64,000 bases of DNA from contig NZ_JAAGOY010000004.1 of NCBI RefSeq assembly GCF_010500215.1, forward strand, positions 1,054,001 to 1,118,000, in the 5' to 3' direction. The number at the start of each line of letters is the position of its first letter. Positions within the stretch are counted from its first letter, which is position 1. Made by a program: the position numbers and the translations under genes. Of this stretch, positions 1 to 64,000 are shown in pieces. Below the pieces are notes generated by a model, which worked only from the letters and a program-made list of their open reading frames with translations, was not told the origin of the DNA and made no database searches. Source of the stretch: Aliiroseovarius sp. PrR006 (GTDB lineage: Bacteria; Pseudomonadota; Alphaproteobacteria; Rhodobacterales; Rhodobacteraceae).

Positions 1-1
1 G

Positions 2-295
2 AATACAATCAATCAGTTTCGGTTTGATTACGCAATCATCGGCTGTTCGGCCCTGCGGCAGAATGGTGATTTAATGGATTTTGACATGCAAGAAGTCAGC
101 GTGAGCAAAACCATCATCCGTCAAAGCGATCACGTCATGTTGGTCGCCGACAATTCCAAATTCGACAGAAAAGCCCCTGCCTTTGTCGCATCGATGCAGA
201 GTATTTCGACGATTGTTACGGATAAGTCGGTTCCTGCGGACTGCAAAACACAATGCGATGTTTCTGGAACAGATATTGTCTATGCATCGAGTTGA
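2..295 (+). CDS. DeoR/GlpR-family transcriptional regulator, C-terminal part (cut by window edge)
   Basis: An open frame enters from the left edge and runs to the stop at 293-295, giving about 97 residues. The sequence resembles the end of the DeoR-type sugar-phosphate sensor domain: a stretch like FDYAIIGCSAL, then MDFDMQEV, then VMLVADNSKF followed by a late ISTIVTDK block. These match the family's conserved G-D-(F/Y)-D-x-x-E and (L/A)D-x-S-K-F blocks. The N-terminal winged helix lies outside the window, so the true start cannot be seen. DeoR proteins usually repress adjacent sugar or polyol catabolic operons in response to a phosphorylated sugar. The effector here is unknown. The stop lies about 15 bases inside the end of the following decayed transposase frame, so the insertion reaches the very end of this gene. 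Confidence 0.75.
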   Translation, partial: NTINQFRFDYAIIGCSALRQNGDLMDFDMQEVSVSKTIIRQSDHVMLVADNSKFDRKAPAFVASMQSISTIVTDKSVPADCKTQCDVSGTDIVYASS

Positions 296-900
296 TGATG
301 TGCTGTCAGACAAATTCGAACCACTCTCAGCCAGGCCAGCATCACTGCCCTTAATGCCGCGCAGAGATCGCGCCACTCGGCAAGAGCGGCGGCTCTGTTG
401 AGCTTGAATTGATCTCTGTTCGACAGACTGCACTCGTGATTGAAGTGGTTGAAAACAGAAGAATGGGCGGCGACGAACTTCTGCAAACTTCGCATTCGTC
501 GAAATAGGAGGTGTGAGTTCTCAATCCGGTTGTTCAAATAACGGCCAGTTGTCTGCTTTTCGGCATTCCCGATCTCCCGCATTGCTGCCCCGTAGGACCG
601 AAGGCGATCTGTTACGACAAGCTCTGGCTGGCCGTATCGTTTCATCGCTTTCTTCAGGAATTTAAGGGCCGCACGCCTGCCTCGGCGCTTGGTGACAAAA
701 CTTTCTAGAACTTCTCCTTCGTGATCGATCGCTCGCCACAGGTAGTGCCGCTCGCCGTTGATCTTCACGAACACCTCGTCCAGATGCCACTGCCATCTTG
801 AAAAGGATCGAAGCTGTTGAATTCGATTTCTTCGGATCTCTGATACGAACACAGGGCCAATCCAGACCTTGATGGCCGGTGCAGTCGATGTCCGTTTCGA
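280..900 (-). pseudogene. IS6-family (IS26-like) transposase remnant
   Basis: The minus-strand frame 280-852 carries the DDE core of an IS6 transposase: WHLDEVFVKI (first Asp), VTDRLRSYGAA (second Asp) and NNRIENSH (Glu), ending in ALAEWRDL. It is broken in several ways. The N-terminal helix-turn-helix part is missing. Near 875-890 the homology jumps to another frame, where a TDIDCT block replaces the expected GIDVTHE-like text. After the catalytic Glu the usual arginine-rich stretch (FRRRERAMLRF in relatives) appears shortened by about 10 residues in frame. The remnant lies directly between the DeoR gene and the end of imuC, whose stop is at 942. I could not identify terminal inverted repeats with confidence. 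It is not expected to be active. Confidence 0.8.
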
Positions 901-941
901 ACGTATTTTCCCGAATACTGCGCACTGCCTGAATGGCGGCT

Positions 942-3900
942 TCAGTGAAAATCTCGACTTGGGAACAACCGCTTTGCCTGATCGCGTGGATGCATGGCCC
1001 GGGCGGGATAACGGGCGTTTTTGGGGGTATCATCCGCGCGGGGGCCTTCGGTGGTTAGGGCTTCGGATTGGGGGTGCCCTAATTCGGACAGTTTATAGGA
1101 CAGATCCTCAACATTCTGCGCGATCAGATGCACCACGATCCCTTCACGTTGCAGATAGCCCGTGACGCGCAAGAGCCGCCCGCCCATGACGGCGCGCCGG
1201 AAACGCTCGTAAACTTTGGGCCAGACCACCACATTGCTGACACCCGTTTCATCTTCCAGCGTCAGGAAGATCACACCAGAGGCCGTGCCGGGGCGTTGGC
1301 GGGTGATGACCAGACCGCAGACACTGTGCTGGCCCAAGGGTATGTCTTGCAGGGATGCATGGGTCACAAGACCCGGAAGTGTAGGGCGCAATAGTTCCAT
1401 CGGGTGGGCGCGCAGGCTCAACCGAGTTGAAACATAGTCCTCGACCACCTCTTCGCCCAGTTGCATATTCGGCAATTGGACATCTGGTTCATCAATGCAT
1501 TCCCCATCAATCGGATCATTAAACAGGGGCAAAGGCGTGGGGCTTTGGATCGCCTTGACCTGCCAAAGCGCATCGCGTCGGGTCAGACCCATATCGGAAA
1601 ACGCATCCGCCTCGGCCAGGCGCGTCATCACATCTGGACGCAGACCCGCGCGCAGCCACAAGGCCTGCGGATCCGGGTAGCCATTGCCACGCGCCGCGAC
1701 GATCCAACCCGCGTCCTCTTCCTTGAACCCTTTGATCTGGCGAAACCCCAGACGCAACGCCAGCGCACCATCGGCACGGCGTTCCAGCGTGTTGTCCCAA
1801 TCGGAGTGATTTACACAGAGCGGGCGGGTTTCAACTCCATGTTCACGGACATCGCGCACGATCTGTGCAGGGGCATAAAATCCCATGGGTTGGGAGTTCA
1901 GTAAGGCACAGGCAAAAACCGCCGAATGATGACATTTCAGCCAAGCCGAAACATAGGCCAGCATGGCAAAGGCGGCTGCGTGACTTTCGGGAAAGCCATA
2001 ATCGGCAAAGCCTTCGATTTGACCAAAGCAGCGTTCGGCCACCTCTTGCGGGTAGCCATTGCTCAGCATACCCGCGATGAATTTGTCGCGGTATGTGCCA
2101 ATGGTGCCCATGCGCCGGAAAGAGGCGAGCGAGCGACGCAGGTGGTCGGCCTCTTCCGCAGAAAACCCCGCGCCCACTACGGCGATTTGCAGGGCCTGTT
2201 CCTGAAACAGCGGCACGCCCAGCGTGCGTTTTGTCACCTCTGCCAAAGCGGGGCCAAACGGTTGGGGCTGTTCCTGCCCGTTTCGACGCCGAATATAGGG
2301 CTGCACCATGTCACCCTGAATGGGGCCGGGGCGGACAATGGCGACCTCAATCACCAGATCGTAAAATTCGCGTGGACGCATCCGGGGCAGGAAATTCATC
2401 TGCGCGCGGCTTTCCACCTGAAAGACCCCAATCGCATCGGCGCGACACAGCATGTCATATGTGGGGGCATCGTCCTGTGGGATCGAGGCAATGCTATGGG
2501 TGATGTTCTCGTGGCTCTGTATCAGTTCGAACGATTTGCGAATACAGCTAAGCATGCCCAGCCCCAGAATATCCACCTTGAGAATGCCCAAAGCATCAAT
2601 GTCATCCTTGTCCCAGCAGATGACCGTCCGGTTCTCCATCGCGGCATTTTCAATCGGGGCCAGCTCGTCCAAGCGCCCACGGGTGATGACAAACCCGCCC
2701 ACATGCTGGGATAGGTGACGAGGAAAACCGATGATCTCTTGGATCAGATGGATGGTTTGCATCAGGCGGCGGTCGTCGGGGTCTAGCCCCAGCTCGCGGA
2801 TGCGGTCCAGATCGACGCCGCCATTGCTCATGCCCCAGATCTGCCCCGATAACCCCGCGGTTACGTCCTGAGATAACCCCATCACCTTGCCCACCTCGCG
2901 GATGGCCGCACGGGTGCGAAAATGGATCACGGTGGCGCAAAGTCCTGCACGGTGGCGGCCGTATTTTTCATAGATCCACTGGATCACCTCTTCGCGACGC
3001 TCATGTTCGAAATCCACGTCGATATCCGGCGGCTCGCCCCGGTGTTTGGAGACAAAGCGTTCAAACACCATCGCGATCATATCGGGGCTGACATCGGTGA
3101 TGCCCAGCAAGTAGCACAAGATCGAGTTCGCCGCCGAGCCGCGCCCCTGACACAAAATCCCCTGTGATCTGGCGAATTGCACAATGTCATGCACGGTCAG
3201 AAAATAGGCGGGGAAGTTCAACTCGCGCACCACAGCCAGTTCCTTGGACATCAGCTCCAGCGCCCTGTCTGGTGGACCGTCAGGATAACGGCGCTTTAAC
3301 CCCTCTTTGGCAAGACGTTCCAACCGTTCCTGCGGTGTTTCCCCTTCGGTTTCTTCATGCGGGTATTCGTATGAGAGCTCACTCAGATCAAAACTGCATT
3401 TATCCGTGATCTCTAATGTCCGACGCAGGGCTGCCGGATGGTTGCGAAAGACCCGCACCATATCGGCCCCTGCCTTCAGGCGACGCTCACCATTCGGAAG
3501 CGCGCGGGTGCCTATTTCATCAATGGTGATATGTTCGCGCAGACAGGTCAGCACATCTGCCAGCTGACGGCGGGACGCGCGGTGCATCAGAACATCCCCC
3601 ACCGCCACCATCGGGGCAGACGCCCTTTGCGCGGCCTGTGCGCAGGTGTTCAGATAGGCCTGATCACTGCCATCATAACGCGGTGCCGCCCCCAAAAAGA
3701 CGTGACCCGGAAAATGTCGCCCCAGGCTGCGAAGCTCGGACACGGCATCCTTTAATCCGCCCTGCGGCAGGGCAATCAGGATCATGCCCTTGCAGGCGGG
3801 GATCATATCCTTTCTGTAAAGGATGCATTCCCCTTTTTCGGCCCGTCGTTTGCCAAGCGTCAGAAGCCGCGTGAGCCGCTTATACGCCGCCCTGTCGCGT

Positions 3901-4259
3901 GGCAGGGCGATCCAGTCCACTGAACCGTCCTGCAACACCAACCGACAGCCGACAATCAGCTTGGGTAACGAAACTGAATCGGGCTTCGCCAGTGGATCAT
4001 TCTGCCCTCTGGTTTGCCGGGACGAGCTATCCACCCTCTGCTGTGATCGGATCTGCACCACATCCTGCGTTTCGCGCCGCAGTTCCTTGAGCGCCGACCA
4101 CGCGCGTACCACCCCCGCCAATGAATTGCGATCCGTGATGGCAATGGCCGACAGTCCCAATTCAGCAGCCCGCACCACCAGTTCCTCAGGATGCGAGGCC
4201 CCGGTCAGGAAGGTGAAGTTTGTGGTGATGCAAAGCTCTGCGTAATCCTGTGCCGTCAT
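942..4259 (-). CDS. imuC: Error-prone DNA polymerase ImuC (DnaE2)
   Basis: C-family polymerase of the damage-inducible mutagenesis complex ImuA-ImuB-ImuC, which copies past lesions with the beta clamp. From the chosen start it is 1105 residues. The N-terminal PHP domain begins near FTFLTGASHPEEL. The catalytic Asp pair is in PPDIDVDFEHER around residues 410-420, and the protein ends in the family-typical RDFH. The frame is open 18 codons further upstream, but I chose ATG 4259 because it forms an ATGA overlap with the imuB stop and gives the usual MTAQDYAEL start. A Gln/Ser/Arg-rich stretch of roughly 35-40 residues near positions 62-97 looks like an insertion in the PHP region. In this family regulation is normally by LexA, but I saw no box. 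Confidence 0.95.
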   Translation of the reverse strand: MTAQDYAELCITTNFTFLTGASHPEELVVRAAELGLSAIAITDRNSLAGVVRAWSALKELRRETQDVVQIRSQQRVDSSSRQTRGQNDPLAKPDSVSLPKLIVGCRLVLQDGSVDWIALPRDRAAYKRLTRLLTLGKRRAEKGECILYRKDMIPACKGMILIALPQGGLKDAVSELRSLGRHFPGHVFLGAAPRYDGSDQAYLNTCAQAAQRASAPMVAVGDVLMHRASRRQLADVLTCLREHITIDEIGTRALPNGERRLKAGADMVRVFRNHPAALRRTLEITDKCSFDLSELSYEYPHEETEGETPQERLERLAKEGLKRRYPDGPPDRALELMSKELAVVRELNFPAYFLTVHDIVQFARSQGILCQGRGSAANSILCYLLGITDVSPDMIAMVFERFVSKHRGEPPDIDVDFEHERREEVIQWIYEKYGRHRAGLCATVIHFRTRAAIREVGKVMGLSQDVTAGLSGQIWGMSNGGVDLDRIRELGLDPDDRRLMQTIHLIQEIIGFPRHLSQHVGGFVITRGRLDELAPIENAAMENRTVICWDKDDIDALGILKVDILGLGMLSCIRKSFELIQSHENITHSIASIPQDDAPTYDMLCRADAIGVFQVESRAQMNFLPRMRPREFYDLVIEVAIVRPGPIQGDMVQPYIRRRNGQEQPQPFGPALAEVTKRTLGVPLFQEQALQIAVVGAGFSAEEADHLRRSLASFRRMGTIGTYRDKFIAGMLSNGYPQEVAERCFGQIEGFADYGFPESHAAAFAMLAYVSAWLKCHHSAVFACALLNSQPMGFYAPAQIVRDVREHGVETRPLCVNHSDWDNTLERRADGALALRLGFRQIKGFKEEDAGWIVAARGNGYPDPQALWLRAGLRPDVMTRLAEADAFSDMGLTRRDALWQVKAIQSPTPLPLFNDPIDGECIDEPDVQLPNMQLGEEVVEDYVSTRLSLRAHPMELLRPTLPGLVTHASLQDIPLGQHSVCGLVITRQRPGTASGVIFLTLEDETGVSNVVVWPKVYERFRRAVMGGRLLRVTGYLQREGIVVHLIAQNVEDLSYKLSELGHPQSEALTTEGPRADDTPKNARYPARAMHPRDQAKRLFPSRDFH

Positions 4260-5743
4260 GCAAACTCCCCCTGCACAAACCAGCTCGGGTTTTGCGGCGT
4301 GTGAAATAGCCATAGCCTGCGCCCTTCGCGCGTTTCCACCCGCCAGTAGTCGCGCAGACCTGAACGCCAGTTCTCATCCCCAAGCCACCATTCTGGCGCG
4401 ATACGCTCCGGCCCAGTGGCGCGCCCCGTGGTCAGGGACATCCGTCGCCAACGAAACCGCGCTGGCGGGCGAGGCCCGCTGGCGGCAATGGGTTCAGGCG
4501 GAAAGAGGATCAGGGGACGCGGGTTCAGGCTGTTCCATCCCCCTGCCGGTTCAGAATAGGCGGCGGGTGCGATGATAAAACTCCGCTCTGGAATATGGCT
4601 GTCAGCTGGCAGGAAGCGATGGATGTTTTCCAACCCGATCCGCGTGCCAAGTCGGCTGATCAGATCGTCCAGCCTGTCTTGCCTCCTGTCCGACACATGG
4701 CTGATTTGTTGTATCGGCAAACTCTCAACCTGCGTGGCCTCCAGACGCAGCTGATCGATGCCGAAACCCGCATCAATCTCGCTCAATCCCCGCTCAAAGA
4801 GGGGTAAAATTCGTTTGGCGTCCCGCAATGGTCGCGCCAAACGCAGTTCGACATGTTGCTGGCCCTGATCAACGCGGCGCAGGGTGAGGCAAAGTTTGCG
4901 CGCACCCATTTCTTGTGCCTTCAGTTTCGCGCAGAGTTGAGACAGCAATCGTTCTGTCCCAGCCATCACATCCGCGAGCAAGCCAATCGGTTCGGGCAAG
5001 GTTATGCGCACCGCATAGTGGGGAGGGTCGGCATGGGGTGAGATATCTTCGGGCTGAGCGCCCAAGGCCTGATCTAATCGCAGCAGTAGGCCAGGTCCAA
5101 AGCGGCGGGTCAGCGGCGCACGCGCCGCCTTGGCCAGATCACCAATGCTGCGCAGCCCCAGACGTTGCAATGCAATCGACATATCCTCGTCGATCCGCAA
5201 ACCTGCCACCGGCAGATCTGTCAGGGCAGCCAGCATATCCCCGCTTGGGGCAATCCCCTCGTCATAATGCGCCAAGGCCCAGGCCGCCCCGCGCGTATCG
5301 GCACAGCCGATCTGCACTGATAGCCCTGAGCGCATCAAACGCATGCGCATGTCGCCCAGCATGGGGGCTTCACCGCCAAACAGATGCGTGGATCCGGTGA
5401 CATCCATCACCAAACCATCCGTGCCATCTACCCCGACCCACGGGCAATAGCGCGTGGCCCAACGACATAGGGCGCGCAGGAAACGGTGATCTTGTTCCGG
5501 TTCGGCTATTTGGCTTTGCAACTCAGGGCAAAATGCGCAGGCATCCGCATAGGGCATGCCTGGGTGCAGCCCCTGATGTTCTGCCGCCCTATTCAGGCAA
5601 TAGATACGATTAGAATTTTTCTGCTTCAGCGTCAGGACAAAGGGGCCATCGAACGCGCGCAGCCGTAAAACCCGGTCACTTGCCAGCCGGGGAAACCATA
5701 ACGAGACGACGCGCCGCTGTATCCCATCGAACATGCCAGACAC
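4256..5743 (-). CDS. imuB: ImuB, Y-family polymerase-like mutagenesis protein
   Basis: Catalytically inactive Y-family relative that acts as the hub of the ImuABC mutasome, binding ImuC and the beta clamp. The product is 495 residues. The N-terminus reads VSLWFPRLASDRVL, characteristic of ImuB, followed by the palm-like block with GTDGLVMDVTGSTHLFGGE. Helix-hairpin and little-finger-like regions follow, then a basic C-terminal tail with FHTPQNPSWFVQGEF. Two ATG codons (5743 and 5734) are possible starts. Either overlaps the end of imuA by about 60-70 bases, so translation is coupled. The stop overlaps the imuC start by four bases. Confidence 0.93.
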   Translation of the reverse strand: MSGMFDGIQRRVVSLWFPRLASDRVLRLRAFDGPFVLTLKQKNSNRIYCLNRAAEHQGLHPGMPYADACAFCPELQSQIAEPEQDHRFLRALCRWATRYCPWVGVDGTDGLVMDVTGSTHLFGGEAPMLGDMRMRLMRSGLSVQIGCADTRGAAWALAHYDEGIAPSGDMLAALTDLPVAGLRIDEDMSIALQRLGLRSIGDLAKAARAPLTRRFGPGLLLRLDQALGAQPEDISPHADPPHYAVRITLPEPIGLLADVMAGTERLLSQLCAKLKAQEMGARKLCLTLRRVDQGQQHVELRLARPLRDAKRILPLFERGLSEIDAGFGIDQLRLEATQVESLPIQQISHVSDRRQDRLDDLISRLGTRIGLENIHRFLPADSHIPERSFIIAPAAYSEPAGGWNSLNPRPLILFPPEPIAASGPRPPARFRWRRMSLTTGRATGPERIAPEWWLGDENWRSGLRDYWRVETREGRRLWLFHTPQNPSWFVQGEFA

Positions 5744-6242
5744 CTAATGTTCCTGATTTGTTCTTAATAAGCTCCCACCGTTGTAGAGTCGAGTCCTCGG
5801 CGCCTGTCTCGGGGTCGAAGACTGGCGTGCAGCGCCAGCGCGTTTCCACGGCATTGCTGCCCATACCTTCGGGAATGATCGCCAATCCGGTGGCGTCCCC
5901 ATCCCGCGCGGCAAGCTGCAACCGCCGCCCTTCGGTCAAACCAACAGGTTGGCTGAGCTGCATTATAACCAGCGACACCGCCCCCGAACGCAAGGCCTCT
6001 TCGGCCACTGCAAGTGTTTCAGTTTGGTTTTGGGTGATGCAGCGGATCAACCGCGATGGGTCCGCGAAATCGGCAAAGCCAGCAGGGTTGATCTGACTGG
6101 TTTCCCAGTTTTCGCGAATCCACATCGCCCCCCCCCTCAAATGCGTCGTGAGCACAAAGGCAAACATATACGCTCCGAACCCGCATACCTCATGTGTGCG
6201 GGTTCTGGCAGGAGGGAAGAATGGAATCTCAGCATGTTGCAT
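5676..6242 (-). CDS. imuA: ImuA, RecA/SulA-like mutasome protein
   Basis: First gene of the imuA-imuB-imuC cassette. The family is RecA-like and is needed for induced mutagenesis. The recognisable part starts at THEVCGFGAYMFAF and continues through a WIRENW block, FADPSRLIRC, EEALRSGAVSLVI and RRLQLAARDG, all typical of ImuA from this group. I chose ATG 6242 (188 residues) because the frame further upstream, open to 6476, has no family character. No good ribosome site precedes 6242, so the start is uncertain. The 3' end overlaps imuB by about 68 bases. I searched by eye for a GAAC-N7-GAAC or GTTC-N7-GTTC SOS box upstream and found none. Confidence 0.85.
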   Translation of the reverse strand: MQHAEIPFFPPARTRTHEVCGFGAYMFAFVLTTHLRGGAMWIRENWETSQINPAGFADFADPSRLIRCITQNQTETLAVAEEALRSGAVSLVIMQLSQPVGLTEGRRLQLAARDGDATGLAIIPEGMGSNAVETRWRCTPVFDPETGAEDSTLQRWELIKNKSGTLGVWHVRWDTAARRLVMVSPAGK

Positions 6243-6436
6243 GCGTAGAATGTATTGGAAAGCACTTGAGCCAGACAATACCGGACATTGGTGCCGTTGC
6301 AGCGAAAGCTCACTTTGTCTACAACCGGTCTGTTCGTGACTAACGCGGCAAATGACCGTTTTCCGCCCTTTGATACCCTCCTCAAAAAGAAAATAGGAAG
6401 CTCCCCCGGCAGCCAAGAAGGCCACCGAGGGAGGGG

Positions 6437-6613
6437 TTAGTGTAGTCGTCCTTTCACGACGTAGTCCGCGAACCATTGCCAGTACTTGGATGCGTCCTTG
6501 AAGCCCTGAGCCTGTGTGGCCAGATCTTCTGCTCTGGAACGAGAAAGGCCGCCTTCATACTGATGAATAGCGGCCCTCTCTTCGAACTCTTCAATGTCTG
6601 TATCTGGCTCATC
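6437..6613 (-). pseudogene. Small acidic ORF downstream of integrase remnant, no start codon
   Basis: A minus-strand frame with clear protein character (DEPDTDIEEFEERAA, then AEDLATQAQGF, then YWQWFADYVVKG) runs for 58 codons to a TAA at 6437-6439. It opens with no ATG, GTG or TTG in frame at the right place: the codon before the first Asp is TGG. It overlaps the TGA of the integrase remnant (6609) in another frame. I know short proteins of this look beside phage-type integrases in related genomes, but cannot name a function. It is either a small gene that lost its start or a piece shifted out of the integrase frame. Confidence 0.45.
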
Positions 6614-6899
6614 CCAAGCACCTCGACGGCAACTGGATCTGGTCTACGATGGATCGCTTCTGCTCGTCGGAGATCCCCGCCGAGTAGATGCCGTAGGTCA
6701 GCTTGTTCTCTGATTGAGCGGACTTGTGGCCCACCAGAGATGCCGTGAAGTGTTCCGGGACACCCGTACGTTCGCATTGAGTGATGAACCACTTTCGAGT
6801 GCTGTGGAACACCAACTGGGGGCGTTCCGGAGAAAGCTCATCACGTAGCCTAGCGAAGGTCTTCGTCACCTTGCTGACGGTCAGGCCGGGGACCCGGCT
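6609..6899 (-). pseudogene. Tyrosine recombinase (phage-type integrase) C-terminal remnant
   Basis: About 97 codons resembling the catalytic C-terminus of a tyrosine recombinase: FHSTRKWFIT contains the HxxR pair, LVGHKS the second His, and TYGIYSAG the nucleophilic Tyr. The first catalytic Arg and the whole N-terminal DNA-binding half are missing. Reading upstream, an in-frame TAG at 6900-6902 ends the frame just before SRVPGLTVSK, which still reads like integrase. It is therefore a dead fragment. It lies immediately 5' of imuA and forms the left border of the AT-richer block that ends at tRNA-Gln. Confidence 0.75.
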
Positions 6900-7151
6900 C
6901 TAGGTGAAATAGGCCGACTTCGGCCCTGAGCTGTCAATGGTGTGGAACGCAGCGAATGTCAGCTTGGAATACATAGTGACGGATTTTGCGCAAAGCATGA
7001 ACGACGACAAAGCCCCCAAAACTCCCGTTGGAGAGACAATATGGTAGTATCAGGAATGCAAGCAACTGCCTTAGAGACACAGCCAAGCGCTTCAATATGC
7101 TGACGGAAAAGCTCTACAAGATTGTCGGACTGAACGTCCCCAAAAGCCCGA
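6900..7151. other. Intergenic stretch between integrase remnant and epimerase
   Basis: No intact gene is visible. Minus-strand frames continue for short distances without recognisable homology. The segment at 6949-6963 carries a GCAGCGAATGT word that recurs near 8243 and 9246, inside the same block, suggesting old repeated sequence. Confidence 0.4.
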
Positions 7152-8036
7152 TCACTCCAAGACATCGCGCCAAGAGTGCTTTGGCTGAAACCCGACCATC
7201 TTCTTGGCCTTCTTGTTGGAAAAGAAAGTCTCGTTCGCGCCCATCTCGCAGCGCACTTCGACACCCTGATAAAACTGCTCAATCACCTGATCCGACGCGA
7301 TACCGACCGACATGTCGTCGTTCGAAACGTTGAACACTTCGTAGCCCAAGCCGTCGGTCTTCAGGCAGCAATCGACCATATGCCCCAAATCGCGAGCATC
7401 GATATAAGCAAATATGTTGCGGCGGCGCAGAGCCGGGCTTTCCATGAATGCCGGGAACGTCTCTGTATATTCATGTGGCTCGATCACGTTGTTGATCCGC
7501 AATCCGTAGATGTCAGCGCCTGTCCGAGCCTGAAAGGATTGAGCGGTCACCTCATTGCAGACCTTCGACATGGCGTAGCTGTCATGGGGCACGGTCGGGT
7601 GGGTTTCATCAACAGGGACGAAGTCCGGTTTCACCTCTCCTTCGGAAAAGCAGATGGCATAGGTGGTCTCGGAGCTTGCGAAGATCACCTTCGGGACGCC
7701 AAGCTTCACTGCCGCCTCGATCACGTTGTAGGTGGTCAAGGTGTTCTGGCGAAAGCACTCGCCATCGGTACCGATCATAACGCGGGGGATTGCCGCGAAA
7801 TGCACAACGGCATCATAGGTTGGAACGCCGGCGCCCGCGTCCAATTCCGCACCTTCGACGAACTGAGACATGGCGCCGATGACCTGGCCCGCATCGCAGA
7901 GGTCTACCAACAACTCGGGACAATCCAGCCCAGAGGGCGATTGATCCACATTCACAACATGATGGCCTTGGGCCTGCAGGTGCCGGATTGCCCACTTGCC
8001 CGCCTTGCCGCTGCCGCCCGTAAAGAATACTCTCAT
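7152..8036 (-). CDS. NAD-dependent epimerase/dehydratase (extended SDR)
   Basis: Extended short-chain dehydrogenase of 294 residues. The Rossmann motif TGGSGKAGKW is at residues 6-15, the AAIPRV-type cofactor loop near 81, and the catalytic Tyr-x3-Lys is Y154-AMS-K158. Members act on nucleotide sugars or related sugar lactones; the exact substrate cannot be read from the sequence. The ORF could open at a TTG at 8048, but a GGAGGG ribosome site lies just before ATG 8036, which also gives the usual MRVFFTGG start. It stands alone, with mobile-element debris on its 3' side, and is part of the putative island. Confidence 0.8.
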   Translation of the reverse strand: MRVFFTGGSGKAGKWAIRHLQAQGHHVVNVDQSPSGLDCPELLVDLCDAGQVIGAMSQFVEGAELDAGAGVPTYDAVVHFAAIPRVMIGTDGECFRQNTLTTYNVIEAAVKLGVPKVIFASSETTYAICFSEGEVKPDFVPVDETHPTVPHDSYAMSKVCNEVTAQSFQARTGADIYGLRINNVIEPHEYTETFPAFMESPALRRRNIFAYIDARDLGHMVDCCLKTDGLGYEVFNVSNDDMSVGIASDQVIEQFYQGVEVRCEMGANETFFSNKKAKKMVGFQPKHSWRDVLE

Positions 8037-8447
8037 TTCGCCCTCCAATTTTCAGCACCAGAATGCCTGTCCGAATAGTGCTTGATGATGAACCACCAAT
8101 GGTTTGGAGCGCAAGGCCGCCCCTTGGTGCAACGGCAGCTCTAAAAGAGGCCCGGTGACGACGAGGTCAGCGCGTCACGGGGGAAGACTGGACAATTCCA
8201 CCGGCATCGCCCTTTTTTTCGCAAAGCTGTCGTTCATGCGGCCGCAGCGAATTCACACTAGTCCGCAGTTTACCAGTTCATGCGCAGAGCATCGAAAGGC
8301 GGTTCATGCTAGACTTGCCGTTCGTGGATCACGCGGCGAAGGTTCTTGAAGAGCCCAAGGCGGTAATTGATCTAGGGCAGGTTTCGCTTCAAATTGCGTA
8401 ATATATTGCAGCAAAATTGACCGCGCGCGAACTCGGAGGATAGTTAC
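8037..8447. other. Non-coding gap upstream of chaC-like gene
   Basis: About 410 bases without a gene I can support. A short plus-strand piece near 8117-8140 looks like the 5' part and D-arm of a tRNA, but there is no matching 3' half. The segment 8243-8300 contains words (GCAGCGAAT, CCGCAGTTTACCAGTTCA, TTCATGCGC) that recur in altered form at 9220-9301 on the other side of the next gene. Confidence 0.5.
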
Positions 8448-9176
8448 TTGAATAACAGCGATCCATACCGCCATCACCCAGAGCTACGCGGAAAAATCAA
8501 ACCTGCGAGTGAGTCCTTCTTCCGCGATGTGGATCTTGATGTCGTGGATGCGAACGTGGCCAAAGCCGGCCTCCCTTCTGGTTGGCGTACGCCATGTGCA
8601 GAACGTGAGGCGGAGCGGCGAGAGTGGCTAAAAGAGCGCTGGGGTCAAGACCTTTGGGTGTTTGGCTATGGATCGCTCATGTGGGATCCCTCGATTGAGT
8701 TTGTTGAGGTTCGCCGCGCGCATTGTCTCGGATACCAGCGAAGCTTTTGCCTGTGGGATGAAGGTGGCCGCGGTACCGTCAACGAGCCCGGATTAATGCT
8801 GGCTATCGATGAAGGCGGAAAATGTGATGGTCTGGCGCTCCGTATTGAGGCCGACAAAGTGGATCATGAGACGTTTGTATTGTTCCGTCGAGAAATGATC
8901 GCGCCAGCGTATCAACCGGATTGGCTCAGTCTCGACACTGCGGCTGGGCCGATAGAGGCGCTGGGTTTCGTTGCCAACCGCGATAACAAGAACATAAGAC
9001 CTGGAATACCGTTGCACGATCAGGCCGAAATGATCGCTCAGGCGGAGGGATTCCTCGGCACGAACTATGACTATTTGTCAGACACCCAAAAGCATTTAGA
9101 CCTCCTCGGGATTGATGATCCCTATATTGCGGAGCTTTGTGCTGCAGTCGGTGCCTTTCACAATTCATCCACCTGA
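8448..9176 (+). CDS. ChaC-like gamma-glutamylcyclotransferase
   Basis: Protein of 242 residues of the ChaC family, which cleaves glutathione to 5-oxoproline and Cys-Gly in the cytosol. The substrate-binding loop VFGYGSLMW is at residues 71-79, and the likely catalytic Glu is E149 in the FRREM motif. The CDG-LALRI block between them is also typical. The start is a TTG at 8448, supported by GGAGG eight bases upstream; no ATG lies nearby in frame. It is a monocistronic unit within the AT-richer block. Degenerate repeats lie on both sides, which suggests that it arrived or moved as a unit. Confidence 0.85.
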   Translation: MNNSDPYRHHPELRGKIKPASESFFRDVDLDVVDANVAKAGLPSGWRTPCAEREAERREWLKERWGQDLWVFGYGSLMWDPSIEFVEVRRAHCLGYQRSFCLWDEGGRGTVNEPGLMLAIDEGGKCDGLALRIEADKVDHETFVLFRREMIAPAYQPDWLSLDTAAGPIEALGFVANRDNKNIRPGIPLHDQAEMIAQAEGFLGTNYDYLSDTQKHLDLLGIDDPYIAELCAAVGAFHNSST

Positions 9177-9507
9177 AGTTGGTGGCATTTCGTTGCGGTT
9201 TTCCAAAGACGGCTTAGTCCCGCAACTTTCCAGTTCAGACACTGTGCAGCGAATGTTGGCAAATTCTGAACTTGTCATTCATGCGCCGTGCAGAGAATGG
9301 CAGGTCTGAGCACAATCAGACGCGTTAGGAACGCAGAGTCGGCACGTTCGCACACAATTCTTTGGATGTTTGACGCCTTGTGCTACGATTTTCAAAAATG
9401 GAGAGCATTTGAACAGAGATAAAAACTTCTGACAGACAAATGAGGCTATGAAGTTTCAGTTACATGGCGAGCTGAATTAAACAGATAGGTGTTCAGGGAG
9501 TAATGTA
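9177..9507. other. Non-coding gap between chaC-like gene and exported protein gene
   Basis: No gene is supported. The part at 9220-9301 resembles 8243-8300 in scattered words, including a near copy of CCGCA..TTT.CCAGTTCA. The remaining AT-rich 9330-9500 probably contains the promoter of the following gene, but I could not assign -35 and -10 boxes with confidence. Confidence 0.4.
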
Positions 9508-10017
9508 ATGCGTCCTGCAAAAGGGTTTGTGCCCCATTTGGTACTGTACTGTTTTGTCCTACTTTTTGGGATTGTGCCCATCAAATCATTTGGTTCGGAT
9601 GAAGTATCTGGAAGCGGAAAACTGGACGGCATGATCTTCTCGGGGAAGATAAGCCAGTCGGGTCAGTCGGGTTTCGACGACAAACTGTCATTTTCGGATG
9701 GCAGGTTTTGGTCAGAAATCTGTGTTCGATGTGGCTTTAAACCGGGGAAGTATTGGACCCGATCTGTTGACGGCGGCACCCATTTCATTGGCGAAATGCA
9801 TGGGGATTACGGAACCTTTAAATATGAGGGTTTGATCGTCCAAGGTGAGGCTAATGTAAGTGTGATCTGGCAAAAATCACGTTGGTATTGGACAAGCAGC
9901 CGAGCGCTTTCTTTCGAAGGAAGATTGGCGCCAGATATGTCTCCACCTTCAGCGCTCCAAGTTGAGCAGTTCGCCATTGAGGCTCTGAAACGTGAACTTC
10001 CGGAGCATTGCTGGTGA
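9508..10017 (+). CDS. Exported hypothetical protein
   Basis: Protein of 169 residues that I do not recognise. It has an N-terminal signal peptide (hydrophobic stretch about residues 9-27, probable cleavage near residue 29) and a small soluble domain rich in Gly, Ser, Trp and Tyr, suggesting beta structure. Two cysteines sit in an EICVRCGF block near residue 72, with another just before the C-terminal Trp. The ATG at 9508 follows GGGAGTAATGTA. Its TGA overlaps the next gene's GTG by four bases, so it is translated together with a TVP38-like membrane protein. A role at the membrane or in the periplasm is inference. Confidence 0.6.
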   Translation: MRPAKGFVPHLVLYCFVLLFGIVPIKSFGSDEVSGSGKLDGMIFSGKISQSGQSGFDDKLSFSDGRFWSEICVRCGFKPGKYWTRSVDGGTHFIGEMHGDYGTFKYEGLIVQGEANVSVIWQKSRWYWTSSRALSFEGRLAPDMSPPSALQVEQFAIEALKRELPEHCW

Positions 10018-10649
10018 CGGTATCAGCCACTTGGATCAGGATCGCAGTATTCTACATTTTGCTGTTAGGAGGCGGCTGGCTGCTTGGACAATGGTTGCCT
10101 CAGGTTTCTGATCTAGATATTAGCCCGCGAAATGAGCCTCGGATCCATCGGATGATAATGACCGCCATGGTCGTGTTTGTTATCGCGTCTGCCACACCTT
10201 TTGTTCCGGGGGCAGAGATCGGATTTGGATTGATCTTGCTGTTTGGGGGGAAGATCGCTCCGCTGGTCTACTTGGGAATGGTTGCCGCCCTGTTTCTGGC
10301 TTTCTCCATCGGCCGTCTGTTGCCCCTAAGCTGGTTGGCGGCTTTCTTTCAGTATGTCGGACTTGAAAGGGCACATAAGTTTGTCCTTAAACAGCACTCC
10401 AAAAGCCCCCGGCAAAGGCTTGAGGCCCTGACCGAAAATGTTCCGAACCGCTTCGCCGATCTTTTGCTACGCCACAGATACCTTTTGATAATTGTGGTTC
10501 TGAATCTGCCGGGAAACTCACTCATCGGAGGTGGGGGAGGCATTGCGCTTCTGGCAGGAATTAGCGGTTTGTTTTCCATGACCAAGATGGCTTTGACGGT
10601 TGCCATCGCCGTGGCGCCTATCCCCTTGTTCTTCTTTCTTACCACCTAA
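10014..10649 (+). CDS. TVP38/TMEM64 (SNARE-associated, DedA-like) membrane protein
   Basis: Integral membrane protein of 211 residues with four to five hydrophobic segments. The block FVPGAEIGFGLILLFGG resembles the conserved proline-glycine re-entrant segment of the TVP38/DedA superfamily, and VVLNLPGNSLIGGGGGIALL looks like the second half-repeat. Members are implicated in lipid scrambling and membrane homeostasis. I chose GTG 10014 because it forms a GTGA overlap with the upstream stop. A TTG at 10008 is the alternative. Confidence 0.65.
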   Translation: MTVSATWIRIAVFYILLLGGGWLLGQWLPQVSDLDISPRNEPRIHRMIMTAMVVFVIASATPFVPGAEIGFGLILLFGGKIAPLVYLGMVAALFLAFSIGRLLPLSWLAAFFQYVGLERAHKFVLKQHSKSPRQRLEALTENVPNRFADLLLRHRYLLIIVVLNLPGNSLIGGGGGIALLAGISGLFSMTKMALTVAIAVAPIPLFFFLTT

Positions 10650-10706
10650 AAGGCTACAATCAGCCGCAACCAAGAACAGCAATTGTCAACAATCGGAGGG
10701 AAGTCA

Positions 10707-11549
10707 GTGAGCCAACCAACAAGCGAAGACCTTCGAAATGTCTGGGATTCTGCCGCGGCTGGATGGGCGAAATGGGAAAATGTTCTGGCGCCTAATCTAG
10801 TGCCAGCGACGGAAGTAATGTTTGGAAAAGCGGGTATAGCCGAAGGGATGTGTGTTCTGGATATTGCCTGTGGTGCTGGCAGCACGGCGCTGCCGGCCGC
10901 AAAACGCGTTGGTCCCAATGGGTCCGTAATTGCAAGCGATATTTCCGAAGAGATGCTGAATTTCTTGCGTCAGAATGCAGATGCCGCGTGTTTGACCAAT
11001 ATTGAAACTCTTCGCTGTGCTGCAGAAGACATTGAGCACACGGACCACATGTTTGACGCGGCGATATGCCAAACTGGACTAATGCTGTTCAAGTCTCCTC
11101 AGAATGCATTGGAGGGGATCAGAACACGCCTTAGGCCCGGGGGTAAGATCTCGGTCATCGTCTTCGCAGCGCCACAAAACAACCCGTTTGCCGCGCAACC
11201 TATGGGGATCGCACTTAAACACGCAGGCAAGCAGCCTCCTGACCCTGGTGCGCCGGGCTTATTTGCTTTGTCACGGGAAGATGTTCTGCAGTGCCTTTTC
11301 GAAGCCGCGGGGTATAATGAAGTCGAGATCGTTCGATCCAAAGTAACACTTCAGCTGCCATCCGTGGATGACGCAGTGGCGATGATGCAGCAAGCTTTCG
11401 GCGCATATCGCGCTGTTCTCTCCGACCTGGATCAGGAGGCAAGAGATGCGGCCTGGGAAGAAATCAGGTCCTGTCTGGCGCAATTTGAAACTCCAAATGG
11501 TCTGGAGACAGGTCTCACGTTTCACATTGCCTCAGCCAGAAAACTTTAG
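10707..11549 (+). CDS. Class I SAM-dependent methyltransferase
   Basis: Protein of 280 residues with a UbiE/Methyltransf_11-type fold. Motif I is VLDIACGAGS (about residues 50-59), an acidic loop ASDISEEML follows, and motif IV/V surrounds DAAICQTGLMLF and LRPGGKISVIVF. The substrate is unknown. The frame is open to a TTG at 10683, but GGAGGGAAGTCA directly precedes GTG 10707, which gives MSQPTSED as start. It is separated from the TVP38-like gene by 57 bases and may be co-transcribed with it. Confidence 0.8.
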   Translation: MSQPTSEDLRNVWDSAAAGWAKWENVLAPNLVPATEVMFGKAGIAEGMCVLDIACGAGSTALPAAKRVGPNGSVIASDISEEMLNFLRQNADAACLTNIETLRCAAEDIEHTDHMFDAAICQTGLMLFKSPQNALEGIRTRLRPGGKISVIVFAAPQNNPFAAQPMGIALKHAGKQPPDPGAPGLFALSREDVLQCLFEAAGYNEVEIVRSKVTLQLPSVDDAVAMMQQAFGAYRAVLSDLDQEARDAAWEEIRSCLAQFETPNGLETGLTFHIASARKL

Positions 11550-12047
11550 GCACTTGAATAGAGTGAGTCAGCTGGGACAACGTCAGGAGTGGATCAACGG
11601 GTCACCCTATAACCCTGGGCTCTAGCGGAACTGAACCCCAAATTCAGCCCCGAGACCGCCACGACTTCGTGTCTTCTGTAGTGATGGGTTTGCCTACCTA
11701 TCCCCACGCACCACTTCGGACTTCCTGAAGGCGTATACTGGTGCTGGCCTCCAAAGTGCTCCCTGTGACTTCGCCAAAGGCTTTGGTTTTTTTCGATGAT
11801 CTGTTTCTTGTCATCGGCGGAGAACACTCCTTCCATGACTTGTCGTCGGTTAGTGGCATAGATCCTTTATCCTCAATACTTGATCTGTGTTGATTTAGTC
11901 TGGTCATGGTGTGCGATCGTTTCAATCGAAGCTTCTTTTTGAAACGCCTGATCTTCGGGCTTGGCACAGCAAAAGGCCAGATTGTGCCGAAATTTGATAA
12001 GCCGGCACCCCACAGACAGGACGTGCCCATCACATTCGGAGGAAAAC
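11550..12047. other. Intergenic region with a possible broken small ORF on the minus strand
   Basis: Nearly 500 bases without a firm gene. On the minus strand two frames look protein-like and join at a run of seven T (11787-11793 on the plus strand). The frame from ATG 11836 reads MEGVFSADDKKQIIEK, and the text after a one-base shift reads TKAFGEVTGSTLEA and runs to a stop at 11698. I recognise neither half. This may be a small decayed gene or chance. Confidence 0.3.
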
Positions 12048-12407
12048 ATGTTACCAAATCCAATAGAGGATGCCGTTGATGCCTACATTCGGGCTACAAC
12101 CCGTGGATTGGCGGAGGAGCTAGCGGACATCTTTCATGAAAACTTCACAACAGCAGGTTTGCATGGCGGTCAGATGCAGTGGTTCGATCGCGAAACCATA
12201 ATTGAATTTTGTGTGAAAAATGCTCAGCCTGAGAATGATCCACTGCCGGTTTGGTCAATTCTTCACTCAAATGTCTTTGAAACCACAGCATATGCGGTCG
12301 TGGAGAGCAAACTCCCCAATTCGACATTCACAGAGGTTCTGACGTTTTTTCGCGAAGCTGAACGCTGGCGAGTCGCCTTCAAGAGCTTTGAAACACGAAT
12401 GGAATAG
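12048..12407 (+). CDS. NTF2-like / SnoaL-like small protein
   Basis: Protein of 119 residues with the pattern of the cone-shaped NTF2-like fold: an N-terminal helix (IEDAVDAYIRATT), helices with ELADIFHENF, then beta strands alternating with aromatic residues and ending in RWRVAFKSFETR. Such proteins are either small enzymes or binding proteins; no catalytic set is clear. The frame is open upstream to 11961, but GGAGGAAAAC directly before ATG 12048 decides the start. It sits alone between the methyltransferase and homocysteine methyltransferase genes. Confidence 0.55.
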   Translation: MLPNPIEDAVDAYIRATTRGLAEELADIFHENFTTAGLHGGQMQWFDRETIIEFCVKNAQPENDPLPVWSILHSNVFETTAYAVVESKLPNSTFTEVLTFFREAERWRVAFKSFETRME

Positions 12408-12548
12408 CGCTTCCCGCGTATCTATCGGCGATCTGTGTGGGATTAACCTGGGCCCGAGTTGGGGGGCATATCACCGCAAGGGACAAAGAAATTTTGGCGC
12501 TGAGCTCGCATGTGCTAGCCTGTTCGCCACATATATAGGGGCGGATTG

Positions 12549-13502
12549 ATGCAAGAATTTCCACCGCGGCTGGAGAACAAGTTTTACTTGACCGAAGGCG
12601 GCACAGAAACTGAGCTTCTCTACAAGTGGGGCTTTGAGCTTCCCGAATTTGCGATGTTCCCACTGCTTGATGATCCAAAAGCTGATCAAGTCCTGCGAGA
12701 CATGTATCGCAGGTATTTCGATGTCGCCGAAAAATTTGATACCGGAATGCTCATCATGAGCCACGATTATCGCGCGAGCCCGGATTGGGGTGCTAAGCTG
12801 GGATATTCGCCCGAAGGTCTGGCGGATATGCAGCGACGCACGATTGATTTTCTTGAGGGCATGCGCTGTGAATATCAAGGGCGTGTTTCCGACGTCTACA
12901 TAGCAGGTTGCATAGGACCAAAGGGGGATGCCTACGGGACTGGTGGTGACATTAGCGAGGATGAAGCCGAGGAATATCATTCGGTTCAACTAAGCACCCT
13001 CGCGGCAACCGCGGCGGACATGGCAATTGCCCTGACCTTCAACAACATCCCCGAGGCGATTGGTCTTGTCCGTGCTGCGGAGAAACTTGGGATTCCTCTG
13101 GGCGTTTGCCTGACATTAACAACCGAAGGAGTATTGAAATCGGGTCCGAGCCTGCAAGCGGCAATTGAGACCATAGATGAGAGAACTAATGGTGCTGCCG
13201 CTTGGTTCGGAACGAATTGCTCACATCCTTTGGAATTTGCACCTGCGCTTGCAAACTCCGGCCCGTGGTTGGATCGTATTCGCTGCATTCGGCCAAACGC
13301 CGTGAAAATGGAACAAGTCGCGCTTTGCAGACTGGGGCATCTTGAAGACGGAGATCCGGTGGAGTTGGGGAAACAGATGGGAGACGTAGCTGAACGGTTT
13401 CCGAAGGCAGATATCTTGGGCGGATGCTGCGGAACGGATGAACGGCATCTCAGCGAAATCGCGAAAAATGTGAACAGTCTTCGAAAATATGCTGCGGAAT
13501 AG
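12549..13502 (+). CDS. Homocysteine S-methyltransferase family protein
   Basis: Protein of 317 residues with the Zn-dependent homocysteine methyltransferase barrel. The three expected zinc-binding cysteines are present: Cys224 in FGTNCSHP and Cys293-Cys294 in LGGCCGTDERH. Enzymes of this family transfer a methyl group from S-methylmethionine, SAM or betaines to homocysteine to make methionine. The donor here is not evident, although choline/betaine genes lie elsewhere in the window. The start is ATG 12549; a TTG three bases earlier is in frame. It is the last intact cargo gene before the HNH remnant and tRNA-Gln. Confidence 0.82.
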   Translation: MQEFPPRLENKFYLTEGGTETELLYKWGFELPEFAMFPLLDDPKADQVLRDMYRRYFDVAEKFDTGMLIMSHDYRASPDWGAKLGYSPEGLADMQRRTIDFLEGMRCEYQGRVSDVYIAGCIGPKGDAYGTGGDISEDEAEEYHSVQLSTLAATAADMAIALTFNNIPEAIGLVRAAEKLGIPLGVCLTLTTEGVLKSGPSLQAAIETIDERTNGAAAWFGTNCSHPLEFAPALANSGPWLDRIRCIRPNAVKMEQVALCRLGHLEDGDPVELGKQMGDVAERFPKADILGGCCGTDERHLSEIAKNVNSLRKYAAE

Positions 13503-13809
13503 CTCTCATTGAATTTCACGGTGCATGCAAGGCGTGTGCGAGAAAACACAATCTCCCACATAGCGGACCTTGGTGGACGCTGCAGCGAACTACCGGTTCC
13601 CGCCCGTCGCGACAGATGCCCCAAGATCGAGTAACGACTGCATCGGGCTCTAATCTGCTGTTCGCGGCAGTGTAAACCAACGTCGGGCTTGGGAGGCTTC
13701 GCGAACGACAGTTCACCACTAGTAAGTCCAAGCATTCTTCGTGAAGAGGGCCACTTCTTTCGGTGAAACGACTTCTGGCATAGTCTCTGGCATCGAAACG
13801 ATGATCTTT
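13503..13809. other. Non-coding gap before HNH remnant
   Basis: About 300 bases without a supported gene. Open frames here, including one on the minus strand, show no recognisable family character. The sequence is probably part of the degraded element that includes the HNH fragment to its right. Confidence 0.4.
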
Positions 13810-14034
13810 GACACTTCCAGCGCGTTTCTTAGAGCCGCGCTACCGATCCAACCGTTTTCCCACAGGGTGGTGTTGTGGCCGTTGACGATCTGACAGATTT
13901 TCTCGGTGCTTTCCAAAGCGAACCCCAACCGCCTCTGCATGAATCCCGAGCACCTCCAGTTCGGGACGCAGGCGGACAACAAGCGGGACGATTGGGAGTA
14001 CTGGGCTAATGGGGTGGACTTTGATCTACTCTGA
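13810..14034 (+). pseudogene. HNH endonuclease remnant
   Basis: Plus-strand text with the shape of a phage-type HNH endonuclease. SHRVVLW near 13858 matches the His-Arg strand before the HNH core. After an in-frame TGA at 13891-13893 the same frame continues with NPNRLCMNPEHLQFGTQADN, the conserved second half with its zinc Cys and the NPEHL-GTQADN motif, and ends at TGA 14032. The first half of the domain is missing or unrecognisable. It lies about 160 bases from tRNA-Gln, a common integration site, and supports a phage or island origin. Confidence 0.6.
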
Positions 14035-14196
14035 GGAGCCTGTGGCTCAGCCCTAGCCCGACCGATAGACTCCGACACCCTCACCCCCCCGGAGCTCAGG
14101 CTCTGGGGGACACTGGGGCACAAAACGGGGCACTTTCCGGCACAAAGACAGGTGAGCCGCCGAGGCAGATATCTGAGCTTTTCGGAGGGAAGAACT

Positions 14197-14271
14197 TGGC
14201 TGGGGTGGTAGGATTCGAACCTACGGTACACTGTACCAAAAACAGTTGCCTTACCACTTGGCTACACCCCA
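14197..14271 (-). tRNA. tRNA-Gln (anticodon UUG)
   Basis: The minus strand folds as a tRNA: acceptor TGGGGTG pairs with CACCCCA, discriminator G, and an encoded CCA at 14199-14197. The D-arm contains AGCCAAGTGGTAAGGC. The anticodon arm is ACTGT-TTTTGGT-ACAGT with TTG in the middle of the loop, and the T-arm contains GGTTCGAATCC. The gene marks the right border of the AT-richer block, as expected for an island inserted at a tRNA gene. Confidence 0.95.
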
Positions 14272-14446
14272 ACCGTGCGCGATTAACTAGCCAAAGCGGA
14301 AACAGGGTGCAACCCCAAAATTCCGGTTCTTGCAGGAATTTTAATGGGCCAACATATTGCACCAACACTTTAGGTCTACCCCGACCTCGAGAGGGGAACT
14401 GTAATGCTGAGTAAAGGCGTAATTCACCAAAGCGGTGCATGCGGGA

Positions 14447-15289
14447 TCAGTCGGCCAGCCCCTGAAACGGGCGCGCTTTGGCCAGAGCGTCAAACCCAGC
14501 AAGATCGTTTAGAAGAACTGGCATATGCTCGATTGGAATCATGTTCGGCCCATCTGACGGTGCGTTGTCAGGATCCTGATGTGTCTCGATAAAGACACCG
14601 GCAACACCCACCGCCACAGCCGCCCGCGCCAGTACCGGCGCATAAGCCCGCTGCCCACCCGAGGACGCGCCCTGCCCGCCTGGCACCTGGACTGCGTGCG
14701 TGGCATCCATGATCACCGGATGCCCCAGGCCCGCCATCTGCGGCAGTCCCCTCATATCGGTGACGAGCGTGTTATAGCCAAAGCTTGTGCCCCGCTCAGT
14801 CAGCAGGACCTGTTCGTTTCCAGACGACACCAGCTTGCCCGCCACATGCGCCATATCCCACGGCGCCAGAAACTGGCCTTTCTTCACGTTGACGGGCTTG
14901 CCGGATCGCGCAGCGGCCACTAGCAAATCGGTTTGCCGACACAGGAAAGCGGGGATTTGCAGCGCATCCACAACCTCGGTCACTGGGGCGCACTGGTCTG
15001 GCGCATGCACATCCGTCAAGACCGGCACGCCGATGACAGACTTGACCGCTGCCAGCATCTCAAGCCCATCCTCAAGACCCGGACCACGCTTTCCCTGCGC
15101 AGAGGTTCGGTTGGCCTTATCAAATGATGCCTTGAAGACGAATCCCACACCAGCATCATCGCAGGCCTGCTTCAACCGCTCGGCCAAAAACAAAGCGTGA
15201 TCACGCGTTTCCAACTGACACGGCCCTGTAATCACCGACAGGGGCAGATGGTTGCCAAAGCGCACCGGACCGATCGACACCTCGCGCAT
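14447..15289 (-). CDS. kdsA: 3-deoxy-8-phosphooctulonate synthase (KDO-8-P synthase)
   Basis: Condenses arabinose-5-phosphate with phosphoenolpyruvate to KDO-8-phosphate, for lipopolysaccharide inner core and for capsule linkers. The product is 280 residues. Motifs are ITGPCQLE (residues 20-27), FKASFDKANRTS, GVPVLTDVH, the KKGQFLAPWDM active-site loop and FIETHQDPDNAPSDGPN. Cys24 replaces the Asn of the E. coli type, which points to the metal-dependent class. It follows kpsE with one base between stop and start, so it is the last gene of a kpsT-kpsE-kdsA unit and may serve capsule export as well as LPS. Confidence 0.93.
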   Translation of the reverse strand: MREVSIGPVRFGNHLPLSVITGPCQLETRDHALFLAERLKQACDDAGVGFVFKASFDKANRTSAQGKRGPGLEDGLEMLAAVKSVIGVPVLTDVHAPDQCAPVTEVVDALQIPAFLCRQTDLLVAAARSGKPVNVKKGQFLAPWDMAHVAGKLVSSGNEQVLLTERGTSFGYNTLVTDMRGLPQMAGLGHPVIMDATHAVQVPGGQGASSGGQRAYAPVLARAAVAVGVAGVFIETHQDPDNAPSDGPNMIPIEHMPVLLNDLAGFDALAKARPFQGLAD

Positions 15290-15290
15290 A

Positions 15291-16979
15291 TCAGGACGAG
15301 ATCTGTTCGCGCAGGATCGACGCAGTCAGCGACAGCATCAGATAAATCCCTGAGAAGATCAGGAACGCCAGAAGTGTGTTCTCGAACGCTTTGGGATAGG
15401 TCGGCTGATCCGGTGCCACGGGGGTGACGTTGGTCGACAAATAGCGGGTTTGCTTATTTGCTTCGACCCTTGCGATTTCGAGCTGCTGCAAAGCCTGCTG
15501 CATCAGCAGGGTTCGCGTTTCGAGGTTAATCTGCGCAATCTGCAGTTGGCCGCTGATAGAGGCAAGCGACCCGTTTTCACCCCCCGTATCCGTCAGCTTT
15601 CCGCGCAAATCTGCGATCAGGGTTTCAAGACGCGCAATATCCCCCTGCACACCGTCCACACGGGCCTGATTGGGATTGGTGTTGTCCAACAGCTGGTCCA
15701 GTCGCAACCGCTTGTCCTGCAACTGAATCTCAAAGGTATTGATCTGTGACATCAAAGCCGTCGCATCCGAGGTCGCATCGAACACGCCGACGTCTTCCTG
15801 CAGCTTCAATACACGCTCCTGAGCGGCCAGCATTTCAACCTCGGCCTCTTCATAGCTGTCCAGCGCGCCCTGCATCTGGTCTTCGCGTTTGCGATGGGTC
15901 AGGTTATCAACACGCGCTTCCGCGTATGCAATCAGAGATTTCGAGTATTGTTCGCTGACTTCAGGAGAGGCCGCGATCACCTCCATCTTGATAATGCCTT
16001 CCGTCGGATCAAATCCGATTTTCACCCGTTTGCGATAGACCTTATATGCAGTTTCGTTGCTAGCATCCAGATCCAGACGTTGCACAGCATCAATCGACGG
16101 ATCGCTGAAATGCGACTTGAACCCGACGTCACGATCCAGCCGCAACATCGCCTCGCGCGAGGTCAGATAGCCTTGCACACCGATACTGTCCTGACTGGAC
16201 GCAAGGCCTGTCCCTGCAAACAGCCCGGCTGCGCCAGAGCCTCCGGCCCCGTCGGCCTGCTGGATCACAAACTCGGATTTCGTTGCGTACATCGGGGTCG
16301 CAACGTTGAAATAGTAATACCCGGCCATGATCGTTGGCAGCACAACGAAGAATGCCAGACGCAGAAGAAGCATTTGCAATTTGCGGCGACGGCGTCGGGC
16401 GATGTCGCGCTGGATATCCATGACCGAGCGCGCACGCGCGGCCGCATCAAACACGCCTGACGCAGGCGGGCTGGACTGCGCGGCCGGTTGCGGCAAATTG
16501 GCGGCATTTCGGTCGCCCTCTCCCTCAACCAGTTCAAGCATGTTGGCCCGTTTAAACGGATCAATTCCTGCCTGTCGCAGACGATAGACGGCCTCGTGAT
16601 GGTCGTCTGACTGGATGCCGTGTTTTTGCGCCACACGTCGCGCCATCCGCAACTGCCGCGCGGTCAGGCCTTCCTGACGCACCTTTTCAATCTCGGCCAC
16701 CTCGTCGATCGCGGCCGGATTAGTGCCGCGTTGCACGCTGACCCTTGGCGTCGCACCAGCAGACGGCAATCCATCCTCCTTCGGGCCTGCCGCCACTTCT
16801 TCCAGCGGATTGGGGGGCCTATCTTGTGAATTGTCGGCGCTTTGGGATGCGGCCTGCTCGGCCTGTTCGGCCGGATCCGACACAACACCGTCACCGTCCT
16901 GTGGCGCCTGCCCTTCTTGCGAAACAGACCCGGCATCACGGCGGATGCGATAACGATTAGCCTTGGGTTTGGTAGTCAT
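15291..16979 (-). CDS. kpsE: Capsule polysaccharide export inner-membrane protein, KpsE/CtrB-like
   Basis: Periplasm-spanning polysaccharide co-polymerase (PCP-3) that couples the ABC exporter to the outer-membrane channel. The product is 562 residues, longer than the roughly 380-residue classical KpsE because of a cytoplasmic N-terminal extension of about 200 residues. This extension is rich in Gln, Asp, Ala and Pro up to about residue 90 and basic just before the membrane (RRRRRK near 195-200). TM1 spans about 201-224, a periplasmic coiled-coil region covers roughly 350-500 (YEEAEVEMLAAQERVL), and TM2 is about 535-556. The start overlaps the kpsT stop by 23 bases. The extension has no known domain that I recognise. 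Confidence 0.85.
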   Translation of the reverse strand: MTTKPKANRYRIRRDAGSVSQEGQAPQDGDGVVSDPAEQAEQAASQSADNSQDRPPNPLEEVAAGPKEDGLPSAGATPRVSVQRGTNPAAIDEVAEIEKVRQEGLTARQLRMARRVAQKHGIQSDDHHEAVYRLRQAGIDPFKRANMLELVEGEGDRNAANLPQPAAQSSPPASGVFDAAARARSVMDIQRDIARRRRRKLQMLLLRLAFFVVLPTIMAGYYYFNVATPMYATKSEFVIQQADGAGGSGAAGLFAGTGLASSQDSIGVQGYLTSREAMLRLDRDVGFKSHFSDPSIDAVQRLDLDASNETAYKVYRKRVKIGFDPTEGIIKMEVIAASPEVSEQYSKSLIAYAEARVDNLTHRKREDQMQGALDSYEEAEVEMLAAQERVLKLQEDVGVFDATSDATALMSQINTFEIQLQDKRLRLDQLLDNTNPNQARVDGVQGDIARLETLIADLRGKLTDTGGENGSLASISGQLQIAQINLETRTLLMQQALQQLEIARVEANKQTRYLSTNVTPVAPDQPTYPKAFENTLLAFLIFSGIYLMLSLTASILREQISS

Positions 16980-17616
16980 AGAGCTGTTTCGCTTCTTCCA
17001 AAGTCTCGAACTGGTATAATTGGCCGTTGCTTAAAACGGCGGCCGAACTGCATAGCTTGTCCAATGTCTTCGCCTGATGAGACACCACAATCACCGTGGC
17101 GTCTTGCAAACGCTCCTGCAACACTGTCCCCGCGCGACGGTTAAATTCGGCGTCCGTTGTGCTCGGCATGCCCTCGTCGATCAGATAGATGTCAAACTCC
17201 ATCGCCAGCAAAAGCGCTAAGGTAAACCGGCCCCGCATCCCTGCGCTGTAGGTCGCGATCGGGAAGTCATAGTATTCCTCAAGATTGCACAGCCACCGAG
17301 TGAATGCTTCAAGATAGTCAGGATCCAGCCCGTAAAGCCGCGCGATGTGCCGGGCATTGTCACGTGCTGACAGCTTGCTGACAACCCCGCCCATGAACCC
17401 CAATGGAAACGACACCCGGCAACCGCGTACGATCTCACCCTCGTCGGGCTTTTCGAGCCCGGCCATCATGTTGATCAGCGTGGTTTTACCGGTCCCGTTC
17501 GGCGCCAGAATGCCAAGCGAATTGCCCAGCTCAACCCGAAAGGACGCCTGGTCCAGAATGACCTTGCGCTGCTTCCCGGTCCAGAAGGACTTGCTGACAT
17601 TCCTGAATTCGAGCAT
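16957..17616 (-). CDS. kpsT: Capsule polysaccharide ABC transporter ATP-binding protein, KpsT-like
   Basis: ATPase of the group 2 capsule/polysaccharide exporter, 219 residues. The Walker A motif is APNGTGKTT (38-46), the signature YSAGMRGR (123-130), Walker B IYLIDEG (143-149), and the H-loop is VSHQ. The short length and lack of a carbohydrate-binding C-terminal domain fit KpsT rather than Wzt. After Walker B the usual DEVTAVGD-like text is replaced by DEGMPSTTD, a variant I believe occurs in this bacterial group. The membrane partner KpsM is not in this window, neither upstream nor downstream. Confidence 0.88.
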   Translation of the reverse strand: MLEFRNVSKSFWTGKQRKVILDQASFRVELGNSLGILAPNGTGKTTLINMMAGLEKPDEGEIVRGCRVSFPLGFMGGVVSKLSARDNARHIARLYGLDPDYLEAFTRWLCNLEEYYDFPIATYSAGMRGRFTLALLLAMEFDIYLIDEGMPSTTDAEFNRRAGTVLQERLQDATVIVVSHQAKTLDKLCSSAAVLSNGQLYQFETLEEAKQLYDYQTQG

Positions 17617-17760
17617 TCGCGCCCCGATACCTGAAGTGGTCCCACTACTCTTAGGCCGACTTTCTTAATGAAGATCTATAGGCCCCCATTCCGGCGAAAA
17701 TATGTCTGTTTCCCACCGGAAATCCAGCGTGAATCTAGCAAAATACGCTACGAAGCAAAG

Positions 17761-17791
17761 AGGAAAGCGCCAGAAATTCTGACGCTTTCCT
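17761..17791 (-). terminator. Hairpin after nhaA
   Basis: A nine-base outer stem (AGGAAAGCG with CGCTTTCCT) plus an inner CAG/CTG stem lie 45 bases beyond the nhaA stop. On the minus strand it is followed by a C/T-rich but not continuous T run, so it is a weak candidate. Confidence 0.45.
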
Positions 17792-17835
17792 ATGGTTTCC
17801 GTCGACCCGCTCGGGGTCGAATGTCTAGTCTCGGG

Positions 17836-19134
17836 TCAGCCGTGCTGCTTTTCCACACGCGTGACCTTGCCCGCGATGAAGGACAGGAACACAGCCCCGA
17901 AGCTGAACAGCGCACCCATTTTCGCCGCGTCCTGCACAGGTCCTGGCGCAAACGCAACGGATGCCACGAACAGCGATACGGTAAAGCCGATGGCCGCTAC
18001 GAAGCCGATCACGATCAGATCAACCAACCGCATCCCGGCCGGAAGACCAAGCCGCATCGGCCCGACCGCAATCCATCCCATGATGAAGACCCCAACGGGC
18101 TTGCCGATAATCAGACCCGCAAGCACCAGCCAGGTTGCTTCTCCAATCGCACCAAACTCGACGCCCGCGTTCAGAAGTCCAAAGAAGAACAGCACGATGT
18201 CGACCGGAATGGCCAGCGAATGCTCCATTTGGTTCAGCGTGTCCGTTAGGTACTTCTCGGCCTCCGAGAAGATACCGAACGCGCGATCAGCATGCGGGAT
18301 GGCTGGGATCACCGGCAGCAGGCCCAGCGCCGGGTGAATACCGGCTTGCGCAAAGCCATACCAGCTGAGACAGCCCGCGATGGCGTAGGGAATCCAGCCC
18401 AGTTTCTTGCGCACAAAGGTCGAATAGCGGCGCAACTGATCGCCACGGTCTTTGCGTCGCGGCAGCCAATTGAATAGCACAAACACGATGACCGACGCGG
18501 CAACAGACAGCAGCAACCATTCCGGGGCCAGCTCGCCCGACGGATAGAAAATTGCCAGAATGATCAGGCCCGCTGCATCATCCGCGATAGCCAAAAGCAG
18601 CAAGAAGCGCACAGCAGGGTGACCCGCACCGAAGACAAGACGGCCAACCAGATAGCTGAACGCAATATCGGTCGCGGTCGGGATCGCCCAACCACGCGCC
18701 ACAGCGTCGAAGGTGCTGGAGCCAAGGAAGTAGGCAATGCCCAGATAGACCGCGATCGGGCCCAGCATACCACCAGCCGTGGCAACCAGAGGCGTCGCGG
18801 CTTTCTTACCGCGCAGGCTGCCATTCTTCAGAATGACAGCTTCCCAGACTTCCTTACCCGCGATGGCGAAGAACAACGCCATCAGCATGTCATTGATAAG
18901 ATAGTGGAATGTCAGAACCTTCTCGACATCACCGTATTCAAAGTGATGCGAAGCTTCGCCATAGGCCTTTTCCCAGTACCCAATATCAATGCCGATCCAG
19001 CCGTTGAACCACAGCGGATACTCGACAACATGATGATAAGAGTGGGGGTCAATATTTGCCCAAACCAACGCAATCAATGCGCCACTGATTAGAAGAATGG
19101 AATAGGTGGTAATGAAATTCCACACACGATACAT
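17836..19134 (-). CDS. nhaA: Na+/H+ antiporter NhaA
   Basis: Exchanges protons for Na+ or Li+ across the inner membrane for pH and salt homeostasis. The product is 432 residues with about 12 hydrophobic segments. The essential Asp pair is D185-D186 in the LAIADDAAGL motif, and PTATDIAFS carries the conserved TDIAF of TM4. The periplasmic loop around residues 38-70 is extended and histidine-rich (SYHHVV, ASHHFEYGD), more than in the short E. coli protein. GGGGAAC precedes ATG 19134 at good distance. The leader upstream contains a strong hairpin, listed separately. Confidence 0.93.
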   Translation of the reverse strand: MYRVWNFITTYSILLISGALIALVWANIDPHSYHHVVEYPLWFNGWIGIDIGYWEKAYGEASHHFEYGDVEKVLTFHYLINDMLMALFFAIAGKEVWEAVILKNGSLRGKKAATPLVATAGGMLGPIAVYLGIAYFLGSSTFDAVARGWAIPTATDIAFSYLVGRLVFGAGHPAVRFLLLLAIADDAAGLIILAIFYPSGELAPEWLLLSVAASVIVFVLFNWLPRRKDRGDQLRRYSTFVRKKLGWIPYAIAGCLSWYGFAQAGIHPALGLLPVIPAIPHADRAFGIFSEAEKYLTDTLNQMEHSLAIPVDIVLFFFGLLNAGVEFGAIGEATWLVLAGLIIGKPVGVFIMGWIAVGPMRLGLPAGMRLVDLIVIGFVAAIGFTVSLFVASVAFAPGPVQDAAKMGALFSFGAVFLSFIAGKVTRVEKQHG

Positions 19135-19163
19135 GGCGTTCCCCGTTCGATCTTATTCTCGCA

Positions 19164-19211
19164 AACAGGTCGCACCCCAGCTATCACGCGGGGATGCGAC
19201 CGCATCCTGTT
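19164..19211 (-). promoter_or_regulatory. Structured leader upstream of nhaA (possible cation riboswitch or terminator)
   Basis: On the minus strand, 30 bases before nhaA, a long hairpin forms: GGTCGCA pairs with TGCGACC, CCCC with GGGG after a one-base bulge, with an 11-base loop. AACA and TGTT flanks can add an outer helix. The hairpin is not followed by a T run, so it is a poor terminator for the upstream arsP-like gene. Ion-responsive RNA motifs are known upstream of nhaA genes in proteobacteria, but I cannot confirm a match to their consensus. Confidence 0.4.
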
Positions 19212-19295
19212 ACATTTGGAAATAATTCATTTCCCGTCAAACAACAACAGGGGGGCAGCAAATCTCCGGTTGTTGATTGGCCCCGATGTTCACAT

Positions 19296-20336
19296 TCACG
19301 CGATAGCGCTCCAACCGATGCCGGCAAGAATAGCCCCGACAACAGCGATGCCTAGATAGGCGGCAAAGACCCGTGGTTTAACCAAAGCCCAGACGGCGAC
19401 GGCTGCGGGGATCGAGCTGATGCCACCTGCGATGACAAAGGCCATGGCTGCGCCATTTGACATGCCTTGCTCCAACAATGCATCGACCAGCGGGACGGCG
19501 GCATAGCCGTTCAGATACGCAGGTGCCCCCACGATGGCCCCCAGAAGGATCGGTCCCAATCCGGTCCCCCCCAGCACCTGAGCGATCAGTTCGGCCGGGA
19601 TGTAGCGCAGCATCAGCGCCTCGATCATATAGGCCAGTGCCAGCCATTTCCCGAGGAAGAACAGGTTCTCAAACGCGGCCTCGCGGAAAGTGGCGCGACG
19701 ATGTGCCTCGCCCCAAAACTTCCATTTCACAGCGCCCGAAAAGCTGCCTTCGTCCCCGCCACAGCTGGACGAGCAGCAGGACTTAACCTGTTCCTTCTTC
19801 AGAGGGTTGGCAAACAGCACGCTGGACGCGAAAGCCCGGACGGTAAATCCACCCAGCAATCCGATCGCCACAGCGAATCCCAACTTGGCGGTGGCAAAGC
19901 CGATCCCCAGCGTCCCCGCCGTGATCGAGAACATCGCCGGATCCATCAAGGGCGACGACAGCCAGAACGCCATCACCGCCGACAAGGGCGCGCCCATCGC
20001 CAAAAGCGCCGCGATAAAGGGAATAACCTGGCACGAGCAGAACGGAGACAGCCCCCCCACCAGCGCGGCAAGGACAATCATCCGAACTTCGCGTCCCTGA
20101 AATGCACCCGACAACAGGTTCTCGGCCCCGGTCGCCTTCATGTAGGCCACGGCGAGAATGGCGAACAGGATGAAAGGCAGCGTGCTTAGAAACGCGCTTG
20201 TCGCAAAGCGAATGGTCGGCTCGATCTGCGCCGGATCCAAGGCAGCCAGCACAATAGGGATCAGCACGATCACCGCGATGGTCTTGTCAATCTTCCAACG
20301 TTTCGATGGGGGTTGCACCCCGGATACATCAGCCAT
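19296..20336 (-). CDS. ArsP-like permease (organoarsenical/metalloid efflux family)
   Basis: Inner-membrane permease of 346 residues from the ArsP/YraQ (DUF318) family. The conserved cysteine motif LSPFCSCQVIPF places Cys100 and Cys102 in a transmembrane segment, as in ArsP exporters of trivalent organoarsenicals. Eight or so hydrophobic segments are visible, with AYLNGYAAVPL typical of the second half. A cytoplasmic loop carries an extra cysteine cluster, CCSSSCGG (Cys187, 188, 192). The start lies inside the end of an ArsR-type gene (8-base overlap), so regulator and permease form one unit. Arsenic as substrate is inference; other soft metalloids are possible. Confidence 0.75.
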   Translation of the reverse strand: MADVSGVQPPSKRWKIDKTIAVIVLIPIVLAALDPAQIEPTIRFATSAFLSTLPFILFAILAVAYMKATGAENLLSGAFQGREVRMIVLAALVGGLSPFCSCQVIPFIAALLAMGAPLSAVMAFWLSSPLMDPAMFSITAGTLGIGFATAKLGFAVAIGLLGGFTVRAFASSVLFANPLKKEQVKSCCSSSCGGDEGSFSGAVKWKFWGEAHRRATFREAAFENLFFLGKWLALAYMIEALMLRYIPAELIAQVLGGTGLGPILLGAIVGAPAYLNGYAAVPLVDALLEQGMSNGAAMAFVIAGGISSIPAAVAVWALVKPRVFAAYLGIAVVGAILAGIGWSAIA

Positions 20337-20670
20337 TTTCGGCGTCCTTTTCGACCGTACAATCCGCGCAGCATTCGGACAGAAGATAGTCCGACAACGC
20401 CTGCATCACGTCCATTTCAGCCGCCGCGCAGATGATCGAGCGGCCTTGTTTTTCCTGTGTCACCAAGCCTGCGGCGGCAAGGATCTTCATGTGGTGGGTC
20501 AGCGTCGACCCGGTGATCCCGCAGCGTTCGCCCAGTGCACCGATGGTCAGCCCTTCGGGGCCAGCCCGCACCAAGCTGCGCAATACGCTTAGACGATGTT
20601 CCGACCCAAGGGCCGCAAACTGCGAAGCAAAGACATCAACGTCTTTGGGAGTTAAAGAATCATGTTTCAT
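20329..20670 (-). CDS. ArsR-family transcriptional repressor
   Basis: Winged-helix repressor of 113 residues. The helix-turn-helix reads GALGERCGITGSTLTHHMKIL and the wing TQEKQGRSIICAA. Cysteines are at 50, 81, 100, 101 and 104; the C-terminal SECCADC cluster could form a trivalent metalloid site different from the classical ELCVCD site of ArsR, which is absent. It precedes and overlaps the ArsP-like permease. A perfect 16-base palindrome overlaps its own start codon, consistent with autorepression. Confidence 0.85.
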   Translation of the reverse strand: MKHDSLTPKDVDVFASQFAALGSEHRLSVLRSLVRAGPEGLTIGALGERCGITGSTLTHHMKILAAAGLVTQEKQGRSIICAAAEMDVMQALSDYLLSECCADCTVEKDAENG

Positions 20671-20684
20671 ATTTCTAGAAATAT
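20669..20684. promoter_or_regulatory. Perfect 16-base palindrome at the arsR start (candidate operator)
   Basis: ATATTTCTAGAAATAT is a perfect inverted repeat that overlaps the first two bases of the arsR start codon. ArsR-family operators are short AT-rich palindromes at or near the promoter. A partial copy with TTTCGATA and TATTGAAA follows at 20711-20738, between arsR and the divergent UDG-like gene. Confidence 0.6.
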
Positions 20685-20766
20685 CGAAATATATGCAGGG
20701 CGCAAGTTTTATTTCGATAAAACTAGTAATATTGAAACCTCCACAAGCACCTCTTACGGTGTGCCC

Positions 20767-21354
20767 ATGGCCGACTTAAAAACCCAAATCGCATCATGCA
20801 CATTGTGCGCCACACGTTTCGCCCAGACCGAGACCACCCACACCCCGCGCCCCGTTGTGTGGTTTCAGCCCGGTGCACGGATCAGGATCATCGGGCAAGC
20901 ACCGGGGATGCGGGTACATAAATCGGGTGTGCCCTTTGACGATCCCTCGGGGGATCGCTTGCGGCAATGGATGGGCGTGGATCGGGACGTCTTCTATGAC
21001 CGCACGCGGATCGCCATCACGCCAATGGCCTTTTGCTTCCCCGGCTACGATGCCAAGGGATCCGACCTCCCGCCCCCGCCGCTCTGCGCCAGGACATGGG
21101 CCGGCCACGTGGATCAGACCTTGGGCGACATCCACCTCACATTACTTGTCGGAGGCTACGCGCAGGTCCGTCACCTTGGACGCGGCAAGGGTGTCACGGC
21201 CACCGTGACCGACTGGCGCGCCCATGCGCCGCGGCTCTTCCCCTTGCCTCATCCGTCGTGGCGCAATACGGGTTGGCTGAAGAAAAATCCGTGGTTCGAG
21301 GCCGATCTTCTGCCCGAGCTGCAAAAGCAGGTCGCCATCGCGCTGACCCCATAG
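20767..21354 (+). CDS. Uracil-DNA glycosylase superfamily protein
   Basis: Protein of 195 residues of the UDG superfamily. The glycosylase motif A appears as IIGQAPGMRVHKSGVPFDDPSGDRL in pieces (IIGQAPG, then PFDDPSGDRLR), and the distal motif as PLPHPSWRN. Two cysteines in SCTLCATRF near the N-terminus could ligate metal, but the full iron-sulfur set of family 4 is not evident. The likely role is base-excision repair of uracil or related damage; substrate range is unknown. The frame is open to 20662, but ATG 20767 (MADLKTQ) gives the family-like start. Transcribed away from arsR. Confidence 0.78.
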   Translation: MADLKTQIASCTLCATRFAQTETTHTPRPVVWFQPGARIRIIGQAPGMRVHKSGVPFDDPSGDRLRQWMGVDRDVFYDRTRIAITPMAFCFPGYDAKGSDLPPPPLCARTWAGHVDQTLGDIHLTLLVGGYAQVRHLGRGKGVTATVTDWRAHAPRLFPLPHPSWRNTGWLKKNPWFEADLLPELQKQVAIALTP

Positions 21355-21366
21355 CCGGAGATTGCC

Positions 21367-22155
21367 ATGAGCGAGCTGACGCAACTGGACCACGCCCACA
21401 CTGCCATGCAGGCAGACCTGAATGACGACGCTGCACGGTTGCGGTTCTATGAACGACTGGCAGATCGCGAGCTGTTCCTGCTCCTGTCCGCCGAACCGCA
21501 GGGCGAGGATATCGAGCCTGAACTGTTTGAACTCGAGACTGAGAAATACGTGCTGGTCTTTGACCGCGAAGATCGTCTGGCCGAATTCGTCGGCGCCCCT
21601 GCCCCCTACGCTGCCCTTCCGGGACGCATCATTGCAGGAATGCTGTCAGGTCAGGGCATCGGCCTTGGCGTCAATCTGGGCGTCGCGCCCTCGTCCATCC
21701 TGATCCCGGCCGAGGCAATGGACTGGCTGGCCCAGACCCTATCTAGTGCCCCCGACGAGGTCGAAGCACAAATCACCGACATCCTGCCCCCGTCTGCCCC
21801 CGAAGTGTTGCTGAATGCTTTGGCGGAAAAACTTGGGTCGGCGGGCGGCTTGGCACAATACGCCTGTCTGGCAGGCGTAGGCCACGCGGATGGGCGCCGC
21901 GGGCACCTTCTGGCCTTCGTCAATCCCGCCGAAGGCGCCGAGCGCGCGCTTGCGGGGGCCGCGAACGAGGCGCTGACCTTCTCGGGCATTGATGTCGGAG
22001 AGCTGGACGTCGGCTTCTTCGCCGAGACGGACGAGATCGCACAGAAACTGGCCGCCATTGGCCTGCGCTTTGACCTACCCGCCCCGAAAGCACCTGAAAC
22101 TCTTGCGCCGATCGCGCCCGGTTCGAACCCCGAAAAGCCACCGATCCTGAAGTGA
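21367..22155 (+). CDS. SseB family protein
   Basis: Protein of 262 residues. The N-terminal half has the SseB-like pattern: FYERLADRELFLLL, then an E-L-FELETEKYVLVFD strand, then LAEFVG and YAALPGR. A second domain with LAGVGHADGRRGHLLAF follows, and the C-terminus is Pro-rich. The molecular function of this family in non-secretion contexts is not established. It starts 13 bases after the UDG-like gene, so the two are probably one transcript, ended by the hairpin at 22185. Confidence 0.8.
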   Translation: MSELTQLDHAHTAMQADLNDDAARLRFYERLADRELFLLLSAEPQGEDIEPELFELETEKYVLVFDREDRLAEFVGAPAPYAALPGRIIAGMLSGQGIGLGVNLGVAPSSILIPAEAMDWLAQTLSSAPDEVEAQITDILPPSAPEVLLNALAEKLGSAGGLAQYACLAGVGHADGRRGHLLAFVNPAEGAERALAGAANEALTFSGIDVGELDVGFFAETDEIAQKLAAIGLRFDLPAPKAPETLAPIAPGSNPEKPPILK

Positions 22156-22184
22156 TCGGCTGGTGAACCGGACGACGCAATAAG

Positions 22185-22213
22185 AAAAGGGTGCAGGAAA
22201 CCCGCACCCTTTT
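22185..22213 (+). terminator. Rho-independent terminator after sseB-like gene
   Basis: A perfect ten-base stem (AAAAGGGTGC with GCACCCTTTT) encloses a nine-base loop, and the 3' arm ends in four T. It is placed 30 bases after the stop. Confidence 0.85.
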
Positions 22214-22375
22214 CCCTCACCAGGAACGCCCCCGGCAAAGCCGTATTCCTAGGTTAGTATGCCGACCAGTATTTAGGAAAAGTGGCAATCTCATGTCACG
22301 ATTCTATGACATTGTTACTGACACGAAGAAAAATTAGGCATGGCGTGAACAATACACCCCTCAACCATAGATTGA

Positions 22376-22618
22376 TTACTTCTTAGCTTCCAATGCGTCC
22401 AGACGGACCTTCAGCGCCTCGTTTTCCTCGCGCGCTTTCTGAGCCATCGCACGCACGGCGTCGAATTCTTCGCGGGTCACGAAATCACGATCAGCCAGCC
22501 AGCGATCCATCCAGCTTTTCATCGCGGTCTCGGCTTCGTCCTTCGCACCCTGCGCCACGCCCATGGCGTTGGTCATCAGCTGGGAAATATCGTCAAAAAC
22601 CTTGTTGCGCGTCTGCAT
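22376..22618 (-). CDS. ubiK: UbiK-like ubiquinone biosynthesis accessory factor (BMFP family)
   Basis: Small coiled-coil protein of 80 residues. It matches the UbiK/YqiC pattern: an amphipathic N-terminal helix (FDDISQLMTNAMGVAQGAKDE in part), FVTREEFDAVRAMAQKAREEN, and a Lys-rich end LDALEAKK. In related bacteria UbiK assists assembly of the Ubi complex. It is monocistronic, divergent from lgt, with about 95 bases between them. Confidence 0.85.
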   Translation of the reverse strand: MQTRNKVFDDISQLMTNAMGVAQGAKDEAETAMKSWMDRWLADRDFVTREEFDAVRAMAQKAREENEALKVRLDALEAKK

Positions 22619-22712
22619 CTGCTTCTCCTCGCTTGAGCTGCCCCCTATATGGGGCTTTGTGCAGACAGAGACAAGGTTGACTTGCCCTGAAGAAGAGGTT
22701 CAACAACGACGC

Positions 22713-23609
22713 ATGTTTATGGCCATTCCCTTCCCCAATATCGGGCCCGAGATCTTTTCGATCGATCTGGGCAGCTTCACCTTTGCCCTGCGTTGGTACG
22801 CGATGGGCTATCTTGTGGGCATCGCGATCGGCTGGTGGATCATCGCCCGCGCACTGGCCCGTCCGGCGCTGTGGCGAGGCGAACCGCCGATGACGAAGGC
22901 GCAGCTGGAAGATCTGGCGACGTGGATCATCGTCGGCATCATCGCCGGGGGCCGTCTGGGCTTCGTCGCCTTCTATCAACCGGAATACTATCTTGCGAAC
23001 CCCCTGGACATCCCCAAGATCTGGCAGGGCGGCATGTCATTCCATGGGGGTTTTCTGGGCGTCATCGTTGCTGTCTGGCTGTTTAGTCGCCGCAAGGGGC
23101 TGCCAACTGCATCCATCGCGGATCTTCTAGCCATTGCCGCCCCCATCGGCATCGGCCTTGTGCGTGTCGCAAACTTCATCAATGCCGAGTTGTGGGGCCG
23201 CCCGACCACCGCCCCGTGGGGTGTCATTTTCCCCGGAGAATACGCGCAGCACTGCCCCGGCTGGGACGCAGCCCTTGGTGCCTGTGCCCGCCACCCCAGC
23301 CAGCTTTATGAAGCGGTGCTGGAAGGTGCCGTCTTGGCGATTGCACTGCTATATCTGGCCTATCGACGCGACTGGCTAAAAACACCGGGCCGCCTGACTG
23401 GCCTGTTCTTTTTGGGCTACGGCCTATCGCGCTTTGTGGTCGAGTTCTTCCGTCAAGCTGACGCGCAATTCGTCACGCCGGATAACCCATGGGGCCATGT
23501 GATCCGCTTGGGCGATCTGGGCATCACCATGGGCCAGACCCTGACGCTCCCCATGATCGTCATTGGCAGTGCGACGCTTCTCTGGGCCAAACGGCGGGCA
23601 TCGGAATGA
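22713..23609 (+). CDS. lgt: Prolipoprotein diacylglyceryl transferase
   Basis: Inner-membrane enzyme that adds diacylglycerol to the lipobox cysteine, the first step of lipoprotein maturation. The product is 298 residues with seven hydrophobic segments. Conserved blocks are ALRWYAMGY, MSFHGGFLG, GRLGFV and the signature RVANFINAELWGRPT, followed by RHPSQLYEA. ATG 22713 is chosen (GAAGAAGAGG upstream), with ATG 22719 an alternative. The stop overlaps the next start by ATGA. The lipobox proteins in this window (at 37759, 49177 and 53439) would be substrates. Confidence 0.95.
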   Translation: MFMAIPFPNIGPEIFSIDLGSFTFALRWYAMGYLVGIAIGWWIIARALARPALWRGEPPMTKAQLEDLATWIIVGIIAGGRLGFVAFYQPEYYLANPLDIPKIWQGGMSFHGGFLGVIVAVWLFSRRKGLPTASIADLLAIAAPIGIGLVRVANFINAELWGRPTTAPWGVIFPGEYAQHCPGWDAALGACARHPSQLYEAVLEGAVLAIALLYLAYRRDWLKTPGRLTGLFFLGYGLSRFVVEFFRQADAQFVTPDNPWGHVIRLGDLGITMGQTLTLPMIVIGSATLLWAKRRASE

Positions 23610-24700
23610 GTGCTTTAGAAAAGCAACTAATAAATCGCATTTCTAAAGCCGGACCAATCTCGGTTGCGGACTATATGACCGAATGCCTGCTGCATCCCGA
23701 GCACGGATATTACGCCACCCGCGATCCGTTCGGCACAGAGGGTGACTTCACCACCGCACCCGAGATCAGCCAGATGTTCGGCGAGATGCTGGGGCTTGCG
23801 ATTGCGCAGGCATGGCTGGATCAAGGCGCGCCGTCGCCCTTCACGCTGGCTGAGCTTGGGCCGGGGCGCGGCACTCTGATGGCCGACATCCTGCGCGCGA
23901 CCAAGGGCGTGCCGGGGTTTCATGCCGCCGCACAGGTCCATCTGGTCGAGGCTTCGCCCGTGTTGCGCGCCCGTCAGATCGAGCGCCTTGTACCCACCCA
24001 CGTCACCCATCACGACAGCATCGGCACCCTACCCGACGCGCCGTTGTTCCTTGTGGCAAACGAATTCTTCGACGCTCTGCCCATCCGTCAATACCAGCGC
24101 GACGGTGACGGCTGGCGCGAATGTCAGGTGGGGCTTGAGGGCGACAAACTCGCCATGGGCCTGACCGCCCCCCTGCCTGTCCCGGCTCTGGACCATCGGC
24201 TGGACGACACGCAAGACGGCGACGTGGTCGAGATCTGCGCGCCCGCCCAAGGTGTCATGGCCAAACTGGCAGATTTCATCGACGCGCATGGCGGAACCGC
24301 GTTTATCATCGACTATGGCGACTGGCGCTCTGTCGGCGATACGTTTCAGGCGCTGAAGGACCACGCACCGGTGCCGGTGCTGGACACACCCGGCGAGGCC
24401 GACCTGACTGCCCATGTGGATTTCGAGGCCTTGGCCCGCGCTGCCACCCCCCTAAGCGCGCACCAAATGACCCCGCAAGGCGTGTTTCTCGAACGTCTCG
24501 GCATCACTGCCCGCGCCCAAGCACTAGCTGGAAAGCTCAGCGGCGAGGCACTGGACAGCCACATCGCAGCACACCGACGCTTGACGCACCCGGACGAAAT
24601 GGGGACGCTCTTTAAAGTGCTGGGACTGACTCGCGCCGACGCGCCCGATCTGCCCGGCCTGCAGCGCAACCAATCACAGGCCCGCCCCGATGGCACTTGA
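23606..24700 (+). CDS. MidA/NDUFAF7-like SAM-dependent methyltransferase
   Basis: Protein of 364 residues of the DUF185 family. Motifs are YMTECLLHPEHGYY, GDFTTAPEISQMFGEMLG, ELGPGRGTLMADIL (SAM-binding), VANEFFDALPIRQY and FIIDYGD. The mitochondrial relative NDUFAF7 dimethylates an arginine of complex I; the bacterial role is probably similar protein methylation, but this is inference. ATG 23606 overlaps the lgt stop, and the end overlaps pgeF by 11 bases, giving an lgt-midA-pgeF operon. Confidence 0.88.
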   Translation: MSALEKQLINRISKAGPISVADYMTECLLHPEHGYYATRDPFGTEGDFTTAPEISQMFGEMLGLAIAQAWLDQGAPSPFTLAELGPGRGTLMADILRATKGVPGFHAAAQVHLVEASPVLRARQIERLVPTHVTHHDSIGTLPDAPLFLVANEFFDALPIRQYQRDGDGWRECQVGLEGDKLAMGLTAPLPVPALDHRLDDTQDGDVVEICAPAQGVMAKLADFIDAHGGTAFIIDYGDWRSVGDTFQALKDHAPVPVLDTPGEADLTAHVDFEALARAATPLSAHQMTPQGVFLERLGITARAQALAGKLSGEALDSHIAAHRRLTHPDEMGTLFKVLGLTRADAPDLPGLQRNQSQARPDGT

Positions 24701-25448
24701 GATCCTGACCTCTGACGCCCTTAGCCAGACACGGCACGGGTTCTTCACCCGCAAGGGTGGCGCGTCTTCGGGCGTGTATGCCGGGTTGAACTGCGGCAGC
24801 GGCAGCAAGGATCAGGCCGAACTGGTCCAAATTAACAAAGACCGCGTGGCGCATGCGCTGGGCGTGGCCCCAAGCCATCTGTGCGGCGTCTATCAAGTAC
24901 ATTCCCCTGATGTGGTCGTTGCCGACGGCCCGATTACCGGTGACAAGCCACATGCAGATGCCGTCGTGAGCGCCACACCGGGACTTGCCTTGTCTATCTT
25001 AACGGCGGATTGCCAGCCAGTCCTGTTCTCGGACCCCGGTGCCAAAGTGATTGGCGCGGCGCACGCGGGCTGGAAAGGCGCAATTGGCGGCGTATTGGAA
25101 GCCACGCTCGACGCAATGGAAGCACTTGGTGCAACTCGGGCCAATATAACCGCCGTGATTGGCCCGACAATCAGTCCGAACGCCTACGAGGTCGGACCTG
25201 AGTTCCGCGAGGAGTTCTTGGGGCTCAACGACGACTACGCCCGCTTCTTCACCGATGGGAAGGGCGACCGCGCCATGTTCGACCTGCCTGCCTTCGGCTT
25301 ACATCGCTTGAATGCCGCCGGGGTTAAGCACGCAGAATGGACTGGTCACTGCACCTATTCCGACCCCGAGCGGTTCTATTCCTATCGCCGCACCTGCCAT
25401 AAGAACGAGCCGGACTATGGCAGGCTCATCTCGGCGATCCGGCTGTAA
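24690..25448 (+). CDS. pgeF: Peptidoglycan editing factor PgeF (multicopper-oxidase-fold, YfiH family)
   Basis: Protein of 252 residues of the YfiH/laccase-domain family, associated with removal of mis-incorporated residues from peptidoglycan precursors and with purine nucleoside reactions. The metal-site residues are present: ADCQPVLF (Cys), GAAHAGWKG (His) and TGHCTYS (His, Cys). RHGFFTRKGG at the start and YSYRRTCHKNEPDYGR at the end are also typical. Overlaps the preceding gene by 11 bases and closes the operon. Confidence 0.9.
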   Translation: MALEILTSDALSQTRHGFFTRKGGASSGVYAGLNCGSGSKDQAELVQINKDRVAHALGVAPSHLCGVYQVHSPDVVVADGPITGDKPHADAVVSATPGLALSILTADCQPVLFSDPGAKVIGAAHAGWKGAIGGVLEATLDAMEALGATRANITAVIGPTISPNAYEVGPEFREEFLGLNDDYARFFTDGKGDRAMFDLPAFGLHRLNAAGVKHAEWTGHCTYSDPERFYSYRRTCHKNEPDYGRLISAIRL

Positions 25449-25461
25449 CCCGACAAACAAA

Positions 25462-25488
25462 AATGCCGCCAACGATGTGGGCGGCATT
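25462..25488 (-). terminator. Terminator between pgeF and lrp-type gene
   Basis: A nine-base stem (AATGCCGCC with GGCGGCATT) with a nine-base loop. On the minus strand it is followed by TTTTTGTTTG, which fits a terminator for the Lrp-type gene. It may also stop the converging pgeF transcript. Confidence 0.75.
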
Positions 25489-25513
25489 CCAGCAATCGAC
25501 AGAAATGTAATTC

Positions 25514-26014
25514 TTACGGCGTGTCTTCCATCCGTGCTTCCAGCACGTCAAACGGCACACCCGGTTCATCCTTAGCCCCGCGAATGACCAGCGAGGTCTT
25601 CACCGACGCCACATTTTCCGCTGACGTCAGCTGTTCGGTCAGGAAGCTTTGGAACGTCGACAGGTCGGGGGCGACACATTTCAGGATGAAATCCACCTCG
25701 CCGTTCAGCATGTGACATTCGCGGACCAGCGGCCAATCGCGGCACTGTTCCTCGAACGCGGACAGATCGACCTCGGCCTGACTGACCAGTCCAACCATCG
25801 CGAAGACCTGCACTTCGAAGCCCAGCGCGCGGGCGTCCACATCCGCGTGATAGCCCCGGATCAACCCATGCTCTTCCAGCGTGCGCACCCGCCGCAGACA
25901 GGGCGGTGCGGAAATCCCGACGCGCTTGGCGAGTTCCACGTTGGTCATGCGACCGTCGGCCTGAAGTTCGGCCAGAATCATACGGTCGATGGGGTCAAGT
26001 TTGCTTGCGGACAT
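25514..26014 (-). CDS. Lrp/AsnC family transcriptional regulator
   Basis: Protein of 166 residues. The N-terminal helix-turn-helix reads ELAKRVGISAPPCLRRVRTLEE, and the C-terminal RAM domain has VECHMLNGE-like text (RECHMLNGEVDFILK) at the amino-acid binding site. Family members sense amino acids and often autoregulate. It is divergent from trxB, and the space between them contains an inverted repeat with TTGC cores. The inducing amino acid is not predictable from sequence. Confidence 0.9.
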   Translation of the reverse strand: MSASKLDPIDRMILAELQADGRMTNVELAKRVGISAPPCLRRVRTLEEHGLIRGYHADVDARALGFEVQVFAMVGLVSQAEVDLSAFEEQCRDWPLVRECHMLNGEVDFILKCVAPDLSTFQSFLTEQLTSAENVASVKTSLVIRGAKDEPGVPFDVLEARMEDTP

Positions 26015-26094
26015 TGAGTTGCCTTCTGATGAGCATCCGGTAGCACGCCAAGCGGCGGCTTATGATCGGAAATTGCGCAGAGATTACATCTACA

Positions 26095-26111
26095 TGTTGC
26101 ATTGCGCAACA
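26095..26111. promoter_or_regulatory. Inverted repeat between lrp-type gene and trxB (candidate Lrp site)
   Basis: TGTTGC-ATTGC-GCAACA is a perfect six-base inverted repeat with a five-base centre, and further TTGCGCA or GCGCAA words lie at 26072-26079 and 26124-26130. Spaced TTGC repeats are typical targets of Lrp/AsnC proteins. The position fits autoregulation, control of trxB, or both. Confidence 0.45.
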
Positions 26112-26257
26112 ATCTTTCGCACCCGCGCAACATCATTTCTTGATGAAACCGCCGTCGACACCATCACGGGGTCGTGACGGGCTCGGGCTCGGGCCTTTCA
26201 ATACAGGTCCGGCTCGCTTATATGCGTCACGAACCAAGAAAGCTCAAGGAAGTTCCA

Positions 26258-27199
26258 ATGTCCGAGACCCGCCACACCAAAGTTCTGATCATCGGCTCCG
26301 GCCCTGCTGGCTACACCGCTGGCGTTTACGCCTCGCGCGCCATGTTGGAGCCGATCCTTGTGCAAGGCATGGAACCGGGTGGCCAGCTGACCACCACGAC
26401 CGAGGTCGAGAACTACCCCTCCTTCATCGACATCCAAGGCCCCGAGTTGATGATGAAGATGGAAGAGCATGCCCGCGCTATGGGGACCGAAGTGATTGGT
26501 GATCTGATCGTGGATCTGGACATCTCGAAACGCCCTTTCACCGCCAAGGGTGATAGCGGCACGGTTTATACTGCCGATGCCGTCATTCTGGCCACCGGCG
26601 CCCGCGCCAAATGGCTGGGGCTTGAGAGCGAAGAGAAGTTCAAGGGCTTCGGCGTGTCTGCCTGTGCGACCTGTGACGGCTTCTTCTATCGCGGCGAGGA
26701 AATCGTCGTGGTGGGCGGCGGCAACACCGCAGTCGAGGAAGCGCTGTTCCTGACCAAGTTTGCCTCGAAAGTAACGCTGATCCACCGCCGCGACACGCTG
26801 CGTGCGGAAAAGATCCTGATCGACCGCTTGATGAAGAACGAAAAGATCGTGCCTCTGTGGGATCACCAACTGGACGAGGTCGTGGGCGACGAAAACCCGC
26901 TGGGCGTCACCGGCGTGCGCGCCAAACACGTCAAAACCGGCGAGATCACCGAGATCCCAGCAAAGGGTGTTTTCATCGCGATCGGCCACGCACCCGCCAA
27001 CGAGTTGGTGAAAGATACGCTGGAAACCCACATGGGCGGCTATGTTGTGACCAAACCGGATTCGACCGCGACGTCTGTCCCCGGCGTTTTCGCCGCGGGC
27101 GACCTGACGGACCACAAATACCGTCAGGCCGTGACCTCGGCTGGGATGGGCTGCATGGCCGCGCTGGAAGCCGAGCACTTCCTGTCTGAGAACGAATAA
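26258..27199 (+). CDS. trxB: Thioredoxin reductase
   Basis: FAD/NADPH flavoenzyme that reduces thioredoxin in the cytosol. The product is 313 residues. The FAD motif IIGSGPAGYTAG is at 11-22, the redox disulfide CATC at 136-139 followed by DGFF, NADPH motif VVGGGNTAVEEALF, and the C-terminal FAD block GVFAAGDLTDHKYRQAVTSAG. The frame opens at 26174, but AAGGAAGTTCC directly precedes ATG 26258 (MSETRHTKV). A strong terminator follows. Confidence 0.96.
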   Translation: MSETRHTKVLIIGSGPAGYTAGVYASRAMLEPILVQGMEPGGQLTTTTEVENYPSFIDIQGPELMMKMEEHARAMGTEVIGDLIVDLDISKRPFTAKGDSGTVYTADAVILATGARAKWLGLESEEKFKGFGVSACATCDGFFYRGEEIVVVGGGNTAVEEALFLTKFASKVTLIHRRDTLRAEKILIDRLMKNEKIVPLWDHQLDEVVGDENPLGVTGVRAKHVKTGEITEIPAKGVFIAIGHAPANELVKDTLETHMGGYVVTKPDSTATSVPGVFAAGDLTDHKYRQAVTSAGMGCMAALEAEHFLSENE

Positions 27200-27226
27200 A
27201 CGTTCGGACCCACCCCAAACACATCT

Positions 27227-27252
27227 AAAAGGCGGCCCTTTGGCCGCCTTTT
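27227..27252 (+). terminator. Rho-independent terminator after trxB
   Basis: AAAAGGCGGCC and GGCCGCCTTTT form an eleven-base stem with a four-base loop, followed by more T. It is placed about 28 bases after the stop codon. Confidence 0.9.
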
Positions 27253-27396
27253 TTGCACCTCGCCCCACGTGAATTTCCCGCGTTCGCTCTTATTTACGCA
27301 ACACTGTTCCCCAATCCACACAGTCCCGGCAACATTCCCCGTAAATTAGAATTCTGCCGAAATACTCCTTTGTCGAACAGGTGTTTCATGCGAAGC

Positions 27397-27410
27397 GTTC
27401 ACGCGTGAAC
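27397..27410. promoter_or_regulatory. Perfect palindrome upstream of the MarR-Sat-CysC gene (candidate operator)
   Basis: GTTCACGCGTGAAC is a perfect 14-base inverted repeat that ends 19 bases before the start codon at 27430, in a spot where a bound regulator would block transcription or initiation. MarR-type proteins bind palindromes of this size. Regulation by the fused winged-helix domain itself is inference. Confidence 0.55.
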
Positions 27411-27429
27411 ACACTTTGAGTCGTATGAC

Positions 27430-29505
27430 ATGCCGTCAACCGAAGCCAAACCAAACCCCGAGGAAGAGGATCAACTCTTCCGCCTTCTGCGCCAACTGGA
27501 TACGGCGCCAGAGGCATCGCAACGTGCGATTGCGTCAGCCATCGGGGTGTCTTTGGGGCGGCTAAACGCGCTTCTGCGTGCGACGGTCGATGCTGGGCTG
27601 ATTACGATCAGCAACCGCAACGGCCCCGACAAGCGCCAGCGGTATTCTTACTCGCTGACCGCACGCGGCGCGTCCGAGAAGGTGCGGCTCACAGACATTT
27701 TCTTGAACCGCAAGCTTGCAGAATATGACGCATTGCACGCGGAACTAACCGGTACAACCAGCGGCCTGGTTCCGCTTAAACACAGGACCAATCTTATGGA
27801 AAACAATCTTGCTCCAATCCCCGAACTTTACGTCAGCCACGAAAGCGCGCTGAAGCTGAAAGTCGAAGCGGCGGACCTGACCAGCCATGACCTGACCCCG
27901 CGCCAGATCTGCGACCTCGAGCTTCTGATGAACGGCGGCTTCAACCCGCTGAAGGGCTTCTTGTCGGAAGAAGACTATAACGGCGTTGTGGAAAACATGC
28001 GCTTGGCCGACGGCCAATTGTGGCCGATGCCGATCACACTGGACGTGTCGGAAGACTTCGCCCAGTCGATCGAACTGGGTCAGGACATCGCGCTGCGCGA
28101 TCAGGAAGGCGTCATTTTGGCCACCATGACCGTGACCGACCGCTGGGAGCCGAACAAGGCCAATGAGGCCGAGAAAGTCTTTGGCGCCGACGACGACGCC
28201 CACCCTGCTGTAAACTATCTGCACAATCAGGCTGGCAAGATCTATCTGGGTGGTCCGGTTGTCGGCATCCAGCAGCCTGTGCACTACGATTTCCGCGGTC
28301 GCCGTGACACCCCGAACGAGCTGCGCGCCTATTTCCGCAAGCTGGGTTGGCGCAAAGTTGTGGCCTTCCAAACCCGTAACCCACTGCACCGCGCACACCA
28401 GGAACTGACCTTCCGCGCCGCGAAAGAAGCGCAGGCCAACCTGCTGATCCACCCGGTTGTCGGCATGACCAAGCCGGGCGATGTGGATCACTTCACCCGC
28501 GTACGCTGCTACGAGGCCGTGCTGGACAAATACCCGGCATCGACGACCTCGATGAGCCTTCTGAACCTCGCCATGCGTATGGCAGGCCCGCGTGAAGCCG
28601 TCTGGCACGGTCTGATCCGCGCGAACCACGGCTGCACCCACTTCATCGTTGGTCGTGACCACGCCGGCCCCGGCAAGAACTCGGCTGGTGAAGATTTCTA
28701 CGGTCCCTACGACGCGCAAGAGCTTTTCCGCGCGAACCAATCGGAAATTGGCTGCGAAATGGTCGACTTCAAGCACATGGTCTATGTGCAGGAACGCGCC
28801 CAGTACGAACCCAATGACGAGATCAAGGACCGCGACAGCGTCACCATCCTGAACATCTCGGGCACCGAACTGCGCCGCCGCCTGTCCGAAGGCCTTGAGA
28901 TCCCCGAGTGGTTCTCGTTCCCGGAAGTGGTGAAAGAGCTGCGCCGCACCAAGCCGCCGCGTTCGAAGCAAGGCTTCACCGTGTTCTTCACCGGCTTCTC
29001 GGGCTCGGGCAAGTCGACCATCGCCAACGCGCTAATGGTGAAACTGATGGAACAGGGCGGCCGCCCCGTGACACTTCTGGATGGTGACATCGTGCGTAAA
29101 AACCTGTCGAGCGAGCTTGGCTTCTCGAAAGAGCACCGCGACCTGAACATCCGTCGCATCGGCTACGTGGCCTCCGAGATCACCAAGAACGGTGGCATCG
29201 CGATCTGTGCGCCCATCGCGCCCTACGCAACCACCCGCCGTGCCGTACGTGAGGACATCGAACAGTTCGGTGCGTTTGTGGAAGTGCACGTTGCGACCTC
29301 GATCGAGGAATGTGAACGCCGCGACCGCAAGGGGCTGTATAAACTGGCCCGCGAAGGCAAGATCAAAGAGTTCACCGGCATCTCGGACCCCTATGACGTG
29401 CCCCTAAACCCGGAACTGTCGGTCGAAACTGAAAACGTCGACGTCGACAACTGCGCCCATCAGGTTCTGCTGAAGCTGGAAAGCTTGGGGCTGGTGAAAG
29501 CCTGA
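27430..29505 (+). CDS. MarR-like winged helix fused to bifunctional ATP sulfurylase/APS kinase
   Basis: One continuous 691-codon frame. Residues 1-122 resemble the MarR-family EPS-associated regulators: DQLFRLLRQLDTAPEASQRA, AIGVSLGRLNALLRA and a long C-terminal helix with RKLAEYDALHAEL. From Met123 (ATG 27796) the sequence is a standard 569-residue Sat-CysC. The sulfurylase part has QTRNPLHRAHQ (from about residue 314) and VGRDHAGPG; the APS kinase part has the P-loop FTGFSGSGKST (about 520-530) and DGDIVR. Together they make APS and then PAPS from sulfate and ATP. A weak AGGA lies eight bases before ATG 27796, so an unfused enzyme could also be made. No stop codon separates the parts. Whether the full fusion is the main product is unknown. 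Confidence 0.88.
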   Translation: MPSTEAKPNPEEEDQLFRLLRQLDTAPEASQRAIASAIGVSLGRLNALLRATVDAGLITISNRNGPDKRQRYSYSLTARGASEKVRLTDIFLNRKLAEYDALHAELTGTTSGLVPLKHRTNLMENNLAPIPELYVSHESALKLKVEAADLTSHDLTPRQICDLELLMNGGFNPLKGFLSEEDYNGVVENMRLADGQLWPMPITLDVSEDFAQSIELGQDIALRDQEGVILATMTVTDRWEPNKANEAEKVFGADDDAHPAVNYLHNQAGKIYLGGPVVGIQQPVHYDFRGRRDTPNELRAYFRKLGWRKVVAFQTRNPLHRAHQELTFRAAKEAQANLLIHPVVGMTKPGDVDHFTRVRCYEAVLDKYPASTTSMSLLNLAMRMAGPREAVWHGLIRANHGCTHFIVGRDHAGPGKNSAGEDFYGPYDAQELFRANQSEIGCEMVDFKHMVYVQERAQYEPNDEIKDRDSVTILNISGTELRRRLSEGLEIPEWFSFPEVVKELRRTKPPRSKQGFTVFFTGFSGSGKSTIANALMVKLMEQGGRPVTLLDGDIVRKNLSSELGFSKEHRDLNIRRIGYVASEITKNGGIAICAPIAPYATTRRAVREDIEQFGAFVEVHVATSIEECERRDRKGLYKLAREGKIKEFTGISDPYDVPLNPELSVETENVDVDNCAHQVLLKLESLGLVKA

Positions 29506-29527
29506 TCGCTGAAAATTCTAAGGAAAA

Positions 29528-29556
29528 GCCCGGCCATCGCGCCGGGCTTTTTCGTT
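29528..29556 (+). terminator. Rho-independent terminator after the Sat-CysC gene
   Basis: GCCCGGC and GCCGGGC form a seven-base GC stem with loop CATCGC, extended by flanking A-T pairs and followed by TTTTTCGTTTTTT. Lies 23 bases after the stop. Confidence 0.92.
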
Positions 29557-29650
29557 TTTTGGGGCTTTGCCCCCGCGTGAAGACCCCCTGGGCCTTCACA
29601 CTCCCCCAGGATATTTGGAACAAGGAAAGGCGCAAGAAGGGCCCAGTGTA

Positions 29651-30757
29651 TTAACTGCTCAACCCATCCGGCATCGGGTTCCAGTCGAAATAGGCTTTGA
29701 CGATTCCGTGGTCGGACGCGCCCAGCTCTTCTTCAAAGCTTTCGCGGTTCAGGTGGTCGTTGATCACCTCCATCTCGCGGAAGGACCACAGGCGCTTGCG
29801 GGAGTGGTCATAGAACTCTTCGCTGACCAAAATATGATCAAGGCTCTCGCGCTTATGTTTGTAGACATGGGTGTAATAGACATGCCTCATGGATCGGTAT
29901 TGTTGCAGGCGTTCGACGGAGTAGAGCCCCTTGTCGGATGTCAGCCCAGCGCGGCCTTTCTGCACCACACGATAGGTGGGCTGGTCGGAAATCAACTCGT
30001 TCGTCACGGACATCGTGTCGTCGTTCAGGTCGCCCATCACGATGGTGGGCGAAATGTCGTCTTCATCCTCGGACTTCATCCAGCCATCCAGCAGCACACG
30101 CAGCGCACCAGCCTCCATCACGCGGCGGATATGGGCCAGTGACGATTTCGCGTGCTTGGCGTGATGTTGCAGGATCAGGGGTTGCGGCTGCGCGAAGGAC
30201 ACGCGGGCCGGACCTTTGGATTTCAGATGCGCCACAACGACGCGCACCTCGGGCGGCTTGGGGCCGGTGCCTTCGGACTGGATCCGCGCCACCAGAAGCG
30301 GACGCGAGAATTTGTTGATGGTGATGGTGACCTCTTCCTCGGCCCCGGCAGTTTCGCGCACCTTGTCAAAGCGGAATTGCGGCGGGAAATCCGCGTGCCA
30401 GCCCCCATCGACCAACTGAGAATTGCCGTCCCGGCCCTTGCGCACCGCCAACGCGACCTGAGGTCGCCCCCGCCCCGGCGCATCCCGCGCCACGAGGTCA
30501 TAGTCATTGGTCAATCCGGCCTCGGCAAAGCATTCGCGCAGGGCCAACGTGGACCAGAGTTCCTGAAAGGCGATGACCTCGGCGTCGACCTCTTTCAGGC
30601 GCGCGGCGGTCCAGCGTATCTTGCGTTGGTAATAAGCGCGACCTTCGGCGTCGTCCTCGATATGGGGACGGTTGGAATAGGTGATCCCACCCGGGACCTG
30701 TAGATTGAAAAGATTGATCGTCGCGAAGCTGAGATCGCGCATATTCGCACGGGCCAT
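29651..30757 (-). CDS. Endonuclease/exonuclease/phosphatase (EEP) family protein
   Basis: Protein of 368 residues with the EEP fold shared by exonuclease III, DNase I and phosphoesterases. Key residues are in ATINLFNLQ (Asn), VIAFQELW (catalytic Glu), HLKSKG, VMGDLNDD (Asp-Asn) and ASDHGIV (Asp-His). No signal peptide is visible, so it is probably cytosolic. The substrate could be nucleic acid or a phosphate ester. A GGAGGACTTTGTC ribosome site precedes ATG 30757. Stands alone, convergent with the Sat-CysC gene. Confidence 0.8.
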   Translation of the reverse strand: MARANMRDLSFATINLFNLQVPGGITYSNRPHIEDDAEGRAYYQRKIRWTAARLKEVDAEVIAFQELWSTLALRECFAEAGLTNDYDLVARDAPGRGRPQVALAVRKGRDGNSQLVDGGWHADFPPQFRFDKVRETAGAEEEVTITINKFSRPLLVARIQSEGTGPKPPEVRVVVAHLKSKGPARVSFAQPQPLILQHHAKHAKSSLAHIRRVMEAGALRVLLDGWMKSEDEDDISPTIVMGDLNDDTMSVTNELISDQPTYRVVQKGRAGLTSDKGLYSVERLQQYRSMRHVYYTHVYKHKRESLDHILVSEEFYDHSRKRLWSFREMEVINDHLNRESFEEELGASDHGIVKAYFDWNPMPDGLSS

Positions 30758-30844
30758 GACAAAGTCCTCCTGAAATCAACTACAGGAAGAATAGCATGAT
30801 TCTGTATGATTGCGTGATAGCGGGCGGGTTTCGCCCTTTGTGAC

Positions 30845-31258
30845 CTAGGCTTTGGTGATTGTGATGGTCTGAACCACGGTCTCTGGCTCGGCCCGTTCCA
30901 GATCGATGTGTAGAAGCCCGTTTTCGGTCTTGGCGCCGACAACCTCGACCCCTTCGGCCAGCACGAAGCTTTTCATGAACTGGCGGGCAGCAATACCACG
31001 ATGCAGGAAAACCCGACCTTCATGCGTGTCGCCCTGCGACCCACGGATCACCAGTTTGGCGTTCTCGACCGTGATCGACAGATCGTCATCCGCAAATCCG
31101 GCCACGGCCAGCGTGATCCGATAGGCCCGGTCCGAGACCTGTTCGATATTGAATGGGGGGTAGCCATCTTTGCCGGATTTCGCGGCCTGTTCGACCATGC
31201 GTTCCAGCTGCTCGAAGCCCAACAGAAAGGGATGCGTTCCCAAGCTTACTTTCGTCAT
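30845..31258 (-). CDS. Small heat-shock protein, Hsp20/IbpA family
   Basis: ATP-independent holdase of 137 residues. The alpha-crystallin domain runs from about residue 33 to 125, with ITLAVAGFADDDLSI, LVIRG, a FLHRGIAARQF loop and the closing strand NGLLHIDLER, which carries the G-L variant of the conserved A-x-x-x-G-V-L region. The MTKVSLGTHPFLLGFEQLERM N-terminus matches IbpA-like proteins. I chose ATG 31258, since the extra codons upstream have no family character. I saw no clear ROSE element or heat-shock promoter. Confidence 0.92.
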   Translation of the reverse strand: MTKVSLGTHPFLLGFEQLERMVEQAAKSGKDGYPPFNIEQVSDRAYRITLAVAGFADDDLSITVENAKLVIRGSQGDTHEGRVFLHRGIAARQFMKSFVLAEGVEVVGAKTENGLLHIDLERAEPETVVQTITITKA

Positions 31259-31419
31259 CGACACGTCCTTGAATAAGCGACACGTTTCATATGGCCCCCG
31301 CAGGCAACCACTTCTTGAATATGGGTGTCCCTCCAATCAGTTGCAAGGCGGCTTTTACTTGGCGATTGCGCCCGGCTGACGTTATGATCCGGCGACCACT
31401 CAACGAGAACGACTCGAAA

Positions 31420-31638
31420 ATGAGCAATGCCAAAGAAATGAAGACCGACGACGTGCTCCGCGTAGAGCTCGAGGTCTTCCGCGCCGAACATCGGGATCTA
31501 GACGAAGCCATCCACGCGCTTGAGGAAAGCGGGCGGGCGGATCAGTTGCGCCTGCGCCGCTTGAAAAAGCAAAAGCTGGCCCTGAAAGACAAAATCGCCC
31601 GGATCGAGGACAAATTGACCCCGGATATTATTGCCTGA
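31420..31638 (+). CDS. YdcH/DUF465 family small protein
   Basis: Protein of 72 residues, mostly helical and charged, with the DUF465 pattern LEVFRAEHRDLDEAIHALEE and LRRLKKQKLALKDKIARIED. The function of the family is unknown. It is common in alphaproteobacteria as a small coiled-coil protein. The frame is open to 31291, but only the part from ATG 31420 fits the family. It precedes purE by 76 bases. A second DUF465-like gene lies at 58759. Confidence 0.8.
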   Translation: MSNAKEMKTDDVLRVELEVFRAEHRDLDEAIHALEESGRADQLRLRRLKKQKLALKDKIARIEDKLTPDIIA

Positions 31639-31714
31639 CTGCAACGCAGCATTGCATCAAGGGGCGTGAAGCCTGTATGGAAACGCCAACTGACGCAAGG
31701 GATGCGAGGGACAC

Positions 31715-32203
31715 ATGACGGACGTGAAAGTCGGGATTATCATGGGCAGCCAGTCGGACTGGCCCACGATGAAAGAAGCCGCCACCATTTTGGACGAGCT
31801 GGGCATCGCCTATGAGACCAAGATCGTCTCGGCGCACCGCACCCCGGACCGTTTGTGGGACTATGGCAAGACCGCAGCCGATCGCGGGCTGCACGTGATC
31901 ATCGCAGGCGCTGGTGGCGCGGCCCACCTGCCCGGCATGATGGCGTCGAAAACCCGTGTGCCTGTTGTGGGCGTGCCGGTACAGACGCGCGCGCTGTCGG
32001 GTGTCGACAGCCTCTATTCCATCGTGCAGATGCCCAAGGGCTTCCCAGTCGCGACCATGGCGATTGGTGCGGCGGGTGCTGCCAATGCAGGCCTGATGGC
32101 GGCTGGCATTCTGGCGATCTCGGACGCTGACCTTGCAACCCGGCTGGATGCGTGGCGTGACGCGCTGTCGGCCTCGATCCCGAATGAACCCTCGGATGAC
32201 TGA
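31715..32203 (+). CDS. purE: 5-(carboxyamino)imidazole ribonucleotide mutase
   Basis: Class I PurE of 162 residues, converting N5-CAIR to CAIR in purine synthesis. The motif [13 protein letters not shown] is at the N-terminus, VSAHRTPDR carries the catalytic His, and [14 protein letters not shown] and PVVGVPVQ follow. Its stop overlaps the purK start by eight bases, so the two-step carboxylation enzymes are co-translated. Confidence 0.96.
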
Positions 32204-33272
32204 TATGCTGCAAACAGGCGCCACCATTGGTATTCTTGGCGGTGGCCAGCTGGGCCGCATGCTGTCGGTCGCGGCTTCGCGCCTTGGCTTCAAGACACAC
32301 ATTTTTGAACCGGGTGCAAACCCGCCTGCCGGTCAGGTGGCCGACCGTGTGACCACCGCAGGCTATGACGACATCGCCGCGCTCGAAGCCTTCGCCGCCT
32401 CGGTCGATGTCATCACCTATGAATTCGAGAACATCCCCACCACCGCACTGGACGCGCTGGAAGCGCACAAGCCGATCCGCCCGGGTCGCGAGGCGCTGCG
32501 CGTCAGCCAAGACCGCCTGACCGAGAAGGACTTCTTGTCCGGTCTAGGCCTGAAGGTCGCACCCTACGCGAATGTGGAAAGCGCCGAGGACATGGCCACT
32601 GCCATCGCACAGATCGGCACGCCCTCGATCCTGAAAACCCGCCGCTTTGGCTATGACGGCAAGGGACAGGCGCGGCTGAAGTCCGACGCAGATGCCGAGG
32701 CAGCGCTGGCAGACATGCAGGGCGCACCAGCGGTTCTGGAAGGCTTCGTAAACTTCAGCCATGAGGTAAGCGTGATCGCTGCGCGTGGCATCGGCGGCGA
32801 CGTCGCCTGTTTTGATCCCGGCCAGAATGTGCACAAAGACGGCATTCTGGATACGACAACAGTGCCCGCAAACCTGACCGCCTCGCAGCGGATGGATGCG
32901 GTGCTTCTGGCCGCCAACATCCTGAACGCACTGGATTATGTGGGCGTCATGGGGGTTGAGCTGTTTGTCACGCCGCAAGGGCTGATCGTGAACGAAGTCG
33001 CCCCGCGTGTGCACAACTCGGGCCACTGGACTCAGCAGGGCTGCACCATCGACCAGTTCGAACAACACATCCGCGCCGTGGCTGGCTGGCCGCTGGGCGA
33101 TGGATCGCGCTACGCGGACGTGGTGATGGAAAACCTGATCGGCGACGACATGGATCGCGTACCCGAGATTGCGCGCGAGGGAAATGCCTCGCTCCACCTC
33201 TATGGCAAGGCGGACGTCAAGCCGGGGCGCAAGATGGGCCACGTGAATCGCATCACACCGCGCCAAAGCTGA
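32196..33272 (+). CDS. purK: 5-(carboxyamino)imidazole ribonucleotide synthase
   Basis: ATP-grasp enzyme of 358 residues that makes N5-CAIR from AIR, bicarbonate and ATP. Features are [12 protein letters not shown] near the start, the EFENIP block, [15 protein letters not shown] (ATP-grasp) and [16 protein letters not shown] chose ATG 32196, overlapping purE; ATG 32205 is also possible. A terminator hairpin follows. Confidence 0.96.
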
Positions 33273-33293
33273 TTCACGACTAGAAAATCACCG

Positions 33294-33330
33294 ATCGCTC
33301 GCGAGAAATCAGCGGGCGATTTTCTTTTTT
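33294..33330 (+). terminator. Terminator after purK
   Basis: ATCGCTCGC pairs with GCGGGCGAT (one G-T pair) around a nine-base loop, followed by TTTCTTTTTT. Confidence 0.85.
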
Positions 33331-33500
33331 CCAAGAACAGTTTCAGCTCAGATTTCCCTTTACCCATCCACCGGCAACAATACCCCGCGCCAAGTGATCA
33401 TTCCGACACGCGTACCAGATATTGAGAGATAAAAGTTCCCACACCAACATTTTGTAGATAAAAGAGATCAATCATTTTTTGCGATTGAAAACGAGTTTTG

Positions 33501-34217
33501 ATGATGATGAAGACTGCCGGCCTCTTGACCTGTGCAACCGTGATTTTTTCAGCTGGAGCCGCGCTGGCGGGATCCTTGAATGATCCGGTAATCACCCCCG
33601 TCACACCTGTCGTTGAAGACCCTAAACCTTGGCAAGGTGCGTATGTCGGGGGCACACTCGGGTATCATTTCGCCGGTGGTGACCGGATCGGACTTACGCC
33701 CGCCATCGGCCCGTCGTTCAGCACCGGGGAAGAGCTGAACATTAGCGGCCCGGCCGTATCCTTGCGCGCTGGTTATCGCTGGCAGTTCAGCGATTTTGTT
33801 GTCGGAGGCGAGATTGCCGCCGAAGCTGGGAATGTCGAGGACAGTTTCACGGGCGGAGCCTATAGCGGGTCGACGAAACTGAACCACGCGCTTTCGCTTC
33901 GTGTGAAAGCGGGCGTTGCATCGAAGCTCTTTGGCTCTTTCATCTACGGCACCGTCGGCCTGTCGCGCGCCGAGTTTGACTATGTCATCTCGGGCTCTGG
34001 TGGCGGCGGAGCAGTGTCCTTTGATGACACCTATTCCACCAACGGCTATATCCTTGGCGTTGGGTTCGAGCGTCCGCTCTCGGATCGGTGGACTCTGACC
34101 GGCGATTATGAGTACGTCAATTTCGGCACGGACGAACTGACAGATGGCGCAGGGAACACCACCTTGGCAACGCCGCTGTTCCACACAATCAAGCTGGGTG
34201 TGAACTATAACTTCTAA
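33501..34217 (+). CDS. Outer-membrane beta-barrel protein, Omp25/porin-like
   Basis: Protein of 238 residues with a signal peptide (cleavage after ALAG near residue 24) and an eight-strand barrel pattern of alternating hydrophobic and polar residues with many Gly and aromatic residues. Typical pieces are WQGAYVGGTLGYHF, RAGYRWQF, FGSFIYGTVGLSRAEFDY, GFERPLSDRWTLTGDYEYVNFG and the terminal Phe after NYN, required for barrel assembly. It resembles the Omp25/RopB family of alphaproteobacteria. Several ATGs follow each other at the start; 33501 is the first. Confidence 0.8.
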   Translation: MMMKTAGLLTCATVIFSAGAALAGSLNDPVITPVTPVVEDPKPWQGAYVGGTLGYHFAGGDRIGLTPAIGPSFSTGEELNISGPAVSLRAGYRWQFSDFVVGGEIAAEAGNVEDSFTGGAYSGSTKLNHALSLRVKAGVASKLFGSFIYGTVGLSRAEFDYVISGSGGGGAVSFDDTYSTNGYILGVGFERPLSDRWTLTGDYEYVNFGTDELTDGAGNTTLATPLFHTIKLGVNYNF

Positions 34218-34248
34218 GCCATGTGGCGCACCTTAAACGGGCGTGCTA

Positions 34249-34734
34249 TTAGGCCAACCTGCGGAACGGACGTAGAAACGCGCCCAGAAGCAGCGACACG
34301 ACCAGCCAGCCGCCCACGTACCCGATCCCGGCACACAAAAGGCCGTCCGCGGTCACGGGAACGGCTGGGCGGTATTCGATCCATGTGCGCTCTACCAGAT
34401 CCACATCGCGGAAATGCCACAGCTTGGTTAGGCGCATCAGGGGCTCTGTTCCCTTCAGCGCTGTATAGGACGCATCCAGCTGATCGTAGCGGTCAAAGTT
34501 GTCCTGCATCTGGTTGCGCAGATCGTTCTGGAAGTCCGACCCGCTCATCTGATCAAGTGCTTGCTCGCGGGTATATCCGGCTGCGTTTGCCGTTAGATCG
34601 AACCCGGTGGTGATCACTTTCAGCTCGGTCCGCGCACCGGACAGACGCTGCATGTACTGCTGTGTGAACTCGGGAAACTGGCTGAGCGACACGGCGCCTG
34701 CCAAGCCACCCATCAAGGCCAATATTCGGATCAT
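34249..34734 (-). CDS. DUF2937 family membrane protein
   Basis: Protein of 161 residues with an N-terminal hydrophobic segment (residues 3-19), the family-typical LSQFPEFTQQYMQRL, a soluble helical middle with DNFDRYDQL, and a C-terminal transmembrane segment (GLLCAGIGYVGGWLVVSLLLG in part) followed by a basic tail. The function is unknown. Stands alone, tail to tail with the barrel-protein gene. Confidence 0.75.
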   Translation of the reverse strand: MIRILALMGGLAGAVSLSQFPEFTQQYMQRLSGARTELKVITTGFDLTANAAGYTREQALDQMSGSDFQNDLRNQMQDNFDRYDQLDASYTALKGTEPLMRLTKLWHFRDVDLVERTWIEYRPAVPVTADGLLCAGIGYVGGWLVVSLLLGAFLRPFRRLA

Positions 34735-34835
34735 GGTCTGCTCTCACTTATGTGGTGTGTTTTCACAAACACTAGCGCAGGGCAGCTTCCCCCGTCAAAG
34801 GGGCCGCTTCCCGACTTGGTCTCGCCCCAAGAAAA

Positions 34836-34859
34836 AAGCCCCCGGAAATCCGAGGGCTT
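34836..34859 (-). terminator. Terminator after proS
   Basis: On the minus strand a hairpin (AAGCCCTCGG with CCGGGGGCTT, one mismatch) is followed by TTTT, 20 bases beyond the proS stop. Confidence 0.8.
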
Positions 34860-34879
34860 CTTTGTTTTACAGGCCAAGA

Positions 34880-36232
34880 TCAGAGGCCGGTCACGCGGTG
34901 CGGTTCGTAGATCTCGATGATCTTGGCGATGGCCGCTTCCGGCGTCATCTCTTCGCTTTCGCCGGTGCGGCGGCTGGTCACCTCGACCACACCGTTCTTC
35001 AGGCCACGCGGGCCCACAGTGATGCGCCATGGCAGGCCGATCAGGTCCATGGTGGCGAACTTGCCACCGGCACGCTCCTTGCGGTCGTCATAGAGCGGCT
35101 CGAGCCCTGCATTGGTCAGGGCCTTATAAAGTGCCTCGCAAGCCTCGTCGGCGGCCTCGTCGCCCTGTTTCAGGTTCACGATGCCACAGTGGAACGGAGT
35201 CACGCCCTCGGGCCAGATGATGCCGTTATCGTCATGCGATGCTTCGATGATCGCGCCCAGCAGGCGGCTAACGCCAATTCCGTGCGACCCCATATGGACC
35301 GGAACCTGTTTCTGCTCGCTGTCGATCACTTTGGCGCCCATGGACTCAGAGTACTTGGTGCCGAAATAGAAGATCTGGCCGACTTCGATGCCGCGCGCGA
35401 CGCGGCGACGCTCTTCCGGAACCTCGTTGAAGATCGCTTCGTCATGGGTTTCATCGGTACGGGCATATTTCGAGGTGAACTCTTCCAGAACGCCCTGACA
35501 CTGCTCGACGCTGTCATAGTCGATCTCGCGGTCGCCGAAGGTCAGGTCGGTCACAGCGCTGTCATAGAACACTTCCGACTCGCCGGTTTCAGCCAGCACA
35601 AGGAATTCATGCGTATAGTCGCCACCAATCGGGCCACCATCGGCACGCATCGGGATGGCCTGCAGCCCCATACGCTCGTAGGTACGCAGGTAGCTGACAA
35701 GGTGACGGTTATAAGCGTGCAGCGCATCTTCTTTGGTCAGGTCGAAGTTATAGCCGTCCTTCATATAGAATTCGCGGCCACGCATCACACCGAAACGCGG
35801 GCGGATCTCGTCGCGGAATTTCCACTGGATTTGATAGAGAGTCAGCGGCAGGTCCTTATAGCTCGACACGTTCGAGCGGAAGACGTCGGTGATGACCTCT
35901 TCGTTGGTGGGACCATAGAGCATATCGCGGCCGTGACGGTCTTCGATGCGCAGCATCTCTTCGCCGTAATCGTCGTAGCGACCACTTTCGCGCCACAGAT
36001 CGGCGGGCTGGATCGTGGCCATCTGCATCGGAATGTGACCCGCGCGGATCTGTTCCTCGTGCACAATGTTTTCGATCTTGCGCAGGACTTTGAAGCCCAG
36101 CGGCAGCCAAGTGTAGATGCCGGCGGCTTGCTGTTTGATCATGCCGGCCCGCAGCATGTAACGGTGGCTGACAATCTGGGCGTCTGCCGGGGTTTCTTTC
36201 AACACGGGCAGGAAATAGCGGGACAGGCGCAT
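34880..36232 (-). CDS. proS: Prolyl-tRNA synthetase (short alphaproteobacterial type)
   Basis: Class II aminoacyl-tRNA synthetase of 450 residues that lacks the large editing insertion of the E. coli enzyme, as is usual in this class of bacteria. Motif 2 lies around [26 protein letters not shown] (shown in part), motif 3 at [14 protein letters not shown], and the anticodon-binding domain follows from about residue 340. Starts with [15 protein letters not shown]. Single gene with its own terminator. Confidence 0.96.
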
Positions 36233-36393
36233 AGTGACCTCTGTTCATTCATTCATCCCAAGCGGTCTACGCCATTGGACGGGCCGGGGCAATCGCCCAA
36301 TGTCACTTGCGTGATTGCGACCGGGACGGGTCGTAAACGGGATTGCATTCCACATTTCCAGTGGCAGGTTAGCGGTACCAAAAGGAGCCCCCC

Positions 36394-37758
36394 ATGAGCG
36401 ACACCATCCTGGAACCCGCGCGTCACACCCCGATCATCCACCGCACCGATGTGCTGGTGGTGGGATCTGGGCCCGGTGGGCTGGCGGCAGCGCTGGCCGC
36501 CGCGCGGGCGGGCGTCGAGGTAACGCTGTTGGATCGGTTCGGCTGTTTCGGTGGCAACATCACTACAGTCGGAGTCGAGGGCTTCGCGTGGTATCGCCAC
36601 GAACAGACCGTCGAAGCAGGCGGCATCGGGCGCGAGTTCGAAGACCGCGCGAAAGAGATGGGCGCCGCTGTTCCCGAAAGCCAGTCCCTGTCCTATGAAC
36701 TGGACAGCGAAGGATTCAAACTGGTGGCGGACCGCCTAGTGGAAGAGGCGGGCATCCACCCCATGTTCCACCGCACCTTCGTCGCCCCCATCGTGGACGG
36801 CAACGCCATCACCGGCGTGATTGTCGAAAGCAAAGCAGGCCGCGAGGCCATTTTGGCCAAGCGGGTCATCGACGCCACGGGCGATGCCGACATCGCGCAA
36901 ATGATGGGCGCGCCGACCGTGAAGACCCCGGTGGAAGAGATGCAGGCGGCATCCGTCATGTTCCACATCGCAGGCGTCGACAAGCAGCGCTTCATGGAGG
37001 GCGTGCGCGCCGATCCGCAGACCTATGCCGACTGGTCCTCGGGCGAATGGCAGGTCGAGACCGATGGAAAAGAGGACACCATGTTCTCGCCTTTCCTTGG
37101 TAAACCGTTCGAGGCCGCGATCCGTGACGGGTTGATCCCGCCACATCTGAACACCATCGGCGGCACATGGGGTGCGGTCCATGACAGTGGCGAGATGACC
37201 TATATGAACCTTGTCCATCTGGCCGGGATCGACGGGACGGACCCTGACAGCATGACCAAGGGCGAGATCGAAGGGCGCAAACAGGCGATGTTGGCGATCG
37301 ACGCGCTGCGGGCGTATACGCCGGGTTGCGAGGGTGCGCGTCTGCGCAACTTTGGCATGACCATCGGCATCCGCGACACACGCAAGATCGATGCGGTCTA
37401 TAACATGACCGAGGCTGATGCCCGCGCGCAGGGTCGATTTGACGACACGATCGGTATCTATCCGGAATTCATCGATGGCTATGGCGTCCTGATCCTGCCC
37501 ACCACTGGCCGCTATATGCAGGTGCCTTACCGCGCCATGCTACCAAAAGGGATCGAGGGGCTTCTGGTGACAGGCCGCGCCATCGGTGGTGACAAGATCG
37601 CGCACGCGGCAACCCGCAACATGGCCTGCTGCGCCGTGGCCGGGCAAGGAGCCGGGATCGCCGCAGCCTTATCGATCAAGTCAGATGTCACGCTGGACCG
37701 CGTGGATATCGCCGCCGTTCAGGCCGAATTGACTCGGCAGGGTGTACGGATCCACTGA
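36394..37758 (+). CDS. FAD-dependent oxidoreductase
   Basis: Flavoprotein of 454 residues of the FAD_oxidored group. The dinucleotide motif VVGSGPGGLAAALAAARAG starts near residue 22, followed by the acidic end LLDRFGCFGGN. A second FAD block, VIDATGDADIAQMMGAPT, lies near residue 165, and a C-terminal one is GLLVTGRAIGGDKIAHAATRNMACCAVAGQGAG in pieces. The substrate cannot be inferred; relatives act on varied small organic molecules. AAAGGAGCCCCCC precedes the ATG. No operon partner. Confidence 0.82.
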   Translation: MSDTILEPARHTPIIHRTDVLVVGSGPGGLAAALAAARAGVEVTLLDRFGCFGGNITTVGVEGFAWYRHEQTVEAGGIGREFEDRAKEMGAAVPESQSLSYELDSEGFKLVADRLVEEAGIHPMFHRTFVAPIVDGNAITGVIVESKAGREAILAKRVIDATGDADIAQMMGAPTVKTPVEEMQAASVMFHIAGVDKQRFMEGVRADPQTYADWSSGEWQVETDGKEDTMFSPFLGKPFEAAIRDGLIPPHLNTIGGTWGAVHDSGEMTYMNLVHLAGIDGTDPDSMTKGEIEGRKQAMLAIDALRAYTPGCEGARLRNFGMTIGIRDTRKIDAVYNMTEADARAQGRFDDTIGIYPEFIDGYGVLILPTTGRYMQVPYRAMLPKGIEGLLVTGRAIGGDKIAHAATRNMACCAVAGQGAGIAAALSIKSDVTLDRVDIAAVQAELTRQGVRIH

Positions 37759-37950
37759 TTAAATTGAACCACCCATGCTAATGGTAAGCGTCGTTTTGGT
37801 GTGCGGGCTAACCTCGCCGCCACTATAGACCACGCCGACCCCAGCTGTGCCCGACACGGTCACCCCGGGCTCTTTCCGCTCGTACTGGTGCCCCTCACAG
37901 GCGGCAAGCAGAAGGGACATGGCGATGGCGGCAAACGCAGATTTTTTCAT
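37759..37950 (-). CDS. Small lipoprotein
   Basis: Protein of 63 residues. The signal peptide and lipobox LLAAC (Cys at about residue 18) are clear; the mature part of about 45 residues has a repeated Gly/Val/Thr beta-like pattern (VSGTAGVGVVYSGG). The function is not known. I chose ATG 37950, preceded by AAAGGACGATCC, over the open frame to 38007. Its end abuts the stop of the convergent oxidoreductase. Confidence 0.65.
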   Translation of the reverse strand: MKKSAFAAIAMSLLLAACEGHQYERKEPGVTVSGTAGVGVVYSGGEVSPHTKTTLTISMGGSI

Positions 37951-38127
37951 GGATCGTCCTTTCGGGTCTAATGGCAATATTGACCCAGACAGGCTGGTAA
38001 AACGCAAGCTGAAATGGAAAACTCACGCGATAACCTGCCGATAGCGCTTAGCCCCATATTTCGCCCTCCCCTTGAAAACCCCGGTAGCTTGGGCGACATA
38101 GAAGAAAGTTCATTTACCGGAGCCCGT

Positions 38128-39216
38128 ATGCCGCTTCCCGTTCAGACACAGGCCAAGTACTGGTCGATTGTCATAGCCCTTTCTGCTCTCGCCCTGTGGT
38201 TTCTGGGCGATGTGATCATGCCTTTCATTCTTGGCGGAGCGATTGCCTATTTCCTGGATCCCGTCGCAGACCGGCTTGAAAAAGCGGGAATGTCGCGCGT
38301 TCTGGCCACGGTCGTGATCTCGCTTTTGGCGGTTCTGGTTGTGATCCTGGGCTTCCTTCTGGTCATCCCAACACTCGTCTCGCAAGCCATCGCGCTGGCA
38401 AACTCTGCCCCCGATCTTCTGCGTGAGCTTCAGTCCTTTCTGACCGAACGCTTCCCCTCGCTGATGGACGAAAGCTCGACCATGCGGCAGTCGCTGGAAA
38501 GCCTTGGGCAGAAAATTCAGGAACGTGGTGGCGAGCTAGTCGGCACACTACTGTCGTCCGCGATGAGCGTCATCAACGTCGTGATCCTTCTGGTTGTCAC
38601 GCCCGTTGTGGCCTTCTACATGCTGCTCGACTGGGACCGGATGGTCGAAAAGGTCGACAGCTTCCTGCCTTTGGATCACCGCCCCGCCATTCGCCAAATC
38701 GCCAGCGACATCGACCGCACCTTGGCCAGCTTTATTCGCGGACAGGGCTCGGTCTGTATCGTGCTGGGCACCTACTATGCGGTGGCCCTGATGCTGGTTG
38801 GCCTGAATTTCGGCCTTGTGGTTGGTTTCATCGCGGGCCTGATCACCTTTATCCCCTATGTCGGCGCGCTTGTCGGCGGCGCTTTGGCGATCGGACTGGG
38901 CCTGTTCCAGTTCTGGGGCGAATGGTGGAGCCTTGGTGCCGTTGCCGTGATTTTCATGTTGGGCCAGTTCTTTGAGGGCAACATCCTGACCCCGAAACTG
39001 GTGGGCAGCTCGGTCGGTCTGCACCCAGTCTGGCTGATGTTTGCCCTGTCGGTCTTCGGGTCGCTCTTCGGATTTGTGGGAATGTTGGTCGCGGTCCCGG
39101 TTGCCGCCTCAATCGGTGTGGTTGCCCGTTTCTTCATCGTGAAGTATCAGACCGGCCGGCTGTACCAGGGTCTTACTGGACAGCAAGCCGCGCTGGACGA
39201 GGACATAGCCGAGTAA
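38128..39216 (+). CDS. AI-2E family transporter / PerM-like membrane protein
   Basis: Integral membrane protein of 362 residues with about eight transmembrane segments, of the PerM/TqsA (AI-2E exporter) family. Typical pieces are PFILGGAIAYFLDPVADRLE, LLDWDRMVEKVDSFLP, FIRGQGSVCIVLGTYYAVAL and FFEGNILTPKLVGSSVGLHPVW, shown in part. Transport substrate is unknown. ATG 38128 fits the family start; the frame is open from 38014. The final TAA shares a base with the hdaA start codon, so the two are coupled. Confidence 0.85.
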   Translation: MPLPVQTQAKYWSIVIALSALALWFLGDVIMPFILGGAIAYFLDPVADRLEKAGMSRVLATVVISLLAVLVVILGFLLVIPTLVSQAIALANSAPDLLRELQSFLTERFPSLMDESSTMRQSLESLGQKIQERGGELVGTLLSSAMSVINVVILLVVTPVVAFYMLLDWDRMVEKVDSFLPLDHRPAIRQIASDIDRTLASFIRGQGSVCIVLGTYYAVALMLVGLNFGLVVGFIAGLITFIPYVGALVGGALAIGLGLFQFWGEWWSLGAVAVIFMLGQFFEGNILTPKLVGSSVGLHPVWLMFALSVFGSLFGFVGMLVAVPVAASIGVVARFFIVKYQTGRLYQGLTGQQAALDEDIAE

Positions 39217-39899
39217 TGCCCGAACAACTGACCTTTGACCTGCCCGCGCACCCCGCGCAGGGGCTGGATGATTTCCTTGTCACGCCCTCGAACGCCAACG
39301 CCATGGCGACCATTGAAAGCTGGCAGAACTGGCCCAACCGAAAGCTTGTGCTTGCCGGCGAGGCTGGCACTGGGAAGACCCACCTGACCCATGTCTGGGC
39401 GGGTCTTTCGGGCGCACAAATCCTGCACGCCAGCGCCCTGCCCCAAATCCGGATCGAGGATTTGGCAGGCCAGTCTGTCGCCCTCGAAGACGCCGATCAG
39501 ATCGCGGGCAATGCCGAGGCCGAGAACGCGCTGTTCCATCTGCACAATCTGGTTCTGGCCGAAGGCGGTGCGCTGCTGGTCACCGCCCGCTCGGCCCCGT
39601 CCCGCTGGGGATTGACCCTGCCTGACCTGCGCAGCCGGATGGAGGGCACAACGCTGGCCCGCCTTGACCCGCCTGACGACATGTTGCTGTCTGCTGTTCT
39701 GGTCAAACTGTTCCATGACCGCCAGATCACCGTACCCGCCAACCTGATCGACTATCTTTTGCCGCGTATGGAGCGCTCACTGGCCGAAGCCGCGCGCTTA
39801 GTCTCGGTTCTGGATCAGGCCGCGCTGTCGGAAGGGCGCGCCCTGACGCGCACCCTGGCAGTACGCGTTCTGGACAAAGACCCGGAAAACGAGGCATAA
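39216..39899 (+). CDS. hdaA: HdaA-like DnaA regulatory inactivator
   Basis: AAA+ protein of 227 residues related to DnaA domain III, which with the beta clamp promotes hydrolysis of DnaA-ATP after replication starts. The N-terminus MPEQLTFDLP carries a QL-x-(F/L) clamp-binding motif (QLTFDL). Walker A is GEAGTGKTH (about 48-56) and sensor 2-like text is RSLAEAARLVS. Encoded directly after the PerM-like gene, a conserved pairing in Rhodobacterales as I remember it. Confidence 0.85.
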   Translation: MPEQLTFDLPAHPAQGLDDFLVTPSNANAMATIESWQNWPNRKLVLAGEAGTGKTHLTHVWAGLSGAQILHASALPQIRIEDLAGQSVALEDADQIAGNAEAENALFHLHNLVLAEGGALLVTARSAPSRWGLTLPDLRSRMEGTTLARLDPPDDMLLSAVLVKLFHDRQITVPANLIDYLLPRMERSLAEAARLVSVLDQAALSEGRALTRTLAVRVLDKDPENEA

Positions 39900-39940
39900 C
39901 GTCACCTTCCCGTCACACTTTCCCACGATAGAGTGCCGTC

Positions 39941-42139
39941 ATGAATACGCCCAAGACACCCGAACTACCACTAGCCGACTTCTTGTCTGCCGATTTCCCG
40001 ACAGCGTCGACCCTACCCGACGTTGCGTTTGCCGGTCCAAAGCGGTTTTTCAACCGCGAGCTCAGCTGGCTTGGGTTCAACTGGCGTGTGCTGGAAGAAG
40101 CCGAAAACAGCCGCGTACCGCTGCTTGAGCGTCTGCGCTTCCTGTCGATTTCAGCAGCGAACCTTGACGAGTTCTATACTGTACGCGTCGCCGGTCTGCG
40201 TGAACTGGTTCGCGAGGGCGTGTCGACCCCGGCCGCCGACGGCCTGTCTCCGACAGAGCAGTTGAAGCTCATTGACGCCGACGCCCGTGCCCTGATGGCA
40301 CGCCAACAATCGGTATTCGAAATCCTGTCGGGCGAGATGCGCGGCGAAGGCATCATCATCGCCCGGCGCGAGGATCTGACCGACGCTGATCGCGCTCATT
40401 TGGACCATGTCTTCCTGACACAGGTTTTCCCGGTATTGTCGCCACTGGCCATCGACCCGGCCCACCCCTTCCCGTTCATCCCGAACACCGGCTTCTCGCT
40501 GGCACTGCAGCTTGAACGCACCAAGGACAAACAGAAGCTTAAAGCACTTCTGCCAATCCCGCATCAGATTGACCGCTTTGTGGCCTTGCCTGCTGCCGAC
40601 GGTCAGTACCGCTTCTTGCCGCTAGAAGATCTGCTGCTGGAACATCTGGGCCAGCTCTTCCCCGGCTATGTCGAAAAAGGGCACTGCGCCTTCCGCATCC
40701 TGCGTGACAGCGATCTGGAAGTGGAAGACGAAGCCGAAGATCTGGTGCGCGAGTTCGAAACGGCCCTCAAGCGTCGCCGCCGGGGCGGAGTTGTCCGTCT
40801 AAAGATCACCGCGGGGGCCCCGTCTGCCCTTCTAACCATGATCAAACGCGAGCTGCGCATTACGAGCCAAGAGATCGTCGAGGCCAACGGCATGATCGGG
40901 ATGGCCGACCTGAACGAACTGGTGCTGAAAGACCGCCCGGATCTGCTATGGCCTAGCTTCACGCCCCGCGTGCCTGAACGCGTGCAGGACCACGAAGGCG
41001 ACATGTTCGCCGCTATCCGGCAAAAGGATATGCTGCTGCACCACCCGTACGAGACCTTCGACATGGTGGTGCGCTTCCTGCATCAGGCCGCGCGTGACCC
41101 CAACGTGGTGGCGATCAAGCAAACCCTCTATCGTACGTCCCATGACAGCCCGATCGTGAAGGCGCTGTGTGAAGCCGCCGAAGACGGCAAATCCGTCACC
41201 GCGCTGGTCGAGCTGAAGGCCCGTTTTGATGAAGCCGCCAACATCCGCCAGTCGCGTCGATTGGAGCGTGCAGGTGCGCATGTGACCTATGGCTTCATCA
41301 ACTATAAGACCCACGCGAAGATCTCGACCGTGGTGCGCCGCGAAGGGGACGAACTGGTCACCTATACGCATTATGGCACCGGAAACTATCACCCGATCAC
41401 CGCACGGATTTACACCGATCTCAGCTTTTTCACCTGCGATACCGCGCTGGGGCGCGACGCCACGCGGGTCTTCAACTACCTCTCAGGCTATGCAGAACCG
41501 CAAAGTCTTGAAAATCTTGCCATTTCACCGCTGGACCTGAAGTCTACCCTGATTAAGCGGATCAAGAACGAGGCTGAACACGCCAAAGCAGGCAAGCCTG
41601 CGCAGATCTGGGCCAAGATGAACTCTTTGGTCGAACCTGACGTGATTGACGCGCTTTATGAAGCGTCGCAGGCAGGCGTTAAAATCAGCCTTGTGGTGCG
41701 TGGCATTTGCGGGCTTCGGCCCGGCATCAAGGGGCTGTCCGAGAACATCCGAGTGAAATCCATCGTGGGCCGGTTCCTCGAACACTCACGCATTGTGTGC
41801 TTTGGTAATGGCCATGGCCTGCCATCCAAGAAAGCGCGGGTTTACATGTCCTCTGCTGACTGGATGGGGCGCAACCTGAACCGCCGCGTGGAAACGCTGG
41901 TCGAGATCAAGAATGCCACCGTGAAAGCCCAGATCGTCAGCCAAATCATGGCTGCCAACTTGGCCGATGTGGCTCAAAGTTGGGTGATGGGGCCGGACGG
42001 CAAGTTTACCCGCGCCGACCTTGATGCGATCGAGCGCCCCTTCAACTGCCACCGCTTCTTCATGGAGAATCCATCCCTGTCCGGGCGTGGATCAGCAGGC
42101 GCATCGGATGTGCCCGAACTAACGCATTCACAAGATTGA
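39941..42139 (+). CDS. ppk1: Polyphosphate kinase 1
   Basis: Makes long-chain polyphosphate from ATP. The product is 732 residues. The N-terminal domain begins around [22 protein letters not shown]; the catalytic PLD-like domains contain [17 protein letters not shown] and the autophosphorylated histidine, likely His458 in NYKTHAKIS, followed by [10 protein letters not shown]. The C-terminal domain includes [16 protein letters not shown]. It is followed 50 bases later by the exopolyphosphatase gene, giving a make-and-break pair. Confidence 0.96.
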
Positions 42140-42189
42140 GTAATGTCGGGCGCAGCGCTAGAGTACACTCACTAGCACTGGGGGATTCT

Positions 42190-43734
42190 ATGGACGGACG
42201 TGGCGATACCGGGGACGATTGGGGCCCGTTTGGACGACCACTGTTTGATGATCCCTCGGCCCGACGGCTTAGCCGTGTTGGCGTGGTCGATGTGGGCTCA
42301 AACTCGGTCCGTTTGGTGGTGTTTGACGGCGCCGCCCGTTCGCCCGCCTATTTCTTCAACGAAAAGATCCTCTGCGGCTTGGGCCGCGGCATTACCGAAA
42401 CGGGCCACCTGCACCCCGAAGGCCGCGAACGCGCTCTGTCCGCAATCAAACGTTTTCAACGGCTGGCGGATGGCATGAACCTTGGCCCACTGTCTGCCGT
42501 CGCCACCGCTGCGGTGCGCGATGCGACGGACGGCCCTGAATTCCGCGAACAGGTTCTGCGTGAAACTGGGCTGGAGCTTTACGTCATTGATGGCGAAGAA
42601 GAAGCCCGCCTGTCTGCGCAGGGTGTCCTGCTCGGCTGGCCCGAAGCGCAGGGGCTGATGTGCGACATTGGCGGCTCGTCCTTGGAACTGGCCCATATTC
42701 GCGCCGGAGAGGTCGAAAAACGTGTCACGTCGCCCCTTGGCCCCCTGAAGTTGGCGGGCGTGCCCGGCGGCAAAAAAGGTCTGAAGACCGAGATCGCCCG
42801 CGTGGTTGATGAACTGGCCGACGAGATGGGAACCGATCACAAACGCCTGTTCCTTGTGGGCGGGTCGTGGCGCGCGATTGCCCGTCTGGACATGGAGCGG
42901 CGCGGCTATCCTCTGACCGTTCTGCACGAATACCGAATGACGCCGAAATCGCTAGCCAAGACCCTGAAATGGATTGAAGAGGTCGATCTGGACGAGGTGC
43001 GGCAACGCACCGGCACGTCCTCGGCCCGTATGGCGCTGGTCCCCATCGCGGCACAGGTTCTGAAACGCCTGATGCGCGTCTTCCGCCCAAAAGAGATCGC
43101 TGTAAGCTCCTATGGTATCCGCGAAGGGCTGCTCTATGAACAAATGCCCGACCGGCTGCGCAAACGCGACCCGCTGATCGAAGCGTGCTATCACGCGGAA
43201 AAGAAGGACGCCCGCAATCCGGGTTTCGGCAAAGCGTTGTTTCGCTTTCTGACACCGCTCTACAAATCACTAAAACCTCAGGACCTTCGCATCATCCGCG
43301 CCGCCTGCCTACTGCATGACGTCAGCTGGCGCGCGCACCCGGATTACCGGCACGAGGTGTGCTTCGACAACGCCACCCGCGCCAACCTGGGCGGGCTGAC
43401 CCACGAACAACGTGTGTTCCTGGGGCTGGCTCTGCTGCATCGCTATAAGAACAGCCGCGAGGGATCGCGGTTCGAACCGCTTTTCGACATCCTTCCGGAC
43501 AAGATGCTGGCCCGCGCCGAGGTGCTGGGCAAGGCCATGCGGTTCGGGGCCATGTTTTCGGTCGAAGATCCGACGCGCATGGCGGAACTACGCTGGTTCC
43601 CGAAAAAGCGCGAGCTGGTGCTGATTTTGCGGAAAGAAGCCGACGGATTGTTTGGTGAGGTCGCCGAAGCACGGTTCCAGACACTGGCCGACGCGCTGGA
43701 CGCTACGCCCGTCGTCAAGAAAAAGCGCGGCTAG
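42190..43734 (+). CDS. ppx: Exopolyphosphatase / guanosine pentaphosphatase family (Ppx/GppA)
   Basis: Protein of 514 residues of the ASKHA fold that hydrolyses polyphosphate or pppGpp. VVDVGSNSVRLVVFDG is the first phosphate loop, EEEARLSAQGVL and CDIGGSSLELAHI are the conserved second and third blocks, and an HD-like helical domain follows from about residue 310 (LLHDVSWRAHPDYRHE). The frame starts at a TTG (42136) inside ppk1, but GGGGGATTCT before ATG 42190 decides the start. The first 30 residues are an extension before the conserved fold. The gene ends overlap tail to tail with the next gene by four bases. Confidence 0.92.
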   Translation: MDGRGDTGDDWGPFGRPLFDDPSARRLSRVGVVDVGSNSVRLVVFDGAARSPAYFFNEKILCGLGRGITETGHLHPEGRERALSAIKRFQRLADGMNLGPLSAVATAAVRDATDGPEFREQVLRETGLELYVIDGEEEARLSAQGVLLGWPEAQGLMCDIGGSSLELAHIRAGEVEKRVTSPLGPLKLAGVPGGKKGLKTEIARVVDELADEMGTDHKRLFLVGGSWRAIARLDMERRGYPLTVLHEYRMTPKSLAKTLKWIEEVDLDEVRQRTGTSSARMALVPIAAQVLKRLMRVFRPKEIAVSSYGIREGLLYEQMPDRLRKRDPLIEACYHAEKKDARNPGFGKALFRFLTPLYKSLKPQDLRIIRAACLLHDVSWRAHPDYRHEVCFDNATRANLGGLTHEQRVFLGLALLHRYKNSREGSRFEPLFDILPDKMLARAEVLGKAMRFGAMFSVEDPTRMAELRWFPKKRELVLILRKEADGLFGEVAEARFQTLADALDATPVVKKKRG

Positions 43735-44054
43735 ATATCTGTTTCACCCGGCGCGGTCGGATCAAGCGGGGTGCGGCGACGGATGATAATGTCCCCATTG
43801 GGCAGCACTTCCGGCGGGTGATAGACCTGCATATCGCCGAACTTCTCGACCAGATCAGCCCAGCCTTCGGCCCATTCGTCCGCCAGAGGCTCGATCTCAT
43901 TGGCAAGCCCTTCCAGAAGCAACTGAAAGCCTCGGTTCAACAACTCGGCCCCTTCCGAAAGCTCGGGATTGTCCGGGGGCGTGTCGTCCTGCGCCAAGGC
44001 AGGCGCGGTCGCCAGAAGCACGGCAAGGGCGGTGGATGTCGCAAACTGTTTCAT
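43731..44054 (-). CDS. Exported hypothetical protein
   Basis: Protein of 107 residues with a signal peptide (cleavage after ALAQ near residue 22) and an acidic, helical mature part of about 85 residues with EGAELLNRGFQLLLEG and EWAEGWADLVEKF, followed by a strand-like Pro/Arg end. The family is common in roseobacters but without known function. Starts at 44054 or 44063 are equally possible; I chose the one that gives MKQFATSTALAV. Confidence 0.65.
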   Translation of the reverse strand: MKQFATSTALAVLLATAPALAQDDTPPDNPELSEGAELLNRGFQLLLEGLANEIEPLADEWAEGWADLVEKFGDMQVYHPPEVLPNGDIIIRRRTPLDPTAPGETDI

Positions 44055-44090
44055 GACACACATGTAGGCGATCCTATCCAAAATTGAAGA

Positions 44091-45116
44091 TCATAGCCTC
44101 AGATCAATCGACACCGGGAAATGGTCTGACGCGGTCAGCAGCGCTTCGCGCAGGGCCACATCCTGATAACAGAGCGAGTCGTCAAATGGATGCCAGATGC
44201 GCCAGTTGGGCTTGGTCTTCAAAAGGTCCGGAGACACCATGATATAGTCCAAAAGCGCCTGCAGATATCGTTTTTCCTTGGCGATATAAAATCGCGAGGT
44301 TGTCGGGCGCGCGCCGGTGCGTTGCAGCAAAGCCATGCGGGCATGGGGGTCGTACATACAGGCATTCTTGCCTTCGCCCAACACGACCTCGACGCCGGAG
44401 CGTCCGAACAGTTTTTCGTATTCATCCAGCCCCGGACCATCGTTAAAATCGCCCAGCACGATCAGCGGCTCTCCAACGTCCAGATGTTCATCCACGCGAC
44501 GCCGGATCCAGATACATTGCGCCATCTGCTTGCGGCGGTTTTCAATGGCAACGCGCATGACCTCGGCCGCACCGCGCGCACCATGCGGGGCTTTCGACTT
44601 GGCGTGCACACCGATCAGCCGCAGCTCTTTCCCGCTTTCGCGGTGGGTCAATGCTACTTCAAGTGGGGGCTTTGAAAACACCACAGTGTCAGGTGTAGCG
44701 TCGGTATCCAGATCCAGCTCGAACCGACTGTCGAACCGGGGCGCGGCATAGGCATCGTCCACGTTCTCGGCCCCCAGCGGGTCATGGCGCGCGCTGATCA
44801 CGCGGGGATCATAGAGCAGCGCGATTTCCTGCTGGGTGTCATTGCCAAAGCCGATCATCGCCTTGCGTGCGCGCAGCCCAAAGACCTCGGCGAAGGTTTC
44901 CAGCGCGGGAACCGTATCACGTCTTCGGCTCTGATCCGGTGCTTCGATGATCATCACAGCATCGGCATCCAAGGCCTGAAACACCTTGCCCACAGCGCTC
45001 CATTGTGCGGCGCGGGTGACGTCCTGACGGCCGGACCAGCCATTGTCCACGATCGGAACGCCCTCGTCATCGAACAGGTTGTCAAACCATTCAACGTTAT
45101 AGGTCGCGATCCGCAT
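44091..45116 (-). CDS. Endonuclease/exonuclease/phosphatase (EEP) family protein
   Basis: Second EEP protein of the window, 341 residues. MRIATYNVEWFDN (Asn-Glu region), MIIEAPD (catalytic Glu), VHAKSKAPHG (His), LGDFNDGPG (Asp-Asn) and SDHFPV (Asp-His) mark the active site. No signal peptide. It differs from the EEP protein at 29651 in length and spacing and may act on another substrate. It starts nine bases after the DjlA-like gene, so both are probably one transcript. Confidence 0.8.
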   Translation of the reverse strand: MRIATYNVEWFDNLFDDEGVPIVDNGWSGRQDVTRAAQWSAVGKVFQALDADAVMIIEAPDQSRRRDTVPALETFAEVFGLRARKAMIGFGNDTQQEIALLYDPRVISARHDPLGAENVDDAYAAPRFDSRFELDLDTDATPDTVVFSKPPLEVALTHRESGKELRLIGVHAKSKAPHGARGAAEVMRVAIENRRKQMAQCIWIRRRVDEHLDVGEPLIVLGDFNDGPGLDEYEKLFGRSGVEVVLGEGKNACMYDPHARMALLQRTGARPTTSRFYIAKEKRYLQALLDYIMVSPDLLKTKPNWRIWHPFDDSLCYQDVALREALLTASDHFPVSIDLRL

Positions 45117-45125
45117 CAGCCCACC

Positions 45126-45806
45126 CTACCCTTGGCCTGCGTTGATTTCTTCCCAGGCGCGATTGACGGCGATCAGGCGCTTTTCGGCCAGCTTGATCGC
45201 TTCTTCGGGGACACCGCGGGCGATCATCCGATCGGGGTGGCTTTCGCGCACCTCGTTGCGCCAGACCTTGCGGATATCTGCCATAGGAGTGTCGCGGGCC
45301 ACGCCAAGCACCTGATAGGGGTCGGGATGTTCATCCGGCACCATGCGCGAACGCAGAGCGGCAAAGCGTTCCTCGGGCATGCCAAAGATCCGCGCGACCT
45401 CTTCCAGATAGGCGTTTTCGCCGGGGTGGTATTCGCCATCCGCCAGTGCGATGTGGAAAAGCCCTTCCATTAGGTCACACAGGGCGGGATCGTCAGGGCC
45501 GAACATCGCCGCGACCCGTTGGGCGTACAGCTCGAACCCGGCGACATCCGTGCGGGCCAGATTGAACAGGCGCGCTGCGTTTTTTTCTTCCGATTGCGGA
45601 ATGGTGAACACCTCGCGAAAGGCCGAGACCTCGTCCCGTGTCACCTGCCCATCCGCCTTGGCCATCTTCGCGCCCAGCGCAATCACCGCAATCGCAAAGC
45701 CGGCCGAGCGTTCAGGCGGCGTGCGCAGATGCGAGAACACGTCTGACAGGCTTTCGCCCTTGGCAAGCGCGGACAGCGCGTCGGAGATACGGGACCAGAT
45801 AGACAT
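45126..45806 (-). CDS. DjlA-like co-chaperone (TerB-like plus J domain)
   Basis: Protein of 226 residues. The N-terminal TerB-like domain contains ALGAKMAKADGQVTRDEVSAF and ALADGEYHPGENAYLEEVA; the C-terminal J domain contains DPYQVLGVARDTPMADIRKVWR and the HPD tripeptide in ESHPDRM, needed to stimulate DnaK ATPase. No N-terminal membrane anchor is seen, unlike E. coli DjlA, so it is probably soluble. Confidence 0.88.
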   Translation of the reverse strand: MSIWSRISDALSALAKGESLSDVFSHLRTPPERSAGFAIAVIALGAKMAKADGQVTRDEVSAFREVFTIPQSEEKNAARLFNLARTDVAGFELYAQRVAAMFGPDDPALCDLMEGLFHIALADGEYHPGENAYLEEVARIFGMPEERFAALRSRMVPDEHPDPYQVLGVARDTPMADIRKVWRNEVRESHPDRMIARGVPEEAIKLAEKRLIAVNRAWEEINAGQG

Positions 45807-45836
45807 AAGGCAGTGTTAGCGGCTTTCGTCAGCGGG

Positions 45837-46313
45837 TCACAGGACTTTCTGCATCAGCACAAGATCGTGCCACCGGTCGTGTTTTCGTCCAGCCTGCGGG
45901 ATCACACCGACAGTCACATATCCAAGGGCGGCGTGGAACGGCTCGCCCATCGGGTTTGATCCGGACACGCCCGCGATCATGGAATGAAACCCTTGGGCGC
46001 GTGCCTCGGCCTCGATCCGCTCCATCAGGATCCGCCCTGCCCCGTGTCCGCGCGCCTTGGGGGCCAGCATGATGGAATGCTCGGCGGTATGGGCATATCC
46101 GACCCCTGCGCGGAATTGGTCGAAGCTGGCATAGCCGATTATTTCGTCGCCTTCTTCGGCGACCAGTATGCATTTAGCGCTTTCGATTGCGTTCTCGACA
46201 TCAAGCAGCGTTTTCGGGACCGAGTTAAACGTGATCAGCGTTTCGCAGATGGCAAGGTTCCACAATTCTTGGATCGCGTGTGCGTCGACCACGGTAGCAG
46301 CGCGGACGATCAT
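45837..46313 (-). CDS. GNAT family N-acetyltransferase
   Basis: Protein of 158 residues of the phosphinothricin-acetyltransferase-like GNAT group. Acetyl-CoA motif A is APKARGHGAGRIL (about 83-95), with GYASFDQFR and SNPMGEPFHAALGYVTVG typical of this subgroup. The substrate is an amino group on a small molecule, unspecified. ATG 46313 overlaps the stop of the VOC gene by ATGA; the longer open frame upstream is only a shadow of that gene. Confidence 0.85.
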   Translation of the reverse strand: MIVRAATVVDAHAIQELWNLAICETLITFNSVPKTLLDVENAIESAKCILVAEEGDEIIGYASFDQFRAGVGYAHTAEHSIMLAPKARGHGAGRILMERIEAEARAQGFHSMIAGVSGSNPMGEPFHAALGYVTVGVIPQAGRKHDRWHDLVLMQKVL

Positions 46314-46924
46314 AGCTGAACAAGCCCGGCAGGCGTGTCGATCCACGCAGCTAACCCCGGCTGCCCCGAATGAACCGAGATCCGCGGGTCCTGAACCAGT
46401 GGATGCAGGGCCACGCGCAGCGCCTCTGCCTCGGGATGGGTGATTTCCAGCGCGGCCAGTCGCAGCCCGTGATCGGGCAATCGCGGTGCAGGCAGGTCGC
46501 CCTGCCACGACAGAAGCCCCGGCGCGCAGCCCGCAAAAGGCAAACGCCCATCTGCGGGCACTGCCATGTCCCAACGCAGATCCCCGCGCGACAGCTGCAA
46601 CTCGTCACCTGATCCTTCTGGCGCGCGTAGAAGTGCTTGATGCAGGTCCGGCACCCGCAGCGCCCAATTGGTCAGCCGTGCAGGCCCGGTGAAGTAGTCC
46701 AGATCGAACCACCGCGCATGATCGGGCGCATCCGCGTCGGGGTTGACGGAAATCACTTCAAGATAGGTGGCTGGTCCAAGGGACAGAAGGGCATTGTGGG
46801 TGCCCATGATCGGATGTTCTCCTCCCTCCGACATGGACACCCCAAGTAGGTCCTCGATATACGCAACGCCTTCTGACAGGGTCGCGGAGGACACCACAAG
46901 ATGATCGACTACTCCCAGAGCCAT
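46310..46924 (-). CDS. VOC/glyoxalase-like domain protein
   Basis: Protein of 204 residues with a first beta-alpha-beta module of the vicinal-oxygen-chelate type: VVDHLVVSSATL (potential metal His), GTHNALLSLG and TYLEVISVNPDA (potential metal Glu). The second half, with LAALEITHPEAEAL, fits the Glyoxalase-like group PF13468. No substrate can be named. It follows mcm by 67 bases and may be the tail of that operon. Methylmalonyl-CoA epimerase is also a VOC protein, but this sequence does not look like it. Confidence 0.75.
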   Translation of the reverse strand: MALGVVDHLVVSSATLSEGVAYIEDLLGVSMSEGGEHPIMGTHNALLSLGPATYLEVISVNPDADAPDHARWFDLDYFTGPARLTNWALRVPDLHQALLRAPEGSGDELQLSRGDLRWDMAVPADGRLPFAGCAPGLLSWQGDLPAPRLPDHGLRLAALEITHPEAEALRVALHPLVQDPRISVHSGQPGLAAWIDTPAGLVQL

Positions 46925-46991
46925 TTCATTCCCTTCGATGGTCTGGGATGAAGCTGGCGGGAAACGCCGCCAGCCGCAAGTGTTTTTGGCG

Positions 46992-49118
46992 TTATCCGCG
47001 GGCTTCGCGCACCAGTTTCAGGATATCCTGAGCCGCCTCGGGGATGTTGGTGCCCGGACCGAAGATGGCTTTCACGCCATTTTCATAAAGGAAATCATAG
47101 TCCTGCTGCGGAATAACACCGCCACAGATCACGATGATATCCTCGGCGCCCTGCTCTTTCAAAGCCTGCACCAGTTGCGGGGCCAGTGTCTTGTGACCTG
47201 CTGCCTGCGAGGAAATCCCCACGATGTGCACGTCATTGTCGATGGCATCCTGAGCCGCTTCGTCCGGGGTTTGGAACAGCGGACCTACGTCCACGTCAAA
47301 GCCAATGTCCGCAAAGGCGGTCGCGATGACTTTGGCGCCGCGGTCGTGACCGTCCTGCCCCATCTTCACCACCAGCATACGCGGGCGGCGGCCTTCGGCA
47401 TCGGCGAAGTCTTCGACCGATTTCTGAATGGCTGCAAAGCCTTCGTCGCCTTCGTAAGCTGCGCCATAGACACCAGCCAGCGTTTTTACTTCGGCGCGGT
47501 GACGGCCGAATTCGTCTTCCATAGCCATCGAGATCTCTCCTACGGATGCGCGCGCACGCGCGGCTTCGACAGCGGCTTCCAGAAGGTTTCCACCTTCCTT
47601 GGCGCGGCGGGTCAGCTCGGCCAAAGCGGCTTCGCACGCGGCTGCGTCGCGGGTTGCGCGGATGTTTTCAAGGCGGGCGATTTGGCTGTCACGCACGGCC
47701 ATGTTGTCCACGTCCAGAATGTCGATCTGGTCTTCTTCGGCCAGCTTGTACTTGTTCACGCCAACGATGACTTCGTCACCTTTGTCGATCATTGCCTGAC
47801 GCTTGGCCGCCGATTCCTCGATCCGCAGTTTCGGCATGCCCGAGGCCACAGCCTTGGTCATCCCGCCCATGCTTTCGACCTCTTCCATCAGCTCCCAAGC
47901 TTTGTTGATCAGCTCATCGGTCAGGCTTTCCACATAGTAAGAGCCCGCCAGCGGATCGACCACGTTGGTCACGCCGGTTTCTTCCTGAAGGATGATCTGT
48001 GTGTTGCGTGCGATACGCGCCGAGAAGTCGGTGGGCAGCGCAATCGCTTCGTCCAGCGCGTTGGTGTGCAGCGACTGGGTGCCACCAAGGGCAGCCGACA
48101 TCGCTTCGTATGCGGTGCGGATCACGTTGTTATAGGGATCCTGTTCCTGCAACGACACGCCCGAGGTCTGACAGTGGGTGCGCAGCATTTTCGACCGCTC
48201 GGACTTGGCGCCGAACTCGGTCATCACGCGATGCCACAGGGTACGGGCGGCACGCAGCTTGGCGGCTTCCATGAAGAAGTTCATACCGATCGCGAAGAAG
48301 AAGCTCAGGCGACCGGCGAACTTGTCCACGTCCATGCCAGCCTCGATCGCAGCACGCACATATTCGCGACCGTCAGCCAGCGTATAGGCCAGTTCCTGCA
48401 CCAGGTTCGCACCGGCTTCCTGCATGTGGTAGCCGGAAATCGAGATCGAGTTGAACTTCGGCATCTCGTTCGAGGTATACTCGATGATGTCCGAGATGAT
48501 CTTCATCGACGGTTCAGGCGGGTAGATATAGGTGTTGCGCACCATGAACTCTTTCAGAATGTCGTTCTGAATAGTGCCGGCCAGCAGCGACTTGTCGTGG
48601 CCTTGCTCTTCCCCGGCGACGATGAAGTTCGCAAGGATCGGAACAACCGCGCCGTTCATGGTCATCGAGACCGAGACCTTGTCCAGAGGAATGCCGTCGA
48701 ACAGGATCTTCATGTCTTCGACCGAGTCGATTGCCACACCGGCTTTACCAACATCGCCCACTACGCGCGGGTGGTCGGAGTCGTAGCCGCGGTGCGTTGC
48801 AAGGTCGAAGGCCACCGAAACACCCTGCTGACCCGCAGCAAGGTTGCGGCGGTAGAAGGCGTTCGATTCTTCGGCGGTTGAGAAACCGGCATACTGACGG
48901 ATCGTCCACGGACGCCCCGCGTACATGGTCGCCTTCACACCACGGGTGAAGGGGCCAAAGCCGGGCAGCGTGCCCATGTGGTCCAGATCGGCTGTGTCTT
49001 CCGCGGTATAGAGCGGCTTGACGTCGATGCCTTCCAGCGTGTTCCACGTCAGATCATCCAAGGCACGGCCACGAAGTTCCTTCTCGGCCAGTTCCTTCCA
49101 GTTCTTTGTGTCGCTCAT
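46992..49118 (-). CDS. Methylmalonyl-CoA mutase
   Basis: B12-dependent enzyme converting (R)-methylmalonyl-CoA to succinyl-CoA. The single chain of 708 residues joins the barrel domain ([49 protein letters not shown] in part) with the C-terminal B12 domain, where [14 protein letters not shown] carries the cobalt-ligating His. This is the ScpA/MutB large-subunit type. It completes the route begun by propionyl-CoA carboxylase upstream on the same strand. Methylmalonyl-CoA epimerase and the MeaB chaperone are not recognised in the window. Confidence 0.96.
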
Positions 49119-49176
49119 CTTGTCGTCCTTTTCGTCTTGATGCGCCTCTCAGCGCAGGCTGGTTCCGGGCCGCAGA

Positions 49177-49692
49177 TCACAGGGGATCTCCTGCGGCAAA
49201 AAAGAGTTTTCGTTCAACGGGGTCGAGGATCATGACGCCCCCCACCCCAGTGTCATAGGCGATGGTTGCACCGGGCCGCGTCAGCGCGCGGTGGAAATCT
49301 TGGCTGTCCGTCTCGGACAGGCATTTCCCGACCAGCGCAGCGGCGGCGAGCGCCTGACGACCAAATACGCCGTCCTCCGTCGTCAGCATTTGATCGGTCA
49401 GGGTGTGCGGTGTCTGCCCCTCGGCGCGCAACGCGGCCTTCCCAGTGGCGCGGAACAGCTCCTGTGCATCGGCACTGGTCGTGGCCAACGGCATCTCAGG
49501 CTTCACATCGTTCAGCGCAGCGCGGATTACAGCCGCGGTGCAGGTCATCTTGCTTTCGAACGACAGCGTGTCGCCCAAAGTGAAATACTGACCAAGCGCC
49601 GCGCGCAGATCGGCTTCGCCATGCAGGTTGCAGCCAGCTAGGCCGATCAGGCAGGCTATTGCACCCCCCGCGGCTATGCGCGCGATGGTCAT
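49177..49692 (-). CDS. Lipoprotein-like hypothetical protein
   Basis: Protein of 171 residues. The start MTIARIAAGGAIACLIGLAGC carries a lipobox (LAGC), so it should be lipid-anchored. The mature region has four more cysteine-free helices and a C-terminal strand pattern; I do not recognise a family. ATG 49692 overlaps the stop of the upstream glycosyltransferase-like gene (ATGA), and a GGGACAGGA site precedes it. Sits between pccA and mcm on the same strand. Confidence 0.65.
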   Translation of the reverse strand: MTIARIAAGGAIACLIGLAGCNLHGEADLRAALGQYFTLGDTLSFESKMTCTAAVIRAALNDVKPEMPLATTSADAQELFRATGKAALRAEGQTPHTLTDQMLTTEDGVFGRQALAAAALVGKCLSETDSQDFHRALTRPGATIAYDTGVGGVMILDPVERKLFFAAGDPL

Positions 49693-51245
49693 TCCTGTCC
49701 CTTTGGCTCGACCCACATCTCGGCGGGGCCGACAACGTTGGGTGAAAACTCGGCGATCAAACGGCGCAGTTCAGGTGCAGCTTCTGGACGGGTGGCATAA
49801 TATGATACGTCACGCCCTCCAAGAAAACCGATATGGTATGAATAGCGCAACGTGCCAACTTTCACCCAATTCTTGCCAAGGCCGTCCTCGAACCAGCCAT
49901 CATATACGATGGCCAGATCAATATTTGCTTCATCCGTAAGATCACCCGTCCAACCATCATAGGGGTTTTCCATCCGTGTCTTCAGTGCACGGTATGAAGC
50001 CAGCCCCCAGAGATCCAGAACGTAGTTTGGATTACCCCATGCGACCAATCCCAGATCATTCACCGCGATCGGCTTTTTGTAATATTCCTTAACGAACGTG
50101 CTGGCATTTTGTTGCTGCGCCAGAATGCCGGATGGCCCCCAAGTTCCGTATTTCAGCATCCACCGCGTATAGTTGCCTGCCAGAAACACCATCCCGACAA
50201 GAAACAACGTACGCATCGTCGCATAATCGTCATTCGTAAACACAACCAGCAAGAGCATCCCGAAAACAAAGCTCATTGCGTACAGCTCGTACCGTTCAAA
50301 CCAGCCGAACTGCCCCAATAAAAGCTGGGCAGATCCTGTAAAAACGGTTGCAGCCAGTATAGCGCGCGCCCGCGTATCGGACCGCCAAACGCGGGGCAGC
50401 ATTGCGGCTGCCACAATCACCGCCACCGCCATGACAATCGCGGTCTCTGAACGGAGCTGAACCTTTAGCTTCAGAAGCATGTTCTGAAACGCGAAATCCG
50501 GGCTGCCGGTCGGGCCCGAGATCTTAGACATTACTGAATTTGGAAACGGTTCAAGCCCAAGCGACATCAGAAATGCCATAAATGCGCCGACCAGAGCCAC
50601 CGAGACTCCGAATAGCGCACCACCTGCCTTCCATCGCCCGGTCATCGCCAACAGAAGTCCAGCCGCGCCCGAAACTGCAAGCCCTTCAAACCGGATCAGA
50701 ACACCAATGGCGGTGCCCGCGAACAGAAGCCAGTTAACCCGCCCTTCGTTCAGATAGATCTGCACACCACGCAGCGTGGCCATGACGGCCAGAACATGCA
50801 AAGTGTGCTCCATTGCAACCATGGTGATGCCAGCAAGATTGAAAGCAAGCGGACCAAGCAAAGCAAGCAATGTCGCCATTCGCGTATTGGACACTGCATC
50901 AAGCGTTATCCTAACCCACAGAACCGTCGCGCCAACAAGTGCGAACACATTCCAGAACACTGCCACCCAAATCTGGGACGACGTACCTGCAAAAGGCACC
51001 AACAAGAATGGATACAAAGGAGAGGATGCCGCCGACGTATACTCGCCCGCGTTTACACCATACCCACCAGCCGCGATCTGCTCGGACATGGCGAGGTGGA
51101 TATACACGTCATCTAAGGGGAACTCGAACGCTCCGGCCTTGGAATAGGCTATCAACTGATAGACCAGATACAACCCCACAACCAAGAACAGAGACGCCGC
51201 AATCAGCGGCGCCCCTGACTGAAGGCGATGACGCGCATCGTTCAT
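49689..51245 (-). CDS. Multi-pass membrane protein resembling GT-C glycosyltransferases
   Basis: Protein of 518 residues with about ten transmembrane segments and a C-terminal periplasmic-type domain of about 150 residues. After the first segment the loop EFPLDDVYIHLAMSEQIA carries a DD pair, the hallmark of GT-C enzymes that use lipid-linked sugars. The end of the C-terminal domain is W/Y-rich (YDGWFEDGLGKNW). The sugar donor and acceptor are unknown. It begins one base after the pccA stop and overlaps the lipoprotein gene by four bases, so it is translated as part of the propionate operon, an odd place for such an enzyme. The codon use looks slightly less GC-rich than in pccA. Confidence 0.7.
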   Translation of the reverse strand: MNDARHRLQSGAPLIAASLFLVVGLYLVYQLIAYSKAGAFEFPLDDVYIHLAMSEQIAAGGYGVNAGEYTSAASSPLYPFLLVPFAGTSSQIWVAVFWNVFALVGATVLWVRITLDAVSNTRMATLLALLGPLAFNLAGITMVAMEHTLHVLAVMATLRGVQIYLNEGRVNWLLFAGTAIGVLIRFEGLAVSGAAGLLLAMTGRWKAGGALFGVSVALVGAFMAFLMSLGLEPFPNSVMSKISGPTGSPDFAFQNMLLKLKVQLRSETAIVMAVAVIVAAAMLPRVWRSDTRARAILAATVFTGSAQLLLGQFGWFERYELYAMSFVFGMLLLVVFTNDDYATMRTLFLVGMVFLAGNYTRWMLKYGTWGPSGILAQQQNASTFVKEYYKKPIAVNDLGLVAWGNPNYVLDLWGLASYRALKTRMENPYDGWTGDLTDEANIDLAIVYDGWFEDGLGKNWVKVGTLRYSYHIGFLGGRDVSYYATRPEAAPELRRLIAEFSPNVVGPAEMWVEPKGQE

Positions 51246-51246
51246 A

Positions 51247-53295
51247 TTATTCGAACTCCATGATCACTTCGTCAACGGCAAGGCTGTCGCCTGCGCCTGC
51301 ATTGATCTTGGACACGGTGCCCTTCTTCTCGGCGCGCAGGATGTTCTCCATCTTCATGGCTTCGATCGTGCAGAGCGCCTGACCTTCCTGAACTTCCTGA
51401 CCGACTTCCACGTCGACCTTCACCACCAGACCCGGCATCGGGCAGAGCAGCATTTTCGAGGTATCCGGTGGTAGTTTTTCCGGCATCAAGCGGGCCAGCT
51501 CGGCCTGACGTGGGGTGCGAACATGCACCTTCAGGTCAGCACCGCGGCTCCGCATGCGGAAGCCCGAGGTGACCTTGTCGACCTTCAGAACCAGCGGCGA
51601 ACCGTCCACTTCCAGCGTGGCAAGGCTGTCACCCGGCGTCCAATCCGAGGACACGCGCATTTTGGTGCCGTCTTCGAACTTGATGGTCGAGCCTTTCTTG
51701 TCAGCCTTGATCTTCACGGCAAACTCTTCGCCTTGCAGCGTCACGACCCAGTGCTTGCCCACTTTGCGCTCGTGGTTGTCCATGCGGCCCGAGATACGGG
51801 TGCGGCGGATTTCAGCAACACGGTACATGGCAGCAGCCGAAGCCGCGATGCGACGCAGCGCGTCGGTGCTCAGCTCAACACCTTCGAACCCGTCAGGATA
51901 CTGCTCTTCGATGAAGGCGGTGGTCATGTCGCCATTGATGAAGATCGGATGATCCATAACGGCGCTGACGAAGGGCAAGTTGTGACCGATGCCTTCCAGT
52001 TCGAACCCATCCAGCGCGTTGCGCATGGCTTCGATCGCTTCGTTACGGGTCGGAGCCCATGTGCAAAGCTTGGCGATCATCGGGTCATAGTACATCGAGA
52101 TCTCGCCGCCTTCGAAGACGCCGGTGTCGTTACGTACGGCAAAGTTGGTGCCCTCGATGGCTTCATCGGCCCATTTGCCGTTGGCCTGCATCGGACCAGC
52201 CGCGATTTCTGCGGGCGGACGGTAGCGGGTCAGGCGACCGATCGACGGCAGGAAGTTGCGATAGGGATCTTCCGCGTAGACGCGGTTTTCAATGGACCAG
52301 CCATTGATGCCCACATCGTCCTGCGTGATCGACAGCGGTTCGCCGTTTGCAACGCGGATCATCTGTTCCACAAGGTCGACACCGGTGATCAGCTCGGTCA
52401 CGGGATGCTCCACCTGCAGGCGGGTGTTCATTTCAAGGAAGTAGAAGTTCTTATCGCCATCGACGATGAATTCCACCGTACCGGCCGAAGTATAGCCAAC
52501 GGCTTTGGCCAGTGCGACCGACTGTTCGCCCATGGCTTTGCGGGTGGCTTCGTCCAGGAAGGGCGACGGGGCTTCTTCCACAACTTTCTGGTTACGACGC
52601 TGGATCGAGCACTCGCGTTCGTTCAGATAGATGCCGTTGCCATGCGCATCGCACAGAACCTGAATTTCGATGTGGCGCGGCTGGGTCACGAACTTCTCGA
52701 TGAAGATACGGTCGTCGCCAAAGCTGTTGGCAGCTTCGTTCTTGGACGACTGGAAACCTTCGCGGGTCTCTTCGTCATTCCATGCAATCCGCATACCTTT
52801 ACCACCGCCACCGGCCGAGGCTTTGATCATCACGGGATAGCCGATCTCGTTCGAGATCTTCACGGCTTCATCCGCGTCTTCGATCAGGCCCATGTAACCG
52901 GGAACGGTCGACACGTTAGCGTCCTGAGCGATCTTCTTCGAGGTGATTTTGTCACCCATCGACACGATCGCCCCTTTGGGCGGGCCGACAAATGCCACAC
53001 CGGCATCTTCCAGTGCCTCAGCAAATTTCGAGTTCTCGGACAGGAAGCCATAGCCGGGATGCACGGCTTCGGCGCCAGAGTCCTTGATCGCCTGCATCAC
53101 CTTGTCGATGACAATATACGACTGGTTGGCAGGGGGTGGGCCGATATGCACGGCTTCGTCTGCCATCTTCACATGAAGCGCGTTACGGTCGGCGTCTGAA
53201 TAAATCGCCACCGTTTTGATGCCCATTTTGCGGGCAGTCTTGATCACGCGGCAAGCGATCTCGCCTCGGTTCGCAATCAGGATCTTGTTGAACAT
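51247..53295 (-). CDS. pccA: Propionyl-CoA carboxylase alpha subunit (biotin carboxylase plus BCCP)
   Basis: Carries out ATP-dependent carboxylation of biotin and delivers it to PccB, making methylmalonyl-CoA. The product is 682 residues. Domains in order: biotin carboxylase (MFNKILIANRGEIACRV, ATP-grasp loop KASAGGGGKGMR, EMNTRLQVEHPVTE), a BT domain linking to PccB (about 460-600), and the biotinyl domain with AMKM, Lys648 modified. The frame opens earlier, but ATG 53295 gives the conserved start. Length and order agree with the alpha subunit of Ruegeria as I remember it. Confidence 0.97.
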   Translation of the reverse strand: MFNKILIANRGEIACRVIKTARKMGIKTVAIYSDADRNALHVKMADEAVHIGPPPANQSYIVIDKVMQAIKDSGAEAVHPGYGFLSENSKFAEALEDAGVAFVGPPKGAIVSMGDKITSKKIAQDANVSTVPGYMGLIEDADEAVKISNEIGYPVMIKASAGGGGKGMRIAWNDEETREGFQSSKNEAANSFGDDRIFIEKFVTQPRHIEIQVLCDAHGNGIYLNERECSIQRRNQKVVEEAPSPFLDEATRKAMGEQSVALAKAVGYTSAGTVEFIVDGDKNFYFLEMNTRLQVEHPVTELITGVDLVEQMIRVANGEPLSITQDDVGINGWSIENRVYAEDPYRNFLPSIGRLTRYRPPAEIAAGPMQANGKWADEAIEGTNFAVRNDTGVFEGGEISMYYDPMIAKLCTWAPTRNEAIEAMRNALDGFELEGIGHNLPFVSAVMDHPIFINGDMTTAFIEEQYPDGFEGVELSTDALRRIAASAAAMYRVAEIRRTRISGRMDNHERKVGKHWVVTLQGEEFAVKIKADKKGSTIKFEDGTKMRVSSDWTPGDSLATLEVDGSPLVLKVDKVTSGFRMRSRGADLKVHVRTPRQAELARLMPEKLPPDTSKMLLCPMPGLVVKVDVEVGQEVQEGQALCTIEAMKMENILRAEKKGTVSKINAGAGDSLAVDEVIMEFE

Positions 53296-53438
53296 GTCCT
53301 GTCCTTTCGGTTCATGTGAGGGCGTGACGCTGTGAAACGTCCCGCTGATTGACATAGAAAAGCCCGCCGAACCCAAGGGTCTCGGCAGGCCGATTGTGTG
53401 TGATGGATCCGCGAGGCGCGGAGCCGGGGAAATTCAGA

Positions 53439-53645
53439 TCAGTTGCAGATAGTGACGCCCAAGTCGTCGCACAGCGCCCCCGCGCCAGCACCGATGACGG
53501 CTCCGGTAAGAACACTGCCACTGGTTGCACTTGCGACCACAGCGCCTGTCGCCGCGCCGACACCAGCGCGCTCAAGGTCGTTCCACTGGCATCCTGCCAG
53601 CATGGCAAAGGCAAGCGCCCCTGCGATAAGCGTTTTGTATTGCAT
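53439..53645 (-). CDS. Small glycine-zipper lipoprotein
   Basis: Protein of 68 residues with a signal peptide and lipobox LAGC (Cys19) and a mature part dominated by a glycine zipper, GVGAATGAVVASATSG and GAVIGAGAGAL, likely to insert into or lie on membrane. It ends in two cysteines (ALCDDLGVTIC). Similar small entericidin/OsmB-like lipoproteins are stress-linked, but the function here is unknown. It lies between pccA and the upstream operon genes, on the same strand. Confidence 0.7.
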   Translation of the reverse strand: MQYKTLIAGALAFAMLAGCQWNDLERAGVGAATGAVVASATSGSVLTGAVIGAGAGALCDDLGVTICN

Positions 53646-53979
53646 GTATGACTGCCTCTTTCAGAGTGGTTTCTTGCAGCCATTGTGCCCCGTTTGCACG
53701 GAGTACCCAAGGCGTATTTTCGCGATCCGCGACGCATGGCATCACGTGAACAGCTATCCATGGGCGAAAAAAGGCCCGGTTCAGACGCAAACACGCTGAA
53801 CCGGGTAGAAGAAGGGGAAGGGTAATGGTTTCGACAAACCATTGCAGAGAACGGGGATTTGCTCTCTGCGTAAGTGTCATGTTGGCATGAACGACGGCCC
53901 GCGCAAGACCCCTCCAGACGCGTTGTGTCCGGTTGGGCTGTTTTTTGCCAATTGGTGTTCAATGCGGGCGAATTCATGC
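53646..53979. other. Intergenic region within the pcc cluster
   Basis: No gene is supported here. It contains the terminator hairpin at 53775-53805 for the genes to its right, and probably a promoter for the small lipoprotein and pccA on the minus strand. Hence pccB and pccA are likely separate transcripts or joined by read-through. Confidence 0.5.
53775..53805 (-). terminator. Terminator after the pccB-linked small genes
   Basis: CCCGGTTCAG and CTGAACCGGG form a perfect ten-base stem with an eleven-base loop; on the minus strand CCTTTTTT follows. Confidence 0.85.
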
Positions 53980-54345
53980 CTATTGTTCCTCGAACGCATC
54001 CGGGAACGAGGCCCGCGCACGGGCTTCATCGATCACAAGAAGGGCTTCATAGTCTTCGGGATCAAAGGGATCCTGCGCTGGCAGAACCTCGCGCTCAAAG
54101 AGCCACGACAGGCGCCCGGCATCCAGATTTCCGCGTTCAAACGGCTGGTCGCCGAAATAATCCCACAGCGCTTTCATAAAGCCCGTATCCGCACGCCGAT
54201 CCGCCGGTTTGCGGTCTGCGTAACGCTCGCGCGCAGCAAGCTTCGTCGCACCCGTCTTGCTGGCACGGCGAATGACAAATTGAAAGTCGGTCCCCGTAAG
54301 GCGCCCGGGGAAGCCTTTGTGCTTCAACATATAAGGCAGTGCCAT
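53980..54345 (-). CDS. Hypothetical protein in pccB operon
   Basis: Protein of 121 residues, basic in its first half (RRASKTGATKLAARERYADRK in part) and acidic at the end (FDPEDYEALLVIDEARA). The opening block MLKHKGFPGRLTG is conserved in roseobacter relatives as far as I recall; no function is known. ATG 54345 shares a base with the stop of the upstream gene (TGATG), so it is translationally coupled. Followed by the terminator at 53775. Confidence 0.6.
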   Translation of the reverse strand: MALPYMLKHKGFPGRLTGTDFQFVIRRASKTGATKLAARERYADRKPADRRADTGFMKALWDYFGDQPFERGNLDAGRLSWLFEREVLPAQDPFDPEDYEALLVIDEARARASFPDAFEEQ

Positions 54346-54815
54346 CAGAACCCGTCCCATACACACGCCCCGTCTTCGGGGCGGAAAGCTTCGAAAAACT
54401 GGGTCGCGTCCATGTCAGAGACGCCGAACTCGACCCAACGATCTGCCAGAACAATCACGATCTGCTCTGGCTCTGTTTGCGTGATCTTGGACAAGTGCGG
54501 CAGCACATAGTCCTGACAGATCACGGCCATATCCTCTTCCGCCTGCGAGAATTCTATCCGTCCCGTGTTGCGGGAGATCTCAGGCGCCAGGAACCGGACA
54601 TGTATCGCCGATCCCACTTGGGTGCCATCCTGTTGATTGACTTCAAGCAGGGTGACGGTTTGGCCTGACGGAACCTGAAGCGGTGCGCCGTCAAACCAGT
54701 CTTCTTGCGCCGCTGCAAGGGACGCGGGCACGGTCAGGGATAGGGCCAGGGTGGCAGCGGCGGCCGCCACCCCGGTCAGGCCACGCGGGCCCATATATCC
54801 CGCCGTGCGACCCAT
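54345..54815 (-). CDS. Exported acidic protein in pccB operon (DUF6497-like)
   Basis: Protein of 156 residues with a signal peptide (hydrophobic stretch about 12-34, cleavage after AAAQ) and an acidic mature domain. AVICQDYVLPH and DGACVWDGF provide two cysteines that could form a disulfide in the periplasm. I believe it matches the uncharacterised DUF6497. The start is ATG 54815; GTG 54821 overlaps the pccB stop and is possible. Its place right behind pccB suggests co-expression with propionate use, but the link is not understood. Confidence 0.6.
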   Translation of the reverse strand: MGRTAGYMGPRGLTGVAAAAATLALSLTVPASLAAAQEDWFDGAPLQVPSGQTVTLLEVNQQDGTQVGSAIHVRFLAPEISRNTGRIEFSQAEEDMAVICQDYVLPHLSKITQTEPEQIVIVLADRWVEFGVSDMDATQFFEAFRPEDGACVWDGF

Positions 54816-54817
54816 GA

Positions 54818-56350
54818 TCACAGCGGAATATTGTCGTGCTTCTTCCAGGGATTCTGCAGCTTCTTGCCACGCAGCGATGCAAAGGCGCGGCTGATCCGGC
54901 GACGCGACGACCGCGGCTGGATGACCTCGTCGATGAAGCCACGCTCTGCGGCCACAAACGGGTTGGCAAAGCGGTCTTCATAGTCCTGCGTGCGTTGCGC
55001 GATCTTCTCTGCATCGTCCAGTTCCGAACGGTACAGGATCTCGGTCGCGCCTTTTGCGCCCATAACGGCGATTTCAGCGGTCGGCCACGCATAGTTGAAG
55101 TCGCCGCGCAGGTGCTTGGACGCCATAACGTCATAGGCACCACCGTAAGCTTTACGCGTGATCAGCGTGACTTTCGGCACCGTAGCTTCACCATAGGCGA
55201 ACAGCAGTTTCGCACCGTGTTTGATCACGCCGCCATATTCCTGGCTGGTACCCGGCAGGAAGCCCGGCACGTCGACCAGCGTCAGGATCGGAATTTCAAA
55301 CGCGTCACAGAAGCGAACAAAACGAGCTGCCTTGCGCGAGCTGTCGATGTCCAGACAGCCAGCCAGAACCATCGGCTGGTTGGCCACAACACCCACGGTC
55401 TGCCCTTCTAGGCGGATGTAACCGGTGATGATGTTCTTGGCGTAGTCTTCTTGAATTTCGAAGAAGTCGCCCTCGTCACCAAGCTTGGTAATCAGCTCTT
55501 TCATGTCATAGGGCGAGTTCGGGTTGTCGGGGATCAGCGTATCAAGGCTGTCATCCACGCGCGCCGGATCGTCAAAGAACGGACGTACCGGAGCCTTATC
55601 GCGGTTGTTCAGAGGCAGGAAGTCGACCAGACGACGCACTTCCGACAGGGCTTCCACGTCGTTTTCGAACGCACCATCGGCGACCGAGGACTTCTTGGTG
55701 TGAGTCGAGGCGCCGCCAAGCTCCTCGGCGGTGACCACTTCGTTGGTCACGGTTTTCACAACATCGGGACCGGTCACGAACATGTACGAGCTGTCTTTTA
55801 CCATAAAGATGAAGTCGGTCATGGCGGGCGAATACACAGCACCACCAGCACACGGCCCCATGATCACCGAGATCTGCGGCACCACGCCAGACGCCATGAT
55901 GTTGCGCTGGAACACTTCGGCGTAGCCAGCAAGCGAGGCAACGCCTTCCTGAATACGCGCACCACCCGAATCGTTGATGCCGATCACGGGCGCGCCGTTT
56001 TGCATCGCCATATCCATGATTTTGCAGATCTTTTCAGCATGCGTTTCCGACAGCGAGCCGCCGAAAACGGTGAAGTCCTGCGAGAACACATAGACCAGAC
56101 GGCCGTTGATTGTGCCCCAACCGGTGATGACACCGTCGCCCGCGGGCTTGTCGGCTTCCATGCCGAACTCGGTGCAACGGTGGGTTTTGAACATGTCGAA
56201 CTCTTCAAACGAGTCCTCATCCAACAGCAGCTCGACACGCTCGCGGGCGGTCAGCTTGCCTTTCTTGTGCTGGCTATCGATCCGACGCTGACCGCCCCCA
56301 AGGCGGGCTTTCTCGCGGCGGCTCTCAAGTTCTTGGAGAATATCTTTCAT
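54818..56350 (-). CDS. pccB: Propionyl-CoA carboxylase beta subunit
   Basis: Carboxyltransferase subunit of 510 residues that transfers CO2 from biotin to propionyl-CoA. Both crotonase-like halves are visible: [17 protein letters not shown] and [12 protein letters not shown] (first), [16 protein letters not shown] and [16 protein letters not shown] (second). Ends in [10 protein letters not shown], conserved in the family. ATG 56350 is chosen; codons upstream are not family-like. Divergent from the regulator gene, with a set of TGCAA repeats between them. Confidence 0.97.
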
Positions 56351-56420
56351 GTGGCGGCACTCCTTGATTTCGCCGCAAACTAGCGTGACCAAGCGGCAGC
56401 GGGAAGCAAAAAGAGGCGAA

Positions 56421-56460
56421 TTTGCAAACTAAATGCAAGTATGCTAGTGCAAATTGCAAA
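56421..56460. promoter_or_regulatory. Cluster of TTTGCAAA-like boxes (candidate acyl-CoA regulator sites)
   Basis: Four TGCAA cores lie within 40 bases: TTTGCAAA (56421-56428, perfect), AATGCAAG (56432), AGTGCAAA (56446) and ATTGCAAA (56453-56460). The first two are 11 bases apart, one helical turn. RamB/ScfR-type regulators, including PccR of Rhodobacter sphaeroides, are reported to bind TTTGCAAA motifs. The position between pccB and its divergent regulator fits control of both. Confidence 0.7.
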
Positions 56461-56482
56461 TATGCGAACTCAGGAGGCTGCG

Positions 56483-57886
56483 ATGGCCACCCAGAAGCTC
56501 TATGCCGGTGTAAAGCTACGCGAGATCCGGTCTCGCTTGAACCTGACCCAGAAAGCTTTCGCCGAGAAGCTTGGCGTCAGCCTTCCTTACCTGAACCAGA
56601 TGGAAAACAACAACCGCCCCGTGTCGACGGGTGTGGTGTTGGCATTGGCACAAGAATTCGGTTTCGACGTGGCCGAGCTGTCAACGGGGGACGCAGAACG
56701 TCTTGTCACGGACATGCGCGAGGCCTTTGCCGACCCTGTCTTCTCGGACATCCCCCCGTTGGCGGATTTGCGGCTGGCGGCGTCGAATGCCCCTGCCCTT
56801 GCCCACGCGCTTTTGGAATTGCATCGCGCCTATCGGCTTGGGCACGAGCGCCTTGCGTCGATGGACCAAGAAATTGGCGCGGATGACACCCCCAACCAAG
56901 CCAGCCCGTGGGACGAGGTGCGCGACTTCTTCCACTACTGCGACAACTATATTGATGCGGTGGACCGCGCGGCCGAGCATTTTGCACAAACTGGCAAGTC
57001 CCGCGGGCTTGATCAGGCAGCAATGGCCGAAGCGGTTTTGAGCGACCGCGGCATCACTCTGATCCGCGAGGATGTGGACAAGGTGCGCAGCTATGACGTC
57101 GAGCGCCGGGAACTAACCCTGTCGACCCGCCCGCCGCGCGCCACGCAGGAGTTTCAGTTGCTGATGCAGGTGGCGCTTCTAACGCAAGACGCACTGCTGG
57201 AAGCCACACTGGATTTTGCGCGCTTTCAGACGGACGAAGCCCGCGCCATCGCCAAGCTGGGACTTGCAAACTACTTCGCGGGCGCGGCCCTTTTGCCCTA
57301 TGAGCAGTTTCTCGCCGCTGCGCACGAAACCCGCCACGACCTTGAACGGTTGGCCGATCGCTTCGGGGCGTCGATCGAACAAATCGCCCACCGCCTGTCC
57401 ACGTTGCAGCGCCCCGGATCAAAGGGCATTCCGTTCTTTTTCGTGCGTGTGGATCAGGCAGGAACGATCACCAAACGCCACTCGGCGACGCGCCTGCAGT
57501 TCGCCCGTTTCGGTGGTGCCTGCCCGCTGTGGAACGTGCACCAAGCCTTTGAAACGCCCGGCCGTTTTCTACGCCAACTGGCACAGACTCCGGATGGGGT
57601 GCGGTACTTCTGTCTAGCCCGGAACGTTACCAAATCCGGCGGAAGCTTTGACGCGCCTGTACGCCGCTACGCCATCGGGCTGGGCTGCGAGGTGAAACAC
57701 GCAGGCGCACTGGTTTATGCGGATGATTTTGATGTCTCGAACGACGCCGCATTTGAACCCATTGGCATCTCGTGCCGGATCTGCGAACGCCAGCTGTGTC
57801 ACCAACGCTCAGTTCCTCCCCTTGAACGCAAATTGCAGGTCGACCCATATTCGCGCGGAACACTTCCGTACGAGATAACCAGATGA
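56483..57886 (+). CDS. pccR: XRE-family short-chain acyl-CoA regulator (PccR/ScfR, RamB-like)
   Basis: Regulator of 467 residues. The N-terminal helix-turn-helix reads LREIRSRLNLTQKAFAEKLGVSLPYLNQMENNNRP (in part). The ImmA/IrrE-like central part has AAHETRHDLERLADRFGAS and the C-terminal short-chain fatty acyl regulatory domain has FARFGGACPLWNVHQAF and a cysteine set ISCRICERQLCHQR near the end. The family senses acyl-CoA or related intermediates. AGGAGGCTGCG precedes ATG 56483. The stop overlaps the next gene by four bases. Confidence 0.88.
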   Translation: MATQKLYAGVKLREIRSRLNLTQKAFAEKLGVSLPYLNQMENNNRPVSTGVVLALAQEFGFDVAELSTGDAERLVTDMREAFADPVFSDIPPLADLRLAASNAPALAHALLELHRAYRLGHERLASMDQEIGADDTPNQASPWDEVRDFFHYCDNYIDAVDRAAEHFAQTGKSRGLDQAAMAEAVLSDRGITLIREDVDKVRSYDVERRELTLSTRPPRATQEFQLLMQVALLTQDALLEATLDFARFQTDEARAIAKLGLANYFAGAALLPYEQFLAAAHETRHDLERLADRFGASIEQIAHRLSTLQRPGSKGIPFFFVRVDQAGTITKRHSATRLQFARFGGACPLWNVHQAFETPGRFLRQLAQTPDGVRYFCLARNVTKSGGSFDAPVRRYAIGLGCEVKHAGALVYADDFDVSNDAAFEPIGISCRICERQLCHQRSVPPLERKLQVDPYSRGTLPYEITR

Positions 57887-58713
57887 ACAAGTTCTTCCTG
57901 TCGGTCTTGGTAGCCGTGACCGTTCTGGTCTCTGCAGGACCGCAGCCTGCGCGCGCCCAGAACCTTGCAACCACGGCCGAGCGCAAGGCCTTCTATCAGT
58001 TCAACCCCAAGCGCGTTGATCCGGCCCAAGCAGACAAACGCCTGAAAGAGGTCGTCTATCAGGGGCTGGTGTTGTGGGTCGCGAAATCCAAAAAAGGAAA
58101 GCCAACGGTGATGTATCTGCCTGGTTCGGGCGGGAATCTGCAGACCCGCGGGCATAAGTATCGCTGGTTTTTGAACCAGGGATATGGCGTCGTCGCGATG
58201 GCCTATCCCGGGATGGGCGGCAGCAAAGGGCAGCCCAGCCGCCAAAGGATCCAAGGACTGGCTGATCAGCTGTATCGGGACATTCCCAAACTGACAGGAA
58301 GTCGGCGGATCATCCTGATGGGGGAAAGCCTTGGAACCGGAGTTGCAGTTGCGATTGCTGCAGGAAGTCCGGGGCGCGCTAACCCGCCGACGGCCCTCAT
58401 CCTGCAGGCGCCCTATACGTCTTTAGTGGATCTGACCGCAGCCAAGAACCCAGTTCTTCTGCCCTTCCTTGCTGGCCGGACCGACCTGTGGCCATCCAAG
58501 CGCTATATCAAGAACGTCAAAGCTCCGACCTTCATCATGCATGGGGAAAAAGATCGCCATGTGCCGTTCCGCATGGGCCAAACGCTGTATCGCCTATCGC
58601 CCGCCAAGAACAAGGTGCTGGCCGCACGCGCGCACGCCGGGCACACAACGATCTGGCGCAAGAACGTATTGCGCCCGCTGCGTAACTGGCTGCAAGCCAT
58701 CCACGGAAAATGA
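57883..58713 (+). CDS. Exported alpha/beta hydrolase
   Basis: Protein of 276 residues with a signal peptide (cleavage after ARAQ near residue 26) and a serine hydrolase fold. The nucleophile elbow is MGESLGTG (Ser149), the oxyanion region YLPGSGGN, acid in HGEKDRHVPF and catalytic His in HAGHTTIW. It resembles the FrsA/BEM46 group. As it acts in the periplasm it may hydrolyse esters taken up from outside. The ATG overlaps the regulator stop (ATGA), so a secreted enzyme is translated with a cytoplasmic acyl-CoA regulator. Confidence 0.78.
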   Translation: MNKFFLSVLVAVTVLVSAGPQPARAQNLATTAERKAFYQFNPKRVDPAQADKRLKEVVYQGLVLWVAKSKKGKPTVMYLPGSGGNLQTRGHKYRWFLNQGYGVVAMAYPGMGGSKGQPSRQRIQGLADQLYRDIPKLTGSRRIILMGESLGTGVAVAIAAGSPGRANPPTALILQAPYTSLVDLTAAKNPVLLPFLAGRTDLWPSKRYIKNVKAPTFIMHGEKDRHVPFRMGQTLYRLSPAKNKVLAARAHAGHTTIWRKNVLRPLRNWLQAIHGK

Positions 58714-58714
58714 A

Positions 58715-58737
58715 AAGGCCGGGCAATGCCCGGCCTT
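58715..58737. terminator. Terminator between hydrolase and DUF465 genes
   Basis: AAGGCCGGGC and GCCCGGCCTT make a ten-base stem around AAT. It lies between two converging genes and can serve both directions. Confidence 0.8.
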
Positions 58738-58758
58738 CTGTCCCTCGTGCATCAGCGC

Positions 58759-58998
58759 TTATGCAGCCGATAGCATCCGATAGATCTCGTCCTTCAGAGC
58801 TGCGCGTTTTTTGCGCATGTCTTCTTCATTGAACTGATCGGTCGGCTCAACATTGGTCTCCGCACGGTGAATCGCACGGTTCACCTCGTGATAGTCGTCC
58901 GTCAGCTTCGAGAAATGCGCATCCGCTTGCTTCATTTCGCTCATTTTCTCGGCGTATTCGGGGAATTCCTCGCTCAGTTCATGCGGGGTGTGTGACAT
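58759..58998 (-). CDS. YdcH/DUF465 family small protein
   Basis: Protein of 79 residues, helical and charged, with HELSEEFPEYAEKMSEMK, FSKLTDDYHEVNRAIHRAE and MRKKRAALKDEIYRML, the standard DUF465 pattern. The function is unknown. This second copy is closer to the canonical E. coli YdcH layout than the one at 31420. Lies alone between the pcc and bet clusters. Confidence 0.85.
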   Translation of the reverse strand: MSHTPHELSEEFPEYAEKMSEMKQADAHFSKLTDDYHEVNRAIHRAETNVEPTDQFNEEDMRKKRAALKDEIYRMLSAA

Positions 58999-59080
58999 TC
59001 GCGTGTCTCCTTCGTGTAAAGTCAGAGGGAGTTTGCGCGCCGCAAGCTCCCCCCGCTTTGACAGGGATCAAATCACGCGC

Positions 59081-60742
59081 TTATCGCTGCGAATTTTGCC
59101 AATCCGGATGGATCCACGGTTCGTCATTTGCCGACGGAAGACGGCGGCCCAAAATGTGGTCGGACGCTTTCTCGCCCACCATGATCGACGGCCCATTCAG
59201 GTTGCCGTTGGTGATGCGCGGGAAGGTCGAGCTGTCAGCAACGCGCAGCCCTTCGACGCCGATCACCCGCATTTCCGGATCGACCACCGCCATCGGATCA
59301 TCAGCCCGACCCATACGGCAGGTGCCACAGGGGTGATAGGCGCTTTCCGCGTGTTCACGAATGAAACTGTCAATCTCGTCATCCGTTTGCAGCGCATTGC
59401 CCGGCTGGATCTCGAATTTCACGAAGGGCTCGAACGCAGATTGCGAGAAGATCTCACGCGTCAGGCGGATACAGGTGCGGAAATCTTCCCAGTCCTGCTC
59501 GGTCGACATGTAGTTGAAGAAGATGCGCGGGGCATCTTTCGGGTCCGCCGATTTCAGCGTGATTTCCCCGCGCGAGGTCGAGCGCATAGGGCCGGTATGG
59601 GCTTGGAAGCCGTGGCCTTCCGCCGCCGCCTGCCCGTCATAGCGCACGGCAATCGGTAGGAAGTGATACTGAATGTCCGGATACTCAACACCCGCTTTCG
59701 AGCGGATGAAGGCCGCGCTTTCAAATTGGTTCGATGCACCCAGACCTGTCTTGGTGAAAAGCCACTGCGCACCCAGAATGCCTTTCCAGATAAGGTTCCA
59801 GTACCGATACAGCGTAATCGGCTGTTTCGAGGCATATTGCATATAGACCTCAAGGTGGTCTTGCAGGTTTTGCCCGACGCCGGGACGGTCGGCAACAACC
59901 TCGATCCCGTGCTCGTTCAGGTGGGCCGCCGGACCAATACCCGACAGCATCAGAAGCTTCGGCGAATTGATTGAGCTTGCCGCGATGATCACTTCGGCCT
60001 CGGCGCGGATCACTTCGATCTTGCCACCGCGTTCAACCTCGACCCCAACCGCACGACCATCTTCGATGACCACTTTGCGGGCGAAGGCACGGATCAGCTC
60101 GCAGTTTTCCCGTTCGAGTGCAGGACGGAGATAGGCATTCGCCGCCGACCAGCGCCGTCCTTTCCAGACGGTCTGCTCCATCGGGCCGAAACCTTCCTGC
60201 TTCTGGCCGTTATAGTCATCAGTGACCTCGTACCCGGCTTGCTTCCCCGCCTCGACAAAGGCGTGGAACAAGGGGTTCTTGCGCGGACCACGGGTCACGT
60301 GCAGCGGGCCATCCTTGCCGCGCCAATCTGCGTCACCGCCATGGCCGCTTTCGTGCCAGCTTTCCTGCCGTTTGAAGTAGGGCAGCACGTCGGCATAAGA
60401 CCAGCCATCGGCGCCCTGCTCGGCCCAATGATCAAAGTCTTTCGCGTGACCACGGACATAGACCATCCCGTTGATCGAGCTGGACCCACCCACAACTTTG
60501 CCGCGTGGCGTCACCAGCGTGCGATTGTCCAGATGCGGCTCGGGTTCGGTCTGGAAGCCCCAATCATAGGTCTTCATGTTCATGGGATAGCTCAGTGCCG
60601 CGGGCATCTGAATGAACGGCCCGGCATCGGTGCCGCCATGTTCGATCACCAAAACCCGCTTGCCTGCTTCGGCCAACCGATACGCCATTGCGCATCCTGC
60701 GCTGCCAGCGCCAACGATGATATATTCTGCTTGCATTGTCAT
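59081..60742 (-). CDS. betA: Choline dehydrogenase
   Basis: GMC-family flavoenzyme of 553 residues that oxidises choline to betaine aldehyde and can go on to glycine betaine. The FAD motif [15 protein letters not shown] is at 9-23, GMC signatures are [19 protein letters not shown] and [15 protein letters not shown], and the catalytic His lies in [12 protein letters not shown]. It follows betC by 16 bases. In relatives betB (betaine aldehyde dehydrogenase) belongs to the same operon; here it is not between betC and betA, and a DUF465 gene follows instead. Confidence 0.95.
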
Positions 60743-60758
60743 TCCGTCAGATCAGGGG

Positions 60759-62267
60759 TTACTCGCCACGGGGGAAGCGAGCATTTTCTTCAACATTGTC
60801 GAGGTTCATGTGGTTGCGCATGTAGCGCTCAGACGCTTTGCGCAGCGGTTGGTAGTCCCACGGGAAATAGGCACCGTTGCGCAGGGCTTCGTAGACCACC
60901 CAACGGCGGGCCTGGCTTTCGCGCACTTCATTATCGTAAGCGTCCAGATCCCAGCGCGCTTCGGATTTCGCACGTAGCGAGTTCAGCGTGCCTTCATGGG
61001 CCGGATCCTCGGCCAGATTGACCAGTTCGTGCGGATCGGCCTCCAGATCAAACAGCTGATCGGGGTCCAGCGCGCAGCGGTTATACTTCCATTTTCCATA
61101 GCGCAGCGACACCAGCGGCGCATAGGACGCCTCGGCGGCGTACTCCATCGCCACGGGGCTGGTGCGTTCTTCGCCATTGGCCAGCGGCACAAGGCTTTCA
61201 CCATCCACCCACGGCTTCACCTCGTCCAGCGAAATTCCAGCCAGATCGGCCATGGTGGGGGTGACGTCCAGCGTTGAAACCGGCGTCTCGACCAAGCCCG
61301 GTTCAAGCCCTGATGCGGCGATCATCAAAGGCACGCGCGCCGAGCCTTCGTAGAAGTTCATTTTGAACCACAACCCGCGCTCGCCCAGCATGTCGCCATG
61401 ATCCGAGACGAACATGATGATCGCCTCTTGGCGGGTGTTTTCCAGAATATCCAGCATCTCGCCCACCTTGTCGTCCAGATACGAGATATTGGCGAAATAG
61501 GCGCGGCGGGACTTGCCGATGTCTTCTTCGGTGATGTCGAAATTACGCCAATCATTGGCGTCAAAAATCCGCTGCGCATGGGGATCGTGATCCTCATAGG
61601 CCTTCGCAGGCACCTCGGGCAGCAGGTGCTCGCAATCCTCGTAGAGGTCCCAGTATTTGCGGCGCGCCACATAGGGGTCATGCGGGTGGGTGAAGCTGAC
61701 GGTCAGGCACCACGGGCGTTCGTCATGGCCGCGCGCCAGATCGTAAAGCTTGGCGCAGGCGTTATACGCCACTTCGTCATCATACTCCATCTGGTTCGAG
61801 ATCTCGGCGACCCCTGCCCCAGTGACAGAGCCCATGTTGTGATACCACCAGTCGATCCGCTCGCCGGGCTTGCGATAGTCGGGCGTCCATCCGAAATCGG
61901 CGGGGTAGATATCGGTGGTCAGGCGCTCTTCAAACCCGTGCATCTGGTCGGGGCCAACAAAGTGCATCTTGCCCGACAGCGCGGTCTGATAACCCGCACG
62001 GCGCAGGTGGTGAGCATATGTCGGAATGTCCGAGGCGAACTCGGCCGCGTTGTCATAGACCTTGGTCCGGCGCGGCAGCAGGCCCGACATGAAGCTGGCG
62101 CGACCCGGCGCACAGAGCGGGCTGGCGGTATAGGTGTTTTGAAACCGGACCGAACGCGCAGCCAGTTTCTTCAGATTCGGCGCATGTAGCCATTCTGCTG
62201 GCCCATCCGGGAACAGCGTGCCGTTCAGCTGATCCACCATGATGATCAGAATGTTTGGCGAGGTCAT
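60759..62267 (-). CDS. betC: Choline-sulfatase
   Basis: Sulfatase of 502 residues that hydrolyses choline-O-sulfate to choline and sulfate in the cytosol. The sulfatase signature SPLCAPGRASFMSGLLP has Cys52, to be converted to formylglycine. Metal residues include the early VDQLNG and the later FVSDHGDMLGERGLW. The C-terminal extension ending YMRNHMNLDNVEENARFPRGE is typical of BetC. ATG overlaps the betI stop by four bases. The sulfate it releases and the PAPS route at 27.4 kb are two sides of sulfur use in this genome, but no direct link is seen. Confidence 0.95.
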   Translation of the reverse strand: MTSPNILIIMVDQLNGTLFPDGPAEWLHAPNLKKLAARSVRFQNTYTASPLCAPGRASFMSGLLPRRTKVYDNAAEFASDIPTYAHHLRRAGYQTALSGKMHFVGPDQMHGFEERLTTDIYPADFGWTPDYRKPGERIDWWYHNMGSVTGAGVAEISNQMEYDDEVAYNACAKLYDLARGHDERPWCLTVSFTHPHDPYVARRKYWDLYEDCEHLLPEVPAKAYEDHDPHAQRIFDANDWRNFDITEEDIGKSRRAYFANISYLDDKVGEMLDILENTRQEAIIMFVSDHGDMLGERGLWFKMNFYEGSARVPLMIAASGLEPGLVETPVSTLDVTPTMADLAGISLDEVKPWVDGESLVPLANGEERTSPVAMEYAAEASYAPLVSLRYGKWKYNRCALDPDQLFDLEADPHELVNLAEDPAHEGTLNSLRAKSEARWDLDAYDNEVRESQARRWVVYEALRNGAYFPWDYQPLRKASERYMRNHMNLDNVEENARFPRGE

Positions 62268-62845
62268 ACGTAGGTCTCCAAAATGATATCAAGGCAGGCC
62301 ATAACGCGATCACAGGCGCGTTTGCCGCTGGGAGTTTCTTCTCGAAGGGCGTGGCGAATATAGAGCCCGTCAATCATCGCCGCGAGCGTGTCCGCAACCT
62401 CGTGTGCGTCCTCGCCCACCAAAGGGCGCAGGTCATAGACAAGGTTGGAATGCAGTCGGTGCTGATAGACGCGCAGAAGCCGCCGCGCACCGTCATTGCT
62501 TTGAGACATCACATAAAAATTAAGCCAAGCGCTGATGACTTCTGGGCGGAAGTTACCCGCTTCAAAGTTGGCGCGGATAATCGCCTCGACTCGGTCACGC
62601 GGGGTCTTTGCACCCAGCACGGCGGCACGCACCTGCGCGCCATAGACCGACAGGATGTGGCGCATAGCGGCCAGAAAAATCTGATCCTTCCCACCGAAAT
62701 AATGATGCGCCAAGGCGCTGGATACACCAGCGCGCTTGGCGATCTGCGTCACGGTCACATCAAGGCTGCCCGCGCGGCCGATCTCGTCGATCGTTGCCTG
62801 CACCAATGCGCCTTTCCGTATGGGTTCCATCCCCAGCTTTGGCAT
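62264..62845 (-). CDS. betI: Choline-responsive repressor BetI
   Basis: TetR-family repressor of 193 residues. The N-terminus MPKLGMEPIRKGALVQATI is BetI-like, and the helix-turn-helix reads VTQIAKRAGVSSALAHHYFGGKDQIF. Choline relieves repression in relatives. GGAGAGGCAT precedes ATG 62845; the open frame to 62899 is upstream of that. First gene of betI-betC-betA, divergent from choX. Confidence 0.93.
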   Translation of the reverse strand: MPKLGMEPIRKGALVQATIDEIGRAGSLDVTVTQIAKRAGVSSALAHHYFGGKDQIFLAAMRHILSVYGAQVRAAVLGAKTPRDRVEAIIRANFEAGNFRPEVISAWLNFYVMSQSNDGARRLLRVYQHRLHSNLVYDLRPLVGEDAHEVADTLAAMIDGLYIRHALREETPSGKRACDRVMACLDIILETYV

Positions 62846-62886
62846 ATGCCTCTCCGATTTGCGGTAAGATAGGGTTGCTTTTTTTA

Positions 62887-62900
62887 ATTGACTCGTCAAT
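62887..62900. promoter_or_regulatory. Inverted repeat between betI and choX (candidate BetI operator)
   Basis: ATTGAC-TC-GTCAAT is a perfect six-base inverted repeat with a two-base centre. Read on the minus strand with its flank it is ATTGATTGACGAGTCAAT, close to the BetI site of E. coli as I remember it. It lies 42 bases upstream of betI and 130 bases upstream of choX. Confidence 0.6.
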
Positions 62901-63030
62901 CAATAAAAAGCACCGTCTGCACCAATGAAGCCGGTTCCACCCTTGCGCAGCCTGCGTTAGGGTCACGCCGAGCGGTCTGCATGCGCAGGCCCCGGCCAAC
63001 AAAACCGCACCAAAAACAGGGAGCGAATAT

Positions 63031-63963
63031 ATGAAACTCAAATCCACACTTTCCGCCATTGCACTGTCGGCCGTTGCCACCACCGCATTTGCCGATGGCA
63101 ATTGCGACAAGGTAACTTTCTCGGATGTTGGCTGGACCGACATCACCGCGACTACCGCAGCGACCACCGTAGTTCTGGAAGCTCTGGGCTATGAGACCGA
63201 CATCAAGGTTCTGTCCGTGCCGGTGACCTACACCTCGATGGCCGAAGGCGATATCGATGTGTTCCTGGGCAACTGGATGCCCACCATGGAAGCCGACATC
63301 GCGCCCTACCGCGAAGCTGGCACCGTCGACACCGTGCGCACCAACCTTGAAGGCGCCAAGTACACACTGGCCGTAAACAAGGCCGCTGCTGATATGGGCA
63401 TCAAAGATTTCGCTGACATCGCCGCCCAGGCAGACGCGCTGGAAGGCAAGATCTATGGCATCGAGCCGGGCAATGACGGCAACCGCCTGATCCAGTCGAT
63501 GATCGACGGAAACTCGTTTGGCCTTGAAGGCTTCGAAGTGGCTGAAAGCTCGGAGCAGGGCATGCTGGCGCAGGTCGCCCGCGCCGACAAGAAAGGCGAG
63601 CCGATCGTCTTCTTGGGCTGGGAACCTCACCCGATGAACGCCAACTTCGAGATGTCCTATCTGACCGGCGGCGACGATTTCTTCGGCCCGAACCTGGGTG
63701 GTGCCGTGGTCGACACCAACACCCGTGCAGGCTACGTGGCAGAATGCGCCAACACTGGTAAGCTCCTGCAAAACCTAAGCTTCTCGCTGGCAATGGAAAA
63801 CGAGATCATGGGCGCCATCCTGAATGACGGCCAAGATCCCGCTGACGCTGCCAAAGCATGGCTGGCCGCCAACCCCGACGCCTTCATGGCATGGTTGGAC
63901 GGCGTGACCACCAAAGACGGTGGCGATGCTGTGGCAGCTGTCAAAGCGTCGCTGGGCATGTAA
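63031..63963 (+). CDS. choX: Choline ABC transporter substrate-binding protein
   Basis: Periplasmic binding protein of 310 residues with a signal peptide (cleavage after AFA near residue 21). The OpuAC-type ligand site for quaternary amines is suggested by aromatic residues in SDVGWTDI, LGNWMPTME and LGWEPHPMN. The start GNCDKVTFSDVGW resembles ChoX of rhizobia, which is choline-specific. The permease and ATPase (choW, choV) should follow beyond the right edge of the window. GGGAGCGAATAT precedes the ATG. Confidence 0.93.
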   Translation: MKLKSTLSAIALSAVATTAFADGNCDKVTFSDVGWTDITATTAATTVVLEALGYETDIKVLSVPVTYTSMAEGDIDVFLGNWMPTMEADIAPYREAGTVDTVRTNLEGAKYTLAVNKAAADMGIKDFADIAAQADALEGKIYGIEPGNDGNRLIQSMIDGNSFGLEGFEVAESSEQGMLAQVARADKKGEPIVFLGWEPHPMNANFEMSYLTGGDDFFGPNLGGAVVDTNTRAGYVAECANTGKLLQNLSFSLAMENEIMGAILNDGQDPADAAKAWLAANPDAFMAWLDGVTTKDGGDAVAAVKASLGM

Positions 63964-64000
63964 ACCCAACACAATTTGGAACGCGCCGGGGATCCTCCCG

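Follow-up and report, generated by a model that had tools for sequence, protein, structure and literature searches.

A winged-helix domain fused to ATP sulfurylase-APS kinase, with a linked upstream palindrome and a second translation start, suggests a self-repressing trigger enzyme

Bacteria begin sulfur assimilation, and the route to PAPS, by activating sulfate; in fungi, ATP sulfurylase is controlled by PAPS. In BirA, an N-terminal winged helix is joined to an adenylate-forming enzyme. PutA, BirA, and NadR of E. coli are presented, in the passages of PMC8249747 that treat them, as trigger enzymes possessing their own DNA-binding domain, and PutA is described there as repressing through the spacer adjoining its own gene. 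Within sulfur metabolism, the available text of PMC4848566 describes PAPS reductase A of Tuber melanosporum, an enzyme of sulfate assimilation, as having a second role in transcription, where it serves as an activator by way of a C-terminal polypeptide. A search of titles and abstract openings in the open-access literature, with subscription journals largely outside it, returned no paper on the fusion described here, and the family to which its DNA-binding domain is related, TIGR04176, is named there in just two papers.

The fused gene lies in the window (the whole stretch of DNA analysed, 64 kb, within which positions are numbered) and is associated with the following features.

26258..27199, + strand: trxB, thioredoxin reductase, the upstream neighbour (Pfam Pyr_redox_2, 166.7 bits)
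27368..27372, + strand: CTTTG box, a possible -35-like element (conserved, 81 loci)
27387..27395, + strand: possible -10-like box, consensus TATGCNATG, here CATGCGAAG (conserved; putative role)
27397..27410, + strand: candidate palindromic operator GTTCACGCGTGAAC (conservation, link to the domain)
27430..29505, + strand: fused gene, long product of 691 aa (open frame, domain matches)
27463..27750, + strand: MarR_EPS-type winged-helix domain, residues 12-107 (TIGR04176 profile match, AlphaFold domain model)
Residues 42-54 of the 691-aa protein: recognition helix, which includes Asn46
27739..27795, + strand: residues 104-122, covering the last part of the long helix plus the linker (conserved in fused proteins)
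27784..27787, + strand: internal Shine-Dalgarno AGGA, formed by the Arg119 codon AGG and one further base (80/80 fused genes)
27796..27798, + strand: internal start at Met123, which would give the short, 569-aa product (conserved start codon)
27817..28947, + strand: PUA-like and ATP sulfurylase domains (PF14306, PF01747)
28969..29424, + strand: APS kinase domain (PF01583, 200.5 bits)
29522..29553, + strand: terminator-like hairpin 3' of the fused gene (13 pairs and a T run)

The reading preferred here, which sequence comparison makes fairly probable, is that the gene encodes a self-repressing trigger enzyme and does so from two nested translation starts. Initiation at 27430 would give a 691-aa protein whose MarR_EPS-type winged helix would bind directly to GTTCA-N4-TGAAC at 27397-27410, abutting the promoter-like box, and the bound protein would lower, rather than raise, transcription of its own gene. 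Initiation at the internal site, 27796, would give the plain 569-aa ATP sulfurylase-APS kinase, both products thereby being made. Control over binding would come from ligands of the enzyme itself (APS or PAPS) or from the proportion of long to short subunits within the oligomer.

The fusion of a winged-helix domain to Sat-CysC is real. As the original prediction had it, a single stop-free frame (27430-29505, 691 aa) joins the domain to the enzyme, and the enzyme is complete: the bifunctional Sat/CysC profile NF004040 matches residues 120-690 at 1027.7 bits (cut-off 669) with both catalytic parts present, and the motifs QTRNPLHRAH, GRDHAGPG, and GFSGSGKST are all intact. The proposed resemblance of the N-terminal domain to MarR-family EPS-associated regulators is borne out by profile search, in which TIGR04176 MarR_EPS passes marginally over residues 12-107 (90.5 bits, cut-off 88), and the Pfam domains found in the protein are HTH_24, PUA_2, ATP-sulfurylase, and APS_kinase. 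Because the TIGR04176 match at residues 12-107 is accompanied by a complete Sat-CysC at residues 120-690, the domain extends a full enzyme and replaces no part of it; by sequence, an intact enzyme and a DNA-binding domain are present in one chain, as in a trigger enzyme. Among genomes of the same genus, where a stop codon or frameshift between the two parts was looked for, the whole stop-free frame is found in 18 of 21; in the remaining three the frame is split over contig ends (G500) or the domain is absent (G497 and G499). Terminator-like hairpins occur at five sites in the region, compared with 3.2 expected from shuffles. A defence function was considered and rejected, the sole padloc match being weak (16.8 bits).

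In a sample of 198 Rhodobacteraceae genomes, one per genus, Sat-CysC scores over its cut-off in 158 and the fused frame is present in 36, where fused denotes a frame of 690-797 aa that holds a TIGR04176 match and runs on into the enzyme, and one genome with the gene at a contig edge (G032) is left out of the count. The domain itself scores 76-88 bits, below the TIGR04176 cut-off, in 25 of the 36. A search of named genomes gave 107 loci with a relative of the domain, of which 80 were kept; these span about 30 named genera according to record titles, and comprise 79 in-frame fusions and one locus (L047) that runs off its contig. The domain pair that was to be looked for in relatives is carried by many marine Rhodobacteraceae. 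A fusion beyond the family was looked for and rejected: in 289 genomes of the class, the TIGR04176 matches from outside the family gave no frame longer than 490 aa. Many other alphaproteobacteria carry a TIGR04176-like domain scoring about 47-72 bits, usually within a frame of some 190-345 aa, and these are possibly a separate regulator family.

A Sat-CysC tree was built from 82 fused enzymes and 38 without the domain (one row, L244, comprising the last 569 residues only). It requires at least 14 changes of the fused state, eight of them forced by well-supported branches, and rejects a single clade of fused enzymes (p-AU 3e-5). Both an old fusion with many losses and gene transfer would fit this tree. 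A TrxB match is found in 77/80 fused loci, and in at least 36 of these it ends no more than 500 nt upstream; it is also found in 30/60 of the one-kb stretches (700 nt upstream) taken from domain-less sat-cysC genes. In the loci that have this neighbour, the domain thus appears to have come or gone without a change of chromosomal position. The two congeners without the domain, G497 (locus L245) and G499 (L246), also lack the palindrome, and in both the sole ATG of the enzyme's frame before the enzyme lies one codon ahead of the Met123 column, the start being counted by ATG, with GTG or TTG also possible. These two genomes provide natural losses within the genus for comparison with the fused form.

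The AlphaFold model of the domain alone has a mean pLDDT of 84.7 and consists of a winged helix followed by a long C-terminal helix. This predicted model has the character of a MarR-type winged helix, matching MarR structures with a Foldseek E of 4.8e-5 and a VIA Z of about 12, PadR and Sso10a folds scoring equal to MarR (VIA Z up to 12.1). The whole-protein model is poor (mean pLDDT 52.5), and therefore only its domain is usable. At the end of the long helix, the segment AELTGTTSGL (residues 104-113) shows a conservation of 0.86-1.00 per position across the 80 fused proteins and was not seen in 30 aligned stand-alone relatives; being both conserved and fusion-specific, it points tentatively to a functional joint linking the domain with the enzyme. 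Five comparisons against the window gene give dN/dS values of 0.09-0.13 for the HTH and 0.03-0.06 for the enzyme, which, by comparison, indicate purifying selection on the domain.

The candidate operator GTTCACGCGTGAAC is a perfect palindrome whose end lies 19 bp ahead of the start codon, and it has no other match in the 64-kb window when up to two mismatches are allowed. Since 26 of 100 window shuffles also give a palindrome match at up to two mismatches, the palindrome alone is little proof, and it is conservation that constitutes the evidence. GTTCA-N4-TGAAC is present within 150 nt upstream of 78/80 fused genes, and the looser GTTCN6GAAC in 80/80, with no further exact copy in the 937 kb of the 80 fused loci. 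In the 700 nt upstream of 60 domain-less sat-cysC genes the exact form is found in none and the looser form in three, 175-348 nt upstream; these controls come from the 122 domain-less genes that score over cut-off (158 minus 36), of which 20 were initially chosen for long upstream frames and the others roughly by score. The operator goes with the domain in 7/7 independent tree pairs on well-supported branches (sign test p 0.016), operator state being defined as presence within 150 nt and four rows being left out. Comparison thus ties an operator at the regulated gene to the domain, as would be expected of a trigger enzyme. The earlier suggestion that the domain could act at DNA gains from this comparative support, the palindrome beside the gene being specific to the fusion and common to stand-alone relatives.

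Two boxes near the operator are conserved across 81 loci, CTTTG at -29 to -25 from it (up to 1.74 bits per position) and the TATGCNATG box at -10 to -2 (up to 1.62 bits per position). A sigma-70 scan gave no consensus promoter, and the position of the transcription start is consequently a guess. A second copy of the palindrome is located 26-32 bp further upstream in 14/81 loci (L053, L058, and L110 among them), and an operator beside conserved boxes, together with this second copy, would suit a repressor. The second copy takes the form GTTCT-N4-TGAAC, with one half-site altered, in 12 of the 14 loci. In one fused gene (L082) the ATG sits within the palindrome.

The internal ribosome site is likewise conserved on comparison. 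Arg119 is encoded by AGG in 80/80 fused genes, with A as the next base in all, and the codon eight bases after AGGA is ATG in 68, GTG in 11, and TTG in one. Elsewhere AGG is a rare Arg codon, with a share of 1.8% over residues 1-115 and of 0.2% across the enzyme, and among 515 sites it is Arg119 that has the tightest codon constraint, at 3.40 bits versus 1.41 for the next site. GTG accounts for 39% of Val codons elsewhere in the fused genes, but for 11/11 at residue 123. AGGA at exactly the Arg119 place is found in 0/60 domain-less genes, although their start codons vary in position, and this absence argues that the internal AGGA is not a plain leftover; some AGG lies within about 20 nt in 25 of these 60 genes.

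The original prediction had regarded the internal ribosome site as weak, in contradiction to the predicted anti-Shine-Dalgarno pairing, which averages -4.14 kcal/mol at this site (80/80 at or below -3.9) but only -2.22 kcal/mol at the first start (79/80 scored, L082 left out). The starts of domain-less sat genes have a predicted mean of -3.41 (57/60 scored), not far from the internal site, and 1218 other in-frame ATGs have a mean of -1.75, with 5.3% pairing as well as the internal-site mean. The accompanying suggestion that two products are possible is upheld by the retention of the internal AGGA and a start codon in 80/80 genes. Two products are likely, and the plain enzyme is probably the major one.

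A more specific form of self-repression may be put forward tentatively, in which the two nested starts would make up a sensor: long repressor and short enzyme-only subunits would share one oligomer, and their ratio, together with the state of the oligomer on binding APS or PAPS, would determine if a pair of winged helices can form on the operator. Should this be true, the synthase itself would measure and cap PAPS synthesis, and the enzyme-only form would be an anti-repressor.

The internal ribosome site, for which the prediction is more favourable than for the first start, is also what would be expected if nearly all protein started at Met123 and the N-terminal part were a passenger, functionless or only structural, and the two congeners that keep the enzyme without the domain are consistent with this as well. 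Such an explanation is nevertheless improbable in view of the low dN/dS of the HTH relative to the window gene, the invariant residues in both domain and linker, and a palindrome that appears and disappears along with the domain.

Self-repression further supposes that the fused domain is what binds the palindrome, and here the stand-alone TIGR04176 genes of the family are informative. The exact palindrome lies within 220 nt upstream in 11/30 of their loci, some GTTC or GCTC version in 25/30, and no site in 5/30; the palindrome is positioned 84-149 nt before the matched start. Where the position of residue 46 is Asn, the site is of the GTTC type in 11/11; where it is His or Tyr, GCTC or mixed sites are found in 11/14 and GTTC in 3/14 (Fisher p 1.2e-4, kinship ignored). 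Another H-type regulator with a GTTC site, L249, stands outside the 14 counted. These data suggest a recognition rule for the TIGR04176 family in which Asn at residue 46 corresponds to GTTC, and residue 46 is Asn in 80/80 fused proteins. A stand-alone TIGR04176 match over cut-off is absent from 32/36 fused genomes, including the window genome, where no second TIGR04176 match was found at E 0.001. The fused domain is therefore the natural candidate for the palindrome binder, and its residue 46 is consistent with binding to GTTCA-N4-TGAAC.

The absence of a stand-alone match from those 32 genomes also weighs against the idea that the palindrome belongs to another regulator, or acts as an RNA hairpin, and only accompanies the fused gene. 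A stand-alone paralogue over cut-off does exist in 4/36 fused genomes, and another in congener G494, and GTTCACGCGTGAAC could fold as RNA into a 5-bp hairpin. However, the half-sites are kept as sequence, with no compensatory change, in 78/80 loci, and the stand-alone relatives have the palindrome at their own upstream positions, so that this explanation has a low probability. No Rfam family reaches threshold in 26900-29700, and no Rfam match was found in eight loci, seven of them stand-alone; an RNA element was rejected on these grounds.

The stand-alone loci have a further feature of their own, TGCGG[TC]AGC, which occurs within 170 nt before the matched start in 26/30 and which presumably resembles the ops element. 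By analogy, it suggests that an RfaH/NusG-type antiterminator may act on the EPS operons of TIGR04176 regulators.

The neighbours of the fused gene at 22000-36000 are trxB, an Lrp type, Exo_endo_phos, HSP20, and housekeeping genes, most of them named by eye. Regulators of the TIGR04176 family are associated with exopolysaccharide gene clusters, going by the family name. No such association is found for the fused gene at 22000-36000, and given these non-EPS neighbours its domain is classed here as a related domain and not as an EPS regulator. The window genome contains six exact palindromes, located upstream of sat, upstream of chvI, in a gap between convergent genes, and within three coding sequences (genes assigned by eye); the chvI copy, L117:1501-1514 (G000:C10:7675-7688), has its end 27 bp ahead of the likely start of chvI, and its spacer was found again in one congener genome, G488, among the matches listed. 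Seven exact congener palindromes were examined; each falls within a coding frame, which is that of EF-Tu in four cases. Because the own-genome and congener palindromes lie mostly in coding frames or in the convergent gap, the regulator is probably local. The suggested link to sulfated exopolysaccharide is unsupported within this scope: the genome has no other TIGR04176 match at E 0.001, and none of the exact palindromes considered, six in the own genome and seven examined from the congener matches listed, is at an EPS promoter. Activation of its own gene by the protein, or control of others (chvI or EPS genes, for example), is an unlikely alternative to predominant self-repression, since the chvI site, the one own-genome site to favour it, has its spacer in that single congener among the matches listed, and the congener sites examined are all intracoding.

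The arrangement at this locus can be compared with several described systems. Among solved structures, the best relative is the Penicillium ATP sulfurylase (1i2d/1m8p), to which residues 142-689 align at 667.7 bits, and among the matches listed no solved relative covers residues 1-122 in its best stretch. With the stand-alone TIGR04176 regulators, the fused protein shares the domain, the recognition-helix type, and the upstream palindrome family; it differs from them in having its own linker, in its location among non-EPS genes, and in a domain that falls under the family cut-off in most fused genomes (25/36), whereas the stand-alone loci differ from the fused gene in carrying the ops-like leader element (26/30). 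Truffle PAPS reductase A is the closest sulfur case found and, as far as the available text of PMC4848566 describes it, works differently, being a eukaryotic activator, while the fused gene is proposed to encode a winged-helix autorepressor. Compared with PutA, BirA, and NadR as they are portrayed in the relevant passages of PMC8249747, the fused gene similarly combines a metabolic enzyme and a DNA-binding function in a single chain, but the enzyme is an ATP sulfurylase-APS kinase, the winged helix is of another family, and a conserved internal start would give the enzyme free of the domain. The trigger-enzyme type is thus known, and it is the enzyme and the conserved second start that appear to be new, in a locus that offers a ready genetic system: a single operator and a single gene, two predicted isoforms, and losses that arose naturally within the same genus.
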